Source of the DNA: Gammaproteobacteria bacterium
Lineage (GTDB): Bacteria > Pseudomonadota > Gammaproteobacteria > Thiohalomonadales > Thiohalomonadaceae
Direction of reading: 5' to 3'
Assembly (NCBI GenBank): GCA_026196575.1
Contig: JAPHSX010000001.1
Coordinates: forward strand, 1-64,000
DNA: 64,000 nt
Shown here piece after piece: positions 1 to 64,000 of this stretch. Under the pieces are notes generated by a model. That model was not told the DNA's origin. It saw only the letters and a program-made list of their open reading frames with translations, and made no database searches. The position numbers and the translations under genes are program-made. Positions within the stretch are counted from its first letter, which is position 1; each line of letters begins with the position of its first letter.

Positions 1-483
1 GGCCAGCTCGACGGTGAGCCGGATGAGGCGCTGTTCGACCGGGCCTATCCAATCTTTCTCGACCTCTACGCCGCCAACACCACCCAGCGCTCCACGCTCT
101 ATCCGGGGGTGATCGAGGGGCTCGACTATCTGCAGGCGGCCGGTTACAAACTGGGGTGCGTCACCAACAAGGCGAGCCAGTTCACCCTGCCGCTGCTGCG
201 CGAGATGGGGCTTCACGATCGCTTTGGCATCATCATCTGCGGCGACACCCTGGCGCGGAAGAAGCCCGACCCGCTGCCGCTACTGCACGGCGCCGCCTTC
301 TTTGGTGTCGAACCGCAAAACGCCCTGATGCTGGGCGATTCGATGAGCGATGTGAAGGCGGCGCGCGCCGCTGGTTTTCAGATCATCTGCATGAGCTACG
401 GCTACAACCACGGCGTCGACATCCGCGACTCCCATCCGGATGCGGTGATCGATTCGATGGCCGAGCTGAAAGAGCTCTTATAA
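1..483 (+). CDS. gph: phosphoglycolate phosphatase (HAD superfamily), 5'-truncated by window edge
   Basis: Dephosphorylates 2-phosphoglycolate in the cytosol. The open frame runs in from base 1, so the N-terminal DxDGT nucleophile motif is outside the window. What is visible is the end of the cap domain and HAD motifs II (CVTNK), III (the lysine in RKKPDP) and IV (MLGDSMSD). The C-terminal part matches Gph in length and spacing. Gph directly before trpE is a common gammaproteobacterial arrangement (often rpe-gph-trpE), which supports the name over other HAD phosphatases. Stop TAA at 481-483. Confidence 0.9.
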   Translation, partial: GQLDGEPDEALFDRAYPIFLDLYAANTTQRSTLYPGVIEGLDYLQAAGYKLGCVTNKASQFTLPLLREMGLHDRFGIIICGDTLARKKPDPLPLLHGAAFFGVEPQNALMLGDSMSDVKAARAAGFQIICMSYGYNHGVDIRDSHPDAVIDSMAELKELL

Positions 484-497
484 AAAACCGTGACCTG

Positions 498-598
498 AGA
501 GGGGATAACGGTGAGAGAGCGCTTCGACCAGCGATGGTGTCGCTAATCAACCGCGTCCGGGCAACCTCTCTTACCGTTTTCCCTTTTGGGTGATTAGC
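498..598 (+). promoter_or_regulatory. structured trpE leader with mutually exclusive hairpins and an 11-codon leader ORF
   Basis: Two inverted repeats interleave. Arm A 498-519 pairs with 566-587 (22 positions, one T-T mismatch, a few G-T pairs). Arm B 542-552 pairs with 588-598 (8 perfect pairs, one mismatch, 2 more pairs). Each 5' arm lies in the other's loop, so they can form either a pseudoknot or alternative folds. The B 3' arm covers GGTGA (589-593), the only plausible ribosome-binding site of trpE. A GTG-started ORF (511-546) behind GAGGGG would encode MRERFDQRWCR, with its single Trp codon (535-537) just before arm B. This looks like Trp-responsive control, but no terminator T-run is present and there is only one Trp codon. 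Confidence 0.5.
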
Positions 599-600
599 CG

Positions 601-2088
601 ATGAACAGTGAACAATTCGCACAACTGGCCGCCGCCGGCTACAACCGCATCCCGCTGCTGCGCGAGGTGCTGGCCGACCTCGACACCCCGCTCTCCACCT
701 ACCTCAAGCTGGCCGATGCCCCCTACTCCTACCTCTTTGAATCGGTACAGGGGGGCGAGAAGTGGGGGCGCTACTCCATCATCGGCCTGCCGGCGCGTAC
801 CGTGCTTACGGTGCGTGGCCACGAGGTCACCGTCACCACCGATCATCAGATAGCGGAACAGGTCACGGTCGCCGATCCACTCGCCTTTATCGAGGCGCTC
901 CAGGCACGCTACCGGGTGCCACAGGTGGAGGGGTTGCCGAAGTTCACCGGCGGCCTGGTCGGCTACTTCGGCTACGACACCGTGCGCTACATCGAGCCGC
1001 GTCTGGGCGACTGTCCCAACGCCGATCAGCTCGGCAATCCCGATATCATGCTAATGCTCTCAGACGAGGTGGTGGTCTTCGACAACCTCAGCGGCAAGCT
1101 CTTCGTGGTGGTGCATGTCGACCCCGGCGAGGCCGCCGCGCTGCAGAAGGGCGAGAGTCGGCTACGCAAACTGGTTGCCCGGCTCGACCAGCCGCTCCAG
1201 CGCCCGCCCCATGTGCCGAGCAAGGCGCTGGGCGAGGCCGATTTCGTCTCCGGCTTCACCCAGCAGGGGTTCGAAGAGGCGGTGATGAAATCGAAACAAT
1301 ACATCAGCGATGGCGACATCATGCAGGTGGTGCTCTCGCAGCGCCTCTCCATCCCCTTCGAGGCGCCGCCGCTCGACCTCTACCGCTCGCTGCGCAGCCT
1401 CAACCCCTCGCCCTATATGTTCTTCGTCAACTGCGGCGAGTTCCAGATCGTCGGCTCCTCGCCCGAGATCCTCACCCGCTATGAAGAGGGCAAGGTGACC
1501 GTGCGCCCCATCGCCGGCACCCGCCCGCGCGGCGCCACCGAGGAGCAGGACAAGGCGCTGGAGGCTGATCTCCTCGCCGACCCGAAGGAGCTGGCCGAAC
1601 ACCTGATGCTCATCGACCTGGGGCGTAACGACATCGGCCGCATCGCCGAGACCGGCAGCGTCACCCTTACCGAAAAGATGGTGATCGAACGCTACTCCCA
1701 TGTGATGCACATCGTCTCCAACGTCGAGGGCAAATTAAAAGCGGGGATGAACGCCATGGACGCCCTGCGCGCCACCTTCCCTGCCGGCACCGTCTCCGGC
1801 GCCGCCAAGGTGCGGGCAATGGAGATCATCGACGAACTGGAGCCGGTCAAGCGCGGCGTCTACGCCGGCGCCGTCGGCTACCTCGGCTGGCACGGCAACA
1901 TGGACACCGCCATCGCCATCCGCACCGCCGTCATCCAGAACCACACCCTCTACATGCAGGCCGGCGCCGGCATCGTCTACGACTCCGTACCGCGCAACGA
2001 GTGGGACGAGACGATGAACAAAAGCCGCGCCATCTTCCGCGCCGCGGAGATGGCGGCGCAGGGGCTGGACAACAGCCAGCACCGCTAA
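601..2088 (+). CDS. trpE: anthranilate synthase component I
   Basis: Converts chorismate to anthranilate, using ammonia supplied by TrpG; first step of tryptophan synthesis. The 495 residues match the family length. The N-terminal part carries the tryptophan feedback region ([16 protein letters not shown]). The C-terminal chorismate-binding domain has [24 protein letters not shown] and the [16 protein letters not shown] block. The ATG is preceded by GGTGA at 589-593, which sits inside a hairpin arm. Unlike many relatives, trpG/trpD/trpC do not follow; insertion-sequence debris does. Transcription is probably controlled by the leader at 498-598. Confidence 0.97.
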
Positions 2089-2097
2089 GTGTGATGC

Positions 2098-2120
2098 CCC
2101 CTCTCCCGCATGGAGAGGGG
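2098..2120 (+). terminator. GC-rich hairpin just after trpE
   Basis: Perfect 9-bp stem CCCCTCTCC / GGAGAGGGG with a 5-nt loop, starting 10 nt after the trpE stop. There is no T-run, so it is a possible transcript end or RNA-stability hairpin rather than a classical terminator. A similar CCCTCTCCC/GGGAGAGGG hairpin lies at 5974-5994, so this may equally be a dispersed repeat. Confidence 0.4.
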
Positions 2121-2144
2121 ATGCAAATGGCCGTGACTTTACTT

Positions 2145-2167
2145 GTAGGAGCGGCGTCTCGCCGCGA
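2145..2167 (+). repeat. REP-like unit (GTAGGAGCGGC type)
   Basis: GTAGGAGCGGC, a short spacer, then GCCGCGA. This is the same palindromic unit that is clustered at 59079-59290 and occurs once more at 62006-62027. Confidence 0.6.
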
Positions 2168-2520
2168 ATGGCGTAGGGTGGGCACGGTTTCTGTGCTTAC
2201 ACAGTGGTAGGGTGTGCCGAGGCACGAGGCGCACCGTTCACCCCACCACAAAACTCTCCCGGCGAGTGAGGGTTGGGGTGAACGCTAAAACATTATTGGA
2301 ATTGTCGGCTACATAGGGTAGCGCCAAGAAAAAGTGCCGCAAACAAAACGCAAGGAACGCCGACATGCCACACCCAACGAACGTAAAACCACCCCGCAAC
2401 AAAGTCAACAACCATCTACTAAACACCGGGCGTTCGGTGCTTTCCCGCCATGGTTATATTGAAAAAGGCTTTGTTCAGATGGGCGGAGTGGTACGACGGG
2501 GATTTCCGCCGGTTGCAGGT
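2168..2520. other. gene-free stretch between trpE and the IS30 remnant
   Basis: No convincing gene. 2170-2248 holds imperfect TAGGGTG/CACCC repeats typical of intergenic palindromes. 2290-2455 is more AT-rich than its surroundings. An open frame runs from 2450 into the transposase remnant, but its first part resembles no transposase I know, so I treat it as chance or as an earlier insertion. Confidence 0.5.
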
Positions 2521-2558
2521 TGATTCAGCAAAACCGCAATATCAAGACCCCTTTTTCC
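2521..2558 (-). repeat. dispersed repeat R, copy 1
   Basis: Read on the minus strand: a short A-run, GGGGTC, TTGATATTGCGGTTTTG, CTGAATCA. It shares its core with copies at 4521-4564, 5909-5950, 8781-8815 and 61441-61482. It lies immediately upstream of, and in frame with, the transposase remnant, so it probably inserted into that gene or joined to it by recombination. Confidence 0.75.
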
Positions 2559-2692
2559 GTGATGAGCTGACTGATGAGGGTATCCGATACATCATGGACA
2601 AGCTCAATAACCGTCCCCGAAAATGCCTTGGTTACAAAATGCCAAATCAAGTATTCTTCGGGATCAACCCACCTGTTGCACTAGCAAGTTGA
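2558..2692 (+). pseudogene. IS30-family transposase, C-terminal remnant
   Basis: The last ~44 codons read DELTDEGIRYIMDKLNNRP, then RKCLGYKMPNQVFFGINPP, ending VALAS. This is the typical tail of IS30 transposases (LNxRPRKCLGxxTPxxVF). The DDE catalytic core and everything N-terminal is missing; the frame upstream is occupied by repeat R copy 1. No terminal inverted repeats could be assigned. It marks an old insertion site downstream of trpE. Confidence 0.75.
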
Positions 2693-2935
2693 ATTCGCGC
2701 TGTGTTGTAGTGAGGAGAGTACGGTATGTGGCTGTTGCGCCTGGAAGTTTGTTGAATTCAGTGGTGCCTGCGGTCGTATCAATGACTACGCTGTCTGAAG
2801 CCAGACCATGCTGGACATATATCAGGGAACATAGGGCGTCCACTTCCCCTTGCTACTCGCCGCCAGATTATTCTTGCAAATCAATATGCTGTATATTGCT
2901 CAGTACAAACATATCACTACACAACGAGGATAGGA

Positions 2936-4507
2936 ATGGGCGCCAACAAGCTTGATAATCCCAAAAGCCAGCTTCACGTTCGCAAGGCTACGCCTAAAGA
3001 TGTAGCAGAGATTCTCGACCTTACCAAGCGTGTCTATGCTGGCACCGGTATACCGGATCACAGTAAGGCGTCACTTCGTGGCACTATCAATAATTTCCCC
3101 GATGGACAGTTCGTGGTGACGGTCGATGAAAAGATTGTCGGCTTCTGTGCCACCTTTATTATCAGCAGCCGTGTAGCGCTGAAGGCGCATGACTGGAATG
3201 AGATCACGGGGAACGGCTACGCTTCACGTCACGATCCAAAAGGTGATTGGCTCTATGGCATGGAAGTTTGCGTTGACCCCGACTATCGTGGCTATCGACT
3301 GGGGCAGCGGCTCTATATTGAGCGTAAAAAACTGTGTCAGGAGCTTGGGCTGAATGGGATTATCTTCGGTGGCCGCCTGCCGAGCCTGGCGCGTCGAATC
3401 AAGAAATATGGTTCGGCTGAAAATTATGTTGCCGAGGTGCAACAGAAGAAGGCGCGCGATCCTGTACTCTCTTTTCAACTGCATAATGACTTTGAAGTGC
3501 TGGGTCTGATCAAGGATTATCTTCCCACAGACAAACAGTCTATGGGTTATGCGGTACACCTGATGTGGAAGAATCCAAAGGTGCAGGAGGAGAATGGTGC
3601 TTCACGTGTTAAGGCGCATGGAGGCCGTCTGCCTGACACGGTTCGTGTGGGCACGGTGCAGTTTATGCAGCGCAAGGTTAGCTCGTTTGAAGAGTTTATT
3701 GATGTAGTCGCCTACTTCGTCGATGTGGTCGCCGATTACAGTGGGGACTTTGTGGTTTTCCCCGAGCTGTTCACGTTGCAGTTGCTGTCAATCGAAGCGG
3801 AAGAGCTCTCGCCGGCAGAAGCGATCGAGTCGCTGACCAAGTATACCCCGCGGTTCAAAGAGGCGATGCGCGATCTCGCGCTACGCTACAACATTAATAT
3901 TATCGGTGGTTCACACCCCACCCGGGTAGAGAGCGGGAAGGTCGAGAATATCTCTTATGTATTTCTACGTGATGGCTCGGTTCATGAGCAACCAAAGATC
4001 CATCCGACACCCAATGAGGATTACTGGTGGAATATTGAGGGGGGCAACACACTGCATGCCATCGATACCGACTGTGGTCCCATCGGTGTCTTGATCTGCT
4101 ATGACTCGGAATTCCCGGAATTGGCGCGCCACCTGACTGATCAGGGAATTCAGATTTTGTTTGTCCCCTTCTGTACCGATGAACGTCAGAGCTATCTGCG
4201 AGTGCGTTACTGCTGTCAGGCTCGTGCGGTGGAAAATCAGATCTATGTGGTGATGTCGGGTAATGTCGGGAACCTTCCCAAGGTTGCCAATATGGATATA
4301 CAGTACGCACAGAGCTGTATTCTTACCCCCTGCGATTTTCCCTTTGCCCGTGATGGCATTGCGGCCGATACCACCCCCAATGTTGAGACTGTCGCCATTG
4401 CAGATCTCCGACCGGAGACATTACTTACAGCACGCAATAGCGGGACGGTAAAAAACCTGCGCGACCGACGGCATGACCTTTATCGTATAGAGTGGAAAGG
4501 GCAATAA
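2936..4507 (+). CDS. GNAT acetyltransferase fused to carbon-nitrogen hydrolase (nitrilase superfamily)
   Basis: Two-domain enzyme of 523 residues. The first ~215 form a GNAT acetyltransferase with the acetyl-CoA loop DPDYRGYRLGQRL (about 115-126). From ~235 a nitrilase-superfamily amidase follows with an apparently intact triad: E277 in VVFPELF, K354 in EQPKIHP, C388 in GVLICYDSEFPE. The substrate is unknown; amide hydrolysis coupled to N-acetylation of an amine is possible. ATG at 2936 follows GAGGA with 5-nt spacing. It stands alone between repeat R copies 1 and 2, which suggests acquisition as a module. Confidence 0.88.
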   Translation: MGANKLDNPKSQLHVRKATPKDVAEILDLTKRVYAGTGIPDHSKASLRGTINNFPDGQFVVTVDEKIVGFCATFIISSRVALKAHDWNEITGNGYASRHDPKGDWLYGMEVCVDPDYRGYRLGQRLYIERKKLCQELGLNGIIFGGRLPSLARRIKKYGSAENYVAEVQQKKARDPVLSFQLHNDFEVLGLIKDYLPTDKQSMGYAVHLMWKNPKVQEENGASRVKAHGGRLPDTVRVGTVQFMQRKVSSFEEFIDVVAYFVDVVADYSGDFVVFPELFTLQLLSIEAEELSPAEAIESLTKYTPRFKEAMRDLALRYNINIIGGSHPTRVESGKVENISYVFLRDGSVHEQPKIHPTPNEDYWWNIEGGNTLHAIDTDCGPIGVLICYDSEFPELARHLTDQGIQILFVPFCTDERQSYLRVRYCCQARAVENQIYVVMSGNVGNLPKVANMDIQYAQSCILTPCDFPFARDGIAADTTPNVETVAIADLRPETLLTARNSGTVKNLRDRRHDLYRIEWKGQ

Positions 4508-4520
4508 ATCGTAACAGCCC

Positions 4521-4564
4521 GAAAAAAGGGGTCAAGTCTTGACATTGCGGTTTTGCCTGACCCC
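4521..4564 (+). repeat. dispersed repeat R, copy 2 (the most complete copy)
   Basis: An A-run followed by a 37-bp unit (4528-4564) that begins GGGGTCAAG and ends CCTGACCCC, so its ends are inverted repeats (8 of 9). It lies 14 bp after the stop of the GNAT-nitrilase gene and cuts into the 3' end of the minus-strand gene at 4532-4744. Confidence 0.75.
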
Positions 4565-4744
4565 ATTGATTTCTGGCACCACCACTCCGTCATAGAACAC
4601 AGCGATATATCGTATTGCTTCAGAGAAGCGAATTAGATCCCTGTGCTGCCGAGAGCGCAGGTCAGCCAGCCAAACACCAATTAGTCCGGCCACCATCAGC
4701 ACAGTGCCGAGTATATGCAGATATTTCAGTATTTGATATTCCAC
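4532..4744 (-). pseudogene. DUF2269-like integral membrane protein, truncated by repeat R
   Basis: GTG start behind GGGAG; the 70-codon frame starts MEYQILKYLHILGTVLMV with one membrane helix, then GVWLADLRSR. This resembles the N-terminus of DUF2269 membrane proteins of about 150 residues. After VVVPEING the last ten codons (VRQNRNVKT) are read from the dispersed repeat, so the 3' half is lost. It begins 2 bp after the 4747-5217 gene ends and was probably co-transcribed with it. A residual peptide could still be made, but function is unlikely. Confidence 0.6.
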
Positions 4745-4746
4745 AA

Positions 4747-5217
4747 TTAGGCTCCCGGATTGATTTTAACGCCTATACTGGAGGAGCGTTTCCCTGACAA
4801 TCTCATGCCATCCCTTATATTCAAGCTCATCAGTGTCAGATTCACTGCGCCCACCACAAGCTCTAAACCCTGTACCAAATAAAAGCGGGCATCGAAAGCT
4901 CCAGTCGTAGCCCATTGATCAAGGAAGACTGCTGCCGGGATTAGGATTAGGATTCCGTTTGCTCCGATGATCGGCATGCGTTTTTTCTTTGCTTCCAACA
5001 AACTTCCTTGCCGATTCTTACTTAAAGCAAAACCAGTTGCGCCGGTTGCAGCAATTGCAGGTACTAGAACAAACAAACCAGGCATCACAATTAGGCTCTT
5101 AACCATTGCAATAGCCTCTTCTGTGCCAAACAGCTCAACCACAATCGTTGATGTAAAAAAAAGAGCAATACAAGCCGTGGCAGTTATCGCGCCAATGCGA
5201 TGAATAGCCTGTTTCAT
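4747..5217 (-). CDS. small four-helix integral membrane protein, MarR-linked
   Basis: 156 residues with four hydrophobic segments (about 8-28, 38-62, 82-100 and 115-135). I do not recognise the family; the layout is like small DUF2269 or DoxX-type membrane proteins. Start ATG at 5217 follows AAGGAG. It is transcribed divergently from the MarR gene, from a good promoter (TTGACA, 16 bp, TATATT) whose spacer contains a perfect palindrome. Repression by the neighbouring MarR protein is therefore likely. Its downstream partner is truncated. Base composition is clearly more AT-rich than the housekeeping parts of the window. Confidence 0.7.
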   Translation of the reverse strand: MKQAIHRIGAITATACIALFFTSTIVVELFGTEEAIAMVKSLIVMPGLFVLVPAIAATGATGFALSKNRQGSLLEAKKKRMPIIGANGILILIPAAVFLDQWATTGAFDARFYLVQGLELVVGAVNLTLMSLNIRDGMRLSGKRSSSIGVKINPGA

Positions 5218-5251
5218 GTTTTTCTCCTTAGTCCTAAATAGTGGAAATAAG

Positions 5252-5303
5252 TTGTCAACTTGTTAACATGGTTCCAATATAACATACGACAACATGTTGT
5301 CAA
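5252..5303. promoter_or_regulatory. divergent promoters with two MarR-type operators
   Basis: GACAACATGTTGTC at 5288-5301 is a perfect 14-bp palindrome. TTGTCAACTTGTTAACA at 5252-5268 matches the reverse complement of the first site at about 13 of 17 positions. Minus-strand promoter: -35 TTGACA (5298-5303), -10 TATATT (5276-5281), 16-bp spacer, so one operator lies in the spacer and the other at the expected start point. A weaker plus-strand promoter (TTGTCA 5252-5257, CAATAT 5275-5280) would serve marR. Confidence 0.6.
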
Positions 5304-5320
5304 TGCATGAGGCAATTGAA

Positions 5321-5767
5321 ATGAAAGAAACAAAATCAGGCAATCTTTTTACCCAGCTGACTTTGGGAGCGTTCAAGCTCAGTGGAATGCTTAGCAATGA
5401 AGGTGATCAGATGACTAAGGAATTTGGTATTACCAGCTCACGCTGGAAGATACTAGGTGCAATAATAATGTCTCAAACACTCCTCACAGTACCTCAAATT
5501 GGTCGTGAGATGGGGCAAAGTCGCCAGGCAGTGCAGCGATTGGTAGACGTGATGATTAAAGATGGCTTACTCACTCTGGTAGATAATCCAAACCATAAAC
5601 GAGCTAGATATATTGAGGTAACCCCTAAGGCTGAAGAGATCTACCAGAAGCTTTATCAGAAACAAATCCCTTGGGCCGATCATTGTGCGGCTGAGTTTTC
5701 AATAGAAGAGCTTGAGATTGCGCTGGCAGTTATACAGAGAATTTCGCAGAGTTTAGGTGAAAAGTAA
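5321..5767 (+). CDS. MarR-family transcriptional regulator
   Basis: 148 residues with the MarR winged helix-turn-helix: the recognition region is about VPQIGREMGQSRQAVQRLVD, followed by a wing with NHKRARYIEVT. I chose ATG 5321, behind TGAGGC, over the in-frame ATG at 5294, because the latter lies inside the palindromic operator. It probably autoregulates and represses the divergent membrane genes at 4532-5217. The ligand is unknown. The AT-rich composition suggests transfer together with those genes. Confidence 0.85.
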   Translation: MKETKSGNLFTQLTLGAFKLSGMLSNEGDQMTKEFGITSSRWKILGAIIMSQTLLTVPQIGREMGQSRQAVQRLVDVMIKDGLLTLVDNPNHKRARYIEVTPKAEEIYQKLYQKQIPWADHCAAEFSIEELEIALAVIQRISQSLGEK

Positions 5768-5908
5768 TAATAAAAGTCCGCTTTAGTTGTGAAGCCTACA
5801 CCGACTTTGAACTGTTGTTAACAGCAGCTAAGTGTCATCCGTCGTCGAAAGTATAAATGCTCCGACAGGCAGCTTCTGGCTGCTTCCTGCCGCCTGTCTA
5901 GGTGTTGT

Positions 5909-5950
5909 AAAAAAAGGGGTCGAGTCATGACATTGCGGTTTTGCCTGACC
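5909..5950 (+). repeat. dispersed repeat R, copy 3
   Basis: A-run, GGGGTCGAGTCATGAC, ATTGCGGTTTTGCCTGACC. Same orientation as copy 2, so copies 2 and 3 are direct repeats bracketing the membrane-protein/MarR module. Confidence 0.75.
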
Positions 5951-5973
5951 AAGCATTACTCCCCTCTCCCTGT

Positions 5974-5994
5974 CCCTCTCCCGAAGGGAGAGGG
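5974..5994. terminator. symmetric hairpin between convergent genes
   Basis: Perfect 9-bp stem CCCTCTCCC / GGGAGAGGG with a GAA loop, between the convergent marR and MBL genes. There is no T-run on either side. It may act in both directions or be a dispersed palindrome like 2098-2120. Confidence 0.4.
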
Positions 5995-6043
5995 GACCCT
6001 CGTTTATCGACTTGAACCTTAAGAACTAACCTATGAATATTTC

Positions 6044-6943
6044 CTACCAAGCCATGTGGTAATAAGCCCAGATGCGTTCGATATTCATGGGCAACCATGC
6101 ATCATAGGCGCGCCACTCTTTGTATTTAGGCAACTTAACAGTTTGACGTAACTTGTCCGGGCTATGCACTCCCTTGTCCCACTCGACCTTGACCGCAGCA
6201 ATGAGGTCTTCCAGGTAGATGCGTTGCTCTGCTACGACTGATGCCGGTTCCATGGCAGGTTCATTTGCAGGGCCATGGGCTGAGATAACGTAGTCAAAAT
6301 CTAGCTGCTCTATCTCTTTCAATGAGCGAATCCACTCATCAGGCCAGAAGTCAGGCATCGTTCTGAAGGCAACCCTTCGCGGAGTAACAATATCCACGAT
6401 AAACAGGGCATTCTCTTTAGGGAGTCGCATCACCGCCATGCTATCGCCATGGTTTGGCCCGAAGTATTTCAACTCGAGCTCTCTATCACCCAACTTTACG
6501 GTATAGCTATCCTCAAAGGTGATATCAGGTAGTGGTATCACCGGGCTTGGGTGGTCACCCAGCTCTTTCAGCACATTCTGGTGCGCGATGAATTTCGCGC
6601 CTTCATCCTTGAAAATGTTGCCACCAGAAATATGGTCATGATGATTGTGGCTATAGACCACATACTTAACCGGTTTGTCGGTGATCTTGCGGATCTCCGT
6701 TTGTAACAACTCGGCCGCCTTGGGATTCAACGGGTCGGTAACAATGACCCCCTCATCGGTAACAAGAAAGATATTGCGGTATACCCACCATCGGAACACA
6801 TACAGACCATTACCGATGTTCTTTACGCTGTGGCCAAATTCCTGGCCACCCATCGGTTCCTGAGTCGGCCTGTTCGCCGCCATGGTCATGGATGAAAATA
6901 ATATTCCAACCACAACTATCGATTTAAGTAATAAGTTCTTCAT
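6044..6943 (-). CDS. secreted MBL-fold metallo-hydrolase
   Basis: 299 residues starting with a Sec signal peptide (MKNLLLKS, a hydrophobic core, then MTMAANRP). The metallo-beta-lactamase zinc motif HxHxDH is present as H99-N-H101-H-D103-H104. Further conserved positions are GPNHGDS, the Asp in FIVDIV and the His in SAHGPA. This predicts a periplasmic di-zinc hydrolase; the substrate is unknown, and the sequence does not identify it as a beta-lactamase. SD GAGAGGA precedes ATG. It lies downstream of cytochrome b561 in the same direction (43 bp gap), probably under control of the divergent LysR protein. Confidence 0.85.
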   Translation of the reverse strand: MKNLLLKSIVVVGILFSSMTMAANRPTQEPMGGQEFGHSVKNIGNGLYVFRWWVYRNIFLVTDEGVIVTDPLNPKAAELLQTEIRKITDKPVKYVVYSHNHHDHISGGNIFKDEGAKFIAHQNVLKELGDHPSPVIPLPDITFEDSYTVKLGDRELELKYFGPNHGDSMAVMRLPKENALFIVDIVTPRRVAFRTMPDFWPDEWIRSLKEIEQLDFDYVISAHGPANEPAMEPASVVAEQRIYLEDLIAAVKVEWDKGVHSPDKLRQTVKLPKYKEWRAYDAWLPMNIERIWAYYHMAW

Positions 6944-6986
6944 TGCCTTATCCTCTCAAATAGTACTGATTAAGGCGTAATGATGT

Positions 6987-7529
6987 TTACGCACCCACGG
7001 TCATTTGCTTCAACACGTCGTCCTTTTTGATGAAGTGGTGATGTAGAGCCGCTCCGACGTGTCCTATCACCGCCGCGACCAATAAAATCCACACGGTTCC
7101 ATGCATTGCGCGGAAGAGCTCCGCGAGTCCTTGTGATTTGTCGAGAAATACCGGGAACTCAAAGAGGCCAAAGAAGGCCACTGGGTGTCCTGCTGCCTGT
7201 GACATCATGATTCCCGACAGCGGTTGGGCAAACATCAAGGCATAGAGCACCCAGTGCATACCGTTGGCCAGTAGGGATTGGGTTGGCGTTGTTCCGTCTG
7301 GGAGTTTTGGTGTCACGTTGATGAGCCGCCACAGAAGGCGAAGCATAATCAACATTAACAGGACTGCGCCGAAGGACTTGTGCATCCCCGCCGCCTGAAG
7401 CTTTTCAGTCCCCTTGGGCATGGAGGCAAGGAAGTTGCCTGCGATGATGCTAAAGCTAAGCATCAGGAACAGTAGCCAGTGAAAGCCCTTGGCGACGATT
7501 CCGTAGGTGTTTTCGGTATTCTTCAGCAT
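6987..7529 (-). CDS. cytochrome b561 family protein
   Basis: 180-residue di-haem cytochrome b561-type membrane protein with four helices and histidines placed as expected: FHWLLF, MHKSFGAVLL, GMHWVLYALM, MHGTVWILL, HVGAALHHHF. It passes electrons in the inner membrane, typically from quinol to a periplasmic acceptor. The start chosen is MLKNTEN (7529), preceded by TGAGG, rather than an upstream ATG. It is co-directional with the MBL hydrolase and divergent from lysR. Confidence 0.88.
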   Translation of the reverse strand: MLKNTENTYGIVAKGFHWLLFLMLSFSIIAGNFLASMPKGTEKLQAAGMHKSFGAVLLMLIMLRLLWRLINVTPKLPDGTTPTQSLLANGMHWVLYALMFAQPLSGIMMSQAAGHPVAFFGLFEFPVFLDKSQGLAELFRAMHGTVWILLVAAVIGHVGAALHHHFIKKDDVLKQMTVGA

Positions 7530-7611
7530 GGTATTAACCTCATAAAGCACATGGTATTGGCTGTGTCTGCGTCTGCCGATTGCCCGCCAGGGTTTGAATC
7601 AGCTTAAGCAC

Positions 7612-7668
7612 AAGCTTATAAGCTTTTTTGATATTGATAATCGTGCTAAAAGGAAACTTATTGTTTCC
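7612..7668. promoter_or_regulatory. palindromes in the cytochrome b561 / lysR divergent region
   Basis: Two inverted repeats: AAGCTTATAAGCTT (7612-7625, perfect 14 bp) and GGAAAC-TTATT-GTTTCC (7652-7668, 6-bp arms). The second lies 15 bp before the lysR ATG, where LysR proteins often bind to autoregulate. Either could be the LysR site; the T-N11-A pattern fits the second. Confidence 0.45.
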
Positions 7669-7682
7669 AATAGTTATTCAAT

Positions 7683-8570
7683 ATGAGTATTTTAACCTAT
7701 CTTGAGACCTTTGCTGCCGTGGTTGAAAAGGGCAGTTTCACCGCTGCTGCCGAGGTGCTGGGCGTTTCAAAATCTGTAGTCAGCAAGCAGGTTTCGCATC
7801 TTGAGAGGCACTTGGGGGTACAGCTCCTGCAGCGCACGACACGGCGCCTGCACCTCACCCAGGCGGGGGAGGTGTTTGCAAGCTACTCACAGCGAATCAT
7901 GTCGGAGGTGCGTGAGGCTGAGCAGTCTGTTCTGCCCTTACAAAGTGAGCCTCAAGGCAGGCTACGGATATCGGCTCCCGAGAGCCTGGCGATGTCCTTG
8001 CTCCCTGAGGCGCTATTGGGCTTTCAGCAGCAGTTTCCCAAGCTTGAGCTGGAAGTCCACATCACGGGTCGTTTCATTGATCTGGTGGAGGAGGGTATTG
8101 ATGTGGCCCTACGGGTGGGTGAGCTGGAGGATTCAACGCTTGTGGCACGACTGCTGATGCCATGTAGCTTTCATGCCTGCGCCTCACCGGAATACCTAAA
8201 GAAATATGGCTCCCCTGAGCATCCAGATGAGCTCAGAAATCATAATTGCCTTATCTACTCACAAGGACCGCAATCAGAGAGCTGGTTTTTCAAAGATACA
8301 AACGGGAAGGTGATCCATACAAAAGTAGAAGGTAACCTTCGCTCAGATACAGGTAACCTACTGATGAGCGCAGCGCTAAACGGTAACGGTATATTTATTG
8401 GGCCAACATATATGGTCGCTAGTGCTCTTAAAGAGGGCAGCTTAAAAACAGTATTGGATGACTTTGTCCCCGCCACGACTGGCTTATACGCTGTCTACCC
8501 ATATAGCAAGCTCGTTTCTACAAAAGTTCGTGCCTTTGTTGATTATCTTGTTGAGACCTGGGGTGATTGA
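7683..8570 (+). CDS. LysR-family transcriptional regulator
   Basis: 295 residues. The N-terminal helix-turn-helix (FAAVVEKGSFTAAAEVLGVS, then KSVVSKQVSHLERHLG) belongs to the LysR family, followed by the effector-binding periplasmic-like domain (LRISAPESLAMSLLPEAL; GIDVALRVGEL). It resembles the DsdC/CrgA-like group often placed next to redox enzymes. Transcribed divergently from cytochrome b561 and the MBL hydrolase, its likely targets. The inducer is unknown. Confidence 0.9.
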   Translation: MSILTYLETFAAVVEKGSFTAAAEVLGVSKSVVSKQVSHLERHLGVQLLQRTTRRLHLTQAGEVFASYSQRIMSEVREAEQSVLPLQSEPQGRLRISAPESLAMSLLPEALLGFQQQFPKLELEVHITGRFIDLVEEGIDVALRVGELEDSTLVARLLMPCSFHACASPEYLKKYGSPEHPDELRNHNCLIYSQGPQSESWFFKDTNGKVIHTKVEGNLRSDTGNLLMSAALNGNGIFIGPTYMVASALKEGSLKTVLDDFVPATTGLYAVYPYSKLVSTKVRAFVDYLVETWGD

Positions 8571-8991
8571 ACTTAGGGGTTACCGATAAGGAGCCAAGTA
8601 TCTAATCGGAAGAATAAGTGGGGCCAGATGAAACTTAATGTCGTCTTCATGGCGATCAGCGGAAATTAACCGATAACCCATAGAACTTCCGCTCAGGTCG
8701 CTTAGCAGTATTAATGGTGAGGTGGTCGGTGAGACCATTGGTCGCTTATTTTAGGCCAGGTAGTATCAGGCGTTGTTTCCAGAAAAAAGGGGGCTTGATA
8801 TTGCGGTTTTGCCTGGATGGTCAGCGCCCTTTACGCCGGTAAAACATATTACGCAACCCGTCAAACCCAACCCTCAACGCCCTTCCTTGCCCTGTTGGGT
8901 TACGGCGCAAAACCGCGCCTACCCAACCTACAACGTGCGTGCCGTGCCTAGGTCGGGTTAGCGGTCTTATCGCGTAACCCGACTGGGGGGA
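8571..8991. other. gene-free stretch with repeats
   Basis: No coding region seen. Contains a weak hairpin (AGCGGAA/TTCCGCT near 8665-8690), repeat R copy 4 (8781-8815) and a palindrome of the GTTGGGTTACGGCGC type (about 8901-8933) like the intergenic repeats after trpE. It separates the accessory stretch from fnr. Confidence 0.5.
8781..8815 (+). repeat. dispersed repeat R, copy 4
   Basis: A-run, GGGGGC, TTGATATTGCGGTTTTGCCTGG. Same orientation as copies 2 and 3. It marks the right edge of the MBL/cytochrome/LysR module. Confidence 0.7.
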
Positions 8992-9744
8992 TTACTCCGT
9001 GTCCGATACTCTCCTGCTGGCGATCACCGCCAGTTGCGGCAGGTTCAAGATGCAGATGTGTTTGCGTTGAACGATAAGGAGCGCATCTTCCTGAAAGCGG
9101 CTGAAGACGCGACTTACTGTCTCCACCGCCATGCCCAGGTAGTTGCCGATGTCGTTGCGCGACATGCTGAGGTGAAAGTCGGTGGGGGAGAATCCTCGCC
9201 GCTGGTAGCGTTCGGAGAGGCTGAGGAGTAGTGCCGCCAGGCGCTCTTCGGCGCTCTTTTTGCCCAGCAGCATCAGCAGCGACTGATCCTGCAGGAGCTC
9301 TTTGCTCATTACCGTCAATAACTGATGTTGCAGCCCCGGCAGGCGCAGGCACAACTCCTCTAGCCGCTCGAAGGGGATCTCGCAGAGGCTGGTGGTCTCC
9401 ATCGCCATAGCGGCACAGGGGTGCTGTTTCAGGTGGATGGCCTCCAGCCCCAGTAACTCGCCCGGCAGACGAAAGCCGGTAACCTGCTCATGGCCATCCT
9501 CGGTGGGGGCGTAGGTGCGGATTGAGCCGGAGCGCACCGCGTAGATGGCATGAAACGGGGTGCCAACATGAAACAGGTGCTCGCCACGCTTGAGCGGGCG
9601 GCGGCGCTTGATGATGCTATCCAGCTCCTCCAGCTCATCGCTCCCCATACCTACCGGAAGGCAGAGCTGGAACAGATTGCACTCTCTGCAGGCTGCCCCG
9701 GCCTGCTCCAGTCCGACTATATCGCCATTTACCGCATATACCAT
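8992..9744 (-). CDS. fnr: FNR/ANR-type oxygen-sensing transcriptional regulator
   Basis: CRP-FNR family activator of anaerobic metabolism. The four ligands of the oxygen-labile [4Fe-4S] cluster are present: C19, C22 and C28 (CRECNLFQLC) and C121 (SLCEIPFE), which align with the E. coli positions. A cNMP-like beta-roll follows, then the DNA-binding helix with ETVSRVFSRFQ (E..SR recognition pattern). I start at ATG 9744, giving an E. coli-like N-terminus; a TTG 12 codons upstream is possible. It may regulate nnrS further along the window. Divergent from the his operon. Confidence 0.92.
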   Translation of the reverse strand: MVYAVNGDIVGLEQAGAACRECNLFQLCLPVGMGSDELEELDSIIKRRRPLKRGEHLFHVGTPFHAIYAVRSGSIRTYAPTEDGHEQVTGFRLPGELLGLEAIHLKQHPCAAMAMETTSLCEIPFERLEELCLRLPGLQHQLLTVMSKELLQDQSLLMLLGKKSAEERLAALLLSLSERYQRRGFSPTDFHLSMSRNDIGNYLGMAVETVSRVFSRFQEDALLIVQRKHICILNLPQLAVIASRRVSDTE

Positions 9745-9931
9745 TGCTACCGTCAGCCCCGTATGGAGAGATCCCGCCAAATCGTTGCCTTAAGGTTACC
9801 CTCACACGCCATATTTGAGTACCTTTTCAATTATCCCCTTCCTGAACGACGCTGTTTAATCGGCAAACGGTTAAGGGTATGCTATGCCTCAACTCACTTT
9901 ATCTATCCCGCACAACGGCTGAGAGGATCCC

Positions 9932-10525
9932 ATGGCTGCACGCAAGGCCACGGTAAAACGCGATACCCTGGAGACCCGCATTGTGGTCACCGTCGACCTT
10001 GACGGCAGCGGCCAGGGCCGCTTCGACACCGGCCTCCCCTTTCTGGAGCACATGCTCGATCAGGTGGCCAGGCATGGATTGATTGACCTTGACGTCAAGG
10101 CGCAGGGGGATCTGCATATCGATGCCCACCACACGGTGGAGGATATCGGCATCACCCTCGGCCAGGCCCTGGCCCAGGCGGTGGGGGATAAAAAGGGTAT
10201 TCGCCGTTACGGGCACGCCTATGTGCCGCTCGATGAGTCGCTGTCGCGGGTGGTGATCGACCTCTCCGGCCGGCCGGGTCTGGAGTATCACGTCGACTAT
10301 CCGCGCGCGCGCATCGGCGAATTTGAAGTGGATCTGCTGCAGGAGTTCTTCCAAGGCTTCGTCAACCATGCCCAGGTGACCCTGCACATCGATAGTCTGC
10401 GCGGCAAGAATGCCCACCACATCGCCGAGACCATCTTCAAGGCCTTTGGCCGGGCGCTGCGCGGGGCACTGGAGCCCGATGCGCGGATGCAGGGGATGCT
10501 GCCCTCCACCAAGGGCAGCCTGTAA
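9932..10525 (+). CDS. hisB: imidazoleglycerol-phosphate dehydratase
   Basis: Sixth step of histidine synthesis: dehydrates imidazole glycerol phosphate to imidazole acetol phosphate. 197 residues, the length of monofunctional HisB without the phosphatase domain. Manganese-site motifs are visible: [24 protein letters not shown], and [16 protein letters not shown] near the C-terminus. ATG follows GAGAGGA. It is the first gene of the his operon here; a possible promoter is GTTTAA (9854-9859) with TATGCT (about 9878). Confidence 0.97.
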
Positions 10526-10567
10526 CGCCCGTTCTGTTATCCGAATTACCTTCCCAGAGAGTTCACC

Positions 10568-11218
10568 ATGAGCAGCAGTGTGGCAGTGATCGACTACGGC
10601 ATGGGCAACCTTCACTCCGTGGCCAAGGCCCTGGAGCATACCGGCTGTGTCGAGCGGGTTGTCGTCACCCATGAGGCAGAGCAGATCATGGCCGCCGATC
10701 GGGTGGTGCTGCCCGGTGTCGGCGCGATCCGTGACTGTATGGCCGAGATCCGGCGCCTCGGCCTGGATGAGGTGATCCGCGAGGTGATACAAAGCAAGCC
10801 CTTCCTTGGGGTCTGCGTCGGCATGCAGGCGCTGATGGACTCCAGCGAGGAGAACGGCGGCACCCCATGCCTGGGTATTCTGCCGGGCGAGGTGCGCTTT
10901 TTCGGCGAACAGCTGCGCGACCCTGATAGTGGCGCGGCGCTGAAGGTGCCGCACATGGGGTGGAACCAGGTGCACCAGGAGCGGCCACACCCGCTGTGGG
11001 CCGGCATTGAACAGGATGCCCGCTTCTACTTCGTGCACAGCTACTATGTCACCCCGGCAGAGAGGAGTTATCTGGCGGGCACCACCCGTCACGGCCTTGA
11101 GTTTGCCGCGGCGCTGGCCCATGACAACATCTTTGCCGCGCAGTTTCACCCGGAGAAGAGTCAGCATGCGGGGCTACAGCTCTATGCCAATTTCCTGAAG
11201 TGGGATGGCGGTATTTGA
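10568..11218 (+). CDS. hisH: imidazole glycerol phosphate synthase, glutaminase subunit
   Basis: Class I glutamine amidotransferase that feeds ammonia to HisF. 216 residues. Nucleophile cysteine in [10 protein letters not shown]; His-Glu of the triad in [11 protein letters not shown]-terminal [12 protein letters not shown]. It is 42 bp downstream of hisB, ATG 10568. Only one hisH copy is seen in this window. Confidence 0.97.
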
Positions 11219-11312
11219 GGTTGGCCAGCGCCAGTCAGCACAACCGATGCAAACAGACTATATGTAACCGTCGCGGCGCTCATTCCGCGACCGATCGATG
11301 AGGAAGTGAACA

Positions 11313-12068
11313 ATGTTGTTGATCCCCGCCATTGACCTGAAGGATGGCAAGTGTGTACGTCTTCGTCAGGGGCGCATGGAAGACGAGACCATCTTCTCCG
11401 ATGACCCGGTCGCGATCGCCGCGAAGTGGGTGGAGGCGGGCGCGCGTCGTCTGCACCTGGTCGACCTTAACGGCGCCTTTGAGGGCAAGCCGGTCAATGG
11501 CGATGTGGTGCGCGCCATTGCCGAGGCCTTCCCCGACCTGCCGATCCAGATTGGCGGCGGTATTCGCGACGAGGAGACGGTGCAGCGTTATCTCGACGCG
11601 GGGGTCAAGTACGTGATTATCGGCACCAAGGCGGTCAACGCCCCGCATTTTGTCAACGACCTCTGCGTGGAGTTCCCCGGCCACATCATCGTCGGTCTTG
11701 ACGCCCGCGAGGGCAAGGTGGCCATCGACGGCTGGTCCAAGCTCTCCAAGCACGACGTCATCGACATGGCAAGGCACTTTGAGGAGGATGGGGTCGAGGC
11801 GATCATCTACACCGATATCGGCCGCGACGGCATGATGAGCGGGGTCAATGTCGAGGCCACGGTGAAGCTGGCGCAGGCGATCTCCATCCCGGTGATCGCC
11901 TCCGGCGGCATTACCAATCTGGACGACGTGAAGGCGCTCTGCGCCGTGGCCGACGAGGGGATCTTCGGCGCCATCACCGGGCGGGCGATTTACGAGGGGA
12001 CCCTCGACTTTGCCGCCGGTCAGGCGCTGGCCGACAAGCTCTGCCCCGGCGTGGTGGTGAAGGGTTAA
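11313..12068 (+). CDS. hisA: phosphoribosylformimino-5-aminoimidazole carboxamide ribotide isomerase
   Basis: Amadori isomerase of the histidine pathway, a (beta/alpha)8 barrel of 251 residues. N-terminal [17 protein letters not shown] with the catalytic Asp; [13 protein letters not shown] carries the second acid; phosphate-binding [11 protein letters not shown] and [18 protein letters not shown] before ATG 11313. A 94-bp gap separates it from hisH; it is followed 1 bp later by hisF. Confidence 0.97.
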
Positions 12069-12069
12069 T

Positions 12070-12839
<770 letters not shown>

Positions 12840-12843
<4 letters not shown>

Positions 12844-13091
12844 ACGATGAGCAGCTGCAGCTATTGACCCAGCTGGGGATTAGCCAGGCGGAGCTGGCGC
12901 AGTTCGAGCTGCTGATAGGGGCCCTGCTGGTAGCGACCGTGGTTGCTCTGGTAGCCACCCCCTGGCTGGCACGACGCAAACAGCTGAATAGGGGTTTCTG
13001 GATCTTGATGGTATTGCTGTTCGGTCCCCTGGCCCTGCTGGCGATCCTCTTTGTACCGGCAAAACAATCTTCGGCAGAGCCGCAACCATGA
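12840..13091 (+). CDS. small membrane protein embedded in the his operon
   Basis: 83 residues, GTG start overlapping the hisF stop (GTGA) and stop overlapping the hisI ATG (ATGA), so it is translationally coupled on both sides. Two hydrophobic segments (about 22-43 and 52-72) joined by a basic loop [11 protein letters not shown]; a soluble N-terminal helix precedes them. No family recognised. The tight coupling argues that it is a real gene; its role in histidine synthesis, if any, is unknown. Confidence 0.75.
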
Positions 13092-13474
13092 GCGGCGACT
13101 GGCTGGATGAGATCAAATGGGGCGCCGACGGCCTGGTGCCGGTGATCGCCCAGGAGGAAAGCGGCAAGGTGGTGATGTTCGCCTTTATGAACCGTGAGGC
13201 GCTGGCGCTCACCGCCGAGAGGGGAGAGGCGGTCTACTTCTCGCGCTCGCGCAACCGACTGTGGCACAAGGGCGAGGAGTCGGGCCATGTACAGCAGGTA
13301 AAATCCATTCGCACCGACTGTGACAAGGATGTGGTACTGCTTACCATCGAACAGGTGGGCGGCATCGCCTGTCACACCGGACGGCACAGCTGTTTCTTTA
13401 ATCAACTGCATGACGAGACGTGGCAGCCGGTGGAGCCGGTGCTCAAAGACCCCAAGGCGATCTACGGCAAATGA
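13088..13474 (+). CDS. hisI: phosphoribosyl-AMP cyclohydrolase
   Basis: Opens the adenine ring of PR-AMP (third step of histidine synthesis). 128 residues, the stand-alone HisI form. Conserved [26 protein letters not shown], the metal/cysteine region RTDCDKD and [11 protein letters not shown]. Start overlaps the preceding gene by 4 bp and its stop overlaps hisE by 4 bp. Confidence 0.96.
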
Positions 13475-13791
13475 GCGATACCCTGAACAAATTGTCGGCA
13501 GTATTGGAGGAGCGCAAGTCCGCCTCCCCGGAGAGCTCCTATGTGGCCAAGCTTTATAGCAAGGGACTCGACGCGATCCTGAAAAAGATTGGCGAAGAGG
13601 CCACCGAGACGGTGATGGCGGCGAAGGACGGCGTGCCCGAGAAGGTGATCTACGAGATTGCCGACCTCTGGTTCCACACCCTGGTGCTGCTCAAACAGAT
13701 GGACCTGGAGCCGCAACAGGTGCTGGAGGAGCTGGAGCGCCGCTTTGGCCTCTCCGGGCTGGAGGAAAAAGAAAACAGGAGGGAGTCATGA
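13471..13791 (+). CDS. hisE: phosphoribosyl-ATP pyrophosphatase
   Basis: MazG-like hydrolase converting PR-ATP to PR-AMP (second step). I start at ATG 13471 ([16 protein letters not shown], 106 residues), coupled to the hisI stop by ATGA; an upstream start would overlap hisI by 55 bp. Motifs: [24 protein letters not shown], and [13 protein letters not shown] (EExxD and D metal ligands). Its own stop overlaps the next start. Confidence 0.95.
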
Positions 13792-14126
13792 GCGACTGTC
13801 TCTTCTGCAGGATTGCCGCCGGTGAGCTGCCCGCCGATATCGTCTATCAGGATGATCGCATGGTGGTATTTCGGGACATCGCGCCCAAGGCGGAGGTTCA
13901 CCTGCTGGCGATCCCGCGTGAGCATATCGCCAGCCTCGACGAGCTGAATGAGGGGCACGATGCGCTGATCGCCTATATAATGCGCCAACTACCGCGTCTG
14001 GCCCGCGAGCAGGGGCTGAGCAGCGGCTTTCGCACCATCATCAATACCGGACCGGGTGGCGGGCAGGTGGTGTTCCATTTACATGTACATCTGCTCGGCG
14101 GCAGTGACCTGCCTGGTTTTCATTAA
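13788..14126 (+). CDS. hinT: HIT-family purine nucleoside phosphoramidase
   Basis: 112 residues; histidine triad HLHVHLL near the C-terminus, [20 protein letters not shown] at the N-terminus as in HinT/YcfF proteins. Hydrolyses AMP-lysine-type phosphoramidates in the cytosol. Starts inside the hisE stop (ATGA), a linkage between his and tat genes seen in several gammaproteobacteria. Confidence 0.93.
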
Positions 14127-14146
14127 TTTTAGAGGGGTAACACACT

Positions 14147-14368
14147 ATGGGTTTTAGTATCTGGCAACTGCTGATCGTTCTGGCCATTATTGTCCTGCTG
14201 TTCGGCACCAAGAAGCTGAAGAATATCGGCAGCGATCTGGGTGGCGCGGTAAAGGGCTTCAAGAGCGCCGTCGGTGAGGGCGAGAAAGAGCCAACCGCGT
14301 CCATCGAAAAGAGAGAAGATGGCACCGTCATCGAGGGCGAATCAACCCGCGAAAAAGATAAAGTTTAA
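14147..14368 (+). CDS. tatA: Sec-independent translocase subunit TatA
   Basis: 73 residues. One N-terminal membrane helix ([19 protein letters not shown]), the FGTKKL hinge, then an amphipathic helix ([17 protein letters not shown]) and a charged tail. Polymerises to form the twin-arginine protein channel with TatB and TatC. SD GAGGGG. Twenty bp after hinT. Confidence 0.95.
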
Positions 14369-14404
14369 GCCGACCCACTGCCTCCCCCCGCGAGCATAGC
14401 GTAG

Positions 14405-14764
14405 ATGTTTGATATCGGTTTCTGGGAGCTGAGCCTCATCGGCGTGGTCGCGCTGCTGGTGATCGGCCCCGAACGCCTCCCCTCGGTGGCACGCGCCGCC
14501 GGCCTGTGGGTAGGGCGTGCGCGCCGCTTCGTCTCGACGGTCAAGGCCGACATCGACCAGCAGCTCAAGACCGAGGAGCTGCAGCGAATCGTCAAACAGC
14601 AGGTAGACAATACCGGCATGCACGAGATCATGGAACAGGCCAAGACCAACGCCGAGACCTTCAAACGGCAGGCCGAAGAGCTGGCGGAGGCTGGCCGTGA
14701 GACCATCGCCATCCCCACCGATGACCACACCACCAAGCCGCCACAAGATGACAAAAACGCCTGA
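14405..14764 (+). CDS. tatB: Sec-independent translocase subunit TatB
   Basis: 119 residues. TatB-type N-terminus [20 protein letters not shown] followed by GPERLP, which distinguishes it from TatA, then a long amphipathic/coiled helix. Binds the twin-arginine substrate together with TatC. Its 3' end overlaps the tatC start by 17 bp. Confidence 0.95.
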
Positions 14765-15647
14765 TCCCCAAGCCGTCACCGAGGAGCAGGAAGCACCCCT
14801 CATCTCGCACCTGATCGAGATGCGTGATCGGCTGTTGCGCGTAGTGGTGGCGGTGCTGCTGATCTTCGTCGGCATCTTCTACTTCGCCAACGACTTCTAC
14901 AATATTGTAGCCACGCCGCTGCTGGAGATCATGCCCACCGGCACCAGCATGATCTCCACCAAGCCGGCAGGCACCTTCTTCACGCCGATGAAGCTGGCGC
15001 TGGTGCTCTCCATCTTTGCCGCCATGCCCTACATCCTCTACCAGATGTGGGGCTTTATTGCCCCGGCCCTCTACCGGCATGAGCGCCGACTGGTGCTGCC
15101 GCTGCTCGCCTCGAGCACCCTGCTGTTTTACGCGGGCATGGCCTTCGCCTACTTTGTGGTATTCCCGTTGATGTTCAAGTTTTTCCTCGCGGTCGCCCCC
15201 GAGGGGGTCGCGGTGATGACCGATATCAGCGAATATCTCGACTTCGTACTGAAGATCTTTTTCGCCTTTGGCGTCGCCTTTGAGGTGCCCATTGCCACCA
15301 TTCTGCTGATCTGGACCGGCATGGTCACCCCGCAGAGTCTGGCGGCAAAACGTCCCTACATTATCGTCGGCGCCTTTGTCGTGGGGATGTTATTGACCCC
15401 GCCCGATGTGATCTCGCAGACCCTGCTGGCCCTGCCGATGTGGTTCCTCTTTGAGCTGGGGTTGTGGGCTTCGCGCTACTTCCTCCCGCCACAGGAGGAG
15501 GAAACGGCGGCGACGGACGAAACTCTTGACGATGAGGCGATGGAACAGGAGCTGGATCGTTATGAGGCCGATGAGGATGCCCTCTCCGCCTATGACGATG
15601 AGGATACCCTCTCCTCCTATGACGACGGAATGCAGGACAAACCCTGA
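14748..15647 (+). CDS. tatC: Sec-independent translocase subunit TatC
   Basis: Six-helix core receptor for twin-arginine signal peptides. ATG 14748 ([10 protein letters not shown]) overlaps tatB. Conserved [14 protein letters not shown] (the Glu contacts the RR motif), [26 protein letters not shown] and TPPDVISQ. 299 residues, longer than E. coli TatC (258) because of an acidic C-terminal tail that includes a tandem 27-bp repeat (15576-15626; [18 protein letters not shown]). The tail is cytoplasmic and probably disordered. Confidence 0.95.
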
Positions 15648-15665
15648 CCGCCTGCTAACGGGTCG

Positions 15666-18600
15666 TTACCGGAGCGCCTCACCACGCAGCAGACGATGCA
15701 CCGCCCGGTAGAGCAGCGGGATCAGCAACAGCGTAACCAGCAGTGAGATACCAAGCCCGTAGATTAGGGTGATGGCCAGCGGTTGCAGCATCTCAGCCCC
15801 CTCGCCCCAACCGAGTGCCAGCGGCAGCATGCCGCAGACGGTGCTCAGGGTGGTCATCAGGATGGGGCGCAGGCGCAGCTGCGCCCCCTCCAGGATCGCC
15901 GCCTCCAGCGTTGCCCCCGCCGCGCGCGCCAGGTCAAAATACTCCACCAGGATGATCGCGTTGTTGACCACGATCCCGGCCAGCATGATCATCCCCAGCC
16001 ACACCGGCATCGAGAGCGGCAGCTCGTTAACGGTCAACCCCAGACCGACGCCGATTACGGCAAAGGGCACCCCCAGCAAGATCACCAGCGGATTGCGCAG
16101 CGATTCGTACTGCACCGCCATCACCACAAAGACCAGAAACAGCGCCAGCCCCAGCAGAATCTGACTGGCGCGCGTGCCCTGCTGCAGGGTCTCGTATTCG
16201 CCGCCCTCGTAGAGGGTGTAGCCATCGGGTAGCGCAAACTCGGCAGTGCGCGCCCGTACCGCCCGGTAGACCTCGCCAAAACTGAGCTCGCCGCTGAGCG
16301 AACCGCTCACCTCGACGATGCGCCGCTGACGATCGCGGCGGATCTCCGCCGGGGCGGCGATGAGGGTGACCTGCGCCACCTCGCCCAGGCGCAGCGGCCT
16401 GCCCTGGCCATCATGCAGGATCAGCTGCTCCAGTGCCGCACTGCTGTCGACCTCGTAATGGGGGAGGCGCAAGCGGATGTCGTAGGCGCGATCCCCCTCC
16501 AGATAGTCGCTGATGGTCTCCCCCTCCAGCGCCAGGCGCAGGGTGCGCCCGAGGGTTTGGGCATCGACACCAAGTGTAGCGGCGCGCTGGCGGTCAATGC
16601 GGACACTCAGCTCCTGGCGCAACTCCTCGGCGGAGTGCTGCAGGTTGCGCACTCCCGGCACGCCGCTCAAGGTGGCAACGAGCTTGTCGCCCAGCTGCTG
16701 CAACACCTCAAGATCCGGCCCCTGCAACCGCAGGGTAAGGTCATCATCCCCCCCGCCCATACGGATGCCTCGAATGCCACGGGTACGCATGTTGACCTTG
16801 AGTCCGGCTATCGCCTCGCGGGCAAGCTTTTTTTGCATGGCGGCGATCCACTCGTCGCTACTCTGCTCGCGCCTTTCGCGCGGTATCAGTTGCACGGTAA
16901 TGGAGCTTCGATCGGCACTTTCGCGTGCGCTGCGGCCAAAGACCGAGCCACCGACCACGCTGAATACGCTCACCACCTCGGGTTGCGAGCGCAGCCGCTG
17001 TTCGATGCGGCGCACATGCGCATCCATCTCGCTCAGCGGGGTGCCCGGTTCGGTCGAGAGGCTGATGGAGATCTCGCCACTGTCCATGGCGGGGAGGAAA
17101 GTCTCATGGGCAGAACCCAACTGCAGGACACTAAAGCCGAGGCCGCCGAGCAGCAGTACGAGCAACAGCAGTTGCGCCAGCCAGCGATTTAACAGCGGCG
17201 CGAGCACGGCACGGTAGCCCCCCTGCAGTCGAGCGATCAGTCTGGCCATGGCCCGACCGATCGGTGCCAATCCATCGCCCGGTTTCAGCCGCACCGCCCA
17301 GGTCGGCACCAGGGTGAGGGCCACCACCATGGAGGCGAGGATGGCGGCGGAGATGGTGAAGATGAGCTCACGGAACAGCAGGCCGACGAGGCCGCCGATA
17401 AAGAGGAAGGGGAGGATGGCGGCAAGATTGGTACTGGTGGCGGCAACAATGGCGCTGTTGATCTCGCGTGCCGCCGCCGTCCCCGCCGTGGCCCCCTGCT
17501 CGCCGGCCTGCTGGTGGCGCTGGATGTTCTCCAGCATGACAATGGTGTTATCGACCAGCATCCCCACCCCCAGGGCCAGGCCGCCCAGGGTCATGATATT
17601 AAAGGTGAGCCCGCCCAGCGCCATGATGGCGAAGGTGACCAGCACCGCCAGCGGGATGGCACTGCCGACAATGAAGGTGCGGCGCAGATCACCAAGAAAG
17701 AGAAAGACCACCAGCATCGCCAGCACCGTACCGCTCAAGGCGGCCAGGGTGGCGTTGTTGAGGGCGCTGCGTACATAGATTGATTGATCGGATACGGTGC
17801 GAATGGTGACATCATCGGGGATCACTCTTTGCTGTTGCAACTGGGCGAAACGCTGCTGCACCGCATCGACCACCTCCACCGTGTTGGCGTTGGGCTGTTT
17901 CTGCACCGAGACCTTGACCCCGGGGAGCTCATCGAGTCGGATCTTGATGCGCTCATCATCATGACCGTCACTGATGCGGGCCAGCTCCTCCAGCGCCACG
18001 GTGCCGCCACCGGGCAGGCGCACCGGAAAGTCGCGCAGCGCCTGAATGCTCTCGAAGCGTGCCGCGGTGCGGGTGTTGATCTCGCGCTGCGCCGTGGTGA
18101 GGCGCCCGGCGGGTGTCTCCTGATTGGCACGCACCAGGGTGTCGATGAGCTCATCGGTCTGAATGCCGAGCGCGGCGAGCCGCTGCTGATCCGGCTCGAT
18201 CAGGATCTCGCGCAGCACCCCACCGCCCACCTCCACTGCAGCCACCCCGGGCAGGTTGAGAAACTGTTTGGAGAAGTCGTAATCAATCCAGTCGCGCAGC
18301 TTCACCGGCGCCATGTCGGCGGCGCTGACCACGAACTCGACCACCGGTATCTGCGAGGGGTCACGTTTGTAGATCACCGGCGGTTCGATGGTCTCGGGGA
18401 GAAAGCGCTTGGCGCGGTCGAGGCGGGTGCTGGCATCACGCAACGCCAGGTCGATGTCACTGCCATAGGCGAAACTCAGGTCGACGCTGACCGCCCCCTC
18501 GGTGCTGCTTGACTGAACCGCGATTGCCCCCTCGGTGATCGCCAGCTGCTCCTCCAGCTGGCGCGTCACCCGATCCTCCATGATCCCGGCGGGGACACCG

Positions 18601-18782
18601 GGGTCGAGGATGCGCACCCGCACCTCCGGGTAGATAAGGTGCGGCAGCAGGTCAACCGCGAGACGGCCCATGGCGAAGAGTCCGAGCACGACTGCGGCCA
18701 GGGCGATCATGGTGACGCCGATGGGGTGGCGAATTGACCAGGCGGCGAGACCGCCACCATGCAGTGCCGGGCGCAGGCTCAT
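15666..18782 (-). CDS. RND-family efflux transporter, inner-membrane subunit
   Basis: 1038 residues, the usual length, with two repeats of a large periplasmic loop plus six helices. Hallmarks: PDVLP-like entry DLLPHLIYPEVRVR, helix-4 GVGMLVDNTIVMLENIQ (proton-relay Asp, with only one Asp where AcrB has two) and the second-half VVNNAIILVEY. Proton-driven export in a tripartite pump; the single relay Asp and overall look suit the HAE-1/SwrC-like group, substrate unknown. The start overlaps the adaptor stop (ATGA). No outer-membrane channel gene is adjacent. Convergent with tatC. Confidence 0.92.
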   Translation of the reverse strand: MSLRPALHGGGLAAWSIRHPIGVTMIALAAVVLGLFAMGRLAVDLLPHLIYPEVRVRILDPGVPAGIMEDRVTRQLEEQLAITEGAIAVQSSSTEGAVSVDLSFAYGSDIDLALRDASTRLDRAKRFLPETIEPPVIYKRDPSQIPVVEFVVSAADMAPVKLRDWIDYDFSKQFLNLPGVAAVEVGGGVLREILIEPDQQRLAALGIQTDELIDTLVRANQETPAGRLTTAQREINTRTAARFESIQALRDFPVRLPGGGTVALEELARISDGHDDERIKIRLDELPGVKVSVQKQPNANTVEVVDAVQQRFAQLQQQRVIPDDVTIRTVSDQSIYVRSALNNATLAALSGTVLAMLVVFLFLGDLRRTFIVGSAIPLAVLVTFAIMALGGLTFNIMTLGGLALGVGMLVDNTIVMLENIQRHQQAGEQGATAGTAAAREINSAIVAATSTNLAAILPFLFIGGLVGLLFRELIFTISAAILASMVVALTLVPTWAVRLKPGDGLAPIGRAMARLIARLQGGYRAVLAPLLNRWLAQLLLLVLLLGGLGFSVLQLGSAHETFLPAMDSGEISISLSTEPGTPLSEMDAHVRRIEQRLRSQPEVVSVFSVVGGSVFGRSARESADRSSITVQLIPRERREQSSDEWIAAMQKKLAREAIAGLKVNMRTRGIRGIRMGGGDDDLTLRLQGPDLEVLQQLGDKLVATLSGVPGVRNLQHSAEELRQELSVRIDRQRAATLGVDAQTLGRTLRLALEGETISDYLEGDRAYDIRLRLPHYEVDSSAALEQLILHDGQGRPLRLGEVAQVTLIAAPAEIRRDRQRRIVEVSGSLSGELSFGEVYRAVRARTAEFALPDGYTLYEGGEYETLQQGTRASQILLGLALFLVFVVMAVQYESLRNPLVILLGVPFAVIGVGLGLTVNELPLSMPVWLGMIMLAGIVVNNAIILVEYFDLARAAGATLEAAILEGAQLRLRPILMTTLSTVCGMLPLALGWGEGAEMLQPLAITLIYGLGISLLVTLLLIPLLYRAVHRLLRGEALR

Positions 18783-19825
18783 GGCGTGACGGCGGCACTC
18801 GCTGCCGCGACCGTGCTCCCCTCGCTCAGCCCCAGAAAGCCGCGGGTGACGATGCGCTCACCGGCGCGCAGGCCATCGAGGATTTCGACACGCTCGTCAA
18901 AGTGCAGGCCGCTGACAACGGCGCGACGCGCCACCCGGTTATCACCGTTCACCATAAACAGAAACTCGCCACGGCTATCACGGCGCAGCGCCGTGTGGGG
19001 CACCAGCAGACGCACCGCACCGCGCAGCGGCAAGGTCACCCGACAGAGCTGCCCCGGCATCGCCCCGGCGGGCGGCGGATTGAACAGCACCTCGATCGTG
19101 CCCTGACGGCTCAGCGCGTCAACCTGGGGGTGGATGCGCGCAAGGGTGCCACGAAAACGCTCAGGCCCCAGCGCGTCAATGGTGAGGGAGAGCTCATCGC
19201 CAATGGCCAGCTCCGGCAATACCCTCTCCGAGAGGGTGAGCTGTGTGTCGAGGCTGCTGACATCCATCAGGGTCAGCAGGTGGCTGAAGCGCGATAGCGT
19301 ATCGCCCACCTCGGCCAGACGCTGGCCGATGACACCATCAAAGGGGGCGAGGAGACGGGTCTGCCGCAGCAGAACCTGTAACGCCTCCTCTTCGGCACGG
19401 GCCACCTCCAGCAGGGTAGCGGCACGGGTCAGCTCATCCTCGGTGACCACGCGACTCTTACGCAGACGCTCGAGCCGCCGCAGATCCTCTTCGGCCTGAT
19501 GGCGCTGCGCCCGGCTCTTCTTCAGCTGCGCGCGCAGCAGGGTATCATCCAGGCGTGCCAGCAAGGCACCCTCTTCCACCCGCGCCCCCTCATGGTAGGG
19601 CAGTTCGAGCAGTTGCCCCTCCTGCGGCAGTGACAGGCGCGCCTCGCGCCGGGGGCGCAGCGTGCCGATACGCTCAATGACGCGGGCGACATGCTCGCCT
19701 TGCGCCACCGCCATCTCCACCACGATCGCCCGCGCCTCGCGCGCCCCCCTATCACCATTGGCGGGAGGGGCGTCACAGGCGCCGAGGGTCAGCAGACAAC
19801 AGAGTAGAAGCGAGTGGTTTTTCAT
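18779..19825 (-). CDS. RND efflux periplasmic adaptor (membrane fusion protein), lipoprotein
   Basis: 348 residues from MKNHSLLLCCLLTLGAC; the lipobox LGAC predicts an acylated lipoprotein, so I prefer this start to an ATG 15 codons upstream. HlyD-family order: beta-barrel, lipoyl halves (SLPQEGQLLELPYHEGARVE; LLAPFDGVIGQRL), coiled-coil hairpin with KKSRAQRHQAEEDLRRLERL, C-terminal RDSRGEFLFMVN. Connects the pump at 15666-18782 to an outer-membrane channel encoded elsewhere. Confidence 0.92.
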   Translation of the reverse strand: MKNHSLLLCCLLTLGACDAPPANGDRGAREARAIVVEMAVAQGEHVARVIERIGTLRPRREARLSLPQEGQLLELPYHEGARVEEGALLARLDDTLLRAQLKKSRAQRHQAEEDLRRLERLRKSRVVTEDELTRAATLLEVARAEEEALQVLLRQTRLLAPFDGVIGQRLAEVGDTLSRFSHLLTLMDVSSLDTQLTLSERVLPELAIGDELSLTIDALGPERFRGTLARIHPQVDALSRQGTIEVLFNPPPAGAMPGQLCRVTLPLRGAVRLLVPHTALRRDSRGEFLFMVNGDNRVARRAVVSGLHFDERVEILDGLRAGERIVTRGFLGLSEGSTVAAASAAVTP

Positions 19826-20036
19826 CTGCCTATGGGCTCGATAGCGAAGCAAAAAGTTTACCCCATACATAACCCGGTCGCAGCTCCGATGCCAGTCAGA
19901 CCCAGAAGAACATCAGAATGTGCTAATAGTTTTCTGCTTCTTGCCAATACACCGGGATCAAGGCACTCTGACACCGGCCGCCGCGACAGGAAATTGCGCG
20001 GAACACCATCATAACAGCAAAAAAAGGAGAGGTTAT

Positions 20037-20864
20037 ATGCAACTCTGTGCACGTCATCTTGTGGCACTGTTATTTCTGTTTTCCGCCATCAGTCACGCGG
20101 CCGATAACGAGATCGTCTTCTCTACCGCGCCCACGCACTCCAAGGAGGATACGATCAAGCTCTATACGCCTCTGATGGCCCACCTTTCGCAGGTTACCGG
20201 CAAGACATTCGTGATCGACCCGGCAGCCAACTTTATCGAATATTCCGTGCGCCTGCGGTTGAACAAATATGACATGCTGTTCGATGGCCCCCACCTTTCC
20301 GGCTGGCGTATAGTCAACAGGGAGCATCTACCCATCACCCGCCTCCCCGGTACCATTCGCATCGTGGTGGTCGCCCACAAAGACTCACCGCTGACCTCGT
20401 TGCAGGATCTGGAGGGTGGGTACGCCCGTGTCTGTGCCTTTGCCTCTCCCAACATGCTGACCATGGCCTTTCTCTCCTACTTCCCCAATCCGGTACGCCA
20501 GCCCAACCTGATCCGCACCCAAGGCTTCAAGGAGCTGGTCAGCTGTCTGAAGAGCGGACACGGAGAGGCCGCAGTGTTGCGCGACACGCAGTGGACCAAG
20601 ATGAGCGACGAGGATAAGGCCGACCTGAAGCTGATCGCCTCGCCCGAGCGCGGTTATCCGGAGCGCACCTTTACCGTTGGCCCCACGATTGACGCGACGC
20701 TGCGCAAGCAGATCGCCGACGCGTTGTTGAGCGAGGAGGGGCAAAAGGTGAGCCAGCCGATTCTGGAGCGCTTCAATAAAAAGAATTTCATCCCCGCCAA
20801 GGCGACGGACTATGCCGGACTGGATCTGTTATTGAGCCCGGTATGGGGCTTCCACAGCCGTTAA
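20037..20864 (+). CDS. PhnD/SsuA-like periplasmic substrate-binding protein, orphan
   Basis: 275 residues. Signal peptide MQLCARHLVALLFLFSAISHAA, then a type 2 periplasmic binding fold of the phosphate/phosphonate group (VFSTAPTHSKEDTIKLYTPL; VVVAHKDSPLTSLQDLEGG; ILERFNKKNF). ATG 20037 is behind GGAGAGG. No ABC permease or ATPase adjoins it, so it may be a sensor or work with a distant transporter. Divergent from the efflux genes. Confidence 0.82.
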   Translation: MQLCARHLVALLFLFSAISHAADNEIVFSTAPTHSKEDTIKLYTPLMAHLSQVTGKTFVIDPAANFIEYSVRLRLNKYDMLFDGPHLSGWRIVNREHLPITRLPGTIRIVVVAHKDSPLTSLQDLEGGYARVCAFASPNMLTMAFLSYFPNPVRQPNLIRTQGFKELVSCLKSGHGEAAVLRDTQWTKMSDEDKADLKLIASPERGYPERTFTVGPTIDATLRKQIADALLSEEGQKVSQPILERFNKKNFIPAKATDYAGLDLLLSPVWGFHSR

Positions 20865-20933
20865 CTGCACCTGAGGTTCTGTCAGGCTTGGTCTATGCTG
20901 ATGCTAATTGCCCCTGGTGTACGGAGAGAATCG

Positions 20934-21251
20934 ATGCGGTGGTCTATTGTCCTGACGGTGTTAAGTGCCGCAAGCGGTGCGGCCAGTGCCGACTGTTTGA
21001 CGGCGGTGCAGCTTGGCGACCCCGCTTTTGTGGTGATCGAGAAGTGCGGTGAGCCACAGCGGCGTGAGCGCGAGGAGCGTTCGCGCACCAATGCAGTAGA
21101 GATGGTGCGCGGCGGTGAGGTTACCGCGCAACTGCCACGACAGCCACTGCTGCTGGAGCGCTGGTACTACGAGACCAGCCTCAACGCCGCCACGGTGATC
21201 CACCTTGAGGATAGCGGCGTGGTGAAAAAGGAGCGTCTGCGTCGGGAGTAA
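20934..21251 (+). CDS. DUF2845-like secreted protein
   Basis: 105 residues from MRWSIVLTVLSAAS (GGAGAG upstream), with a signal peptide cleaved near GAASADC. The mature part has two cysteines about 24 residues apart (ADCLTAV, IEKCGEPQ), a charged stretch and ERWYYE, as in DUF2845 proteins of unknown function. Probably periplasmic with a disulfide. 69 bp after the PhnD-like gene. Confidence 0.7.
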   Translation: MRWSIVLTVLSAASGAASADCLTAVQLGDPAFVVIEKCGEPQRREREERSRTNAVEMVRGGEVTAQLPRQPLLLERWYYETSLNAATVIHLEDSGVVKKERLRRE

Positions 21252-21412
21252 CAGCGGCCCCTCTCTGGTGGGCGTGGCCACCCCGCTATTTGTCTCTCCG
21301 CCTCAATTCACCACACAACAAATACCAGCCCACGTTCTCACGGCACATTTCAACAGCCTGCTACAGTTATGAATATCTCTCTTGATACCCACCACCTCTC
21401 ACCGGAGACACG

Positions 21413-21700
21413 ATGATTCAACTCAAGCGATTGCTGCTCGATATCCTCAAACCGCATCAGCCCAATGTGCTCGAATTCAGCCGCCTGCTGGCCGAGCAGG
21501 GGCGTCTGCGGATCAGGTTGATAGTGCTGGAGATGGACGACAAGACCGAAACATTGCAGGTGGAGATCGTCGGTGAGGATATCGACTTTGAGCGCATTAA
21601 AAAGGCGATCACCGATTTTGGTGCCTCGCTGCACAGCATCGACGAGGTCGAGATGGAGGGGACAGACGCGACCGTCGGCGAAACGGATACGGCCGACTGA
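21413..21700 (+). CDS. DUF211 family protein
   Basis: 95 residues, small alpha/beta (ferredoxin-like) protein: KRLLLDILKPHQPNVLEFS, VEIVGEDIDFERIKKAI, GASLHSIDEVEMEG. The pattern LDVLKPH...IDFE.I...G..IHSIDEV is that of DUF211, best known from archaea. ATG 21413 behind GGAGA. It is followed 13 bp later by a VIT1/CCC1-like membrane protein and then a P-type ATPase; I infer a regulatory or metal-sensing role for that unit. Bacterial occurrences are few to my knowledge. Confidence 0.75.
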   Translation: MIQLKRLLLDILKPHQPNVLEFSRLLAEQGRLRIRLIVLEMDDKTETLQVEIVGEDIDFERIKKAITDFGASLHSIDEVEMEGTDATVGETDTAD

Positions 21701-21713
21701 GGTATGAGCAGCA

Positions 21714-22295
21714 ATGGCCGACTTTAGAGAGCGCCACCTGTGGTTGCAACTGCACCATTCGCGCGGCATTGTACGGCGCTACTTTGTGGTCAACGGCTTT
21801 GATGGGGCATTCACCATGCTGGGACTGCTTACCGGCTTTTATCTCAGTGACAGCGGCGAGCTGAATGTGGCGATCGGCGCCTGCCTTGGCGCGGCGGTGG
21901 CACTGGCGGTGAGCGGTCTGACCAGCGCCTATTTGAGTGAAACGGCGGAGCGCCGTCGTTCGTTCAGTGAACTGCAAGAGGCGATGGTCACCGACCTCTC
22001 GGGCAGTACGCATGCCAGCGCCGCCCGGGTGATGCCGCTGCTCATCGCCCTGGTAAACGGTATCGCACCGCTCGCCATCAGCCTGATCATCATCACCCCG
22101 CTATGGCTGGCACAGGCCGGGATGGTGCTGCCGCTACCGCCGCTGGCGGCGGCCATCGCCACGGCCTTCCTCTGTATCTTCGCTCTGGGACTCTTTCTGG
22201 GCCACGTCGGCGGCACCTCGTGGCTCGCAAGCGGCATCAAGTCGCTGCTGATCGCCGGGGCGACGGTGCTGATTATCCTGCTGCTCAACCCCTGA
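21714..22295 (+). CDS. VIT1/CCC1-type membrane protein (divalent cation transporter family)
   Basis: 193 residues, about five membrane segments. N-terminal GIVRRYFVVNGFDGAFTMLG corresponds to the first helix of the VIT1/CCC1 iron/manganese transporters, and ETAERRRSFSEL to the short acidic loop; the long cytosolic metal-binding domain of plant VIT1 is absent. Similar short proteins occur in archaea. Expected to move Fe2+ or Mn2+ across the inner membrane. The stop overlaps the ATPase start (TGATG), so the two are translationally coupled. Confidence 0.75.
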   Translation: MADFRERHLWLQLHHSRGIVRRYFVVNGFDGAFTMLGLLTGFYLSDSGELNVAIGACLGAAVALAVSGLTSAYLSETAERRRSFSELQEAMVTDLSGSTHASAARVMPLLIALVNGIAPLAISLIIITPLWLAQAGMVLPLPPLAAAIATAFLCIFALGLFLGHVGGTSWLASGIKSLLIAGATVLIILLLNP

Positions 22296-24922
22296 TGCCC
22301 CCCTCCTCCACCCCAGAAGTAATCCACTGGCACACCCTTGAGACCACCGCGGTGCTGACCCGCCTTGGCAGTGATGGCGCCGCCGGCCTGAGCAGCAAGG
22401 AGGCGGCGGCGCGCCTGGCGCAGTACGGGCCGAACCTGCTGGTGGAGGGGCGGTCGCGCTCACTGCCGCTGCTGTTTCTGGGGCAGTTCTCCGACTTCAT
22501 GATTTTGGTGCTGGTCGGCGCGGCCGTGGTCTCCGGCATTATCGGCGAGCCACAGGACGCCATCGCCATTCTGGTAATCCTGCTCCTCAATGCCATCATC
22601 GGCTCAGCCCAGGCCTACCGTGCCGAACGGGCGGTTGCGGCGCTGAGGCACATGGCGGCACCGGATGCACTGGTGGTGCGTGACGGAGAACGGCTGCGGG
22701 TGGCAGCGAGCCTGTTGGTGCCCGGCGACTTGGTAGTGCTGGAGGCGGGCAACCTGGTGCCGGCAGACCTGCGGCTGCTCGAGGCAATAGAAGTGGAGTG
22801 TGATGAGTCGGTGCTCACCGGCGAATCGCACCCGGTGGCCAAGCGTATTGGGAGACTGGCCGAGGCGGAGCTGTCTTTGGGGGATCGCCATAACCTGTTG
22901 TTTAAGGGCAGTTCTGTCACCCGCGGGCGCGGCAGCGGGGTAGTGGTGGCCACCGGCATGCAGACCGAGTTCGGTCGCATCGCCCAGTTGTTGGCAGAGG
23001 AACGGGGGGTAAAGACACCATTGCAGCAGCGGCTGACGGTATTCGGCCGTTATCTGGCGCTGGCCGTGTTGGCGATCTGCGCCGTGGTCTTTGTCAGCGG
23101 GCTGTTGCAGGGGCAGGAGCTGGTGCTGATGTTCCTCACCGCGGTCAGTCTGGCGGTGGCCGCCATCCCCGAGGCGCTGCCGGCGGTGGTGACGCTGTCG
23201 CTCGCCTTCGGCGCCCGCAAGCTCAGTCGCAAGCAGAGCCTGGTGCGCAACCTCCCTGCGGTGGAGACCCTCGGTTCGGTCACCTATATCTGTGCCGACA
23301 AGACCGGCACCCTGACCCAGAACCGCATGGCGGTAGAGCGGTTGGTGGTGGCCGGAGAGGTGTACGAGGCCCTTCCGATGGGTGCTGAGAGCGCGCTATG
23401 GCGTGACCTCACTCAGGCCCTGGCACTGAGCAATGATGTGGGGTTGCAGGGTGAGGATTTGGTGGGCGACCCGACCGAGGTAGCCCTCTACCGTGTTGCC
23501 GCTCAGGCCGGGTATGAGAAGGGGGCGTTGCTGGCGCAGATGCCGCGTCTGGCCGAGCTCCCCTTCGACAGTACGCGCAAGTTGATGACCACCCTGCACC
23601 GTGAGGAAGGCGGGGTGGTGGCCTATGTGAAGGGGGCGCCTGAGGCGTTGCTGCCCCTCTGCGCAGGGGAGGGGGATGGTGGTGGTGCAGTGCTGGCTCA
23701 GGCCGAGGCGCTGGCGGCGCAGGGATATCGACTGTTGGCGCTGGCTCAACGGCGATTCGCAGCCCTGCCGCACTCCTTGGCCGAGGCGGAGCAAGGGCTG
23801 ACCCTGCTGGGTCTGGTGGCGCTGATCGACCCGCCGCGCCCTGAAGCCGAGGCGGCGGTGGCCGAGTGCCGTGGTGCCGGTATCACCCCGGTGATGATCA
23901 CCGGTGACCATCCCGGCACGGCCCTGGCCATCGCCACCCGGCTGGGGATCGCTGGCCCTGGAGCCGAGGTGATCACCGGGGAGCAGCTGGCGGAGCTTTC
24001 GGATGAGGTCTTTGCCGCACGGGTCAAGGGTGTCAGTGTCTATGCCCGGGTCAGTCCGGAGCAGAAGATCCGTATCGTCCGTGCACTACAGGAACAAGGT
24101 GAGTTTGTGGCGATGACCGGCGATGGGGTCAACGATGCCCCGGCATTGAAGCGTGCCGGGATCGGCATTGCCATGGGGCAAAAGGGCACCGATGTGGCAC
24201 GCCAGGCGGCCGACATGGTATTGCTGGACGACAACTTCGCCACCATCGTCACCGCGGTGCGCGAGGGGCGGCGCATCTTCGACAACATCCGCAAGTTCAT
24301 CAAGGACACGATGAGTTCCAACTCGGGCGAGATCTGGACTCTTTTTCTCGCCCCCTTCCTCGGCCTGCCGATCCCGCTACTACCGATCCACATCCTCTGG
24401 ATCAACCTGGTGACCGACGGCCTGCCGGGGCTCGCCTTCAGCGCGGAGCGCGGCGAGCCGGGGAGTATGCAGCGCCCGCCGCGTCACCCCGATGAGAGTA
24501 TTTTCGCCCACGGTATGTGGCAGCACATTATTTGGGTGGGATTGTTTGTCGGGGGCCTCTCTATCGCCACCCAGGCCTGGGCGATTTCACGTGGTACGGA
24601 GTACTGGCAGACGATGGTCTTCACCGTGCTCACCTTCTCGCAACTGTTCCACTCGCTGGCGGTGCGCAGCGAGCGCACCTCATTGTGGCGTCTGGGTCTC
24701 ACCAGCAACCTGCCGATGCTGGCGGCGGTGGGGCTCACCGTTTGCCTGCAGCTGGCGGTGATCTACCTGCCGGCGTTCAATGCCATTTTCAAAACAGAAC
24801 CGTTGCCGCTCCACGAGCTGCTGTTCTGTGTCGCCATCTCCTCACTGGTGCTGCTGGCGGTGGAGGTGGAGAAGCTGCTGCGCCGCCGGGGCCTGCTCTA
24901 CGGCGAGGCCGCCATGCAGTGA
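22295..24922 (+). CDS. P-type (P2) cation-transporting ATPase
   Basis: 875 residues from ATG 22295. Actuator TGESHPV, phosphorylation site DKTGTLTQN, nucleotide region KGAPEALLPLC, hinge GDGVNDAPALKRAGI. Ion-site residues match Ca2+ pumps: PEALP in helix 4, SSNSGE in helix 5, NLVTDGLP in helix 6. The helix-8 glutamate of SERCA seems to be replaced (VLTFSQLFHSL), as in one-site Ca2+/Mn2+ pumps like PMR1. Exports Ca2+ or Mn2+. An in-frame ORF extends upstream over the VIT gene but is not credible. Third gene of the DUF211-VIT-ATPase unit. Confidence 0.92.
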   Translation: MPPSSTPEVIHWHTLETTAVLTRLGSDGAAGLSSKEAAARLAQYGPNLLVEGRSRSLPLLFLGQFSDFMILVLVGAAVVSGIIGEPQDAIAILVILLLNAIIGSAQAYRAERAVAALRHMAAPDALVVRDGERLRVAASLLVPGDLVVLEAGNLVPADLRLLEAIEVECDESVLTGESHPVAKRIGRLAEAELSLGDRHNLLFKGSSVTRGRGSGVVVATGMQTEFGRIAQLLAEERGVKTPLQQRLTVFGRYLALAVLAICAVVFVSGLLQGQELVLMFLTAVSLAVAAIPEALPAVVTLSLAFGARKLSRKQSLVRNLPAVETLGSVTYICADKTGTLTQNRMAVERLVVAGEVYEALPMGAESALWRDLTQALALSNDVGLQGEDLVGDPTEVALYRVAAQAGYEKGALLAQMPRLAELPFDSTRKLMTTLHREEGGVVAYVKGAPEALLPLCAGEGDGGGAVLAQAEALAAQGYRLLALAQRRFAALPHSLAEAEQGLTLLGLVALIDPPRPEAEAAVAECRGAGITPVMITGDHPGTALAIATRLGIAGPGAEVITGEQLAELSDEVFAARVKGVSVYARVSPEQKIRIVRALQEQGEFVAMTGDGVNDAPALKRAGIGIAMGQKGTDVARQAADMVLLDDNFATIVTAVREGRRIFDNIRKFIKDTMSSNSGEIWTLFLAPFLGLPIPLLPIHILWINLVTDGLPGLAFSAERGEPGSMQRPPRHPDESIFAHGMWQHIIWVGLFVGGLSIATQAWAISRGTEYWQTMVFTVLTFSQLFHSLAVRSERTSLWRLGLTSNLPMLAAVGLTVCLQLAVIYLPAFNAIFKTEPLPLHELLFCVAISSLVLLAVEVEKLLRRRGLLYGEAAMQ

Positions 24923-24958
24923 GGCGGGCTGCTGACTCGCGGCTGATCACTGATTGGG

Positions 24959-25687
24959 TCACTGCTCCATCTCCCGCCGCACCTCTGCGATAAGCCCATC
25001 CAGCCGCGTGTTCTCCTGTTGCAGGGCGTGCAGGCGCCGCTGCTTGCGATAGAGATCGCTGTAGTTGGCGACGAAGTTGCAGTGGCGCTGGTACTCCGCA
25101 TGGAGTGCCGCAAGCCGCTCGCGCAGCGGGGGCAGCAGGATCCCGCCCGGCATCCTGGCGCAACGGGGCGGCTCAAACTCCTCGGGCACCGTCGGGTTTT
25201 GCGCATAAATGGTGATGGTGAGTTGAACGTTGGTTTTCCCCAGTGACTCGGGCGGCGCGATGGTCATGATCCGGGGGGTCGCCCGCAGCTCCCGGAGAAG
25301 CTGCTTGACCTGATCGGCCGTCGCCTCCAGCGTCATATTGATGCCGGCCTCACGATAGCGCGGCCTGCTGTGGATGGCGCTCTTTATCGCCAACACCTTG
25401 GCCTGGTACTTCACGGCCAGCGTGGTGAGCCGCTGTTCAACGACCTCCACCTGGAGATCAGCGGGCAACAACCCCAGCAGTTGCTGATGCTGCTGCTCTG
25501 CCTGCTTGAATTGCTGCAGAATCGCCTCCTCCTCATACATAACGCTTTCGACAAGATAGGCGAGCCGTGCGCTCTCCTCCCGCAACCCGCGCACCTCCTT
25601 ACTCAGTGCGAAATAACGCATCGTCTGCTGTCCGACCACAGCAAAAACCAGCAAGATAAAAAGATAAAAGGCATACCGCAATTTCAT
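24959..25687 (-). CDS. PilO-like single-pass membrane protein, orphan
   Basis: 242 residues from MKLRYAFYLFILLVFAVVG: short cytoplasmic tail, one helix, coiled coil (about 20-55), then a PilO/GspM-like ferredoxin-fold domain (VKQLLRELRATPRIMTI, ESLGKTNVQLTITIYA) and a C-terminal coiled coil (RKQRRLHALQQENTRLDGL). PilO domains organise type IV pilus or secretion inner-membrane platforms, yet no pilM/N/P/Q lies nearby. It may belong to an unrecognised envelope complex. Convergent with the ATPase gene. Confidence 0.6.
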   Translation of the reverse strand: MKLRYAFYLFILLVFAVVGQQTMRYFALSKEVRGLREESARLAYLVESVMYEEEAILQQFKQAEQQHQQLLGLLPADLQVEVVEQRLTTLAVKYQAKVLAIKSAIHSRPRYREAGINMTLEATADQVKQLLRELRATPRIMTIAPPESLGKTNVQLTITIYAQNPTVPEEFEPPRCARMPGGILLPPLRERLAALHAEYQRHCNFVANYSDLYRKQRRLHALQQENTRLDGLIAEVRREMEQ

Positions 25688-25755
25688 GACGCTAGTCCGT
25701 CCCGTAGTGATTCGCAAAAAGCATAGCACCACACCGGCAGGGTGTACGCTTCCCG

Positions 25756-25773
25756 ACGGGCTCTTTGGCCCGT
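25756..25773 (-). terminator. hairpin at the tesA stop codon
   Basis: Perfect 6-bp stem ACGGGC/GCCCGT with a 6-nt loop, touching the tesA stop; no T-run follows. Weak candidate. Confidence 0.3.
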
Positions 25774-26420
25774 TACTGCATGCTCAACGGCAGCAGCGGC
25801 AGCAGCGCCGGCCACACCGTCTCCAGCAGCAGCGGCTGGCCGGCGGCATTGGGGTGGAGGTTGTCGGCCTGCATCAGGGCGGGGTCGAGGGCGACGCGCT
25901 CCAGGAGAAACGGTGGCTTTGGCAGTTGCTGTTCGGCGGCAAGCTCCCCATAAATGGCAGAGAAGCGTTCCGTGTAGCGCGGCCCGTAGTTGGGCGGCAG
26001 CGCCATCCCCAGCAGCAGCACCCGGGTGCCGGAGGCTTTGGCCCGCGCGATGATGCTGCTAAGGTTGGCCTTGAGCGCGCCAAGAGAGAGGCCGCGCAGG
26101 CCGTCGTTGGCGCCCAGTTCGAGCAGCAGCAGCGCGGGGCGATGCTGGCGCAGCGTCGCCTCGATGCGCGACACCCCCCCGGCAGTGGTGTCGCCGCTAA
26201 TGCTGGCGTTGACCACCCGATGGGGATAGCCGCGCTGTTGCAGCCGCCGGGCGAGCAGCTCGACCCACCCCTCCCCCGGTGCCAGGCCGTAACCGGCGCT
26301 CAGGCTGTCGCCGAATACCAGGATGGTAGGGGCGGTGCTACTGTCACCACCCGCCTCGCCGCCGGCCATGACGGGCAGGGCGATAAAGAGCCACAACAGT
26401 GAAAAGAGAAGCGTACGCAT
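25773..26420 (-). CDS. tesA: periplasmic SGNH/GDSL esterase (thioesterase I / arylesterase)
   Basis: 215 residues with a signal peptide (MRTLLFSLLWLFIALPVMAG). SGNH blocks: GDSLSAGYG (Ser), SGDT, GANDGLRG (Asn) and DNLHPNAAGQ (Asp-His). Same family as E. coli TesA/ApeA, a periplasmic lysophospholipase/arylesterase. It is divergent from ybbA as in E. coli; here the two start codons share bases (CATG at 26418-26421), so the start used, or the location of the promoters, is unusual. Confidence 0.92.
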   Translation of the reverse strand: MRTLLFSLLWLFIALPVMAGGEAGGDSSTAPTILVFGDSLSAGYGLAPGEGWVELLARRLQQRGYPHRVVNASISGDTTAGGVSRIEATLRQHRPALLLLELGANDGLRGLSLGALKANLSSIIARAKASGTRVLLLGMALPPNYGPRYTERFSAIYGELAAEQQLPKPPFLLERVALDPALMQADNLHPNAAGQPLLLETVWPALLPLLPLSMQ

Positions 26421-27135
26421 GAGCCAAAGTCCTGAGGGTTTCCCCATTCTCTCCGCCCGCGGGGTGGGCAAGCAAGTGGCCGGTGTCAGTGGCGGCTCCG
26501 GTAAAGAGGGCGGTGGCCTGACCATCCTCAGCGACGTCAGCTTCGAGATGGCCGCCGGCGAGAGCCTGGCAGTGGTTGGCGTCTCCGGCTCCGGCAAGTC
26601 GACCCTGCTCGGCCTGCTGGCGGGGCTCGACCTGCCGAGCAGCGGCGAGATCCACCTAGCGGGAAAGTGCCTCAACCGCCTCGACGAGGATGGCCGCGCC
26701 CGGCTGCGCGGCGCACACGTCGGCTTTGTCTTTCAGTCGTTCCAGCTGCTGCCGAGCCTCACCGCGCTGGAGAATGTGATGCTGCCGCTGGAGCTGGCCG
26801 GGGTGGCCGCTGCCGCGGAGCAGGCCACCCAGCTGCTGGCGCGGGTGGGTCTTGCCGCCCGTCTGGGTCACTACCCCAGGCAGCTCTCCGGCGGCGAGCA
26901 GCAGCGGGTCGCCATCGCCCGCGCCTTTGCCATCTCGCCCTCGGTGCTCTTTGCCGATGAGCCGACCGGCAATCTCGATGCGGCCAGCGGCGAGCGGGTG
27001 AGCGAACTGCTGTTCGCCCTCAATGCCGAGCAGGGGACCACCCTGGTGCTGGTGACCCACGATGAGCGGCTGGCCGCGCGCTGCGGGCGCACCCTGCGCC
27101 TGGATGCCGGACGGGTAGTTGCCGATGGCCAATAA
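26419..27135 (+). CDS. ybbA: ABC transporter ATP-binding protein YbbA
   Basis: 238 residues. Walker A GVSGSGKST, Q-loop FVFQSFQLLPSL, signature LSGGEQQRVAIARAF, Walker B VLFADEPTGNLD, H-loop VLVTHDE. LolD/MacB-type ATPase that drives YbbP. Start ATG 26419 (MSQSPEGF) overlaps the tesA start on the other strand; the 3' end overlaps ybbP by 11 bp. Confidence 0.93.
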   Translation: MSQSPEGFPILSARGVGKQVAGVSGGSGKEGGGLTILSDVSFEMAAGESLAVVGVSGSGKSTLLGLLAGLDLPSSGEIHLAGKCLNRLDEDGRARLRGAHVGFVFQSFQLLPSLTALENVMLPLELAGVAAAAEQATQLLARVGLAARLGHYPRQLSGGEQQRVAIARAFAISPSVLFADEPTGNLDAASGERVSELLFALNAEQGTTLVLVTHDERLAARCGRTLRLDAGRVVADGQ

Positions 27136-29638
27136 TTTGGGGCACTGGCGTCTTGCCTGGCGGCTGCTGCGCCGTGACTGGCGTGCCGGTGAGTTGCGGG
27201 TGCTGCTCTCGGCGCTGGTGATCGCCGTCACCGCCACCACCGCCATCGGCTTTTTTACCGACCGGCTGCAGCGGGCGATGGTCGGTCAGTCGGCGGAGCT
27301 GCTTGGCGGCGACCTGTTGTTGCAAGGGCCGCGCCCGCTGGCACTGGCGTGGCGGCAACGGGCCGCCACCGAGGGGCTCGCCACGAGCGAGACGCTGGAG
27401 TTCCCCTCGGTGGTGGTGAGCGGCGATAACTTCCAGCTCGCCGGCATCCGCGCGGTGGCGGCGGGCTTTCCGCTGCGCGGCACCCTGCGCACCGCCGCCA
27501 CCCCCTACGGCGCGGAGCAGGCGGTCACCACCATCCCCGCCGCCGGTGAGGCGTGGGTCGAGGCGCGGCTGCTGCCGCTGTTGGGGCTGGAGGTTGGCGG
27601 ACAGTTCGAGCTCGGCAGCCTCGCGCTGCGTATCACCCGGGTACTCGCCTTCGAGCCAGGCGGGGGGGGCAACTTTGCCGCGCTCGCCCCGCGGGTGCTG
27701 ATCAACCAGGCCGACGTGACGTCGGCCGAGGTGTTGCAGCCGGGCAGCCGCGTCAGCTACATCAGCTACTTTGCCGGCAGCGAGGCGGCGCTGCGGCGCT
27801 ACCGCACATGGCTGGAGCCGCAACTCGAACCGAGCCACCGCCTGACCGATGTGCGCCACGGGCCACAGGCGCGCCCCAGCGTCGGTGCCGCACTGGATCG
27901 CGCCGAACAATACCTGGGGCTCGCCAGCCTGGTGGCGGTGCTGCTGGCCGGGGTGGCCATCGCCATGGGGGCACGGCGCTACTCCGAACGCCACTTCGAT
28001 GTCGCGGCGGTGCTGCGCTGTCTGGGGGCCGGGCAGCGCGACATCCTCGCCCTCTTCCTGCCGCAGCTCCTCTGGCTCGGGCTGCTGGGCAGCACGCTCG
28101 GGGTGATACTCGGTTTTGGCTTGCAATTTGGCCTCTTCTACCTGCTGCGCGAGCTGCTGCCGGGGACGGTGCCGCCAGCGGGCTGGCAGCCGCTGGCGGT
28201 CGGCTTTCTCACCGGCATCACGGTGCTGGCGGGCTTTGCCCTGCCGCCGGTGCTGCGCCTCAAGCAAGTATCGGCGCTACGGGTGTTGCGCCGCGAGCTC
28301 GACCCGATGCCGCTGCGCGGCTGGCTGGTCTACGGCGGTGCGCTCGCGGCAATGGGCGGGCTGATGTGGCGCTACACCGGCAGCGCCGCACTCACCCTCG
28401 GGGTGCTGGGCGGTGCGCTGGCGGCGCTGCTGCTGCTGGGCCTGGTCGCCTACGCCCTGCTGCGCGCCAGCCGCCGTCTGCAGCGCGGCGTCGGTGTGGC
28501 CTGGCGCTATGGCCTGAACAACCTGTGGCGCCGCCCGCTGCTGAGCGTCAGCCAGATCCTCGCCTTTGGCCTCACCCTGATGGCGATGGCACTCATCGCC
28601 CTGGTGCGCGGCGACCTGCTCTCCACCTGGCAGACCCAGCTGCCGGCCGACGCCCCCAACCACTTCGTGGTCAATGTGGTGCCGGAGCGGGTCGGGGCCT
28701 TTGGCGATTTTCTGGCGGCAGGCAACATCAGAAGTGCCGGTCTCTACCCGATGGTGCGCGGGCGCCTGGCAGAGGTAAACGGCGAGCCGCTTGCCGTGCG
28801 CCTGCCGCCCGGCGAGGAGGGCGCCGGGGCGGTCAATCGCGAGCTCAACCTCACCTGGTCGAGTGAGCTGCCTGCCGACAACACCATTACCGCCGGGCAG
28901 TGGTTTGGCGCGGCGGCGTCGGGCGAGGCGGTGGTCTCGGTAGAGGCGCAGCTGGCCGTGCGCCTTGAGGTCAAACTGGGCGATGAGCTGCGCTTCAACT
29001 TCGGCAGCGGCGAGCTGGCGGTCACCATCACCTCGCTGCGCAGCGTGCAGTGGGACTCGTTCCGCCCCAACTTTTTCATGATCTTCCCCCCCGGGCTGCT
29101 CGACAACTACCCGGCCACCTACATGACCAGCTTCTACCTGCCGGACAAGCGCAAGGGGGAGCTGGCGCAGATGCTGCGCGACTTCCCGGCGGTGACGGTG
29201 ATCGATCTGGATCGCCTCATGGAGCAGGTACGGCGCATCCTGGAGCAGGTGACCATGGCAGTGGAGTATGTGCTGCTGTTCGTGCTGCTGGCCGGTTTTG
29301 CCGTGCTCTATGCGGCGTTGCAGGCGAGCCTCGATGAGCGCCTCTACGAGGGGGCGCTGCTGCGCACCCTGGGGGCCAGTCGCGCCCAGCTGCGTGCCGG
29401 CCACCTGGCCGAATATGCCCTGCTCGGGCTGCTGGCCGGGCTGTTCGCCGCGGCGGGGGCGGAGCTGGTCGCCTTCATCCTCTACCAGCAGGTGTTCCAG
29501 CTGGCCTACACCATCAAGTGGCCGCTGTGGCTGCTGCTGCCCCCGGTCGGGGCACTGCTGATTGGCGCCGTCGGCTATTGGGGCACGCGCCGCGTGGTGC
29601 GCAACAGCCCGCTGGTGGTGCTACAGGGGCTCTCGTGA
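27125..29638 (+). CDS. ybbP: FtsX-like ABC permease YbbP
   Basis: 837 residues. MacB/FtsX-type permease with about ten helices: an N-terminal helix, a large periplasmic domain, a central block of helices (LASLVAVLLAGVAIAMGARR), a second duplicated region and a C-terminal FtsX block (EGALLRTLGASRAQLRAGHL). Partner of YbbA; in E. coli the complex is linked to TesA. The exact export function is unsettled in the family. ATG 27125 chosen over an upstream TTG. Confidence 0.92.
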   Translation: MANNLGHWRLAWRLLRRDWRAGELRVLLSALVIAVTATTAIGFFTDRLQRAMVGQSAELLGGDLLLQGPRPLALAWRQRAATEGLATSETLEFPSVVVSGDNFQLAGIRAVAAGFPLRGTLRTAATPYGAEQAVTTIPAAGEAWVEARLLPLLGLEVGGQFELGSLALRITRVLAFEPGGGGNFAALAPRVLINQADVTSAEVLQPGSRVSYISYFAGSEAALRRYRTWLEPQLEPSHRLTDVRHGPQARPSVGAALDRAEQYLGLASLVAVLLAGVAIAMGARRYSERHFDVAAVLRCLGAGQRDILALFLPQLLWLGLLGSTLGVILGFGLQFGLFYLLRELLPGTVPPAGWQPLAVGFLTGITVLAGFALPPVLRLKQVSALRVLRRELDPMPLRGWLVYGGALAAMGGLMWRYTGSAALTLGVLGGALAALLLLGLVAYALLRASRRLQRGVGVAWRYGLNNLWRRPLLSVSQILAFGLTLMAMALIALVRGDLLSTWQTQLPADAPNHFVVNVVPERVGAFGDFLAAGNIRSAGLYPMVRGRLAEVNGEPLAVRLPPGEEGAGAVNRELNLTWSSELPADNTITAGQWFGAAASGEAVVSVEAQLAVRLEVKLGDELRFNFGSGELAVTITSLRSVQWDSFRPNFFMIFPPGLLDNYPATYMTSFYLPDKRKGELAQMLRDFPAVTVIDLDRLMEQVRRILEQVTMAVEYVLLFVLLAGFAVLYAALQASLDERLYEGALLRTLGASRAQLRAGHLAEYALLGLLAGLFAAAGAELVAFILYQQVFQLAYTIKWPLWLLLPPVGALLIGAVGYWGTRRVVRNSPLVVLQGLS

Positions 29639-29710
29639 GCCACACCGCCTCGCTTGCAGCCACCTGGGCTTCCTGAGAATATATCTGCCTGTTTTTATAG
29701 GGATTGGGTA

Positions 29711-30937
29711 ATGAAACAACTCGCCGTTATTGGCGGCCTGGCGGCCCTGCTACTGACATCCGCGCCGCTCCTTGCCACCGATCTGACCCTTACCCTCTCC
29801 AGCACCCAGCGCCGTGACATCGACTTTGATACCCGCACCCACACCCTCGGGGTCAAGGCAGTGACCCCTTTCGGGCTGGTGATGTGTGACTACGGGCGGG
29901 AATCGGGCGACACACGCATCGACACCTTTGACGAGATCTTCGGCCTGCAGTCGGTACTCACCAACAACACCAACGGCTATGACGCCACCCGCCTGCAGTG
30001 CGGTTACGGCCTCAAGCTGCCGCTGGCCGGCGGCGAGCTGAGCGGCGCCCTCGGGGCGATGCGCTACCGTGGCAAGACCGACACCCCGGTGGATGGCAAG
30101 GAGATCGAGCTCGATGCGCTGCGCCTGGACGCCCACTACCTTCGCGGTGAATACGTCACCCGCCTGCAGCTGCTACAGACCCGTTACGACTACCTCTATC
30201 ACCACCTGAGCGGCAGCTATGACAGCCAGACCGCCGGTTTGGTGCGCACCCTTGAGTTACAGGGCGCGTGGGGGGCAGTGCATGGCGAGGCGCACTATGT
30301 GACAGGGGAGAAGGAGAAAAACTTTACCTCACCGCCGCTGCCCCTGCCCGACGTCAACTTTGACTACGACCAGCTCACCCTCTCGCTCGGCCCCACCATT
30401 ACCGCCGGGCCACTGCGCTACCTCGCCCCCAGCTACATCCAGGGCAGTGAGCGCGGCTCCTTCAACCGGCTGAATCTCGACAGCGGCATTCACGGTATCG
30501 TCGCCGGGCTGGCATTCGGCGAGGTCACGCTGCGTCTGGGCTATCTGGAGACAGAGAGCAGCGGTGCCCGCGACTACACACCGGTCACCGACGATCTGGC
30601 GGAGGCGCGACAGGGCAGCCAGCTGAGCGCCGAGCTGGAGGGGACGGCATGGTCGCTGAAGCTGGAAAACAACCGCTTCACCCACGACGGCTATATCACC
30701 GTCACCAGCACCCCGCTTCCCTATACCGTGCTGACCGGTTGTGCGACCACCTCCTGCACCTATACGAATGTGCGCCGGGAGGATGAGTGGAAACTCAGTG
30801 GGCGCTACCGCTACTCGACACGCATAATGGTGCATGGCGAGCTCTACCAGCGTGCACGCCGCGACCGGCAATTCGAGACGGATGAGCACAACTACCGTGA
30901 AGCGGGCGGCAACATCGGCCTCGCGCTTAGCTTCTAA
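29711..30937 (+). CDS. predicted outer-membrane beta-barrel protein
   Basis: 408 residues: signal peptide MKQLAVIGGLAALLLTSAPLLA, then alternating polar/hydrophobic strands with many aromatic residues, and a C-terminal strand ending GGNIGLALSF (terminal Phe, the usual barrel-assembly signal). Four cysteines (MCDYG, LQCGYG, TGCATTSCTY) could form disulfides. No family recognised. 72 bp after ybbP on the same strand, followed by a thioesterase. Confidence 0.7.
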   Translation: MKQLAVIGGLAALLLTSAPLLATDLTLTLSSTQRRDIDFDTRTHTLGVKAVTPFGLVMCDYGRESGDTRIDTFDEIFGLQSVLTNNTNGYDATRLQCGYGLKLPLAGGELSGALGAMRYRGKTDTPVDGKEIELDALRLDAHYLRGEYVTRLQLLQTRYDYLYHHLSGSYDSQTAGLVRTLELQGAWGAVHGEAHYVTGEKEKNFTSPPLPLPDVNFDYDQLTLSLGPTITAGPLRYLAPSYIQGSERGSFNRLNLDSGIHGIVAGLAFGEVTLRLGYLETESSGARDYTPVTDDLAEARQGSQLSAELEGTAWSLKLENNRFTHDGYITVTSTPLPYTVLTGCATTSCTYTNVRREDEWKLSGRYRYSTRIMVHGELYQRARRDRQFETDEHNYREAGGNIGLALSF

Positions 30938-30964
30938 CACCAGGCAGGATCAAGGAGAATCACC

Positions 30965-31372
30965 ATGGAAAACAAACACTACGCACTGCAGATGTCGGTG
31001 CGGGATTACGAATGCGACATCCAGGGCATCGTCAATAACAGCGTCTACCAGAACTATCTGGAACACGCGCGCCACCAGTATCTGAAAGAGATCGGCATCG
31101 ACTTTGCCGACTATGCGCAGCGCGGCATCCACCTGGTGGTGGTGCGCGCCGAGCTCGACTACAAGACCCCGCTACAGAGTGGTGACCGCTTTACCGTGAG
31201 TGTGAAGATGGTGCGTGAATCACCGGTGAGATTCGCCTTTCTGCAGGAGATCAGCAACAACAGCGACAACCGTCTGGTGCTGAGCGCCCGGATCATCGGC
31301 ACCGCCCTTAACCCCAACGGCCGCCCCGAGATCCCGCCCGAACTCGACGCCCTGCTACCCGCCGCCAGCTAA
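30965..31372 (+). CDS. acyl-CoA thioesterase, 4HBT hotdog family (YbgC/FadM-like)
   Basis: 135 residues. Hotdog fold with the YbgC-type active region VRDYECDIQGIVNNSVYQNY (Asp before an N/H) and YLEHARHQYL. Hydrolyses acyl-CoA thioesters in the cytosol. SD AAGGAG before ATG. An Asn replaces the usual His after VN; the consequence is unclear. Confidence 0.85.
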   Translation: MENKHYALQMSVRDYECDIQGIVNNSVYQNYLEHARHQYLKEIGIDFADYAQRGIHLVVVRAELDYKTPLQSGDRFTVSVKMVRESPVRFAFLQEISNNSDNRLVLSARIIGTALNPNGRPEIPPELDALLPAAS

Positions 31373-31376
31373 GGCC

Positions 31377-31742
31377 ATGCCGCACCTGCTGTTCAAACTC
31401 AACGGCGTCCCCGATGATGAGGCCGAGGAGGTTCGCGCCCTGCTTGTGGCCAACCACATCGACTTTTACGAGACCGATGCCGGTCGCTTCGGCATCTCGC
31501 TGGCGGCGATCTGGCTGCGCGATGACGGCGAACCGGAGCGGGCACGGCAACTGCTCGACCGCTATCAGCAGCAGCGTTTCACGCAGGCGCGGGCCCGCTA
31601 TGAGCAACAACTGCGCGACGGCACCGCGGAGAGCCAGCTGCAACGGCTGCGGCGCCAGCCGTTGCGCAGCCTCCTTCTTCTCCTCGCCCTTATCGCGGTA
31701 CTCGCCCTCTCCACCCTGCCATTCGTGATGTGGTGGCACTAG
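31377..31742 (+). CDS. DUF6164-like membrane-anchored protein
   Basis: 121 residues. N-terminal soluble domain (LFKLNGVPDDEAEEVRALL, IDFYETDAGRFGIS) followed by a C-terminal helix LLLLALIAVLALSTLPFVMW. This matches the layout of DUF6164 proteins; function unknown. 4 bp after the thioesterase stop, hence probably co-transcribed. Confidence 0.7.
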   Translation: MPHLLFKLNGVPDDEAEEVRALLVANHIDFYETDAGRFGISLAAIWLRDDGEPERARQLLDRYQQQRFTQARARYEQQLRDGTAESQLQRLRRQPLRSLLLLLALIAVLALSTLPFVMWWH

Positions 31743-31751
31743 CCGCGCGGA

Positions 31752-32945
31752 TCAAACCACCTGCCCGGCGCACCACCCCGATGACCAGGCCCACTGCAGA
31801 TTGTAGCCACCGAGCCAGCCGGTGACATCCACCACCTCGCCGATAAAGTAGAGGCCGGGCACCGCCTTGGCCTCCATCGTCTTGGAGGAGAGTGCATCGC
31901 AATCGACCCCGCCGGTGGTCACCTCGGCGGTGCGATAGCCCTCGGTGCCGCTGGGTTTCAGCTGCCACCACCGCAACAGTTGCTCTACCTCCGCCAGCTG
32001 CGCCCTACCGAGCTGATTCATTGGCAGCTCGCCCAGCACCGGGGGCAGCAGGGCGGCGACCAGCCGCTGTGGCAGCCAGCGTCCCACCACCCTCTTCAGC
32101 TGCTGCCTGGGGTGGACCAGCTTTTCGCCCTCCAGCTCTGCGGCCACCGCGCGCCCCGGCAGCCAGTCGATGGTGAGCGTCTCGCCCGCCGACCAGTAGT
32201 TGGAAATTTGCAGGATCGCCGGGCCGCTCAGGCCACGATGGGTAAAGAGGACGTTCTCGCGAAAGGCGTGGTCGCCACAACTCACCGTGGCCTCCACCGC
32301 AATGCCGGCGAGGGGGGCGAGGCGCGCCTTGTCCGCCGGTTGCAGGGTGAAAGGAACCAGCCCGGCGCTCGGCGGCCACACCTTGATGCCGAACTGCTCG
32401 GCGATTTTATAGCCAAAGGGGGTGGCCCCCATGGTGGGATAGGAGAGGCCGCCGGTGGCGACCACCAGCGAGGTGCAGGCGATCCCCCCCTGCGCGGTGG
32501 CAAGGCGAAAGCCCCCCTCTCTCCCCCGCTCGATCCGCTCTATCGCGCTCTTTAGCCGCAGCGTGACCCCGGCCTCGCGGCACTCCGCCAGCAGCATCTC
32601 CAGGAGACCCTTCGCCGACTCGTCACAGAACAACTGACCATGCTCACGCTCGTGGTAGGGGATGCGGTAGCGGCTCACCAGCTCGATAAAGTGCCACTGG
32701 CTGTAGCGGCTCAGCGCCGATTTGACGAAGTGGGGATTGTGCGACAGGTAGTTGTCGGCCGAGAGATCGTAATTGGTGAAGTTGCAGCGCCCGCCCCCCG
32801 ATAGGCGGATCTTGTTGCCCGCCTTGCGCGCATGGTCCAGCAGCAGCACGCTACGCCCGCGCTGGCCCGCCGCGGCGGCACACATCAGCCCCGAGGCCCC
32901 GGCGCCGATGATCACCACATCTACCTGCTCTTCTTCACTGGACAT
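31752..32945 (-). CDS. HI0933-family FAD-dependent oxidoreductase (YhiN-like)
   Basis: 397 residues from MSSEEEQVD. Dinucleotide-binding VVIIGAGASGLMCA, then family motifs KIRLSGGGRCNFTN, TGGLSYPTMGATPFGY, and the C-terminal second FAD contact GLYFIGEVVDVTGWLGGYN. Substrate unknown; relatives are linked to RNA/tRNA reduction or remain uncharacterised. The open frame continues upstream but the start after TCCAG fits the family. Convergent with the DUF6164 gene. Confidence 0.9.
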   Translation of the reverse strand: MSSEEEQVDVVIIGAGASGLMCAAAAGQRGRSVLLLDHARKAGNKIRLSGGGRCNFTNYDLSADNYLSHNPHFVKSALSRYSQWHFIELVSRYRIPYHEREHGQLFCDESAKGLLEMLLAECREAGVTLRLKSAIERIERGREGGFRLATAQGGIACTSLVVATGGLSYPTMGATPFGYKIAEQFGIKVWPPSAGLVPFTLQPADKARLAPLAGIAVEATVSCGDHAFRENVLFTHRGLSGPAILQISNYWSAGETLTIDWLPGRAVAAELEGEKLVHPRQQLKRVVGRWLPQRLVAALLPPVLGELPMNQLGRAQLAEVEQLLRWWQLKPSGTEGYRTAEVTTGGVDCDALSSKTMEAKAVPGLYFIGEVVDVTGWLGGYNLQWAWSSGWCAGQVV

Positions 32946-33047
32946 CTGGACTGGTATGGGGCCGGCGCGCTGCTGGAGAGAGGCGAAAGTATACCGGCGG
33001 CACCGGCCCGTCGCTATAATGGGGCCAACACAACAGCTGGAGCCGAC

Positions 33048-33437
33048 ATGAACGTAGTGGTAATCGATGCCGCCAACCTGGCCGGTGAGGCCAATTTTCC
33101 CGCGCTCAACCTCAACAAGTATGGCTGGTCGCAATATCCCCATGTGGCCCCGGAAGATCTGGACAAGGTGATCTGGCGCTGCGATGTGATCGTCTCTGCC
33201 GCCGAGGCGGTGGACAAGGCGATGCTCGACATGGCCTTCAAGCTGCGGCTCATCGTCGCCGCCGGTGAAGCTACCGACCACATCGACAAGGAGGCCGCTG
33301 CCGCGCGCGGTATCAAGGTGTGCCATGTGCCGGGTCGCGATCCCGCCAACCCCGAGGACGACCGGAAGATTTGCCGCGAGGTGGTGTCGGCGATTAACGC
33401 CTTCCTCAAAGAACAAGATTACAACCGCGTCGCCTGA
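33048..33437 (+). CDS. stand-alone catalytic half of a D-2-hydroxyacid dehydrogenase-like protein
   Basis: 129 residues. Resembles only the flavodoxin-like substrate domain: AMLDMAFKLRLIVAAGEATD, HIDKEAAAARGIKVCHVPGRD. The Rossmann NAD(H) domain and catalytic His/Glu of full-length enzymes (~320 residues) are missing, so it cannot be a normal dehydrogenase. The frame is intact with its own ATG and no homologous remnant follows; it may be a small-molecule-binding module rather than a fragment. Confidence 0.65.
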   Translation: MNVVVIDAANLAGEANFPALNLNKYGWSQYPHVAPEDLDKVIWRCDVIVSAAEAVDKAMLDMAFKLRLIVAAGEATDHIDKEAAAARGIKVCHVPGRDPANPEDDRKICREVVSAINAFLKEQDYNRVA

Positions 33438-33446
33438 GTCCGCACC

Positions 33447-33875
33447 ATGTCCTGCGATTGCTGCCCCTCCACGCCGGCCCGTAGCGCGAACTGCCCGGCC
33501 TGCCGGCAGGCGGGTGCGGCGGTCGGCGCCACCACCCTGCTGCACCAGCTGGCGACCCCCTGGCAGCAGCCACCGGGTGCCGAGCCACACTATTTTTGCA
33601 ACCAACGCGACTGCCCGGTGGTCTACTTTACGGCGAGCGGCAGACAGTTCAGCGCCGAGGCCTTGCGCCAGCCGGTGGGGCAAAAATCAAACGCCGCCGG
33701 GCGCACCCTCTGCTACTGTTTCGACATCCGCTACAGTGACCTGGCCGACCCCGGCGCGACGCGGCAGTGCCGCGATTTTGTCATCCAGAAGACGCGCGAC
33801 AAGGTCTGCGCCTGCGAGCAACGCAACCCATCGGGGCGCTGTTGCCTGCGTGATTTTCCCACAGAGGAGGAGTAG
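33447..33875 (+). CDS. cysteine-rich CopZ-N-like [2Fe-2S]/zinc protein
   Basis: 142 residues with about 17 cysteines. N-terminal CDCC, CPACRQ; centre YFCNQRDCPVVYF; C-terminal CYCFDIRY, CRDF, KVCACEQRNPSGRCCL. The last pattern is the (2Fe-2S)/BFD-like site found in the N-terminal half of the copper chaperone CopZ of Archaeoglobus and in related metallochaperones. Predicted cytosolic Fe-S and zinc binding; a copper-binding HMA domain is lacking. Confidence 0.7.
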   Translation: MSCDCCPSTPARSANCPACRQAGAAVGATTLLHQLATPWQQPPGAEPHYFCNQRDCPVVYFTASGRQFSAEALRQPVGQKSNAAGRTLCYCFDIRYSDLADPGATRQCRDFVIQKTRDKVCACEQRNPSGRCCLRDFPTEEE

Positions 33876-33878
33876 AGC

Positions 33879-34274
33879 ATGAGTTCAGGCAAGCGGGCGC
33901 CGGGGGCGCCCATCGACAACCACAAACTCGATGCGGTGGTGGCCAAGGCGCGGGCCGCGGCGGACAAACGCGAGGCCGGTTATCGCGAGCAGTCGCTGCG
34001 CCTGCACCCCTGGATCTGCGGGCGCTGCAGCCGCGAGTTTACCCGCGCCAATCTGCAGGAGCTGACGGTGCACCACAAGGATCACAACCACAACAACAAC
34101 CCCGCCGATGGCAGCAACTGGGAGAACCTCTGCCTCTACTGCCACGACAACGAGCACCAGCGCTTCGAGGAGCATGTAAAAGGTTACGACACCCTGGCCC
34201 CAAGCAACGACAAGCCGGCCACCTTTAACCCCTTTGCCGACCTGGCGAAGATGCTGGGCAAGGATGAAAAGTAG
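33879..34274 (+). CDS. yajD: YajD-like HNH nuclease
   Basis: 131 residues; compact HNH endonuclease domain: ICGRCSREFTR, then TVHHKDHNHNNNPADGSNW, ENLCLYCHDNEH. Two CxxC pairs bind structural zinc, the His-Asn-His set holds the catalytic metal. Same family as E. coli YajD. 3 bp after the Fe-S protein gene; its 3' end overlaps the next gene by 11 bp. Confidence 0.88.
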   Translation: MSSGKRAPGAPIDNHKLDAVVAKARAAADKREAGYREQSLRLHPWICGRCSREFTRANLQELTVHHKDHNHNNNPADGSNWENLCLYCHDNEHQRFEEHVKGYDTLAPSNDKPATFNPFADLAKMLGKDEK

Positions 34275-34671
34275 TTTTCTCGCCGTGGCGCTGCTGTACG
34301 GCGCGGCGACAGCGGCCGATGAGCCACAAAAACATGACGACATCCGCTACCTCATCATGGATCTGCAGTCAGCGGCACTGAGTGGCGAACTGCAACAGCT
34401 GCTCGCATTTATTCCACCGCACTTCAAATACAGTTTTGGCGGTGACGATAGCCGCGAAGGGGCGGCGCGCTATTACCGGGAATATCCTGAAAAATTGCCG
34501 CAGCTCTATAACACCCTCGCTCAAGGGTGCCGCCGCCAGGGTGATGATTTCTACAGCTGTCCGCCGCAGGCGGCGCAGCGTGATGTGATCTACTTCGGCC
34601 CGCGCGCCGGTTTTAATTTCGACCGGGCCAGCGGCCAGTGGCAATTCAGTTATTTTCTCGAAGGTGACTGA
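34264..34671 (+). CDS. small secreted protein of unknown function
   Basis: 135 residues from ATG 34264 (MKSSFLAVALLYGAATAA), a signal peptide followed by a mature part with two cysteines (QGCRRQ, YSCPPQ). No family recognised. It overlaps the yajD 3' end by 11 bp, implying co-expression. Periplasmic location predicted. Convergent with the SSS symporter. Confidence 0.6.
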   Translation: MKSSFLAVALLYGAATAADEPQKHDDIRYLIMDLQSAALSGELQQLLAFIPPHFKYSFGGDDSREGAARYYREYPEKLPQLYNTLAQGCRRQGDDFYSCPPQAAQRDVIYFGPRAGFNFDRASGQWQFSYFLEGD

Positions 34672-34702
34672 CTGACACCGGTACGCCCTCTGCCGCGATG
34701 CG

Positions 34703-36136
34703 TTACCGTTGCCCCTGACTCACCTGTTTAACACTACCGTCCGCTGGACGGGTGGCGCCCCGCCCTACCGCATACACGCTCAAACCAACCACGATAGCCG
34801 GCGCCACGCTGTAGATCGCACCGCCCCAACCGAACTGCTGCCACAACAGGAAGGTGGCCACACCGCTCACCACCATGGTGATCGCCAGCGGCTGGGGGAT
34901 GCGCCGGTTGAGGGCGTGAATGATCACCAGCGGCGCAAAGGCCGCCCCCAGCAAGCCCCAGGCATCCAGCACCATGGTGAAGACCGAGTCGGCCCCGCTA
35001 AGGGCGATGGCCACGGCCATGCCGAGCACGGCGGCGGTGGTTGCCTTGGCAAACCAGAGGGAGTGCACACGCCCCGGGTGCTGCACAAAATCACGCGTCA
35101 CGGCGGCGGTGCAGGAGAGGATCAGCGAGTCGGCGGTAGAGAGGGTGGCGGCAAAGAGGGCGGCCAGCACCAGCCCCACCATCAGCTCCGGCAGCACCTG
35201 TTGCGCCATCATCGGCAGCGCCAGCTCCGGGTCAAAGCCGGCCCCCTCTGGAAAGGTGATGCGGCTCAACAGTCCGACCAGGATGGTGGCACCGTAGAAC
35301 AGGGTAAACCAGCCGTAGTAGTAGAGGCGCATGCGGTTGAGCTGCTGCGTGCTCTCAAGGCTGATAAAGCGAATCACAATATGCGGCTGGCCGACCACGG
35401 CGGCGCCGCCGAAGAGCCAGCCGAGGATAAAGAGCGGAATGCCGATCCCCTCCCGCTGGGGAAACCAGTCCATATAGTGCGGCGTTACCGCGCCCAGTTG
35501 CTGCACTGCGCTCTCCCACCCCCCGGCCAGCTGCACCCCGCCGAACAGCAGCAGCCCCATGCCGACCAGCATCACCAGCGACTGTGCCGCGTCGGTCCAG
35601 ATGGAGGCGCGCAGACCGCCCACCGTGCTGTAGATGAGCACCACCACGGCGCCGATCAACACCCCCCAGCCCGGCTCCCATGCCAGCAATACCGCCGTCG
35701 CCTTGCTGCCCGCCTTTAACTGGGCGGCGGCATAGAGGGTAAGGAAAAAGACGGTAAGCACGCCGATGAGGCGGCGCAGCAGCGTATTCTCATCCCCATG
35801 CCAGTGGGCCAGCAGGCCGCCGTAGGAGTGAATGCGGGGGGAGCGCGAGGCGGCATGCAGGCGCCGCAGGGTAAGCAGCGAGACCATCAGGTCGCCGAGG
35901 ATCCAGCCTGCCATCAGCCAGATGGAGGAGAGGCCGGTGGCGTAGGTCAGGCCGATCATGCCGATGAACATAAAGCCGCTGTTGTTGGTGGCCACCGCCG
36001 AGAGGCCTGCCAACCAGGCGGGAATCGCCTTGCCGGCGACCAGATAGTCTTCGGCGGTGTGCCGGCTCTGCACCACCGAGGCAATACCGATAAGCATAAA
36101 CAGCAGCAGGGAGAGCAAAAAGCCGCTGGCGATCAC
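34703..36136 (-). CDS. sodium:solute symporter (SSS family), ectoine-operon linked
   Basis: 477 residues, GTG start, about 13 helices. LeuT-fold SSS hallmarks: NNSGFMFIGMIGLTYATG in the first helices, GQPHIVIRFIS, and the Na+-site region ALFAATLSTADSLILSCTA. The overall look is that of PutP-type transporters. It starts 10 bp after the TPR gene, itself overlapping ask, so it appears to be the last gene of the ectoine operon. I infer uptake of a compatible solute or its precursor; the substrate is not shown by sequence. Confidence 0.85.
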   Translation of the reverse strand: MIASGFLLSLLLFMLIGIASVVQSRHTAEDYLVAGKAIPAWLAGLSAVATNNSGFMFIGMIGLTYATGLSSIWLMAGWILGDLMVSLLTLRRLHAASRSPRIHSYGGLLAHWHGDENTLLRRLIGVLTVFFLTLYAAAQLKAGSKATAVLLAWEPGWGVLIGAVVVLIYSTVGGLRASIWTDAAQSLVMLVGMGLLLFGGVQLAGGWESAVQQLGAVTPHYMDWFPQREGIGIPLFILGWLFGGAAVVGQPHIVIRFISLESTQQLNRMRLYYYGWFTLFYGATILVGLLSRITFPEGAGFDPELALPMMAQQVLPELMVGLVLAALFAATLSTADSLILSCTAAVTRDFVQHPGRVHSLWFAKATTAAVLGMAVAIALSGADSVFTMVLDAWGLLGAAFAPLVIIHALNRRIPQPLAITMVVSGVATFLLWQQFGWGGAIYSVAPAIVVGLSVYAVGRGATRPADGSVKQVSQGQR

Positions 36137-36146
36137 CGGGGCGGCC

Positions 36147-37025
36147 TCACACGGTCTCCTTGTGCAGCAGGTGATCGATTAGCCCCGAGTCGCGCAGGTG
36201 TTGCAGACTCGGGTCGCCGCGCGCCTCCTCCAGATAGGTGCCGGAGAGCTCGACCGCGCGCATCAGCTCCTGCGCCGCCTGCTCCAGCTGCCCCAGGGTG
36301 CCGTTGGCACAGGCACGCTGATAGTGGGCGTAGGCGTAGTCGGGGTTGAAGGAGAGCGCCTTGTCGCAGAGATTGAGTGCCCACTCCGGCTCGCCCAGCT
36401 CCAGCACCACGTCGGCCTTGTAGGTGAGCGCCTCGATGTCGTCGGGGTTGAGTGCCAGGATCTGATCGTAGACCTCAATGCGCGCCTGCGGCGTTGCCTC
36501 CAGCCCGGCCCGCATCCACAGGGCGTGCAGGGTGTTGGTGCGCGAGATCTCCTCCTGCGCGCTGATGATCCGCTCGGTGCGATCCTTGAGCTTCTGCTCC
36601 AGCACATAGAGCCGTTTCTCGTAATCGGTGGTGATCTCCACCACCTTGCTCTCCACCACCTCGTTGAGGCGGTGGCGGATATCGCGCAGCGAGCTCCAGC
36701 CGACCAGGGCGAGAATGGAGGCGGCGGCGGCGATGACGTAGAAGATGTTGTTGACGGTGCTGGTAGTGTAGAGGATGGCGCGATCGGCCGACTGCAACTG
36801 GCTGCCGGCAAACTTCTCGGCGAACTCGGCACGCAACCCCTGCAGGTCGGTGCGCAGGCTCTTCAGCTCATCCAGCACATAGCGCTCGACAAAGGGGTTG
36901 TAGAGCGGCTTCTCCAGCTGCACCACCCTCGCCTCGGCACTCTGCACCTCGGCGGCCTGCAACTGCAACGGGCCAACGCCCAGTGCCAGCCACAGCAGGA
37001 GCAGCAAACTTGTCAGGCGGCGCAT
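36147..37025 (-). CDS. membrane-anchored coiled-coil TPR protein, ectoine-operon linked
   Basis: 292 residues: signal peptide (MRRLTSLLLLLWLALGVG), a short extracytoplasmic helical part, one membrane segment (NNIFYVIAAAASILALVGW, about 90-110), a coiled coil (VVESKVVEITTDYEKRLYVL) and TPR motifs at the C-terminus (ARIEVYDQILALNPDDIEAL; WALNLCDKALSFNPDYAYAH). It overlaps the ask 3' end by 13 bp and precedes the symporter. A scaffold or sensor for osmolyte transport is my inference. Confidence 0.7.
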   Translation of the reverse strand: MRRLTSLLLLLWLALGVGPLQLQAAEVQSAEARVVQLEKPLYNPFVERYVLDELKSLRTDLQGLRAEFAEKFAGSQLQSADRAILYTTSTVNNIFYVIAAAASILALVGWSSLRDIRHRLNEVVESKVVEITTDYEKRLYVLEQKLKDRTERIISAQEEISRTNTLHALWMRAGLEATPQARIEVYDQILALNPDDIEALTYKADVVLELGEPEWALNLCDKALSFNPDYAYAHYQRACANGTLGQLEQAAQELMRAVELSGTYLEEARGDPSLQHLRDSGLIDHLLHKETV

Positions 37026-38452
37026 ATGGCATCTCCGTAGTTGTGCGGTTCAATCAGACCGCCGTGCAGGCTTCTAATTGCCGCCTCGTAGTCGGCGGCA
37101 TCAATGATGAACTGCATATCCACCTGTCGCATCGACTGGTGCATCGCGACGATACCAATCGCATCGTCGGCCAGGGCGCGTACCGCACGGGCCAACAGCC
37201 CCGGAACCTGCATGTCGCTGCCGATGGCCGAGACCAGTGCCACCTGGCGGTGGTCGGTCTCGGCGTCGGGATAGAGCTCCTTGATCGCGCGCAGCAGGCG
37301 CCTCACCGACTTCAGATTACAGCCCAGATAGTGGGTAATGGAGTTGGCGTTGAGATCCTTGGTGACCACCTGCACGCGGAAGCGGCGGAACAGGTCGAGC
37401 AGGCTCTTTTCATACTCATCGACCTTGCCCACCATCTCCTGATCAAAGAGCGCGATGGCATGCAGATTCTGGCGCCCGGCGATGATCTCCACGCAGGGGG
37501 TGTTGCTGAGATAGTCACTGGTAATGAGGGTGCCGCCGTGTGCCGGCTCGAAGGTGTTCTTGATGCGCAACGGGATGTCGCTCTGTCGCAACCCCTTGGC
37601 GGCACGCGGGTGGATCGCCTCCATCCCCAGGTTGGCCAGCTGGTCGGCCACATCGTAGTTGGTGCGGCCGATGGGGACGATCTGCGCCTCACCCACCACC
37701 GCCGGGTCGGCGCTGCTGAGGTGATACTCCTTGTGAATGATCGCCTCGCGGGCACGGGTCAACACCGCGATGCGGGAGAAGGTCATCTCGCTGTAACCGC
37801 GATCGAAGGCCGCCATCAACCCTTCACGACAGTGGGCATAACCGGTGACGATAGGCAGCTCGCGCGTCAGGTCGATGCCGGCGAAGGCCTCGTCAATGAC
37901 CGCATCAAGCGGCTGCGCCTCACTGGCGTTCCAGCCGGAGAGATCAACGAAACGGGCATTGATCCCCTCGCGTTGCAGCAACTGGGTGGTATTCCAGGCA
38001 CTGTGCGCCTCGCCAATGCTGGCGAGCATCTCGCGCACCGTCAGCAGATGGTCCTCCAGTTCAAAGTGACCGTGGCGACAGAGCGTCTGCAGATTATCGA
38101 GCACCCGCCCGGCGTCCTCCAGGCGCTGCCCGATAAAGTCATTGGCCGCGTTCAACAGCGGTGATTCACCGAACAGGGCGGCATTGGTGCCAACCATCTG
38201 CTCACGCAGCTTATCCATCGCCCGGCGCCACTCCTCACCCTCTTCGGCACCGGTGAACAGGGCATAAATCCCGGGATGGTTACTCTTTTTGTGCTCCAGC
38301 AGCTGGTTGGTGATACCGCTGTAGGCGGAGACGACAAAGATACGCTGGTAGAGCCCGCCCGGACGGTGGACGATGTTGTCACGCACTACCGCGAACTCGC
38401 TCATCGAGGTGCCGCCAATCTTCTCGACGGTGTGTTGCATCGGTTTTTCCAT
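37013..38452 (-). CDS. ask: ectoine-type aspartate kinase
   Basis: 479 residues from MEKPMQHTVEKIGGTSM. Aspartokinase KxGGTS motif at the N-terminus; ACT domains at the C-terminus (VALVSAIGSDMQVPGLLARA). Phosphorylates aspartate, feeding aspartate semialdehyde into ectoine synthesis. Such Ask_Ect enzymes are dedicated copies encoded in ect operons and are often insensitive to the usual feedback. Directly downstream of ectC, overlapping the TPR gene. Confidence 0.93.
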   Translation of the reverse strand: MEKPMQHTVEKIGGTSMSEFAVVRDNIVHRPGGLYQRIFVVSAYSGITNQLLEHKKSNHPGIYALFTGAEEGEEWRRAMDKLREQMVGTNAALFGESPLLNAANDFIGQRLEDAGRVLDNLQTLCRHGHFELEDHLLTVREMLASIGEAHSAWNTTQLLQREGINARFVDLSGWNASEAQPLDAVIDEAFAGIDLTRELPIVTGYAHCREGLMAAFDRGYSEMTFSRIAVLTRAREAIIHKEYHLSSADPAVVGEAQIVPIGRTNYDVADQLANLGMEAIHPRAAKGLRQSDIPLRIKNTFEPAHGGTLITSDYLSNTPCVEIIAGRQNLHAIALFDQEMVGKVDEYEKSLLDLFRRFRVQVVTKDLNANSITHYLGCNLKSVRRLLRAIKELYPDAETDHRQVALVSAIGSDMQVPGLLARAVRALADDAIGIVAMHQSMRQVDMQFIIDAADYEAAIRSLHGGLIEPHNYGDAICAA

Positions 38453-38478
38453 TCTTCTTTCCGTTGTTCTGCTCGGGC

Positions 38479-38904
38479 TCAACCGGCGCTGCGCAGCGCG
38501 GCCCATGCGGCCCCTTGGGGGTGAGGGGCGTAGGCGCCGTCTGCATCGTGATGCTCCCGTCCGGTGACCGGCGGGTTGAAGGCACAGATGAGGCGCATCT
38601 CGCTAAAGCCGCGCAGCAGGTGCTCATCGTGGTTATTCAGCAGGTAGAGGGTGCCGTCCTTAATGGGGTGCACCGCGCCGCTCTTCAGGTCCTCGATCTC
38701 CCCCTCGCCACCGACGCAGTAGACCGCCTCGATGTGGTGCTTGTACCAGATGTGGGTCTCGGTACCGGCGCGAATGAGGGTCTCGTGAAAGGAGAAGCCG
38801 GCCGCATCGTCGCCAAGGACGAAGCGGCGGCTCACCCAGTTGCCGTTCTCGGCATGCACCTCGCGCTCGCTGCCGATGATCTCCTCCAGGGTACGGACGA
38901 TCAT
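38479..38904 (-). CDS. ectC: L-ectoine synthase
   Basis: 141-residue cupin that cyclises N-gamma-acetyl-diaminobutyrate to ectoine. N-terminal [16 protein letters not shown]; cupin core [18 protein letters not shown] with the iron-binding Glu, then [13 protein letters not shown] with the Tyr and His ligands, then [11 protein letters not shown]. Slightly long at the C-terminus (about ten extra residues). Start overlaps the ectB stop (ATGA). Confidence 0.97.
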
Positions 38905-40184
38905 GCGGCGGTATCCCCGCGCATCACCGACTCTTTCTGTAACAGTATCTCGCCGATCACCCGATCGATAATGGCGAGCCCCTCGCGCAGCGTCTCCTCA
39001 TCGATGATCAACGCCGGCAGAAACTTGACCACGTTGTCGTCGGCACCGGCCAGCTCGATCACCAGCTGGTTGTGGAAGGCGGCACGTGCCACCTCGCCAG
39101 GGAAGCCGGTACGCTTGAAATCGAGTCCCCACACCATGCCGCGACCGCGCAGCTCGATATCGAGACGATCGGCATACTTGGCCACGATCTTGCCCAGCTC
39201 CTCCTCCATGATCACCCCCTTGTAGCGGATGGAGTCGGCAAAGTCGTCGTTCTCCCAGTAGGTCAGCGCCTGGGCCGCGGCGACAAAGGCAAGATTGTTG
39301 CCGCGGAAGGTGCCGGTATGCTCACCCGGCTTCCACTGATCCAGCTCGGGGCGCATCAGCAACAGCGCCATCGGCAGGCCACCACCGATCGACTTGGAGA
39401 CGGTCACCAGATCGGGCTTGATGCCGGACTCCTCGAAGCTGAAGAAGGTGCCGGTGCGCCCGTTACCCATCTGGATATCATCGATAATGAGCATGATGTC
39501 GAACTCGCGACACAGAGCCTCCAGCTGTTGCAGCCACTCACTGCTGGCGACGTTGATCCCGCCCTCGCCCTGCACCGTCTCGACGATGATCGCCGCCGGC
39601 AGGTCGATGCCGCTGGAGGAGTCCTCCAGAAACTTGCGCAGGTAGTCGATGGTGTTCACATCCGGGCCAAAGTAGCCGTCAAACGGCACCGAGTCGGCGT
39701 TGTTGCGCGCCCCGTAGGACTCGTCGCGATAGAAGTCGTTGCCGGTGACCGCCAGCGCCCCCATGGTCAGGCCGTGATAACCGTTGGTAAAGGCGATCAC
39801 ATTGGAGCGGCGCTTCACCATGCGCGCCAGCTTGAGCGCCGTCTCCACCGCATTGGTGCCGGTGGGGCCGGTGAACTGCACCTTGTATTCCAGGTTACGC
39901 GGCGCGAGGATGGTGTCGCGGAACTTCTGCAGGAACTGCTTCTTCGCCACCGTCGCCTTGTCCAGGCCGTGGACGATGCCATCGTGCTGCAGGTACTCGA
40001 TCAGCGCGTTGCTGATGAGCGGGTTATTGTGGCCGTAATTGAGGGTGCCGGCACCGGCAAAGAAGTCGATGTAGCGCATCCCCTGCTCATCGTAAAGAAA
40101 GGCCCCCTTGGCCACGTCAAATACGGTCGGGAAAGCGCGCACATAGCCGCGTACTTCCGACTCCATCTCTTCAAAAATTCGCAT
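38901..40184 (-). CDS. ectB: diaminobutyrate--2-oxoglutarate transaminase
   Basis: 427-residue class III PLP aminotransferase making L-2,4-diaminobutyrate from aspartate semialdehyde. [19 protein letters not shown] is the typical EctB start; [38 protein letters not shown] and the PLP lysine in [12 protein letters not shown]. Second gene of the ect operon, 28 bp after ectA. Confidence 0.97.
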
Positions 40185-40212
40185 ATCAATATTCCTGTTA
40201 AATTAGGGTGTG

Positions 40213-40713
40213 TTAAGAACTAAGGGGGAGTCGCAGCAGGATCTCGCTCTCGTGTCCGCCCCCGGGGCCGAAGGCCTCGGCCTCTAGAAAGGTGGTCTCC
40301 TGCAATGGGCAGCCACGCTGTCGGGCCAGCCGCTCGAACAATGCGCGTGAGGCGCGGTTGCTGGGGTTCACCGTGCCCTCAATCGCCTGCAGGCCATGTG
40401 TCTCCATCCGTGCCAGCAGGTCATCCACCATCCGGCCGGCAATGCCACGGCCGCGCTGGTCTGAGGCCACTACCACCTGCCAGATAAAGAGCGTGTCAGG
40501 GCGCGAGGGGATGAGGTAGGCGGAGAGAAAACCGGCGAGCTGGCCCTGACTCTCAGCGACAACACAGCTGTCACGAAAATGGTCGCTGAGCAGGTAGTAG
40601 CTGTAGGTGGAGTTGAGATCCAGGGGGGGGCTGGCGGCGATAAGCTGGTGAATGGCGAAGCCGTCGCTGGCCTCGGGTTTGCGGGTGAGGATGTCACACG
40701 TGTCGGACTCCAT
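40213..40713 (-). CDS. ectA: L-2,4-diaminobutyrate N-gamma-acetyltransferase
   Basis: 166-residue GNAT enzyme. I start at MESDTCDILTRKPEASDG, with GGAG 9 bp upstream; the open frame extends 17 codons further but over the promoter. Family blocks: LDLNSTYSYYLLSDHF, IWQVVVASDQRGRGIAGRM (acetyl-CoA loop), TVNPSNRASRALFE. First gene of ectABC-ask; controlled by the palindrome at 40734-40745. Confidence 0.96.
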   Translation of the reverse strand: MESDTCDILTRKPEASDGFAIHQLIAASPPLDLNSTYSYYLLSDHFRDSCVVAESQGQLAGFLSAYLIPSRPDTLFIWQVVVASDQRGRGIAGRMVDDLLARMETHGLQAIEGTVNPSNRASRALFERLARQRGCPLQETTFLEAEAFGPGGGHESEILLRLPLSS

Positions 40714-40733
40714 TGCTCTCCTGTTTATATTAC

Positions 40734-40775
40734 TTAGGGGCCTAAATATTAGCACAGTAAGCAAAACGGGGCAAA
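40734..40775 (-). promoter_or_regulatory. ectA promoter with EctR operator
   Basis: On the minus strand: -35 TTTGCC (40770-40775), 18-bp spacer, -10 TAATAT (40746-40751), directly followed by TTAGGCCCCTAA (40734-40745), a 5+5 palindrome with a 2-bp centre. The palindrome covers the expected transcription start, 21 bp before the ectA ATG, where a MarR-type repressor would block initiation. Confidence 0.5.
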
Positions 40776-40874
40776 CCTGGCGGATTGCGCCAAATCATGG
40801 CAACGTAGGCCGCATCATGGGGCAGACGCCCCCTAATCACCCCAAAAGTGTGGCGGCCGCAAGGGCAAATTCCG

Positions 40875-41363
40875 ATGAAGAGACACGATCAGGTTCTGAT
40901 CTCACTGCGCAGGATCATCCGCGCAATTGATTTGCACTCTAAACGCCTGGAGCGCGAATCCGGCCTCACCGGCCCACAGCTGCTGCTGCTTCGGCTTGTC
41001 GCCAACACGGGCCAACTGACGGCAGGGGTGATCGCCCGCGAGGTGAGCCTGAGCCAGGCCACCGTGACCGCGATCATCGACCGCCTGGAGCAGAAGGGGC
41101 TACTGCAACGGCTGCGCAACACTGAAGACAAACGCAAAGTGATGCTCTCCCTGACCTCGGCGGGCAAGGCGGCGCTGGAGCAGGCGCCACCGCTGCTGCA
41201 GGAGTCCTTCATCACACGTTTCGATCGGCTGGAAGAGTGGGAGCAGAGCCTCATCCTCTCCTCACTGCAACGCCTCGGCGAGATGATGAACGCCAACGAC
41301 CTCGACGCCGCCCCACTCCTCGACAGCAGCGACGCCCAGCTCATCGCCAGGAAAGGGATGTAA
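40875..41363 (+). CDS. ectR: MarR-family regulator of ectoine synthesis
   Basis: 162 residues from MKRHDQVLISLRRIIRAIDL, the N-terminus characteristic of EctR proteins next to ect operons in halotolerant methanotrophs and halophiles. Winged helix: VIAREVSLSQATVTAIIDRL, wing NTEDKRKVMLSLT. Divergent from ectA with a 161-bp gap. Expected to repress ectABC-ask at low salinity. ATG 40875 preferred over GTG 40848. Confidence 0.9.
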   Translation: MKRHDQVLISLRRIIRAIDLHSKRLERESGLTGPQLLLLRLVANTGQLTAGVIAREVSLSQATVTAIIDRLEQKGLLQRLRNTEDKRKVMLSLTSAGKAALEQAPPLLQESFITRFDRLEEWEQSLILSSLQRLGEMMNANDLDAAPLLDSSDAQLIARKGM

Positions 41364-41556
41364 CTCCCACCACCCCGCCCAAACAGCCGTTACCCGCAGG
41401 CGCGGCTTGTGCTAAAGTAATCGCACCCATCCTCCCCGCCGCGGGGAACATCATGGTTCCGCAGGACGAACCCGTACCCTCCCCCCAGCAAACAACGCAG
41501 CAACGCACGACGTGTCGCGTGCCGCTGCACCACTACACACCGCAGGAGTTACCACC

Positions 41557-41670
41557 ATGAGCAAAGAGCAGAAGAGCAATAAAGAGGAGAAGAAAAAACC
41601 CGCCATGACGGCGAAAGAGAAGAAGGCGGCCAAAAAGAGCAAAAAGGAGGCAAAGGGCTTTTTGGAATAA
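41557..41670 (+). CDS. 37-residue lysine-rich protein
   Basis: Begins MSKEQKSNKEEKKKPAMTAK and ends KKEAKGFLE, with ATG behind AGGAG. Nearly half the residues are Lys and about a fifth are Glu. Small proteins of this shape (SNKE..KK.....KEKKAAKK.KK) occur in Pseudomonas and relatives, as far as I recall, but have no assigned role. It could bind nucleic acid or ribosomes. Confidence 0.65.
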   Translation: MSKEQKSNKEEKKKPAMTAKEKKAAKKSKKEAKGFLE

Positions 41671-41699
41671 GCGGCGCGCGCGGCCTCCAGCCGCGCCGC
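41671..41699. terminator. GC-rich palindrome between convergent genes
   Basis: GCGGCGCG (41671-41678) pairs with CGCGCCGC (41692-41699), with more pairing inside; it starts right after the Lys-rich gene stop and lies before the convergent cvfB end. A bidirectional terminator is plausible; there is no clear T-run. Confidence 0.45.
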
Positions 41700-41763
41700 A
41701 TCCCGTCGGCGCTAGCTGCGCTTTGTTTTAATCACGGCCGCAGCGCGGCAAACTCCCTTGCGG

Positions 41764-42600
41764 CTACCGCTCCACCAGGCGGATCCCCTCCTTCTCGATG
41801 GTGATCACCCGCTGTTTGTAGAGATTGCCTATCGCCTTTTTGAATGCCGCCTTGCTCATGCCGAGCAGGTCGGTGATTAGCTGCGGATCGGACTTGTCAT
41901 GCAGCGGGGCAAAACCGTTGTGCTTGCGCAGGTAGTTTTCGATCTTCTTGGCATTGTTATCCCGCGTCTCCTGCCCCCCATGCAGGATGAGGTCGATCTT
42001 GCCGTCTGGGCGGATATTCTTGATGAAGCCCCGCTTTGACTGGCCAAAGCTCAGCCGCTCGTAGAGGTCGCTTTTATAGAGCACCCCCCAGTGGCTGTGG
42101 TTGATGATCGCCTTGTACCCCAGGTCGGTACTGTTGGCGATAATCAAATCCACCGCCTGGCGCGGCCGGAAATGGTGCGGCCGCTCATCATCCAGGAATT
42201 TGTCGATCTTCGAGGAGGCAACGATGCGCCCGTCATGCTTATCAAGGTAGAGGTAGACCAGATAGGCGTGCCCCACCGCCATCGGCCGGTGCTGCTCGGC
42301 GAAGGGGACCAGCAGATCCTTGTCCAGCCCCCAGTCGAGAAAGGTGCCCACCTCGGTGCGATCCACCGCCTTGAGGTAGGCGAACTCACCGACACGGGCC
42401 TTCGGTTTCTGGGTGGTGGCCACCGGGCGATCCTCGGAGTCCAGATAGAGGAACACCTCGATGCGCTCACCCACGGCAAGCTGGGGCGGAACAAATTTAC
42501 GCGGCAACAGCACCTCGCCCAGATTTTCGCCATCCAGGTAGACGCCAAAGCCGGTCTTGCTCACCACGGTCAGGCTATAGCTCTTGCCCAGCTCGATCAT
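41764..42600 (-). CDS. cvfB: CvfB/YitL-type S1 RNA-binding protein
   Basis: 278 residues. Three successive S1-like OB folds (start to ~70; VGEFAYLKAVDRTEVGTFLD; VDLIIANSTDLGYKAIINHS) and a C-terminal winged helix (LGMSKAAFKKAIGNLYKQRV). This is the architecture of CvfB, known in Gram-positives to influence virulence genes, and of similar proteins in gammaproteobacteria. Binds RNA; no enzymatic motif. Single gene, convergent with the Lys-rich gene. Confidence 0.88.
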   Translation of the reverse strand: MIELGKSYSLTVVSKTGFGVYLDGENLGEVLLPRKFVPPQLAVGERIEVFLYLDSEDRPVATTQKPKARVGEFAYLKAVDRTEVGTFLDWGLDKDLLVPFAEQHRPMAVGHAYLVYLYLDKHDGRIVASSKIDKFLDDERPHHFRPRQAVDLIIANSTDLGYKAIINHSHWGVLYKSDLYERLSFGQSKRGFIKNIRPDGKIDLILHGGQETRDNNAKKIENYLRKHNGFAPLHDKSDPQLITDLLGMSKAAFKKAIGNLYKQRVITIEKEGIRLVER

Positions 42601-42757
42601 CTGTCCCCCCTCAATTAAATCCGTCTCGACACCCGGGCCAGTATAGCCACAGCTCCCAAGCTGTTGGCAACACCCGCGACACCTTATGGTCTATGCTTCT
42701 ACACTCTGGCCCGCACGGGCGTAGCTACCCGCGTCAATCCACAACAGGAGACCCACC

Positions 42758-43264
42758 ATGAAACAGCGCACTCTTCGCACACTCCCGGCCACCGCCCTGC
42801 TGGGCCTCCTCTGCTCCGCCCCGCTGCAGGCGGCAGAGACCACCATCGCCACCAGCCGGTTCACTCTGGATACCGCACTGAAGATCGCCCAGAGCGCCAT
42901 CGACGCCTGCCGCAAGGAGGGGGTGCAGATCGCGGTAACGGTAGTGGATCGCGCCGGTCATCCCCAGGTGGTGCTGCGTGACGTGCTGGCGATGGATCTG
43001 ACGCTGACCATCTCGCGGCAAAAGGCCTATACCGCGCTCTCCTTCAACATGCCCACCTCCGAGATAGGCAAGCGTTTTCGTGACCCCTACTCGGTAATGA
43101 AGATTGAGGGGTTGGTGGCCAGCGCCGGTGGCCTCCCCATTACGGCGGCAGGCGCGCTGCTGGGCGGGGTGGGTGTGAGTGGTGCCCCCTCCGGTGAAAC
43201 CGACGAGAGGTGTGCCAGGGCGGGGGTTGAGGCGGTGAGTGCCGATCTGGAGATGGCGCTTTAA
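42758..43264 (+). CDS. secreted GlcG/HbpS-family protein
   Basis: 168 residues: signal peptide (TLPATALLGLLCSAPLQA), then the GlcG/HbpS fold: TLDTALKIAQSAIDAC, VVDRAGHPQVVLRD, KAYTALSFNMPTSE, GGLPITAAGALLGGVGVSGA. HbpS homologues bind haem or sense oxidative stress outside the cell; others have no known ligand. SD AGGAG. No sensor kinase partner is next to it. Confidence 0.85.
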   Translation: MKQRTLRTLPATALLGLLCSAPLQAAETTIATSRFTLDTALKIAQSAIDACRKEGVQIAVTVVDRAGHPQVVLRDVLAMDLTLTISRQKAYTALSFNMPTSEIGKRFRDPYSVMKIEGLVASAGGLPITAAGALLGGVGVSGAPSGETDERCARAGVEAVSADLEMAL

Positions 43265-43428
43265 CCGGCTGTTACCAAAAGGAATTTACTCAATTGCACG
43301 GACGGCATGTACACCCTGGCCGAACACAAAACCGGCCAGAGGCCGACATGCTCTATAAGGAGGGGTGTTCAGGCTGCCGCTGATGCCGCGCTAACGACCC
43401 TCAGCAGCAGCCGGCCACACGGAGCGGC

Positions 43429-43995
43429 CTATTTCTTGGCGCGGCCCTTACACTCGCCGGTGCGGGTATCAATCTCGATAAGGTCGCCGGTCTCGATAAA
43501 GGCGGCGACCTGCAGCTCGTGGCCGTTTTCCAGCTGTGCGGTTTTCATCACCTTGCCGGAGGTATCGCCGCGCGCGGCATTTTCGGTATAGGCCACGGTG
43601 CGCACGATGGTAGTCGGCAGTTCGACGCTGATCGCCTTGCCCTCGTAGAAGACCGCCTCACACTGTTCGGTCATGCCGTCGGTGATGAAGTTGAGGGTAT
43701 CGCCCAGATTCTCCTTCTCGATATCGATCTGGTTGTACTCCTCGTCCATAAAGACATAGAGCGGATCGGCAAAGTAGGAGTAGGTCACCACCTTGCGCTC
43801 CAGCACGATCGGCTCCAGCTTGTCATCGGCCTTGAAGACCGGCTCCTGCGAGCTGCCGCTGATCAGGTTCTTGAGCTTCATCCGCACGATGGCGGAGCTG
43901 CGGCCTGACTTGCTGAATTCGGCCTTGAGGATGACCCAAGCCTGACCATCGAGACTTACCACCTGACCCGCACGAAACTCTTGTGCTGTTTTCAT
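43429..43995 (-). CDS. efp: elongation factor P (Arg32 type)
   Basis: 188 residues from [13 protein letters not shown]. Rescues ribosomes stalled at polyproline. The modification loop [12 protein letters not shown] places an arginine at residue 32, where EarP attaches rhamnose, rather than the lysine of E. coli EF-P. C-terminal [18 protein letters not shown] is the usual domain III. earP lies 43 bp upstream on the same strand. Confidence 0.97.
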
Positions 43996-44038
43996 GAACA
44001 AATTTCCACTCTATTGAACGCCAAAGAAAAGTGCCGAA

Positions 44039-45208
44039 CTATACCTGATTTCCGGCAAAGGCCACAAGATTGGATGCAAGGTCCCCCAGTCGCTGCAACT
44101 GCCCCTGCCACCGCCGCGCCTCCGCCTGCCACGTCGGCAACTGCGACAGCAGCCCCAGCCAGTCGTCCTTTCGGCAAGCGGCCGCGCCGTTCCAGCAGCG
44201 GTGGGCCTCTACGATGATGGCGGCGAGCGGCGGTGGCATTGCGGCGGTGTAGCGTGCCAGAAATGCCTCCAACTTCACCAGATGTGCCGCCTCCTGCTGT
44301 GGATAGATCTGCCAGAGCAGTGGTCGGGCCACCATCTGGCCGCGCACGAAGGAGTCCTCGCCGCGCACGAAGTTGAGGTCGCAGGCAGCCAGCAGGCGGT
44401 CGTACTGCCGCTGCGTCATAAAGGGGAGCGCCGTCACCGTCAGCCCACCCCGGCAACAACTGCCGCCGGGCGGCAGCGGCTCGCCCAGCCACGCATCGAT
44501 CGCCGGTGAAATGCGACCCTGTGGCACCAGCAGATGGACGCCACCGGGTGCCTCGGAGAGGGCCCCCAGCAGCTCGCCGGCAGCACGGTTCTCATAGGCA
44601 AAGAGGCTGATCGCAAGGCGGGTGGCGGGCAGCGGCCCGGTAACCTCAAGCTCTTGTAACAGCCGGTGCAGCAACGTGGCGGGAGGGGGCTCGGCCTGCC
44701 GCGGGTGCAACGGCTCCGGCTCCCACAATAGGCCACCGGTGCCCTCGCTAAAGCCGGGAAAAAAGAAGAACTTGCGCAGGCCCAGGCGCGGCGATGGCGC
44801 CCGATGACAGCGCACCACCCACTCCTCCGCGCTCAGGTACTCCAGATTGATCCACAACGGTCGTGTTGCCTGCATCAGCGCCAGATAGGCGGCGGGCAAC
44901 TCACAGGCGAACGCCTCGATCACCACCTCGCCGATATCGGTGGGGTCAAGGGGGGGCAGCGCCGCCGCCCAGTGGCGGATATGCACCCCCTCGCACTCCT
45001 GCCGTGCCCGCGTCGTGTCAACCGCCGGTTGCAGCGCCTGCAGAGACGCCAGCTCATCCAGCCATAGCGTCACCTCACGCCCATGCTGGCGATGCAGCTG
45101 CCGCGCCAGACGCCAACAGACGCCAATGTCGCCATAATTGTCCACCACCCGGCAGAAGAGATGCCAGGTGCGTGGCGCTGGTGACCCATCGGCTACCGCT
45201 GTCCCCAT
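44039..45208 (-). CDS. earP: EF-P arginine rhamnosyltransferase
   Basis: 389 residues. Inverting glycosyltransferase that puts rhamnose from dTDP-L-rhamnose on Arg32 of EF-P. N-terminal Rossmann half with VVDNYGDIGVCWRLARQL (the catalytic aspartates), C-terminal donor site RGEDSFVRGQMVARPLLW. The dTDP-rhamnose genes (rmlABCD) are not in this window. Followed by efp. Confidence 0.95.
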   Translation of the reverse strand: MGTAVADGSPAPRTWHLFCRVVDNYGDIGVCWRLARQLHRQHGREVTLWLDELASLQALQPAVDTTRARQECEGVHIRHWAAALPPLDPTDIGEVVIEAFACELPAAYLALMQATRPLWINLEYLSAEEWVVRCHRAPSPRLGLRKFFFFPGFSEGTGGLLWEPEPLHPRQAEPPPATLLHRLLQELEVTGPLPATRLAISLFAYENRAAGELLGALSEAPGGVHLLVPQGRISPAIDAWLGEPLPPGGSCCRGGLTVTALPFMTQRQYDRLLAACDLNFVRGEDSFVRGQMVARPLLWQIYPQQEAAHLVKLEAFLARYTAAMPPPLAAIIVEAHRCWNGAAACRKDDWLGLLSQLPTWQAEARRWQGQLQRLGDLASNLVAFAGNQV

Positions 45209-45214
45209 CTGTTT

Positions 45215-45961
45215 TTACGGCCGGGTGAAATAGAGCACCGAGCAGCCGCGTTCGGTCTCCACATAGTGGTGTTGCAGCCAGGGAAATTGTGCCAGCCAGC
45301 GCCGCACGATCTCCTGCTCATCGGCACGGGCTGCGTCATCGAGGAAGATGGTGCAGTTGTCGGCCAGGCGGTCGATAAGCAGCGGCAGGGCGGGGTAGCG
45401 TGAGTGTCTTTGAATAAAGCCGGGGGGGCCGTCGATCACCAGCATCTCGATGCCCTGCGCGGGGAGTTCGGCAATGTCATACCACTGATAGCTGGTGCCG
45501 TGAAGCAGATAGTCGCGTAGCGGCGCGTCGAGCACCTGCGCCTGGTCCAGGCCGTAACGCGCCAGCTGGGCACGGCTCTTTGCCGCGTAGTCGGCGCCGT
45601 TCTCCAGGCTGTAGAGGCGGCCTGCGCCGTTCAGCTCACAGCTGCGCGCCAGCATCAGGGTGGTGAGCCCGCTGCTGCACTCGACGATGGTGGCGGGGCG
45701 CTGCTCCAGGCAGTGCTCGACGATGAGCTTGAGAAAGTCGGGACTGGCCGACCAGTCGCGGGTATAGGGTATGCCCTGGCGCAGATTGAGGCGGTCGCGC
45801 AGGTAGTGGTAGGACTCGCACTGGTTGAACAGGCCGCGTGCCTCGCGCCGCACCGTCTGTTGCAGTTGCTCCTGCGTGAGCTGCAGCCGCCGCTCCAGCC
45901 GGAATGAGCGGTAGAGCAGCACCGCCAGCAGCAGAATGATGAGCAGCAGGGAGATCGTCAT
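45215..45961 (-). CDS. membrane-anchored class I SAM methyltransferase-like protein
   Basis: 248 residues. One N-terminal helix (ISLLLIILLLAVLLY), a short coiled coil (LERRLQLTQEQLQQTV), then a Rossmann domain with TIVECSSGLTTLMLAR as the SAM-binding loop, LYSLENGADYA (acidic end of strand 2) and MLVIDGPPGF. Resembles small O-methyltransferases of the MTF-24/macrocin type, substrate unknown. Ends 6 bp before earP in the same direction, so it may be co-transcribed. Confidence 0.7.
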   Translation of the reverse strand: MTISLLLIILLLAVLLYRSFRLERRLQLTQEQLQQTVRREARGLFNQCESYHYLRDRLNLRQGIPYTRDWSASPDFLKLIVEHCLEQRPATIVECSSGLTTLMLARSCELNGAGRLYSLENGADYAAKSRAQLARYGLDQAQVLDAPLRDYLLHGTSYQWYDIAELPAQGIEMLVIDGPPGFIQRHSRYPALPLLIDRLADNCTIFLDDAARADEQEIVRRWLAQFPWLQHHYVETERGCSVLYFTRP

Positions 45962-46072
45962 CGGCACCACGCCTTGGTCAGCTTTTATCAGGGGCGGCTA
46001 TTGTAGCGTGGTGTCGCGCAATGTGCAGGGGGACGCCCCGCGGCACAGGCCAGTGGGGTGGCCGGAATGGTC

Positions 46073-46321
46073 TCAGGGATTCTCTGGATCGCAGCTGCCG
46101 AGGCGCAACCAGGCACCGCGCTCGCAGCGCAGCAGCTCATCCCCGCTGCAGATCAGGGCGCCATCCTCAAAGGCGACCGCGTTGAAGTGGCAGGTGGCGG
46201 CGATGAGGACCTCCTGATCGCTGCCGTCCTGCTCATCGGCGGCGCTCTCGTCGAGGATCGGGGAGTTGCGCCGCTCCGGGTCGGGCGCCCCCACCTGCGT
46301 TGCATGAATCCGCTCTGACAT
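46073..46321 (-). CDS. small acidic hypothetical protein
   Basis: 82 residues, strongly acidic, three cysteines (ATCHFNAV, LICSGDEL, LRCERG, with a fourth in GSCDPENP). GGGGAGAG precedes the ATG. No family recognised; the cysteine spacing could hold a metal. Divergent from the pot operon. Confidence 0.5.
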   Translation of the reverse strand: MSERIHATQVGAPDPERRNSPILDESAADEQDGSDQEVLIAATCHFNAVAFEDGALICSGDELLRCERGAWLRLGSCDPENP

Positions 46322-46565
46322 ACTGCTCTCCCCCTGGTTAACGACATGGACATCCTCAGGCTATATGGCGTGCCGACACAACGCAAGGTGACTGTTCCGG
46401 TTTTACACCGGGGCGCGGGGCAGGGGTTGCCAGCAGCGCGCCAGAGACCCCGCGTCACCCCTCTCTTTTCTATTGACCACCAGCCCGCATGGATGAAAAA
46501 TGTGCGCACTTTGCAGGTGAATACCCGATCCGGTTTTTGCACACGCTGCTGGAGATGCACTCAAG

Positions 46566-47651
46566 TTGTTGGAAATCAAAGACGTTTCACGCCGTTTTGA
46601 CAGCTTCGTGGCCCTCGACCGGGTCAATCTGACGATTGCGGCGGGCGAGTTCTTCACCCTGCTGGGACCGTCGGGCTGCGGCAAGACCACGCTGCTGCGC
46701 ATGATCGCCGGCTTCGATCAGCCCGATGATGGCGACATTCTGCTCGACGGCAGGAGCCTTATCGCCACGCCGCCGGAACAGCGCCCGCTCCACACCATCT
46801 TCCAGAACTACGCCCTCTTCCCGCACATGACGGTGGCGGAGAACATCGCCTTTCCGCTGCGCATGGCCGGTTGCGCCAGGGAGGAGATCGCCGGGCGCGT
46901 GGCGCGCGCGCTGGAGGATGTGCGCCTCCCCGACAAGGGGCGCCACTATCCCGATGCCCTCTCCGGCGGGCAGAAACAGCGCATCGCCATTGCCCGTGCC
47001 CTGGTCAACCGGCCGCGCCTGCTGCTGCTGGACGAGCCGCTCTCGGCTCTCGATGCCAAGCTGCGCGAGCAGATGCAGCTGGAGCTTATCACCCTGCAGA
47101 AGGAGGTGGGCATCACCTTCATCTACGTCACCCACGATCAGGGCGAGGCGCTGGCGCTGTCACACCGCATCGCGGTGATGAACGGCGGCCATATCGTCCA
47201 GGTCGATGAGCCGTCGCGCCTCTACGGCTTTCCCAACAGCCGCTTTGTGGCCGACTTCATCGGTCACTGCAACCTGCTGGGCGGGGTGGTAACAGCGGTG
47301 CAGACGGGAGATGCCACGGTGGAGCTCGATGGCCTGGGCACGGTACAGACCGTGATCCAGCCCGCTGCCGGGGTGGCCGTGGGCCGCCGCTGCACCCTCA
47401 CCCTGCGCCCCGAAAAGACCCACATCTCCACCACCCTGACGCCGGGGGAGGAGGCGGCCCACTTTCGCGGCGTGGTGCACGACATGCTCTACCTGGGCGA
47501 TGTCACGGTCTACAAGGTGGAGCTGGCCAACGGCATGATCGTCGAGGCGCTGCTCGCCAACTCCGCCCCCGGACGTGCCCGTTTTTTTGAGGTAGGCGAT
47601 GCGGTGGAGGTGGCATGGCGCCTGGACGCCGGCCATCTGGTGATGGAGTGA
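46566..47651 (+). CDS. potA: spermidine/putrescine ABC transporter ATP-binding protein
   Basis: 361 residues. Walker A LGPSGCGKTT, Q-loop TIFQNYALFPHM, signature LSGGQKQRIAIARAL, Walker B LLLLDEPLSALD, then C-terminal TOBE domain. No in-frame ATG exists near the start: translation must use TTG (46566 or 46569) behind GGAG at 46551-46554. First gene of potA-B-C-D; its stop overlaps potB. Confidence 0.92.
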   Translation: MLEIKDVSRRFDSFVALDRVNLTIAAGEFFTLLGPSGCGKTTLLRMIAGFDQPDDGDILLDGRSLIATPPEQRPLHTIFQNYALFPHMTVAENIAFPLRMAGCAREEIAGRVARALEDVRLPDKGRHYPDALSGGQKQRIAIARALVNRPRLLLLDEPLSALDAKLREQMQLELITLQKEVGITFIYVTHDQGEALALSHRIAVMNGGHIVQVDEPSRLYGFPNSRFVADFIGHCNLLGGVVTAVQTGDATVELDGLGTVQTVIQPAAGVAVGRRCTLTLRPEKTHISTTLTPGEEAAHFRGVVHDMLYLGDVTVYKVELANGMIVEALLANSAPGRARFFEVGDAVEVAWRLDAGHLVME

Positions 47652-48541
47652 TGCGCCGCAAAACCTGGCGGCGGCAGCTGCTCACCCTGCCCCCCACGGG
47701 CTACCTGCTGCTCTTCTTTGCGGTGCCCTCGATCATCATGCTCTTTGCCTCCTTTCGCTACGCCGGCGAGTATGGCGGCCTGGCGCCGTGGTACTACTAC
47801 GAGGCGGGAGAGTTCAGCCTCGACCTGACGCTGGAGAACTGGCAGCGGCTTTTCGAGAGCGAGATCTATCTGCTGCTCTTTCTCAAATCGATCGGCTACG
47901 CCCTGCTCACCTCGCTGCTCTGCATCCTGCTCGGCTACCCGCTGGCGCTGATGATTGCACGCCGCCCCAAGCGGCAGCGCGACCTGTTGCTGCTGCTGGT
48001 GATCCTCCCCTTCTGGAGCAACTTTCTGGTGCGCATCTACGCCTGGATGATCATCTTCAGCCCCGCCGGCGCGCTGACCCAGATGGTTAACGGCCTGCTT
48101 GGCCTCTTTGGCCTGGGGCCGGTGACCCTGATGTACAGCACCACCGCGGTGATCGTCACCCTGGTCTATGTCCACCTCCCCTTCATGGTGCTGCCGCTCT
48201 ACGCCAATCTGGAGAAGCAGAGCCCGGCGCTGCTCGACGCGGCACAGGACCTCGGCGCCAACAGCTGGCGCCGTTTCTGGCATGTCACCTGGCCGCTCTC
48301 ACTGCCGGGGATCTATGCCGGTTCCATTCTGGTCTTCATCCCGGTGCTGGGGATGTTCGCCATCCCCGACCTGCTCGGCGGCACCGATAGCATCATGATC
48401 GCCAACGTCATCAAGCAGCAGTTCGTCGAGTCGCGTGACTGGCCCTTTGGCAGCGTGCTATCGATGGTAATGACGGTAGCGGCGGTGCTGGTGGTGCTGC
48501 TCGGCGCCCGCCTCGCCCGGCAGGGGGTGGCCCGTGGCTAG
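47651..48541 (+). CDS. potB: spermidine/putrescine ABC transporter permease 1
   Basis: 296 residues, six helices; N-terminal RRQLLTLPPTGYLLLFFAVP, EAA loop EKQSPALLDAAQDLGANSWR. ATG overlaps the potA stop by one base; the end overlaps potC by 8 bp. Confidence 0.92.
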   Translation: MRRKTWRRQLLTLPPTGYLLLFFAVPSIIMLFASFRYAGEYGGLAPWYYYEAGEFSLDLTLENWQRLFESEIYLLLFLKSIGYALLTSLLCILLGYPLALMIARRPKRQRDLLLLLVILPFWSNFLVRIYAWMIIFSPAGALTQMVNGLLGLFGLGPVTLMYSTTAVIVTLVYVHLPFMVLPLYANLEKQSPALLDAAQDLGANSWRRFWHVTWPLSLPGIYAGSILVFIPVLGMFAIPDLLGGTDSIMIANVIKQQFVESRDWPFGSVLSMVMTVAAVLVVLLGARLARQGVARG

Positions 48542-49319
48542 CCCCTCTACCCGTGGGTCGCTGGCACTCACACTCAGCGCCTATGCGGTCTACGCCTTTC
48601 TCTATCTGCCGCTGCTCATCGTGGTGGCCTACTCCTTTAACGACTCCCGCCTCAATGCCGAGTGGGTCGGCTTTACCTTCGACTGGTATCACAAGCTGCT
48701 GCACAACCAGGAGATGCTGAAGGCGGCGGGCAACTCGCTCATCATCGCCACCGTCAGCGCCGCCATAGCCACCGTGCTCGGCACCCTGGCCGGCATGGCG
48801 CTGCACCAGTTCCGCCTGCGGCTGCTGCCGGGGCTGGTGCTGGCGCCCATCGCCATGCCCGATATTTTGATGGGGGTGAGCCTGCTGCTCTTTTTCATGC
48901 TCCTCAACATGAGCCTGGGGCTGCTCTCCATTATTCTCGCGCACATCACCTTTTGTATCGGCTTCGTCGCCCTCTCGGTACAGGCACGCATCTCGGGGAT
49001 CGACAAGAGCCTGACCGAGGCGGCCCGCGACCTGGGGGCGACGCCGTGGGTCTGCTTTCGCCGCATCACCCTGCCGCTGCTGGCGCCGGGGATCCTGGCC
49101 GGGGCGCTGATGGCCTTTACCCTCTCCATCGACGACTTTGTCATCACCTTCTTTGTCGCCGGGGTCGGCAGCTCCACCCTGCCGCTGCAGATCTACTCGA
49201 TGGTGAAGATCGCGGTAACCCCCGAGGTGAATGCCATCTCCACCCTGTTGATGGTGTTGACGCTGGCATTGATTATGCTGGTATCGAGGTTATCCCCCGC
49301 TGCGCTGCGGGGTAGTTAA
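48534..49319 (+). CDS. potC: spermidine/putrescine ABC transporter permease 2
   Basis: 261 residues, GTG start inside potB. Typical AYAVYAFLYLPLLIVVAYSF start, EAA loop DKSLTEAARDLGATPWVCFR, and SIDDFVITFFVAG. Pairs with PotB to form the membrane channel. Confidence 0.92.
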   Translation: MASPSTRGSLALTLSAYAVYAFLYLPLLIVVAYSFNDSRLNAEWVGFTFDWYHKLLHNQEMLKAAGNSLIIATVSAAIATVLGTLAGMALHQFRLRLLPGLVLAPIAMPDILMGVSLLLFFMLLNMSLGLLSIILAHITFCIGFVALSVQARISGIDKSLTEAARDLGATPWVCFRRITLPLLAPGILAGALMAFTLSIDDFVITFFVAGVGSSTLPLQIYSMVKIAVTPEVNAISTLLMVLTLALIMLVSRLSPAALRGS

Positions 49320-49368
49320 GGCAGGCTGTTTCACTAACCAAAATGTTTTTTACCCGAGGACTGGTTTC

Positions 49369-50433
49369 ATGAAAAAACTCCTGGCATCACTGGTATTGAT
49401 GGGCACGACGCAACTGGCCGCGGCGCAGGGCACCTCGCTCTACCTCTTTAACTGGAACGACTACATCGCGGAGGAGGCGGTCGCGGCCTTCGAGCAGTCG
49501 TGCCACTGTCAGCTGGTGCAGGACTACTACTCCAGCACCGAGGAGATGATGGCCAAGCTGCAGGCCGGCGCCAGTGGTTACGATGTGGTGGTGCCCAGCC
49601 AGAACGCGGTGCAGGCGCTGGTCAAGCAGGGGGCGCTCGCCCCGCTCGACAAGGGGGCACTGCCCAACCTCAAGAACATCGACCCCGCCTTCCTGGATCG
49701 CGGCTACGACCCCGGCAACGGCTACTCCGTCCCCTACGCCTTCACCACCACCCTCATCGGTTACAACGAGAGCGAGCTTGGCAAACTCGGGATCGACGCC
49801 GCCGACTGGTCGGTGATCTTCGACCCCATGGTACTGGAGAAGATCAAGGGCAAGGTGACGGTGATGGATGATGCGCAGGAGCTGTTCGGCGCCGCCCTCA
49901 AGTACCTCGGCTACTCGGTCAATGACCACGACGAGAAGCACCTGCGCGAGGCGCAACAGGTGATCCGCACCGCCAAGCCCTACTGGGCCGCCTTCAACTC
50001 CTCCAGCTACATCAAGGAGCTGACCGTCGGCAACATCTGGGTGGCCCACGGCTACTCCAGCGACATGGTGCAGGCGCAGGCCGATGCCGCGGCCGCCGGG
50101 CGCCACTTCACCATCAACTTCGCCCTGCCCCGGCAAGGCGCGGTGCTGGCGCTGGACAATCTGGTCATTCCCAAGTCGGCCAAGAACAAGGCGCTGGCCC
50201 ACCAGTTCCTTAACTTCATGATGGACGGCAAACACGCCGCCGGGGTCACCAACGAGGTGGGCGCCGGCAACCCCAATGCCGCCGCCACCGCCTTCATTAG
50301 CGAGGAGATCAAGGCGCAGACCGCGATCTTCCCCGACCCGGCCACCCTCGCCCTGCTCGAACCGCTGGAGGAGAGCTCGCCCAAGGTGCGCCGCCTGCTC
50401 AACAAACTGTGGACCGAGATCAAGATCCGGTAA
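49369..50433 (+). CDS. potD: polyamine-binding periplasmic protein
   Basis: 354 residues; signal peptide MKKLLASLVLMGTTQLAAA, then the PotD/PotF fold: LYLFNWNDYIAEEAVAAFEQ, YYSSTEEMMAKLQAGASGYD, VPYAFTTTLIGYNE. Captures putrescine or spermidine for PotABC. Last gene of the operon; a hairpin follows at 50509-50525. Confidence 0.92.
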   Translation: MKKLLASLVLMGTTQLAAAQGTSLYLFNWNDYIAEEAVAAFEQSCHCQLVQDYYSSTEEMMAKLQAGASGYDVVVPSQNAVQALVKQGALAPLDKGALPNLKNIDPAFLDRGYDPGNGYSVPYAFTTTLIGYNESELGKLGIDAADWSVIFDPMVLEKIKGKVTVMDDAQELFGAALKYLGYSVNDHDEKHLREAQQVIRTAKPYWAAFNSSSYIKELTVGNIWVAHGYSSDMVQAQADAAAAGRHFTINFALPRQGAVLALDNLVIPKSAKNKALAHQFLNFMMDGKHAAGVTNEVGAGNPNAAATAFISEEIKAQTAIFPDPATLALLEPLEESSPKVRRLLNKLWTEIKIR

Positions 50434-50508
50434 CGCTCCAGGCCAACTCCCAGGCAGCTCCGATCCGGTTGCGCGACCGGGCAGGCAAAGAGCATTGATA
50501 AACGCGGC

Positions 50509-50525
50509 GGCGGCAAAAAGCCGCC
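50509..50525 (+). terminator. terminator-like hairpin after potABCD
   Basis: GGCGGC-AAAAA-GCCGCC stem-loop, followed by CCGTTTGTT. It lies 76 bp after the potD stop and 114 bp before glgP, separating the two units. Confidence 0.5.
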
Positions 50526-50639
50526 CCGTTTGTTCGCTCGCCCCGCCACGATCCACCCACTCCGGCAAGCTGCTAAACTAAATCCCTGTCGCCACGCCCT
50601 GGCAATACGCCACACCGGCCATCCTCGGGGAAAAATCGC

Positions 50640-53147
50640 ATGAAAGAGCATCCAGTAACTGTCGTTGCCCCACACCCGGAGTTGATCAACCTGCCACCGC
50701 TGGCGATGGATCAGGAGGCGATCGCCAAGGGGTTTCGACACTACTTTAATCACACCCTCGGTCGCGACGAGACCCACTGCACCAACCACTACCTGTATGA
50801 GGCGCTGGCCTATACGGTGCGCGACCGCCTGATGGAACGCTGGAAAAACACGCGCCTCAGCTACGAGCACAGCGACGCCCGTCGCACCTGCTACCTCTCC
50901 CTGGAGTTTCTGATGGGGCGCGCCCTGGGCAATGCCATGCTCAATCTCGGCATTGACGATGTGGTGCACCGGATGCTGTTTGATTTCGGCATCAGGCTTG
51001 AGGACATGGCGGCGAGCGAGCAGGATGCCGGCCTGGGCAATGGAGGACTGGGGCGCCTGGCCGCCTGTTTTCTCGACAGCTGCGCCACCCTGCAGCTGCC
51101 TGTGATCGGTTACGGGCTGCGCTACGACTACGGCATGTTCCGCCAGAAGATTGAAAACGGCTTTCAGGTGGAGGAGCCGGATCACTGGCTGCGCGACGGC
51201 AATCCGTGGGAGCTGGAGCGCCCCGAGTTCCGCCAGCGGGTGCAATTTGGCGGTTACACCGAACACTTTCGCGACCCCGCCGGGAGGCACCACGCCCGCT
51301 GGGTCGGCAGCCACGATGTGCTGGCGGTGCCCTACGATATCCCCGTACCCGGTTACCGCAACGACACGGTCAACAGCCTGCGGCTGTGGAAGGCGACCGC
51401 CACCGACGAGTTCGACCTGGAGGAGTTTAACGCCGGCGACTATGCGGAGGCGGTGGCGGCAAAGAACAATGCCGAGCACATCACCATGGTGCTCTACCCC
51501 AACGATGCCAGTGAAAACGGCAAGGAGCTGCGGCTGCGCCAGCAGTACTTCCTCGCCTCGGCCAGCCTGCAGGATGTGCTGCGCCGCTGGAACCGCCTAA
51601 AGGGTAACGACCTGACCACCTTTGCCGACAAGAACTGTTTTCAGCTGAATGACACCCACCCCAGCATCGCGGTGGCCGAGCTGATGCGGCTGTTGATCGA
51701 CGACCACCGTCTGGGCTGGAACGAGGCGTGGCAGATCGTCAGCCACACCATGGCCTACACCAACCACACCCTGTTGCCCGAGGCGCTGGAGAAGTGGCCG
51801 GTGCGGCTGTTCGAGCGCCTGCTGCCCCGGCCGCTGGAGATTATTTACGAAATCAATGCCCGCTTCCTGTCACAGGTGGCGCAGCACTGGCCCGGTGATA
51901 CCGGGCGGCTGCGCCGCATGTCGATTATCGAGGAGGGGGCGACGCCGATGGTACGCATGGCCTATCTGGCCATCGTCGGCAGCTACTCGGTTAACGGCGT
52001 CGCCGAGCTGCACTCCCGTCTGCTGGTCGAGGGGCTGTTCAAGGATTTTTATGAGCTGTGGCCGCACAAGTTCAACAACAAGACCAATGGCGTGACCCAG
52101 CGGCGCTGGCTGGCGCTGTGCAACCCTGCGCAGGGCGCGCTGATGAGCAGCAGGATTGGAGAGGGCTGGATCACCGACCTGGCGCAGCTGCAACAGCTGC
52201 TCCCCTATGCGGACGACCCCGTCTTTCAGCAACAGTGGCGCGAGGTGAAACGCGCCAACAAGGAGCGGCTGGCGGCAATGGTGGAAAAGAGCACCGGAGT
52301 TAAATTCGACACCGATGCGCTGTTCGATGTGCAGGTCAAACGCATCCATGAGTACAAACGCCAGCTGCTCAATGTGCTGCATGTGATCCACCTCTACAAC
52401 CGCATCAAGCACACTGAGGCGCCACCAGCGGGCAAGCGCTGCGTATTGATCGGCGGCAAGGCGGCGCCCGGTTATGCCATGGCCAAACTTATTATCAAAC
52501 TGGTAAACAACGTGGCGCAGGTGGTGAACAGCGACCCGCAGGTGGGCGAGCGGCTGAAGCTGGTATTTTTGCCCGACTACCGGGTCTCGGCGATGGAGCT
52601 CATCGCCCCGGCGGCCGACCTGTCGGAGCAGATCTCCACCGCCGGCAAGGAGGCCTCTGGCACCGGCAACATGAAGTTCATGATGAACGGCTCGGTGACC
52701 CTCGGCACCCTCGATGGGGCGAATATCGAGATCCTGGAGGAGGTTGGCGCGGAAAACTTTTTCCTCTTCGGCCTGGACGCGCAGCAGGTGAGCGAAGCGC
52801 GCCAGCACTACCGCCCACACGAGATCATCGCCGCCGACGAGGGACTGCGCGCGGTGATGCAGCTGCTGGAGTGCGGCCATTTCAACCAGTTCGAGCCGGG
52901 GCTGTTCGACCCCATTATTCACGCCATCACCAGTACGGATGACCCCTGGCTGACGGCAGCCGATTTTCGCGGTTTTGTCGAGGCGCAGCAGCAGGTGGAA
53001 GAGGCCTATGCCGATACGGCACGCTGGACGCGAATGAGCATTATGAATGCGGCCTGCAGTGGTAAATTCTCCACGGATCGCACCATGCACAACTACAACG
53101 ACGAGATCTGGAAACTGAGCGCAATTGCGCCTGCGCCGAGCCAATGA
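50640..53147 (+). CDS. glgP: glycogen/maltodextrin phosphorylase
   Basis: 835 residues, as in the family. Releases glucose-1-phosphate from alpha-1,4-glucans. Motifs: SLEFLMGRALGNAMLNLG, NGGLGRLAACFLDS, PLP-binding EASGTGNMKFMMNG. No glgB/A/C genes adjoin it in this window. Its stop overlaps a potential upstream start of the next gene. Confidence 0.96.
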   Translation: MKEHPVTVVAPHPELINLPPLAMDQEAIAKGFRHYFNHTLGRDETHCTNHYLYEALAYTVRDRLMERWKNTRLSYEHSDARRTCYLSLEFLMGRALGNAMLNLGIDDVVHRMLFDFGIRLEDMAASEQDAGLGNGGLGRLAACFLDSCATLQLPVIGYGLRYDYGMFRQKIENGFQVEEPDHWLRDGNPWELERPEFRQRVQFGGYTEHFRDPAGRHHARWVGSHDVLAVPYDIPVPGYRNDTVNSLRLWKATATDEFDLEEFNAGDYAEAVAAKNNAEHITMVLYPNDASENGKELRLRQQYFLASASLQDVLRRWNRLKGNDLTTFADKNCFQLNDTHPSIAVAELMRLLIDDHRLGWNEAWQIVSHTMAYTNHTLLPEALEKWPVRLFERLLPRPLEIIYEINARFLSQVAQHWPGDTGRLRRMSIIEEGATPMVRMAYLAIVGSYSVNGVAELHSRLLVEGLFKDFYELWPHKFNNKTNGVTQRRWLALCNPAQGALMSSRIGEGWITDLAQLQQLLPYADDPVFQQQWREVKRANKERLAAMVEKSTGVKFDTDALFDVQVKRIHEYKRQLLNVLHVIHLYNRIKHTEAPPAGKRCVLIGGKAAPGYAMAKLIIKLVNNVAQVVNSDPQVGERLKLVFLPDYRVSAMELIAPAADLSEQISTAGKEASGTGNMKFMMNGSVTLGTLDGANIEILEEVGAENFFLFGLDAQQVSEARQHYRPHEIIAADEGLRAVMQLLECGHFNQFEPGLFDPIIHAITSTDDPWLTAADFRGFVEAQQQVEEAYADTARWTRMSIMNAACSGKFSTDRTMHNYNDEIWKLSAIAPAPSQ

Positions 53148-53158
53148 CAGGAAACAAC

Positions 53159-53551
53159 ATGAGCAACTTCGAAGAACGAGTGAAAGGCGCAAAGGCCCTG
53201 TTTGAAAAGGGCGAGAGCGAGGCGGCAAGACTTGACCTGTTGAAACTGCTGCAGGAGCAGCCACACCACCCGACCGTACTGCTGATGCTGGGCGGCGCCT
53301 ATTTTCACGAGCAGAAATACGCCGAGGCGCAGCTGGTCTACGAGCGGCTGCTGCGCATTGAGCCGGGGTCAGGGCTGCTCTCCATCGCCCTCTTTAACAC
53401 CCTGTGGCAACAGGGCAAACAGGCAGAGGCGGCGGCGGAGATCCACCGCTTTATCACCACGGCCGATCCGGTGACGGAGCGCGAGACCCTCAAGCAATAT
53501 GCATCGCTCAGTCAGGCCATCGCTGCGGGTGCCACCGATCTCGATGCCTAA
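53159..53551 (+). CDS. small TPR-repeat protein
   Basis: 130 residues from MSNFEERVKGAKALFE, with AGGA 6 bp upstream; an ATG at 53144 overlapping the glgP stop is less likely. About three TPR helix pairs: LLKLLQEQPHHPTVLLMLG, EAQLVYERLLRIEPGSGLLS, NTLWQQGKQAEAAAEIHRF. A protein-protein interaction scaffold, probably co-expressed with glgP. Confidence 0.75.
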   Translation: MSNFEERVKGAKALFEKGESEAARLDLLKLLQEQPHHPTVLLMLGGAYFHEQKYAEAQLVYERLLRIEPGSGLLSIALFNTLWQQGKQAEAAAEIHRFITTADPVTERETLKQYASLSQAIAAGATDLDA

Positions 53552-53756
53552 GCGACCCCCGTCGTCCTTGGTTGAAAACGACACCCCTCCGGGTTAGGGA
53601 TGAGGGGGTAATATCGAGCAGAAAAGTCTGTTTCAGATTATCTCCGACACCTAATACCGGGCAATTGATATCGTTCCAACGCTCCCGTGGAGTGAGCAGA
53701 ATCCCGCGCTAACACGTTATAATCGCCTCGAATCCACCCTGCCGTTAAGGAACACC

Positions 53757-54455
<699 letters not shown>

Positions 54456-54469
54456 AGCGAGTAACAACC

Positions 54470-55849
54470 ATGCCATACAACGTAGTAGATGCGCGCATCA
54501 GCCCCATCGGCCACCTGGAGGTGCTCTCGCGCCTGGAGGTAAACAAGCTGCTCGATACCACCCAGGGGGGGCTCTACACCCTGTTTCGCAACTGCGCGCT
54601 GGCGGTGCTCAACAGCGGCAGCACGCTGGACGATGGCAAGGAGCTGCTGGAGCGCTATGCATCGTTCGAGATCCGCGTGGTGCAGCAGGAGCGCGGCATC
54701 AAGCTGGAGCTGAAAGGGGCACCGGCCCACGCCTTCGTCGACGGCATGATGATTCGCGGCATCAACGAGCAGCTCTTCGCGGTGCTGCGCGATGTCATTT
54801 ACGTCAGCGATGAGATCAACACCAACTCCAGTTTCGATCTGACGACCTCGGACGGCATCACCAACGCCGTGTTCCACATCCTGCGCAACGCCGGCATCCT
54901 GCAGGCGCGCAACGAGCCCAACCTGGTGGTCTGCTGGGGCGGCCACTCCATCTCGCGCGAGGAGTATGACTACACCAAGGAGGTGGGTTACCAGATGGGG
55001 CTGCGCGGACTCGACATCTGCACCGGCTGCGGCCCGGGGGCGATGAAGGGGCCGATGAAGGGGGCGACCATCGGTCACGCCAAGCAGCGCATCAGCGACG
55101 GCAAGTATCTGGGGGTGACCGAGCCGGGGATCATCGCCGCCGAATCGCCCAACCCCATCGTCAACGAGCTGGTGATCCTCCCCGATATCGAGAAGCGGCT
55201 GGAGGCCTTTGTGCGCACCGGCCACGGCTTTGTGGTCTTTCCCGGCGGCGCCGGCACCGCCGAGGAGATCCTCTACCTGCTGGGGGTGTTGTTGCACCCG
55301 CAGAACCGCGATATGCCCTTCCCGCTGGTCTTTACCGGCCCGGCCCACACCGCGGCCTACTTCGAGCAGATCGACCAGTTCATCGGCGAGACCATGGGGG
55401 CGGAGGCGCAGCGGCGCTACACCATCATCGTCAACGATCCGCAACGGGTGGCGACGGTGATGCGCCAGGGGATCAACCAGGTGCGCGCCTGGCGCAAGGA
55501 GCACGGCGACGCCTACTACTTCAACTGGAAGCTGAAGATCGACGAGGAGTTTCAGCGTCCCTTCATCCCGACCCACGACAACATGGCCAACCTGCAACTG
55601 CACAAAGAGCAGCCGGTACACCTGCTGGCCGCCAACCTGCGCCGCGCCTTCTCCGGGGTGGTGGCCGGCAACGTCAAGGATGAGGGGATCCGCGCCATCG
55701 AACGGCACGGCCACTTCGAGCTTAACGGCGACGCCACGCTAATGGATACCATGGACGCACTGCTCGCCGCCTTCGTCGAACAGCACCGCATGAAGCTGCC
55801 GGGCAAGGCCTATGTGCCGTGCTATCGCATTAACAAAATCAACGCCTGA
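54470..55849 (+). CDS. ppnN: pyrimidine/purine nucleotide 5'-monophosphate nucleosidase (LOG family)
   Basis: 459 residues from MPYNVVDARISPIGHLEVLS. Splits NMPs into base and ribose-5-phosphate; E. coli PpnN is tuned by (p)ppGpp. LOG-domain motif FVVFPGGAGTAEEILYLLG and the preceding TGCGPGAMKGPMKGA; N- and C-terminal caps as in YgdH. A longer upstream frame overlaps UPF0149 and is not used. Confidence 0.95.
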   Translation: MPYNVVDARISPIGHLEVLSRLEVNKLLDTTQGGLYTLFRNCALAVLNSGSTLDDGKELLERYASFEIRVVQQERGIKLELKGAPAHAFVDGMMIRGINEQLFAVLRDVIYVSDEINTNSSFDLTTSDGITNAVFHILRNAGILQARNEPNLVVCWGGHSISREEYDYTKEVGYQMGLRGLDICTGCGPGAMKGPMKGATIGHAKQRISDGKYLGVTEPGIIAAESPNPIVNELVILPDIEKRLEAFVRTGHGFVVFPGGAGTAEEILYLLGVLLHPQNRDMPFPLVFTGPAHTAAYFEQIDQFIGETMGAEAQRRYTIIVNDPQRVATVMRQGINQVRAWRKEHGDAYYFNWKLKIDEEFQRPFIPTHDNMANLQLHKEQPVHLLAANLRRAFSGVVAGNVKDEGIRAIERHGHFELNGDATLMDTMDALLAAFVEQHRMKLPGKAYVPCYRINKINA

Positions 55850-55871
55850 GTATAACGAAGCCCGCCACGCA

Positions 55872-56633
55872 TCACTGGCGTGACAGCCGCTGATACTGCC
55901 GGTAGAGCAGGAGGGCGCCCCAGCACATCGCCAGCAGCATGGTCAGCTCACCGGCAAGGTCAACCAGCGCGGCGAGGCGGTGATCCTGCTCCAGCATCTT
56001 CATCTGTCCCAGCAGGTTGTACCAGTCGTGCATCCACGGACGCTCCTCGCCGGTGCCGCCACCCAGCAACACCAGCTGGCGGTCGCGGGCATCGTTAATA
56101 TAGGGGGCGATATCCATCATGCTCTGCCCCGTCCACCACAGGCCGATGGAGGCGGCAAAGGGGTCGTGTTGCCGCCACAGGAAGGCGCCCGTCACGAGCA
56201 GCGGCACCACTACCTGCAGCAGGCTGCCGCCAAGGATGGTCATAAATTCCCCGAGCGGGATAAAGAGCACATGGCCCGCCTCGTGAAACACCAGATTGAC
56301 AAGATGCATGAAGGAGGCGCCGATCTCGTTACTCGCCACCTCCATCCAGATAAAGCTCCAGCCCCAGACGACGAAGAGGAGAAAGGTGGCGAGGCGCGAC
56401 CAGAAGTGCAGCGGCACCACCCGCTCCCCGATGTAAAAGAGGGGTGCCGTAAGTTGTGCGTAGAGGGCGCCCGGATTTGGCCTGTCGCTCGCCTCCCCCT
56501 TCGCCGCCTCTGGCGGCCTGAAGCGACGGCGCATCCACTTGGAGAAGACCAGGCCACAACCGGGGCAGATGTCACGCTCCTGCTGTTCGGAAGGGCGGCG
56601 CTGATAGCCACACTTGGGACAGCGGCTATACAT
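55872..56633 (-). CDS. zinc-ribbon membrane protein with HEAGH motif (putative metalloprotease)
   Basis: 253 residues from MYSRCPKCGYQRRPSEQQE. N-terminal zinc ribbon (CPKCG ... CPGCG), a linker, then about five membrane segments. The second starts right after NLVFHEAGHVLFIPLGEFM: HExxH at the membrane edge suggests a site-2-like (M50-type) protease, though the usual later NxxPxxxLDG motif is not evident. Overlaps the murI 3' end by 8 bp. Confidence 0.65.
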   Translation of the reverse strand: MYSRCPKCGYQRRPSEQQERDICPGCGLVFSKWMRRRFRPPEAAKGEASDRPNPGALYAQLTAPLFYIGERVVPLHFWSRLATFLLFVVWGWSFIWMEVASNEIGASFMHLVNLVFHEAGHVLFIPLGEFMTILGGSLLQVVVPLLVTGAFLWRQHDPFAASIGLWWTGQSMMDIAPYINDARDRQLVLLGGGTGEERPWMHDWYNLLGQMKMLEQDHRLAALVDLAGELTMLLAMCWGALLLYRQYQRLSRQ

Positions 56634-57453
56634 CGTCTGCCCCCTCGGGCAGAGGGGCGACGGCAACCACCTCCCCCCAAAGTCGGCCGATCAACGCCTG
56701 CTGAACCGTCTCCTCGCCGCTGCTGAAAAACCGTACCGTGCCGGGGGTAGCACTGCCGTTGAGCAGGCCGTCCGCCTCCAGACGACTCTTCAGATGGCGG
56801 GCGATGGCGCCACCGGTATTGATTACCGTCACCGAGGGGCCGAGCAGCTGTTCGATCAGCGGCTGCAAAAAGGGGTAGTGGGTGCAGCCGAGCACCAGGG
56901 TGTCGGCCTCACGCGCCACGATCGGCGCCAGATAGCCCCGCAGCAGACGCGCCGTCTCCGGGGTGTGCAGGGCGTGGCGCTCCACCTGTTCCACCAGGCC
57001 GGGACAGGGCTGGATCACCACCTCCACCTCGTGGGCGAAGCGCGCCACCAGCTCGCGCATGCGGTTGCTGCGCACCATCCCCTCGGTGGCCAGAATTCCC
57101 ACCACGCGCCGCTTGCTGCTCAGCACCGCCGGTTTCACCCCCGGCTCCATGCCGATCACCGGCAGCGCGAAGCGCTCGCGCAGCGACTCCACTGCCGCCG
57201 CGGTGGCGGTGTTGCAGGCCACCACCAGCGCCTTCGCCCCCATCGCGCTCAACGACTCGGCAATGCGCGTGACCCGCTGCCGCACGAAGGCGGGGCTCTT
57301 GTCACCGTAGGGGAGGTGGGCGCTGTCGGCCACATAGAGCAGCGACTCGGCAGGCAGCAACTGGCGGATCTCGCGCAGCACCGAAAGCCCGCCGATGCCG
57401 GAGTCCATCACGCCGATCGGCGCATCACTGTGCAGGGGTATGTCATCGACCAT
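56626..57453 (-). CDS. murI: glutamate racemase
   Basis: 275 residues from MVDDIPLHSD. Makes D-glutamate for peptidoglycan. GVMDSGIGGLSVLREI, both catalytic cysteines in VVACNTATA and VLGCTHYPF. The open frame extends 16 codons upstream but the MVDD start matches family length. Co-directional with the zinc-ribbon gene. Confidence 0.95.
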   Translation of the reverse strand: MVDDIPLHSDAPIGVMDSGIGGLSVLREIRQLLPAESLLYVADSAHLPYGDKSPAFVRQRVTRIAESLSAMGAKALVVACNTATAAAVESLRERFALPVIGMEPGVKPAVLSSKRRVVGILATEGMVRSNRMRELVARFAHEVEVVIQPCPGLVEQVERHALHTPETARLLRGYLAPIVAREADTLVLGCTHYPFLQPLIEQLLGPSVTVINTGGAIARHLKSRLEADGLLNGSATPGTVRFFSSGEETVQQALIGRLWGEVVAVAPLPEGADDV

Positions 57454-57522
57454 AGGGCGTCCAGTATTGCCGCAAGCGCCCGCCGGTTCAATGGGCCTCA
57501 ACAGGCCTTTAATAGGCTGTTG

Positions 57523-57668
57523 TAACAGGCTGCTGAAATTCGCTCAGGCGAATGCGAGAGAAGGCAAAATCGGGCGAAAAAGCACAGTTTACATCGAGTA
57601 AATGAGCATTTTGAGTCCGCTTTTAACGCCCTATCGTATCGCATGAGTAGAACTTCAACCGCCTGTTA
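57523..57668 (+). mobile_element. 146-bp MITE-like element with terminal inverted repeats
   Basis: Left end TAACAGGCTGCTGAAATT and right end (reverse complement) TAACAGGCGGTTGAAGTT match at 14 of 18 positions. The interior (CGCTCAGGCGAATGCGAGAG ... AATGAGCATTTTGAG) resembles non-coding elements I recall between genes of sulfur bacteria. No transposase. Its right terminus reads TTA at 57666-57668, which is the stop codon of nnrS. Confidence 0.6.
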
Positions 57669-58859
57669 ACCGTAGGTGCCATCGACGCGCGGCTTAACCA
57701 GCATCGGCACATAGATGAAGGCAAAGGGGAGAAAGGCGGCAATCCAGAGCAGTTGCGAGGCAAGGATGAGATCGACGTAGGCCGCCGGGAAGATCATCGG
57801 CAGCACCACCCGCACCACGGCCCCGGCACAGAGCAGGGCGAAGATCGGGATCAGCGCCTTCGGTGGGGCAAAGACGTTGCGCCCGGTGTGGCCCAGCGAG
57901 ACCCGCGCCATCATGCCGAGGGTGAGCATGCCGATACCGCCGTAGCCCAGGGCATGTACCCCGTAGAGCGGCGAGCTGACCCCCAGCGCCCCCAGCGCGG
58001 TGAGCAGGAAACCGGTCACCAGCCAGGCATAGGCGAGGAACAGCACCCACAGCAGCGGCTTGGCCCAGATGCCGTGGGTATACCAGCCCCACAGCCGCAC
58101 GCTGTGAATGGCGAAGAGGGCGAGGGCGGTGAGTGCCAACGGCAACCTTGCCTCGACAAAAACGGCGAAAAGCCAGAGCAGCAACATCAGTACCAGCGAG
58201 CTGTAATCAATCCACTTGAAGTTCCGGATGGTGACCGGATAGCCCACCCCCTTCTCGATAAAGAAGGGGATAACGCGACGCCCCATCAGCAGGATCAGCG
58301 AGACGATAATGTAGAGCCCGGTGTAGAGCCCCCACTGCACCCCGTTCGCCAGCACCCCGAACAGCCCGAGGTAGAAGAAGAGCTGCCCCAACAGCAGCAG
58401 CAGCACCTTGGCGGCGATGCCCAGGTGCTGCCACTGGCGCACCCGGTAGATCGGTTTGAACACCTCCCAGCAGAGCCAGCTGGTAAAGAGCAGATCCAGC
58501 AGCGCCATCGCGCCGAGTGCGCCGGAGAGTGGAACAAAGGGCATCGCCCGCGCCGCCAGCCAGAGCAGCGCCAGCAGCAGCAGCGGCTTGCCGTGCAGCG
58601 TCATCACCCCGGTCCAGTTGCGCACCGCGGTGAGCAGAAAACCGGCGATCACCGCCAGCCCGTAGCCGTAGATCATCTCGTGGGCGTGCCAGCTGATGGC
58701 CGGCAGCGTCGCCGCCGGCAGCGGGGCACCGGAGCGATAGAGCCAGGCCCAGAGTGCCACCGCGATGATGGAGAAGAGCGAACCCAGCAGAAAGAAAGGG
58801 CGAAAGCCCAGATGGTCCAGGGCGTGGCGATAGTGTTGGGGCTGTTCAATCTGCATCAT
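57666..58859 (-). CDS. nnrS: NnrS-family haem/copper membrane protein
   Basis: 397 residues from MMQIEQPQHYRHALDHLGFR, about 12 helices, conserved His in SWHAHEMIYGYG and ALGYGGIGMLTLGMMARVSLGHTGR. NnrS protects metabolism under nitric oxide stress in denitrifiers and is usually NO/FNR-regulated; no clear FNR site was found upstream. The stop codon is contributed by the MITE, so the last residues may differ from relatives. Confidence 0.9.
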   Translation of the reverse strand: MMQIEQPQHYRHALDHLGFRPFFLLGSLFSIIAVALWAWLYRSGAPLPAATLPAISWHAHEMIYGYGLAVIAGFLLTAVRNWTGVMTLHGKPLLLLALLWLAARAMPFVPLSGALGAMALLDLLFTSWLCWEVFKPIYRVRQWQHLGIAAKVLLLLLGQLFFYLGLFGVLANGVQWGLYTGLYIIVSLILLMGRRVIPFFIEKGVGYPVTIRNFKWIDYSSLVLMLLLWLFAVFVEARLPLALTALALFAIHSVRLWGWYTHGIWAKPLLWVLFLAYAWLVTGFLLTALGALGVSSPLYGVHALGYGGIGMLTLGMMARVSLGHTGRNVFAPPKALIPIFALLCAGAVVRVVLPMIFPAAYVDLILASQLLWIAAFLPFAFIYVPMLVKPRVDGTYG

Positions 58860-59372
58860 GGTGGGGCGAGTCTCCAGTCTTTGCGCGCATTCTACCGCAA
58901 TATCGGTTGCCCGGTAGCGCGCGTGGCCCGTATAGATGGGGACGCCGGGGCGACCTGACAACCCCTCGCAGCCGTCCCCTTTATCGTATCAATTGTCCCC
59001 TTGGGCAGCGAAGGCCAAGGGGAGCGCTACAAACAGACAACAAAGTGACGTAATTATTCCCTAGGGTGCCACTGTTTCGTAGGAGCGGCTCTGCCGCGAT
59101 AGAGGTTGAGGGAGCCACCGGCCTATCGCGCCATAGGCGCTCCTACGGATGGCAGGGGATCCGCCATGGTTGGTTAGGCGCGGGCGGCATCGCGCAGGAG
59201 CGGCTTCAGCCGCGATAGTGCGTAGGAGCGGCTCTGCCGCGATAGAGGGCCAATAGTGCCACCCACCCATCGCGCCATAGGCGCTCCTACGGTTTTTACC
59301 GTTGCCCCAATGTGAAGGTGTGATAACTATGTCAGGGGGTGAGTTACAGTTGTTGCGCCGAAAACACTACGA
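58860..59372. other. gene-free stretch filled by REP units
   Basis: No gene seen. 58860-59070 holds only AT/GC-mixed sequence before nnrS; 59079-59290 is a cluster of paired REP palindromes (separate entry); 59291-59372 is unremarkable. Confidence 0.6.
59079..59290. repeat. REP/REPIN cluster, five units
   Basis: Units GTAGGAGCGGCTCTGCCGCGAT at 59079-59100 (+) and 59222-59243 (+), the variant GCAGGAGCGGCTTCAGCCGCGAT at 59194-59216 (+), and inverted ATCGCGCCATAGGCGCTCCTAC at 59125-59146 and 59269-59290 (-). Two head-to-head pairs span 68 and 69 bp, the typical REPIN layout; one unit is single. Each unit is itself palindromic. Such repeats are mobilised in trans by REP-associated tyrosine transposases (RAYT), none of which is in this window. 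Confidence 0.75.
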
Positions 59373-59642
59373 TCAAGACACAACCCCACCTTGATGCTCC
59401 CCGGCCTCTGTCATGGCAACGGGCTCCAGCTGATAGTCAATGGCGATAAGTCTCACGCCGTTGGTGCCCGATTCAAGCAGACGCCGCGCCTCGGTTGCCT
59501 TGAAGAGCTGGCAGGTGTAACCCAGCTCGACAGGAAACCGCTCGCTGATATCATGAATGACATTCTCACCCCAGGGCACATCAACGGTGATGCGGCACCA
59601 GAGCTGCCCATCTCGGTTCACTTCAACCTCATAACGGCTCAT
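59373..59642 (-). CDS. hypothetical protein, MOSC-linked
   Basis: 89 residues, small alpha/beta protein (YEVEVNRDGQLWCRITVDVP; FPVELGYTCQLFKATEARRL). No family recognised. Its start overlaps the stop of the MOSC gene by 4 bp (ATGA), so the two are translated together. Confidence 0.65.
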   Translation of the reverse strand: MSRYEVEVNRDGQLWCRITVDVPWGENVIHDISERFPVELGYTCQLFKATEARRLLESGTNGVRLIAIDYQLEPVAMTEAGEHQGGVVS

Positions 59643-60367
59643 TGTTTTGTTCCCTCGCCACTATCAACGGACGGTGTATGCAAGCGTCGCGACCACGCCT
59701 CAACCTCACCGGTATCCAGACGGCGCTGCGCCAGTTCGCGCCATGAGGTTGGCAGCACCGCCAGTGTGGCAATTTCCGCCAGGGCATGATCATTGAGTGG
59801 CTCAATATAAAGATAATGCAGCAGCTGCGCCAAAGACCAATTCGGGTGGGGCCGCTCGAGCAGGGACAAGGTGTCGCCGGTTGCCACTTTGCCTGTTTCC
59901 AGCACCCGATAATACCAGCCGGTACGGCCGCTCTCCTGAACGCATCGCGCCATCTGCGCGGCACCAAAGCGCAGGTTGAGTTTCCAGCATGGCTGGCGTG
60001 CCTGGCTAACCTGAATAACGGCCTTCCCGAAACGGTAAATATCCCCGACACAGACATTCCGTTCGGTCATCCCCAAGGAAGTAAGGTTCTCGCCAAAGCC
60101 ACCGATGTGAAAGCGTTCCGCGGGGATCTGCGGAAATTCCTGGCGCCACAAGGGATAGTGATCGGCAGGATAGTGGTGGATTGCCTTATCGATACCGCCA
60201 TGATGACGACGATCCCCCTGCTGATCTTCAACAAAGCCGGTAATACCCAGCTCCAGCGACCCGGTAACACGGTGTTTATCAATGGCGCTGGGCTCGCCAT
60301 TGGGGCCAAAGGCCCTGGAGCGTCCCACCAGCAGCTGATTGATAGTGATAGGGGGCAACAAATTCAC
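59639..60367 (-). CDS. MOSC-domain protein (YiiM-like)
   Basis: 242 residues. Beta-strand MOSC domain: HHGGIDKAIHHYPADHYPLW, FGENLTSLGMTERNVCVGD, catalytic-type cysteine in SQARQPCWKLNLRFG. YiiM proteins bind molybdenum cofactor and reduce N-hydroxylated compounds. ATG 60367. A 9-bp-arm palindrome lies 44-67 bp upstream. Confidence 0.9.
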   Translation of the reverse strand: MNLLPPITINQLLVGRSRAFGPNGEPSAIDKHRVTGSLELGITGFVEDQQGDRRHHGGIDKAIHHYPADHYPLWRQEFPQIPAERFHIGGFGENLTSLGMTERNVCVGDIYRFGKAVIQVSQARQPCWKLNLRFGAAQMARCVQESGRTGWYYRVLETGKVATGDTLSLLERPHPNWSLAQLLHYLYIEPLNDHALAEIATLAVLPTSWRELAQRRLDTGEVEAWSRRLHTPSVDSGEGTKQ

Positions 60368-60410
60368 AATCCTCTCTGCGAAATAGCCGCAATAAATGAT
60401 GACTGCATAT

Positions 60411-60434
60411 TATCATGGTCGAAACACGATGATA
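60411..60434. promoter_or_regulatory. palindrome upstream of the MOSC gene
   Basis: TATCATGGT-CGAAAC-ACGATGATA: 9-bp arms with one mismatch, overlapping GATAAT (-10-like, minus strand). Candidate operator for the MOSC gene pair. Confidence 0.35.
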
Positions 60435-60454
60435 GTAAAGATGTGCGGGCACTA

Positions 60455-60799
60455 TCAGAGACGGCTCAGTTTGATGACATGAGTGCATGCATCTACATGC
60501 GGGGGCAGTTCTCGCATTGAGCACGCAACATTAGAATTGACACCGTTTGTTCGGATCAGAGGGAAGCGGATGCTACAAGGCGAGAACTGACCCCGCCTTT
60601 TTTTGCTTAACGCCTTTTTTTGCTTAATGTTATAGCCAAGAAATAAGCCTGCTAAAAATAATGGAAGTACCAATATTAAATAAATATAAATCGTTTTTTC
60701 AGGCTCTGGCGCAAACCCAATGCCCATCGCCATTAATCCAATTGGAATGGAAGATAGGAAGAAAATTGTTAGGCTCAGAAAAATTGCAGTGAAATTCAT
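60455..60799 (-). CDS. small membrane protein in an integron-like cassette, 3' end altered
   Basis: Starts MNFTAIFLSLTIFFLSSIP with two or three hydrophobic segments up to LFLAGLFLGYNI, then KQKKALSKKRR. Beyond that the frame runs through a repeat (60571-60597) and ends in unrelated residues, so the native stop seems lost. The ATG is 6 bp after an attC site. AT-rich, unlike the chromosome around it. No family recognised. Confidence 0.5.
   Translation of the reverse strand: MNFTAIFLSLTIFFLSSIPIGLMAMGIGFAPEPEKTIYIYLILVLPLFLAGLFLGYNIKQKKALSKKRRGQFSPCSIRFPLIRTNGVNSNVACSMRELPPHVDACTHVIKLSRL
60571..60597 (-). repeat. GGGGTCAG-type repeat, inverted partner of 61581-61607
   Basis: Reverse complement reads GGCGGGGTCAGTTCTCGCC then TTGTAGCA, which matches 61581-61607 (ACGGGGTCAGGTCTCGTATT then GTAGCAG). 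The two copies face each other across the cassette region. GCGAGAACTG here also pairs with CAGTTCTCGC at about 60507-60516. Confidence 0.5.
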
Positions 60800-60804
60800 T
60801 TGTA

Positions 60805-60878
60805 GCTCTAACGACAAAGCTGTGCGGCGCAAACGAAGCGCAGCGTAGATTGCGTCCGAACGAGCGCCTTGTTAGGGC
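60805..60878 (-). other. attC recombination site (integron cassette type)
   Basis: 74-bp imperfect palindrome between the two ORFs. On the minus strand it begins GCCCTAAC, whose TAA is the stop codon of the HEPN gene, and ends GTTAGAGC. Inner arms AAGGCGCTCGTTCGGACGC and GCGCCGCACAGCTTTGTC pair with extrahelical bases. The core sites approximate RYYYAAC and GTTRRRY (one mismatch each). No integrase gene is nearby. Confidence 0.7.
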
Positions 60879-61366
60879 GAGATCCCAAACTCTGTGCAAA
60901 TACGATTGTATTCAGCTTCATATACACTGTCAGTAACCCCATGTTTTACGCGAACCAATTTAACTGCTTCGCTTAATTGCCCATCAGTATTTTCAAAAAG
61001 TTTCTGGTCGTTTTGTAGCTCTTTCAACATTTCATCCCTGCCACTTCGAGTCACAAAATTTTCTGCCTTTTCTCTGAAATAGTTATGAGCTAAACAATTT
61101 CTTCTTTTTAAAGCTTGAGCCAAATGTGATTCCAAGTTATGAGGCAATGCTGCTTCAGAGCGCAGATGCTTTATTAATGCTCCAAGCGTTTTCTCAAATC
61201 GACCTGCCATAAACTCATCAATATCTTGACGAGTGTATTCGTCCTTATCTGGCAATCGTAGAATCACGAGCGCATTAGCTATTCCGTGCTCAAGAATTTG
61301 AGCTAGGTACATTGCTAGACCATAGTGCGCATATACATCTCGTGTTTGTTCTTCGCCGTAGTCCAT
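60872..61366 (-). CDS. HEPN-like protein with RX4HXY motif, cassette-encoded
   Basis: 164 helical residues. R89-N-C-L-A-H94-N-Y96 (RRNCLAHNYF) fits the RX4HXY ribonuclease motif of HEPN toxins such as HepT. N-terminal helix YAHYGLAMYLAQILEHGI. No MNT antitoxin is adjacent. The gene fills the space between two attC-type sites, with its stop inside the downstream one, and has AT-rich base use. It could be a stand-alone RNase, a defence factor, or a non-toxic HEPN scaffold. Confidence 0.65.
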   Translation of the reverse strand: MDYGEEQTRDVYAHYGLAMYLAQILEHGIANALVILRLPDKDEYTRQDIDEFMAGRFEKTLGALIKHLRSEAALPHNLESHLAQALKRRNCLAHNYFREKAENFVTRSGRDEMLKELQNDQKLFENTDGQLSEAVKLVRVKHGVTDSVYEAEYNRICTEFGISP

Positions 61367-61374
61367 TTCTATTT

Positions 61375-61400
61375 GCGCCCTAACGCCTAGCTAAGCCGAC
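61375..61400 (-). other. partial attC site upstream of the HEPN gene
   Basis: Minus strand GCGGTCGGCTTAGCTAGGCGTTAGGGCGC: a right-hand attC half (GTTAGGGC core) just before the HEPN ATG. The matching left half is missing; repeat R copy 5 begins 40 bp further. Confidence 0.6.
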
Positions 61401-61440
61401 CGCCGTAGTGGTGCATTCTTTTGTGCTACACAGCACAGGG

Positions 61441-61482
61441 GAAAAGGGGTCAGGTCTTGACATTGCGGTTTTGCTGAATCAA
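61441..61482 (+). repeat. dispersed repeat R, copy 5
   Basis: A-run, GGGGTCAGGTCTTGAC, ATTGCGGTTTTGCTGAATCA. Its right end matches copy 1, 59 kb away, rather than copies 2-4. Confidence 0.7.
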
Positions 61483-62159
61483 GGTTAGCCGCCTTATTTT
61501 CAGTCGCGCCATAAACAGGTGATTGCCATCGTGCCATCGCATCGCGTGGAACCACGCCTGCGAGACAGCTGTTCGCGGCAACGGGGTCAGGTCTCGTATT
61601 GTAGCAGCCCATCCGAAGCTCCTCTTAGACTGCGTATTATGATGCAAGACCTGAGCTCGCTTCTCCTTGGGGAAAGCATCACGCACCCTGTGTTTGGCGG
61701 GTTGGTGTTGGCTATGTTGCGGGGGTGGTTTCACATTCCCTTGAAGCGACACGATGACCCTCCTTGCTTTTTGTATTATGCTTTTTCAGATACTGCCTTA
61801 TCTATCCGGAATTTCCAAGCGTATTTTGGGGCCCTGTGATCAGCGTAAGTCGCCATTTCAAGTCACCCACGATTCATTTGTTTCTGTTGGCATCGCGTCG
61901 CGGTGGAGGCCGCACAACGATAATCCTCACCATATTACGGGGTGCGGGATGTGCCGCCCTGGCCCCTCACTCATTATTGGAGAACACACAGGTGGTTGAC
62001 AGCGCATCGCGGCGGAGCCGCTCCTACCAACCAATGGCCACCCAACCGGCCCGGTTTTGCATCACGGTTTTCATTACCCTGCGCTACCCCCTTGGATGAA
62101 GGGCAGGCGCCGCCGCGATGGTGTAGAATCAGCGCCCCATCTGATTTGAGGAGCTTCCA
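61483..62159. other. gene-free stretch of repeats and degenerate sequence
   Basis: No credible gene; the open frames lack family motifs. 61581-61607 holds a GGGGTCAGGTCTC repeat (inverted partner at 60571-60597), 61711-61735 a TTGCGGGGGTGGTTT string also present (inverted) near 2388, and 62006-62027 a REP unit. Looks like a graveyard of inserted elements before hslV. Confidence 0.5.
62006..62027 (-). repeat. REP-like unit
   Basis: ATCGCGGCGGAGCCGCTCCTAC, the reverse complement of the unit clustered at 59079-59290. Confidence 0.6.
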
Positions 62160-62711
62160 TTGGAACAGTATCGTGGAACCACCATTATTGCCGTGCGCCG
62201 TGACGGTCAGGTTGTGATTGGCGGTGACGGCCAGGTCTCGCTGGGCAATACCATTATGAAGGGCAATGCGCGCAAGGTGCGCCGTCTCTATCACGAGCGG
62301 GTGGTTGCCGGTTTTGCCGGCGGTACGGCCGATGCCTTTACCCTGTTCGAGCGCTTCGAGGCGAAGCTGGAGAAGCACCAGGGCCACCTTACCCGCGCCG
62401 CGGTGGAGATGGCGAAGGATTGGCGCACCGATCGGGTGTTGCGCCGTCTGGAGGCGTTGCTGCTGGTGGCGGACGCCAGCGCGACCCTGATGATCAGCGG
62501 CAACGGCGATGTGATCGAGCCGGAGAATAATCTGATTGCCATCGGTTCGGGCGGCTCCTTTGCCCAGGCGGCGGCGACGGCGCTCTATGAGAATACCGAA
62601 CTGGGCGCGCGCGCGATTGTCGAAAAGAGTCTGAACATTGCCGCCTCTATCTGTATCTACACCAACACCAATCTGACCATTGAAGCGTTGGGCGAAACGA
62701 GCGAGAACTAA
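62160..62711 (+). CDS. hslV: HslV (ClpQ) ATP-dependent protease peptidase subunit
   Basis: 183 residues. Threonine protease: after processing, the active Thr is in [33 protein letters not shown] and [20 protein letters not shown] are family blocks. Starts with TTG behind GAGGAG; no in-frame ATG fits. Forms the proteolytic double ring with HslU; degrades misfolded and regulatory proteins. Confidence 0.96.
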
Positions 62712-62717
62712 GTCACC

Positions 62718-64000
62718 ATGTCGAGCATGACCCCCAAAGAGATCGTCCAGGAGCTGGACAAGCACATCATCGGCCAGGCCAACGCCAAGCGGGCGGTGGC
62801 CATCGCCCTGCGCAACCGCTGGCGTCGTAGCCAGGTGGATGCGGCGCTGCGCCACGAGATCACGCCGAAGAATATTCTGATGATCGGCCCCACCGGGGTG
62901 GGCAAGACCGAGATCGCCCGCCGTCTGGCGAAGCTGGCCAACGCCCCCTTTATCAAGGTGGAGGCGACCAAGTTCACCGAGGTGGGGTATGTGGGGCGCG
63001 ATGTGGAGTCGATCATCCGCGATCTGATGGATATCGCCATCAAGCTGGTGCGCGAGGAGGAGACCAAGAAGGTGCGCCACCGTGCCTTTGAGGCGGCGGA
63101 GGAGCGCATCCTCGATATCCTGCTGCCGCCGGCGCGCTCGGGCGGCTTTGGCGAGGAGGAGCCACGGCGCAGCGAGGAGGCGTCGGGCACCCGGCAGAAG
63201 TTTCGCAAGAAGCTGCGCGAGGGGGATCTGGATGACAAGGAGATCGAGATCGAGGTGAGCGCCTCCCCCATCGGGGTGGAGATCATGGCGCCGCCGGGGA
63301 TGGAGGAGATGACCTCGCAGCTACAGGGGTTGTTCCAGAATATGGGCAGCCAGAAAAAGAAGCGCAGCAAGGTGCGCATCCGCGAGGCGATGAAGCAGCT
63401 CACCGAGGAGGAGGCGGCGCGGCTGGTGAATGAGGAGGAGATCAAGTCACGCGCCCTTAACGCGGTGGAGCAGAACGGCATTGTCTTTCTCGATGAGATG
63501 GACAAGATCACCAGCCGCTCCGAGGGCAAGGGGCCGGAGGTCTCGCGCGAGGGGGTGCAGCGCGACCTGCTGCCGCTGGTGGAGGGGAGCACGGTTTCGA
63601 CCAAGTACGGCATGGTGAAGACCGATCACATCCTGTTTATCGCCTCCGGCGCCTTTCACCTCTCCAAACCCTCGGACCTCATCCCGGAGCTGCAGGGGCG
63701 GCTGCCGATTCGCGTCGAGCTGGAGGCGCTGGGGGTGGAGGAGTTCCAGCGCATCCTCACCGAGCCAGACGCCTCGCTCACCGAGCAGTACCAGGCGCTG
63801 CTCGCCACCGAGGGAGTCGCCATCGACTTCACCCCGGAGGGGATCACCCGTCTGGCGGAGATCGCCTGTCAGGTCAACGAGAAGACCGAGAATATCGGCG
63901 CCCGGCGCCTGCACACGGTGATGGAGCGGCTGCTGGAGGGCCTCTCCTACGAGGCGACTGATATGGGTGGTCAGGCCATTAGCGTCGATGCCGCCTACGT
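62718..64000 (+). CDS. hslU: HslU (ClpY) ATPase subunit, 3'-truncated by window edge
   Basis: The first ~427 residues are present, no stop reached. AAA+ unfoldase: [20 protein letters not shown], Walker [12 protein letters not shown], pore loop [10 protein letters not shown], an acidic I domain (about 110-240), Walker [10 protein letters not shown], sensor IFIASGAFH-like [16 protein letters not shown]. Begins 6 bp after hslV. Nearly complete (family ~440-450 residues). Confidence 0.96.

Follow-up and report, generated by a model that had tools for sequence, protein, structure and literature searches.

We propose that the window analysed here (one stretch of 64,000 nucleotides from the start of a contig of a Thiohalomonadaceae genome) contains a stranded cassette from the host's own integron, cut by REP/MITE elements, whose gene would encode an antitoxin-free HEPN-type RNase activated by infection or stress; to this joint reading we assign a probability of roughly 0.55. 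The island consists of an intact HEPN cassette between the remaining half of the preceding attC site and the front of the next cassette. This single-attC relic, which RAYT-type REP/MITE elements cut on either side, is composed of the following features (window coordinates).

60499-60597, no strand: RAYT-derived MITE/REP of 99 bp with 21-nt inverted ends (inverted repeat I2).
60598-60802, minus strand: 5' part of a second cassette, the start of a small membrane-type protein (MNFTAIFLSLTIFF...).
60806-60877, minus strand: complete 72-bp attC of the HEPN cassette, a scanner match with a bottom-strand fold.
60872-61366, minus strand: gene of the HEPN-type protein (164 aa), the sole intact cassette gene of the island.
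61079-61102, minus strand: predicted RNase motif RNCLAHNY, codons 89-96 (R89, H94, Y96).
61378-61437, minus strand: truncated attC of which the 3' half remains (L' and R', end GTTAGGGC), recognized by attC similarity.
61437-61475, no strand: REP of the GGGGTCAGGTCTTGACATT type adjoining the truncated attC, recognized from its genome copies.
61577-61609, no strand: second REP (GGGGTCAGGTCTCGTATTGTAGCA), forming inverted repeat I1 with 60568-60595 (opposite orientation).

Both cassette genes are AT-rich: GC content is 40.7% in the HEPN gene and 33.2% in the second cassette, whereas the 64-kb window has 61.4%. The second open reading frame starts with an ATG at 60802 on the minus strand and stays open across the MITE to 60455, the 3' end of this cassette and its attC being missing from the point where the MITE cuts it. 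A plasmid search returned no homologue of its protein, and family libraries gave nothing above threshold, the only matches being sub-threshold ones to membrane families. A perfect 17-bp tandem duplication (CGCCTTTTTTTGCTTAA) is present at 60594-60627, where the second cassette meets the MITE. An Rfam scan of the 64-kb window gave no match at gathering thresholds.

The complete attC was located with a structure-based scanner that requires R boxes and L boxes in pairs, the latter with the usual extrahelical base, and in addition another extrahelical base and a paired stem further on, a layout which we take to be that of aadA-type and VCR attC sites. The scanner found a single match in the window, with a score of 18.5, within the range of the attC sites of the host and related genomes (16.5-21.5), whereas 3 Mb of first-order Markov sequence gave no match of at least 17.5 on either strand. 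The first-pass annotation had placed an attC between the two AT-rich reading frames and had made its score one of the points on which the claim would fall; with a score well above simulated chance the claim stands, and the exact span, 60806-60877 on the minus strand, is one base shorter on each side than the 60805-60878 given there. The site is canonical, with paired R and L boxes and both extrahelical bases present (L'' side; GCTcGTTCGGa layout). Its R' box is GTTAGAG (60806-60812), and the TAA stop codon of the HEPN gene (60874-60872) falls within the R'' box CCCTAAC (60871-60877), so that, as had been noticed from the sequence at the outset, the stop codon is part of the site. Folding gave -15.0 kcal/mol for the bottom strand (window plus strand) versus -12.2 kcal/mol for the top strand, and the bottom-strand fold is the textbook one, with an R stem, an unpaired spacer, an L stem carrying the extrahelical bases and a terminal stem. 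An attC of the cassette array on another host contig (C4) is 78% identical to the site over 69 nt. The opposite orientation of the attC, with the HEPN gene antisense in its cassette, was considered and is ruled out by the position of the extrahelical bases; as these lie at GCTcGTTCGGaCGCAA, the attC has minus-strand orientation and HEPN is a normal sense cassette gene.

On the other side of the HEPN gene, a 31-nt stretch (61381-61411) matches, at 90% identity, the 3' half of the attC that comes first in the host array (C4:16886-16916), and similarity to an attC of a same-genus genome (G369, locus L120) amounts to 79% over 48 nt and reaches 61437. These similarities bear out the earlier suggestion that a half-attC precedes the gene; its 5' half is gone where the REP starts. 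The ATG of the HEPN gene lies 12 nt past the half-attC, and the same layout from R' to ATG is seen in the homologues from a plasmid of Candidatus Tenderia electrophaga and from a Nitrospirota MAG (L077), the latter with the same start boundary as the window cassette. DNA similarity to the Tenderia plasmid homologue (72%), whose protein is 72% identical to ours, extends over window positions 60869-61384, and its limits are the two R boxes. Because the similarity is bounded by both R boxes, we regard the unit as a real, transferable cassette. R boxes at the gene edge were also found in the Tenderia plasmid, Vibrio integron and L077 homologues; on sequence grounds there is strong evidence that the HEPN unit is exchanged as an integron cassette, from R box to R box.

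The origin of this cassette is best considered together with the integrases of the host, whose genome we examined through sampled contigs. The first-pass annotation had stated that there is no integrase, which is true of the window and reflects the fact that one window only was in view; the genome itself carries two full-length IntI genes, scoring 457.8 bits (contig C17) and 440.6 bits (C29) against an NCBIfam cut-off of 265. Contigs C29 and C39 are joined by an exact 33-bp overlap, yielding a 480-aa IntI accompanied by an attI-like sequence and cassettes. This 480-aa IntI has a long N-terminal extension, and its platform is split over C39:1-1600 and C29:1-1160 (L044, L041). Another platform, at C4:15709-21700 (L048/L134), contains a truncated copy of the same IntI, an attI-like sequence and approximately seven attC sites. 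Neighbours of the C17 IntI (332 aa, C17:7711-8646, L040) are SbcCD-like and phage-like genes, and the 20 kb examined contained no convincing attC. As attC sites of the C4 array share 78-90% identity with the attC parts of the window, the fragment most likely derives from the lineage's own cassette stock, and a piece of the host's integron cassettes is what the sequence comparison points to as the most likely identity of the island; its position in a donor array was not found. With an integrase encoded elsewhere in the genome, the complete attC could be used in trans, and since no more than half an attC is left upstream of the HEPN cassette, this cassette is expected to be excised poorly or not at all by the normal route.

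How the fragment became isolated is suggested by its edges. At the left edge, one end of the palindromic MITE matches that of a RAYT-containing element (C46:8861-9767) with 97% identity over 31 nt. The REP family at the right edge has about a dozen copies in the genome, some of them inside the C4 cassette array, where a half-attC adjoins such a REP as well. The motif of the second REP (61577-61609) ends a Y1 transposase (RAYT) gene on C39. We infer that REP/MITE elements carried, recombined or eroded the fragment; elements of the RAYT type would have separated it from the array and truncated it at either end. No clean empty site was found in a search of relatives, where the MOSC-hslV neighbourhood is not preserved.

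With two IntI genes in the genome, an integrase acting in trans could also have inserted free cassettes at a secondary, off-target site, as the first-pass annotation had suggested as one of two possibilities. After such an insertion the last attC should be complete and the junction a bare GTT, and neither is seen: in place of a bare GTT target the 5' junction holds 31-57 nt of genuine attC, namely a true 3' half, the 3' junction is without the attC that each inserted cassette should bring, and REP/MITE elements occupy both outer edges. We therefore disfavour off-target insertion and consider it the least probable of the alternatives weighed here. The other possibility then raised, a CALIN-like remnant, is correct insofar as the island is the remnant of an array; the current IntegronFinder default for reporting a CALIN is at least two attC sites (PMC9024848), and with one complete attC and one half the island falls under this threshold of two.

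Two further observations concern the RAYT elements of this genome. RAYT genes are located at C39:2203-2676, C31:121884-122809 and C46:8861-9770, flanked by or ending in GGGGTCAGGTCT. RAYT-derived MITE/REP copies lie in cassette arrays and interrupt attC sites.

We then considered the protein encoded by the stranded cassette. It contains an RX4HXY motif, RNCLAHNY, and in an alignment of 17 family members R89 is present in 16 whereas N90, L92, A93 and H94 are invariant (17/17). Residue 96 is Y or F across the family, with F in about half of the members, leaving R and H as the only conserved catalytic pair. A full catalytic R/H/Y motif, as the first reading of the locus had it, is thus intact in the window protein and conserved in its R and H, while the Y is not a fixed position; the non-conservation of the motif among homologues that was to count against the claim was not found, given the near-invariance of R89 and H94. 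The arrangement R89-N90-x3-H94 has the features by which the HEPN superfamily motif is recognized (RX4-6H, a polar residue after R, conservation within the family). An AlphaFold2 model (pLDDT 85) is an all-helical bundle in which R89-H94 are positioned at the end of the third main helix (76-94), and in HEPN domains the motif is placed at the end of helix 3 of a four-helix bundle (PMC3710099). In a VIA-align comparison, HEPN/HepT structures accounted for 10 of the 50 matches listed, with a best Z of 8.0, Z values of 6-8 being the background level for helical bundles. Foldseek gave no significant match to the PDB or to viral models, and no model of Pfam, NCBIfam or PADLOC passed its threshold for this protein. 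Sub-threshold matches were obtained to several HEPN families, of which the HepT-like match (13.6 bits versus a cut-off of 23.5) spans the motif. Membership of the HEPN superfamily is therefore likely and rests mainly on the motif.

A helical protein that needs R and H for its structure or for binding a ligand would agree with the failure of every library model to reach threshold and with the loss of the R in one homologue (L086), and so would a decayed pseudogene. The invariance of N90, L92, A93 and H94, together with R89 in 16 of 17 members, argues against such a non-enzymatic or decayed protein, as does a dN far below dS: compared with the Tenderia homologue, dN is 0.166 and dS is saturated, values by which the HEPN gene is judged to be under purifying selection. 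We consider this alternative very improbable. The preferred reading is that of a compact four-helix HEPN-type protein, probably dimeric, predicted to act as a metal-independent endoribonuclease by means of R89 and H94. A promoter scan detected none above chance reading into the HEPN gene, which suggests that this copy may be nearly silent.

The absence of an antitoxin partner, noted at the outset from the window, extends to the family: no antitoxin gene is adjacent to the HEPN reading frame, and no neighbour or partner gene is conserved over 26 loci, which makes a linked protein antitoxin unlikely. The protein could still be a toxin that belongs with an antitoxin which is unlinked, is an RNA or has been lost, in which case this copy would be toxic or silenced. 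HepT toxins of MntA-HepT pairs are among the closest fold matches, and the sub-threshold HepT-like matches point in the same direction. On the other hand, there is no conserved partner gene in the 26 loci, homologues travel as single-gene cassettes, and the position that we take to correspond to the tyrosine modified by MntA in HepT is F in about half of the family. An orphaned toxin is for these reasons unlikely in our view. An RNase that needs no antitoxin would probably be kept off by autoinhibition or by very low expression, until phage infection or a comparable stress led to RNA cleavage and a stop of growth.

The distribution of the family and its gene neighbours bear on the nature of this trigger. 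Homologues occur in Vibrio integrons and plasmids, on the Tenderia plasmid and in Shewanella, Rheinheimera, enterobacteria and Pseudomonas, as well as in a Sphingomonadales MAG, other MAGs, prophages and Salmonella phage PSP3 (gp38). The family is rare, with a match in four of 369 genomes of the class, the window's own included. Scans of the genome contig and viral contig collections with a single sequence found no homologue, whereas a three-sequence profile search found 18 loci in genome contigs and three in viral contigs; E. coli genomes gave no close DNA match to an enterobacterial homologue. The Nitrospirota MAG carries two tandem HEPN genes of the family (L077:5001-6043), the second of which is 33% identical to the window protein.

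Counted as raw occurrences, the defence neighbours of family members are QatCD, IetS, AbiJ, Fic-like genes and RloB. For some homologues the context is an integron with neighbouring cassettes annotated as abortive-infection and toxin-antitoxin genes, and one homologue lies at the end locus of the P2-like phage PSP3. In three prophages (L092, L096, L097), DRT RT_UG17 and its SLATT partner are directly beside a family member. A dormancy or stress RNase of the kind described for integron cassettes in 2013, with no special anti-phage role, has a precedent in the proposal by Anantharaman et al. for HEPN proteins of integron cassettes (PMC3710099) and would suit the several homologues that adjoin housekeeping or ordinary metabolic genes; the neighbours that recur are defence systems and phage accessory loci, and we regard a role restricted to dormancy or stress as rather unlikely, though it is the strongest of the alternatives. 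An RNase activated by infection or stress is most likely what the HEPN protein would be, and its gene neighbours make it a fair candidate for phage defence. According to PMC12409362, which reports on Darracq 2025, about 10% of the V. cholerae cassettes tested gave phage defence.

It is tempting to speculate that these proteins form an uncatalogued family of single-gene, antitoxin-free HEPN RNases that act in phage defence and are carried on cassettes, phages and defence islands in Pseudomonadota and beyond, a proposal that we put forward tentatively, as a possibility somewhat short of even odds. Storage of phage-defence genes in integrons has been demonstrated recently, with the active protein known for a minority of cassettes; through the family, a cassette gene whose catalytic motif is clear is connected with phage accessory loci and with Qat, DRT, IetS and AbiJ neighbours. 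The locus is in addition an example of REP/MITE elements leaving a cassette stranded outside its array.

Among known systems, the nearest precedent is Vpc_cass2 (PDB 3JRT), likewise a lone HEPN-type helical protein in a gammaproteobacterial integron cassette and the example given in 2013 with the naming of HEPN proteins carried by integron cassettes (PMC3710099, PMC3548836). The first-pass annotation had put the protein forward as a candidate for a new stand-alone RNase or defence cassette; the idea of a HEPN integron cassette had been described already (PMC3710099). The family itself has no model in Pfam, NCBIfam or PADLOC and no detectable sequence match to 3JRT. The Vpc_cass2 paper stresses K63, E66 and H109 (PMC3548836), whereas the window family conserves R89-N90-x-L92-A93-H94. 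A search with the family profile returned no 3JRT chain at E values up to 10, which is compatible with remote homology, and 3JRT is absent among the sequence and VIA-align matches listed, which is no evidence for a different fold.

HepT (PF01934) of the MntA-HepT system shares with the window protein the RX4HXY motif and a similar length, and has the four-helix bundle that is predicted for the window protein (VIA-align Z of approximately 7). In MntA-HepT the MNT nucleotidyltransferase is adjacent, whereas no member of the window family has MntA beside it, and the Y of HepT is replaced by F in many members. PSP3 gp38 (phrog_12893, annotated as function unknown) is a true distant homologue (PHROG E value 1.6e-11) and, like the window protein, is a single gene with an RN-x-LAH motif; it differs in being phage-borne and outside any cassette, at 139 aa and 27% identity. 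AbiD/AbiF, AbiJ and Tha of S. aureus prophages provide HEPN phage defence without a linked antitoxin (PMC3710099, PMC11087260), and these stand-alone abortive-infection proteins show no detectable family-level sequence match to the window family. At the level of the locus, CALINs and single attC sites are, as here, attC cassettes away from an integrase (PMC9024848); unlike a CALIN, the island has one complete attC, an integrase elsewhere in the genome and ends set by REP/MITE elements.
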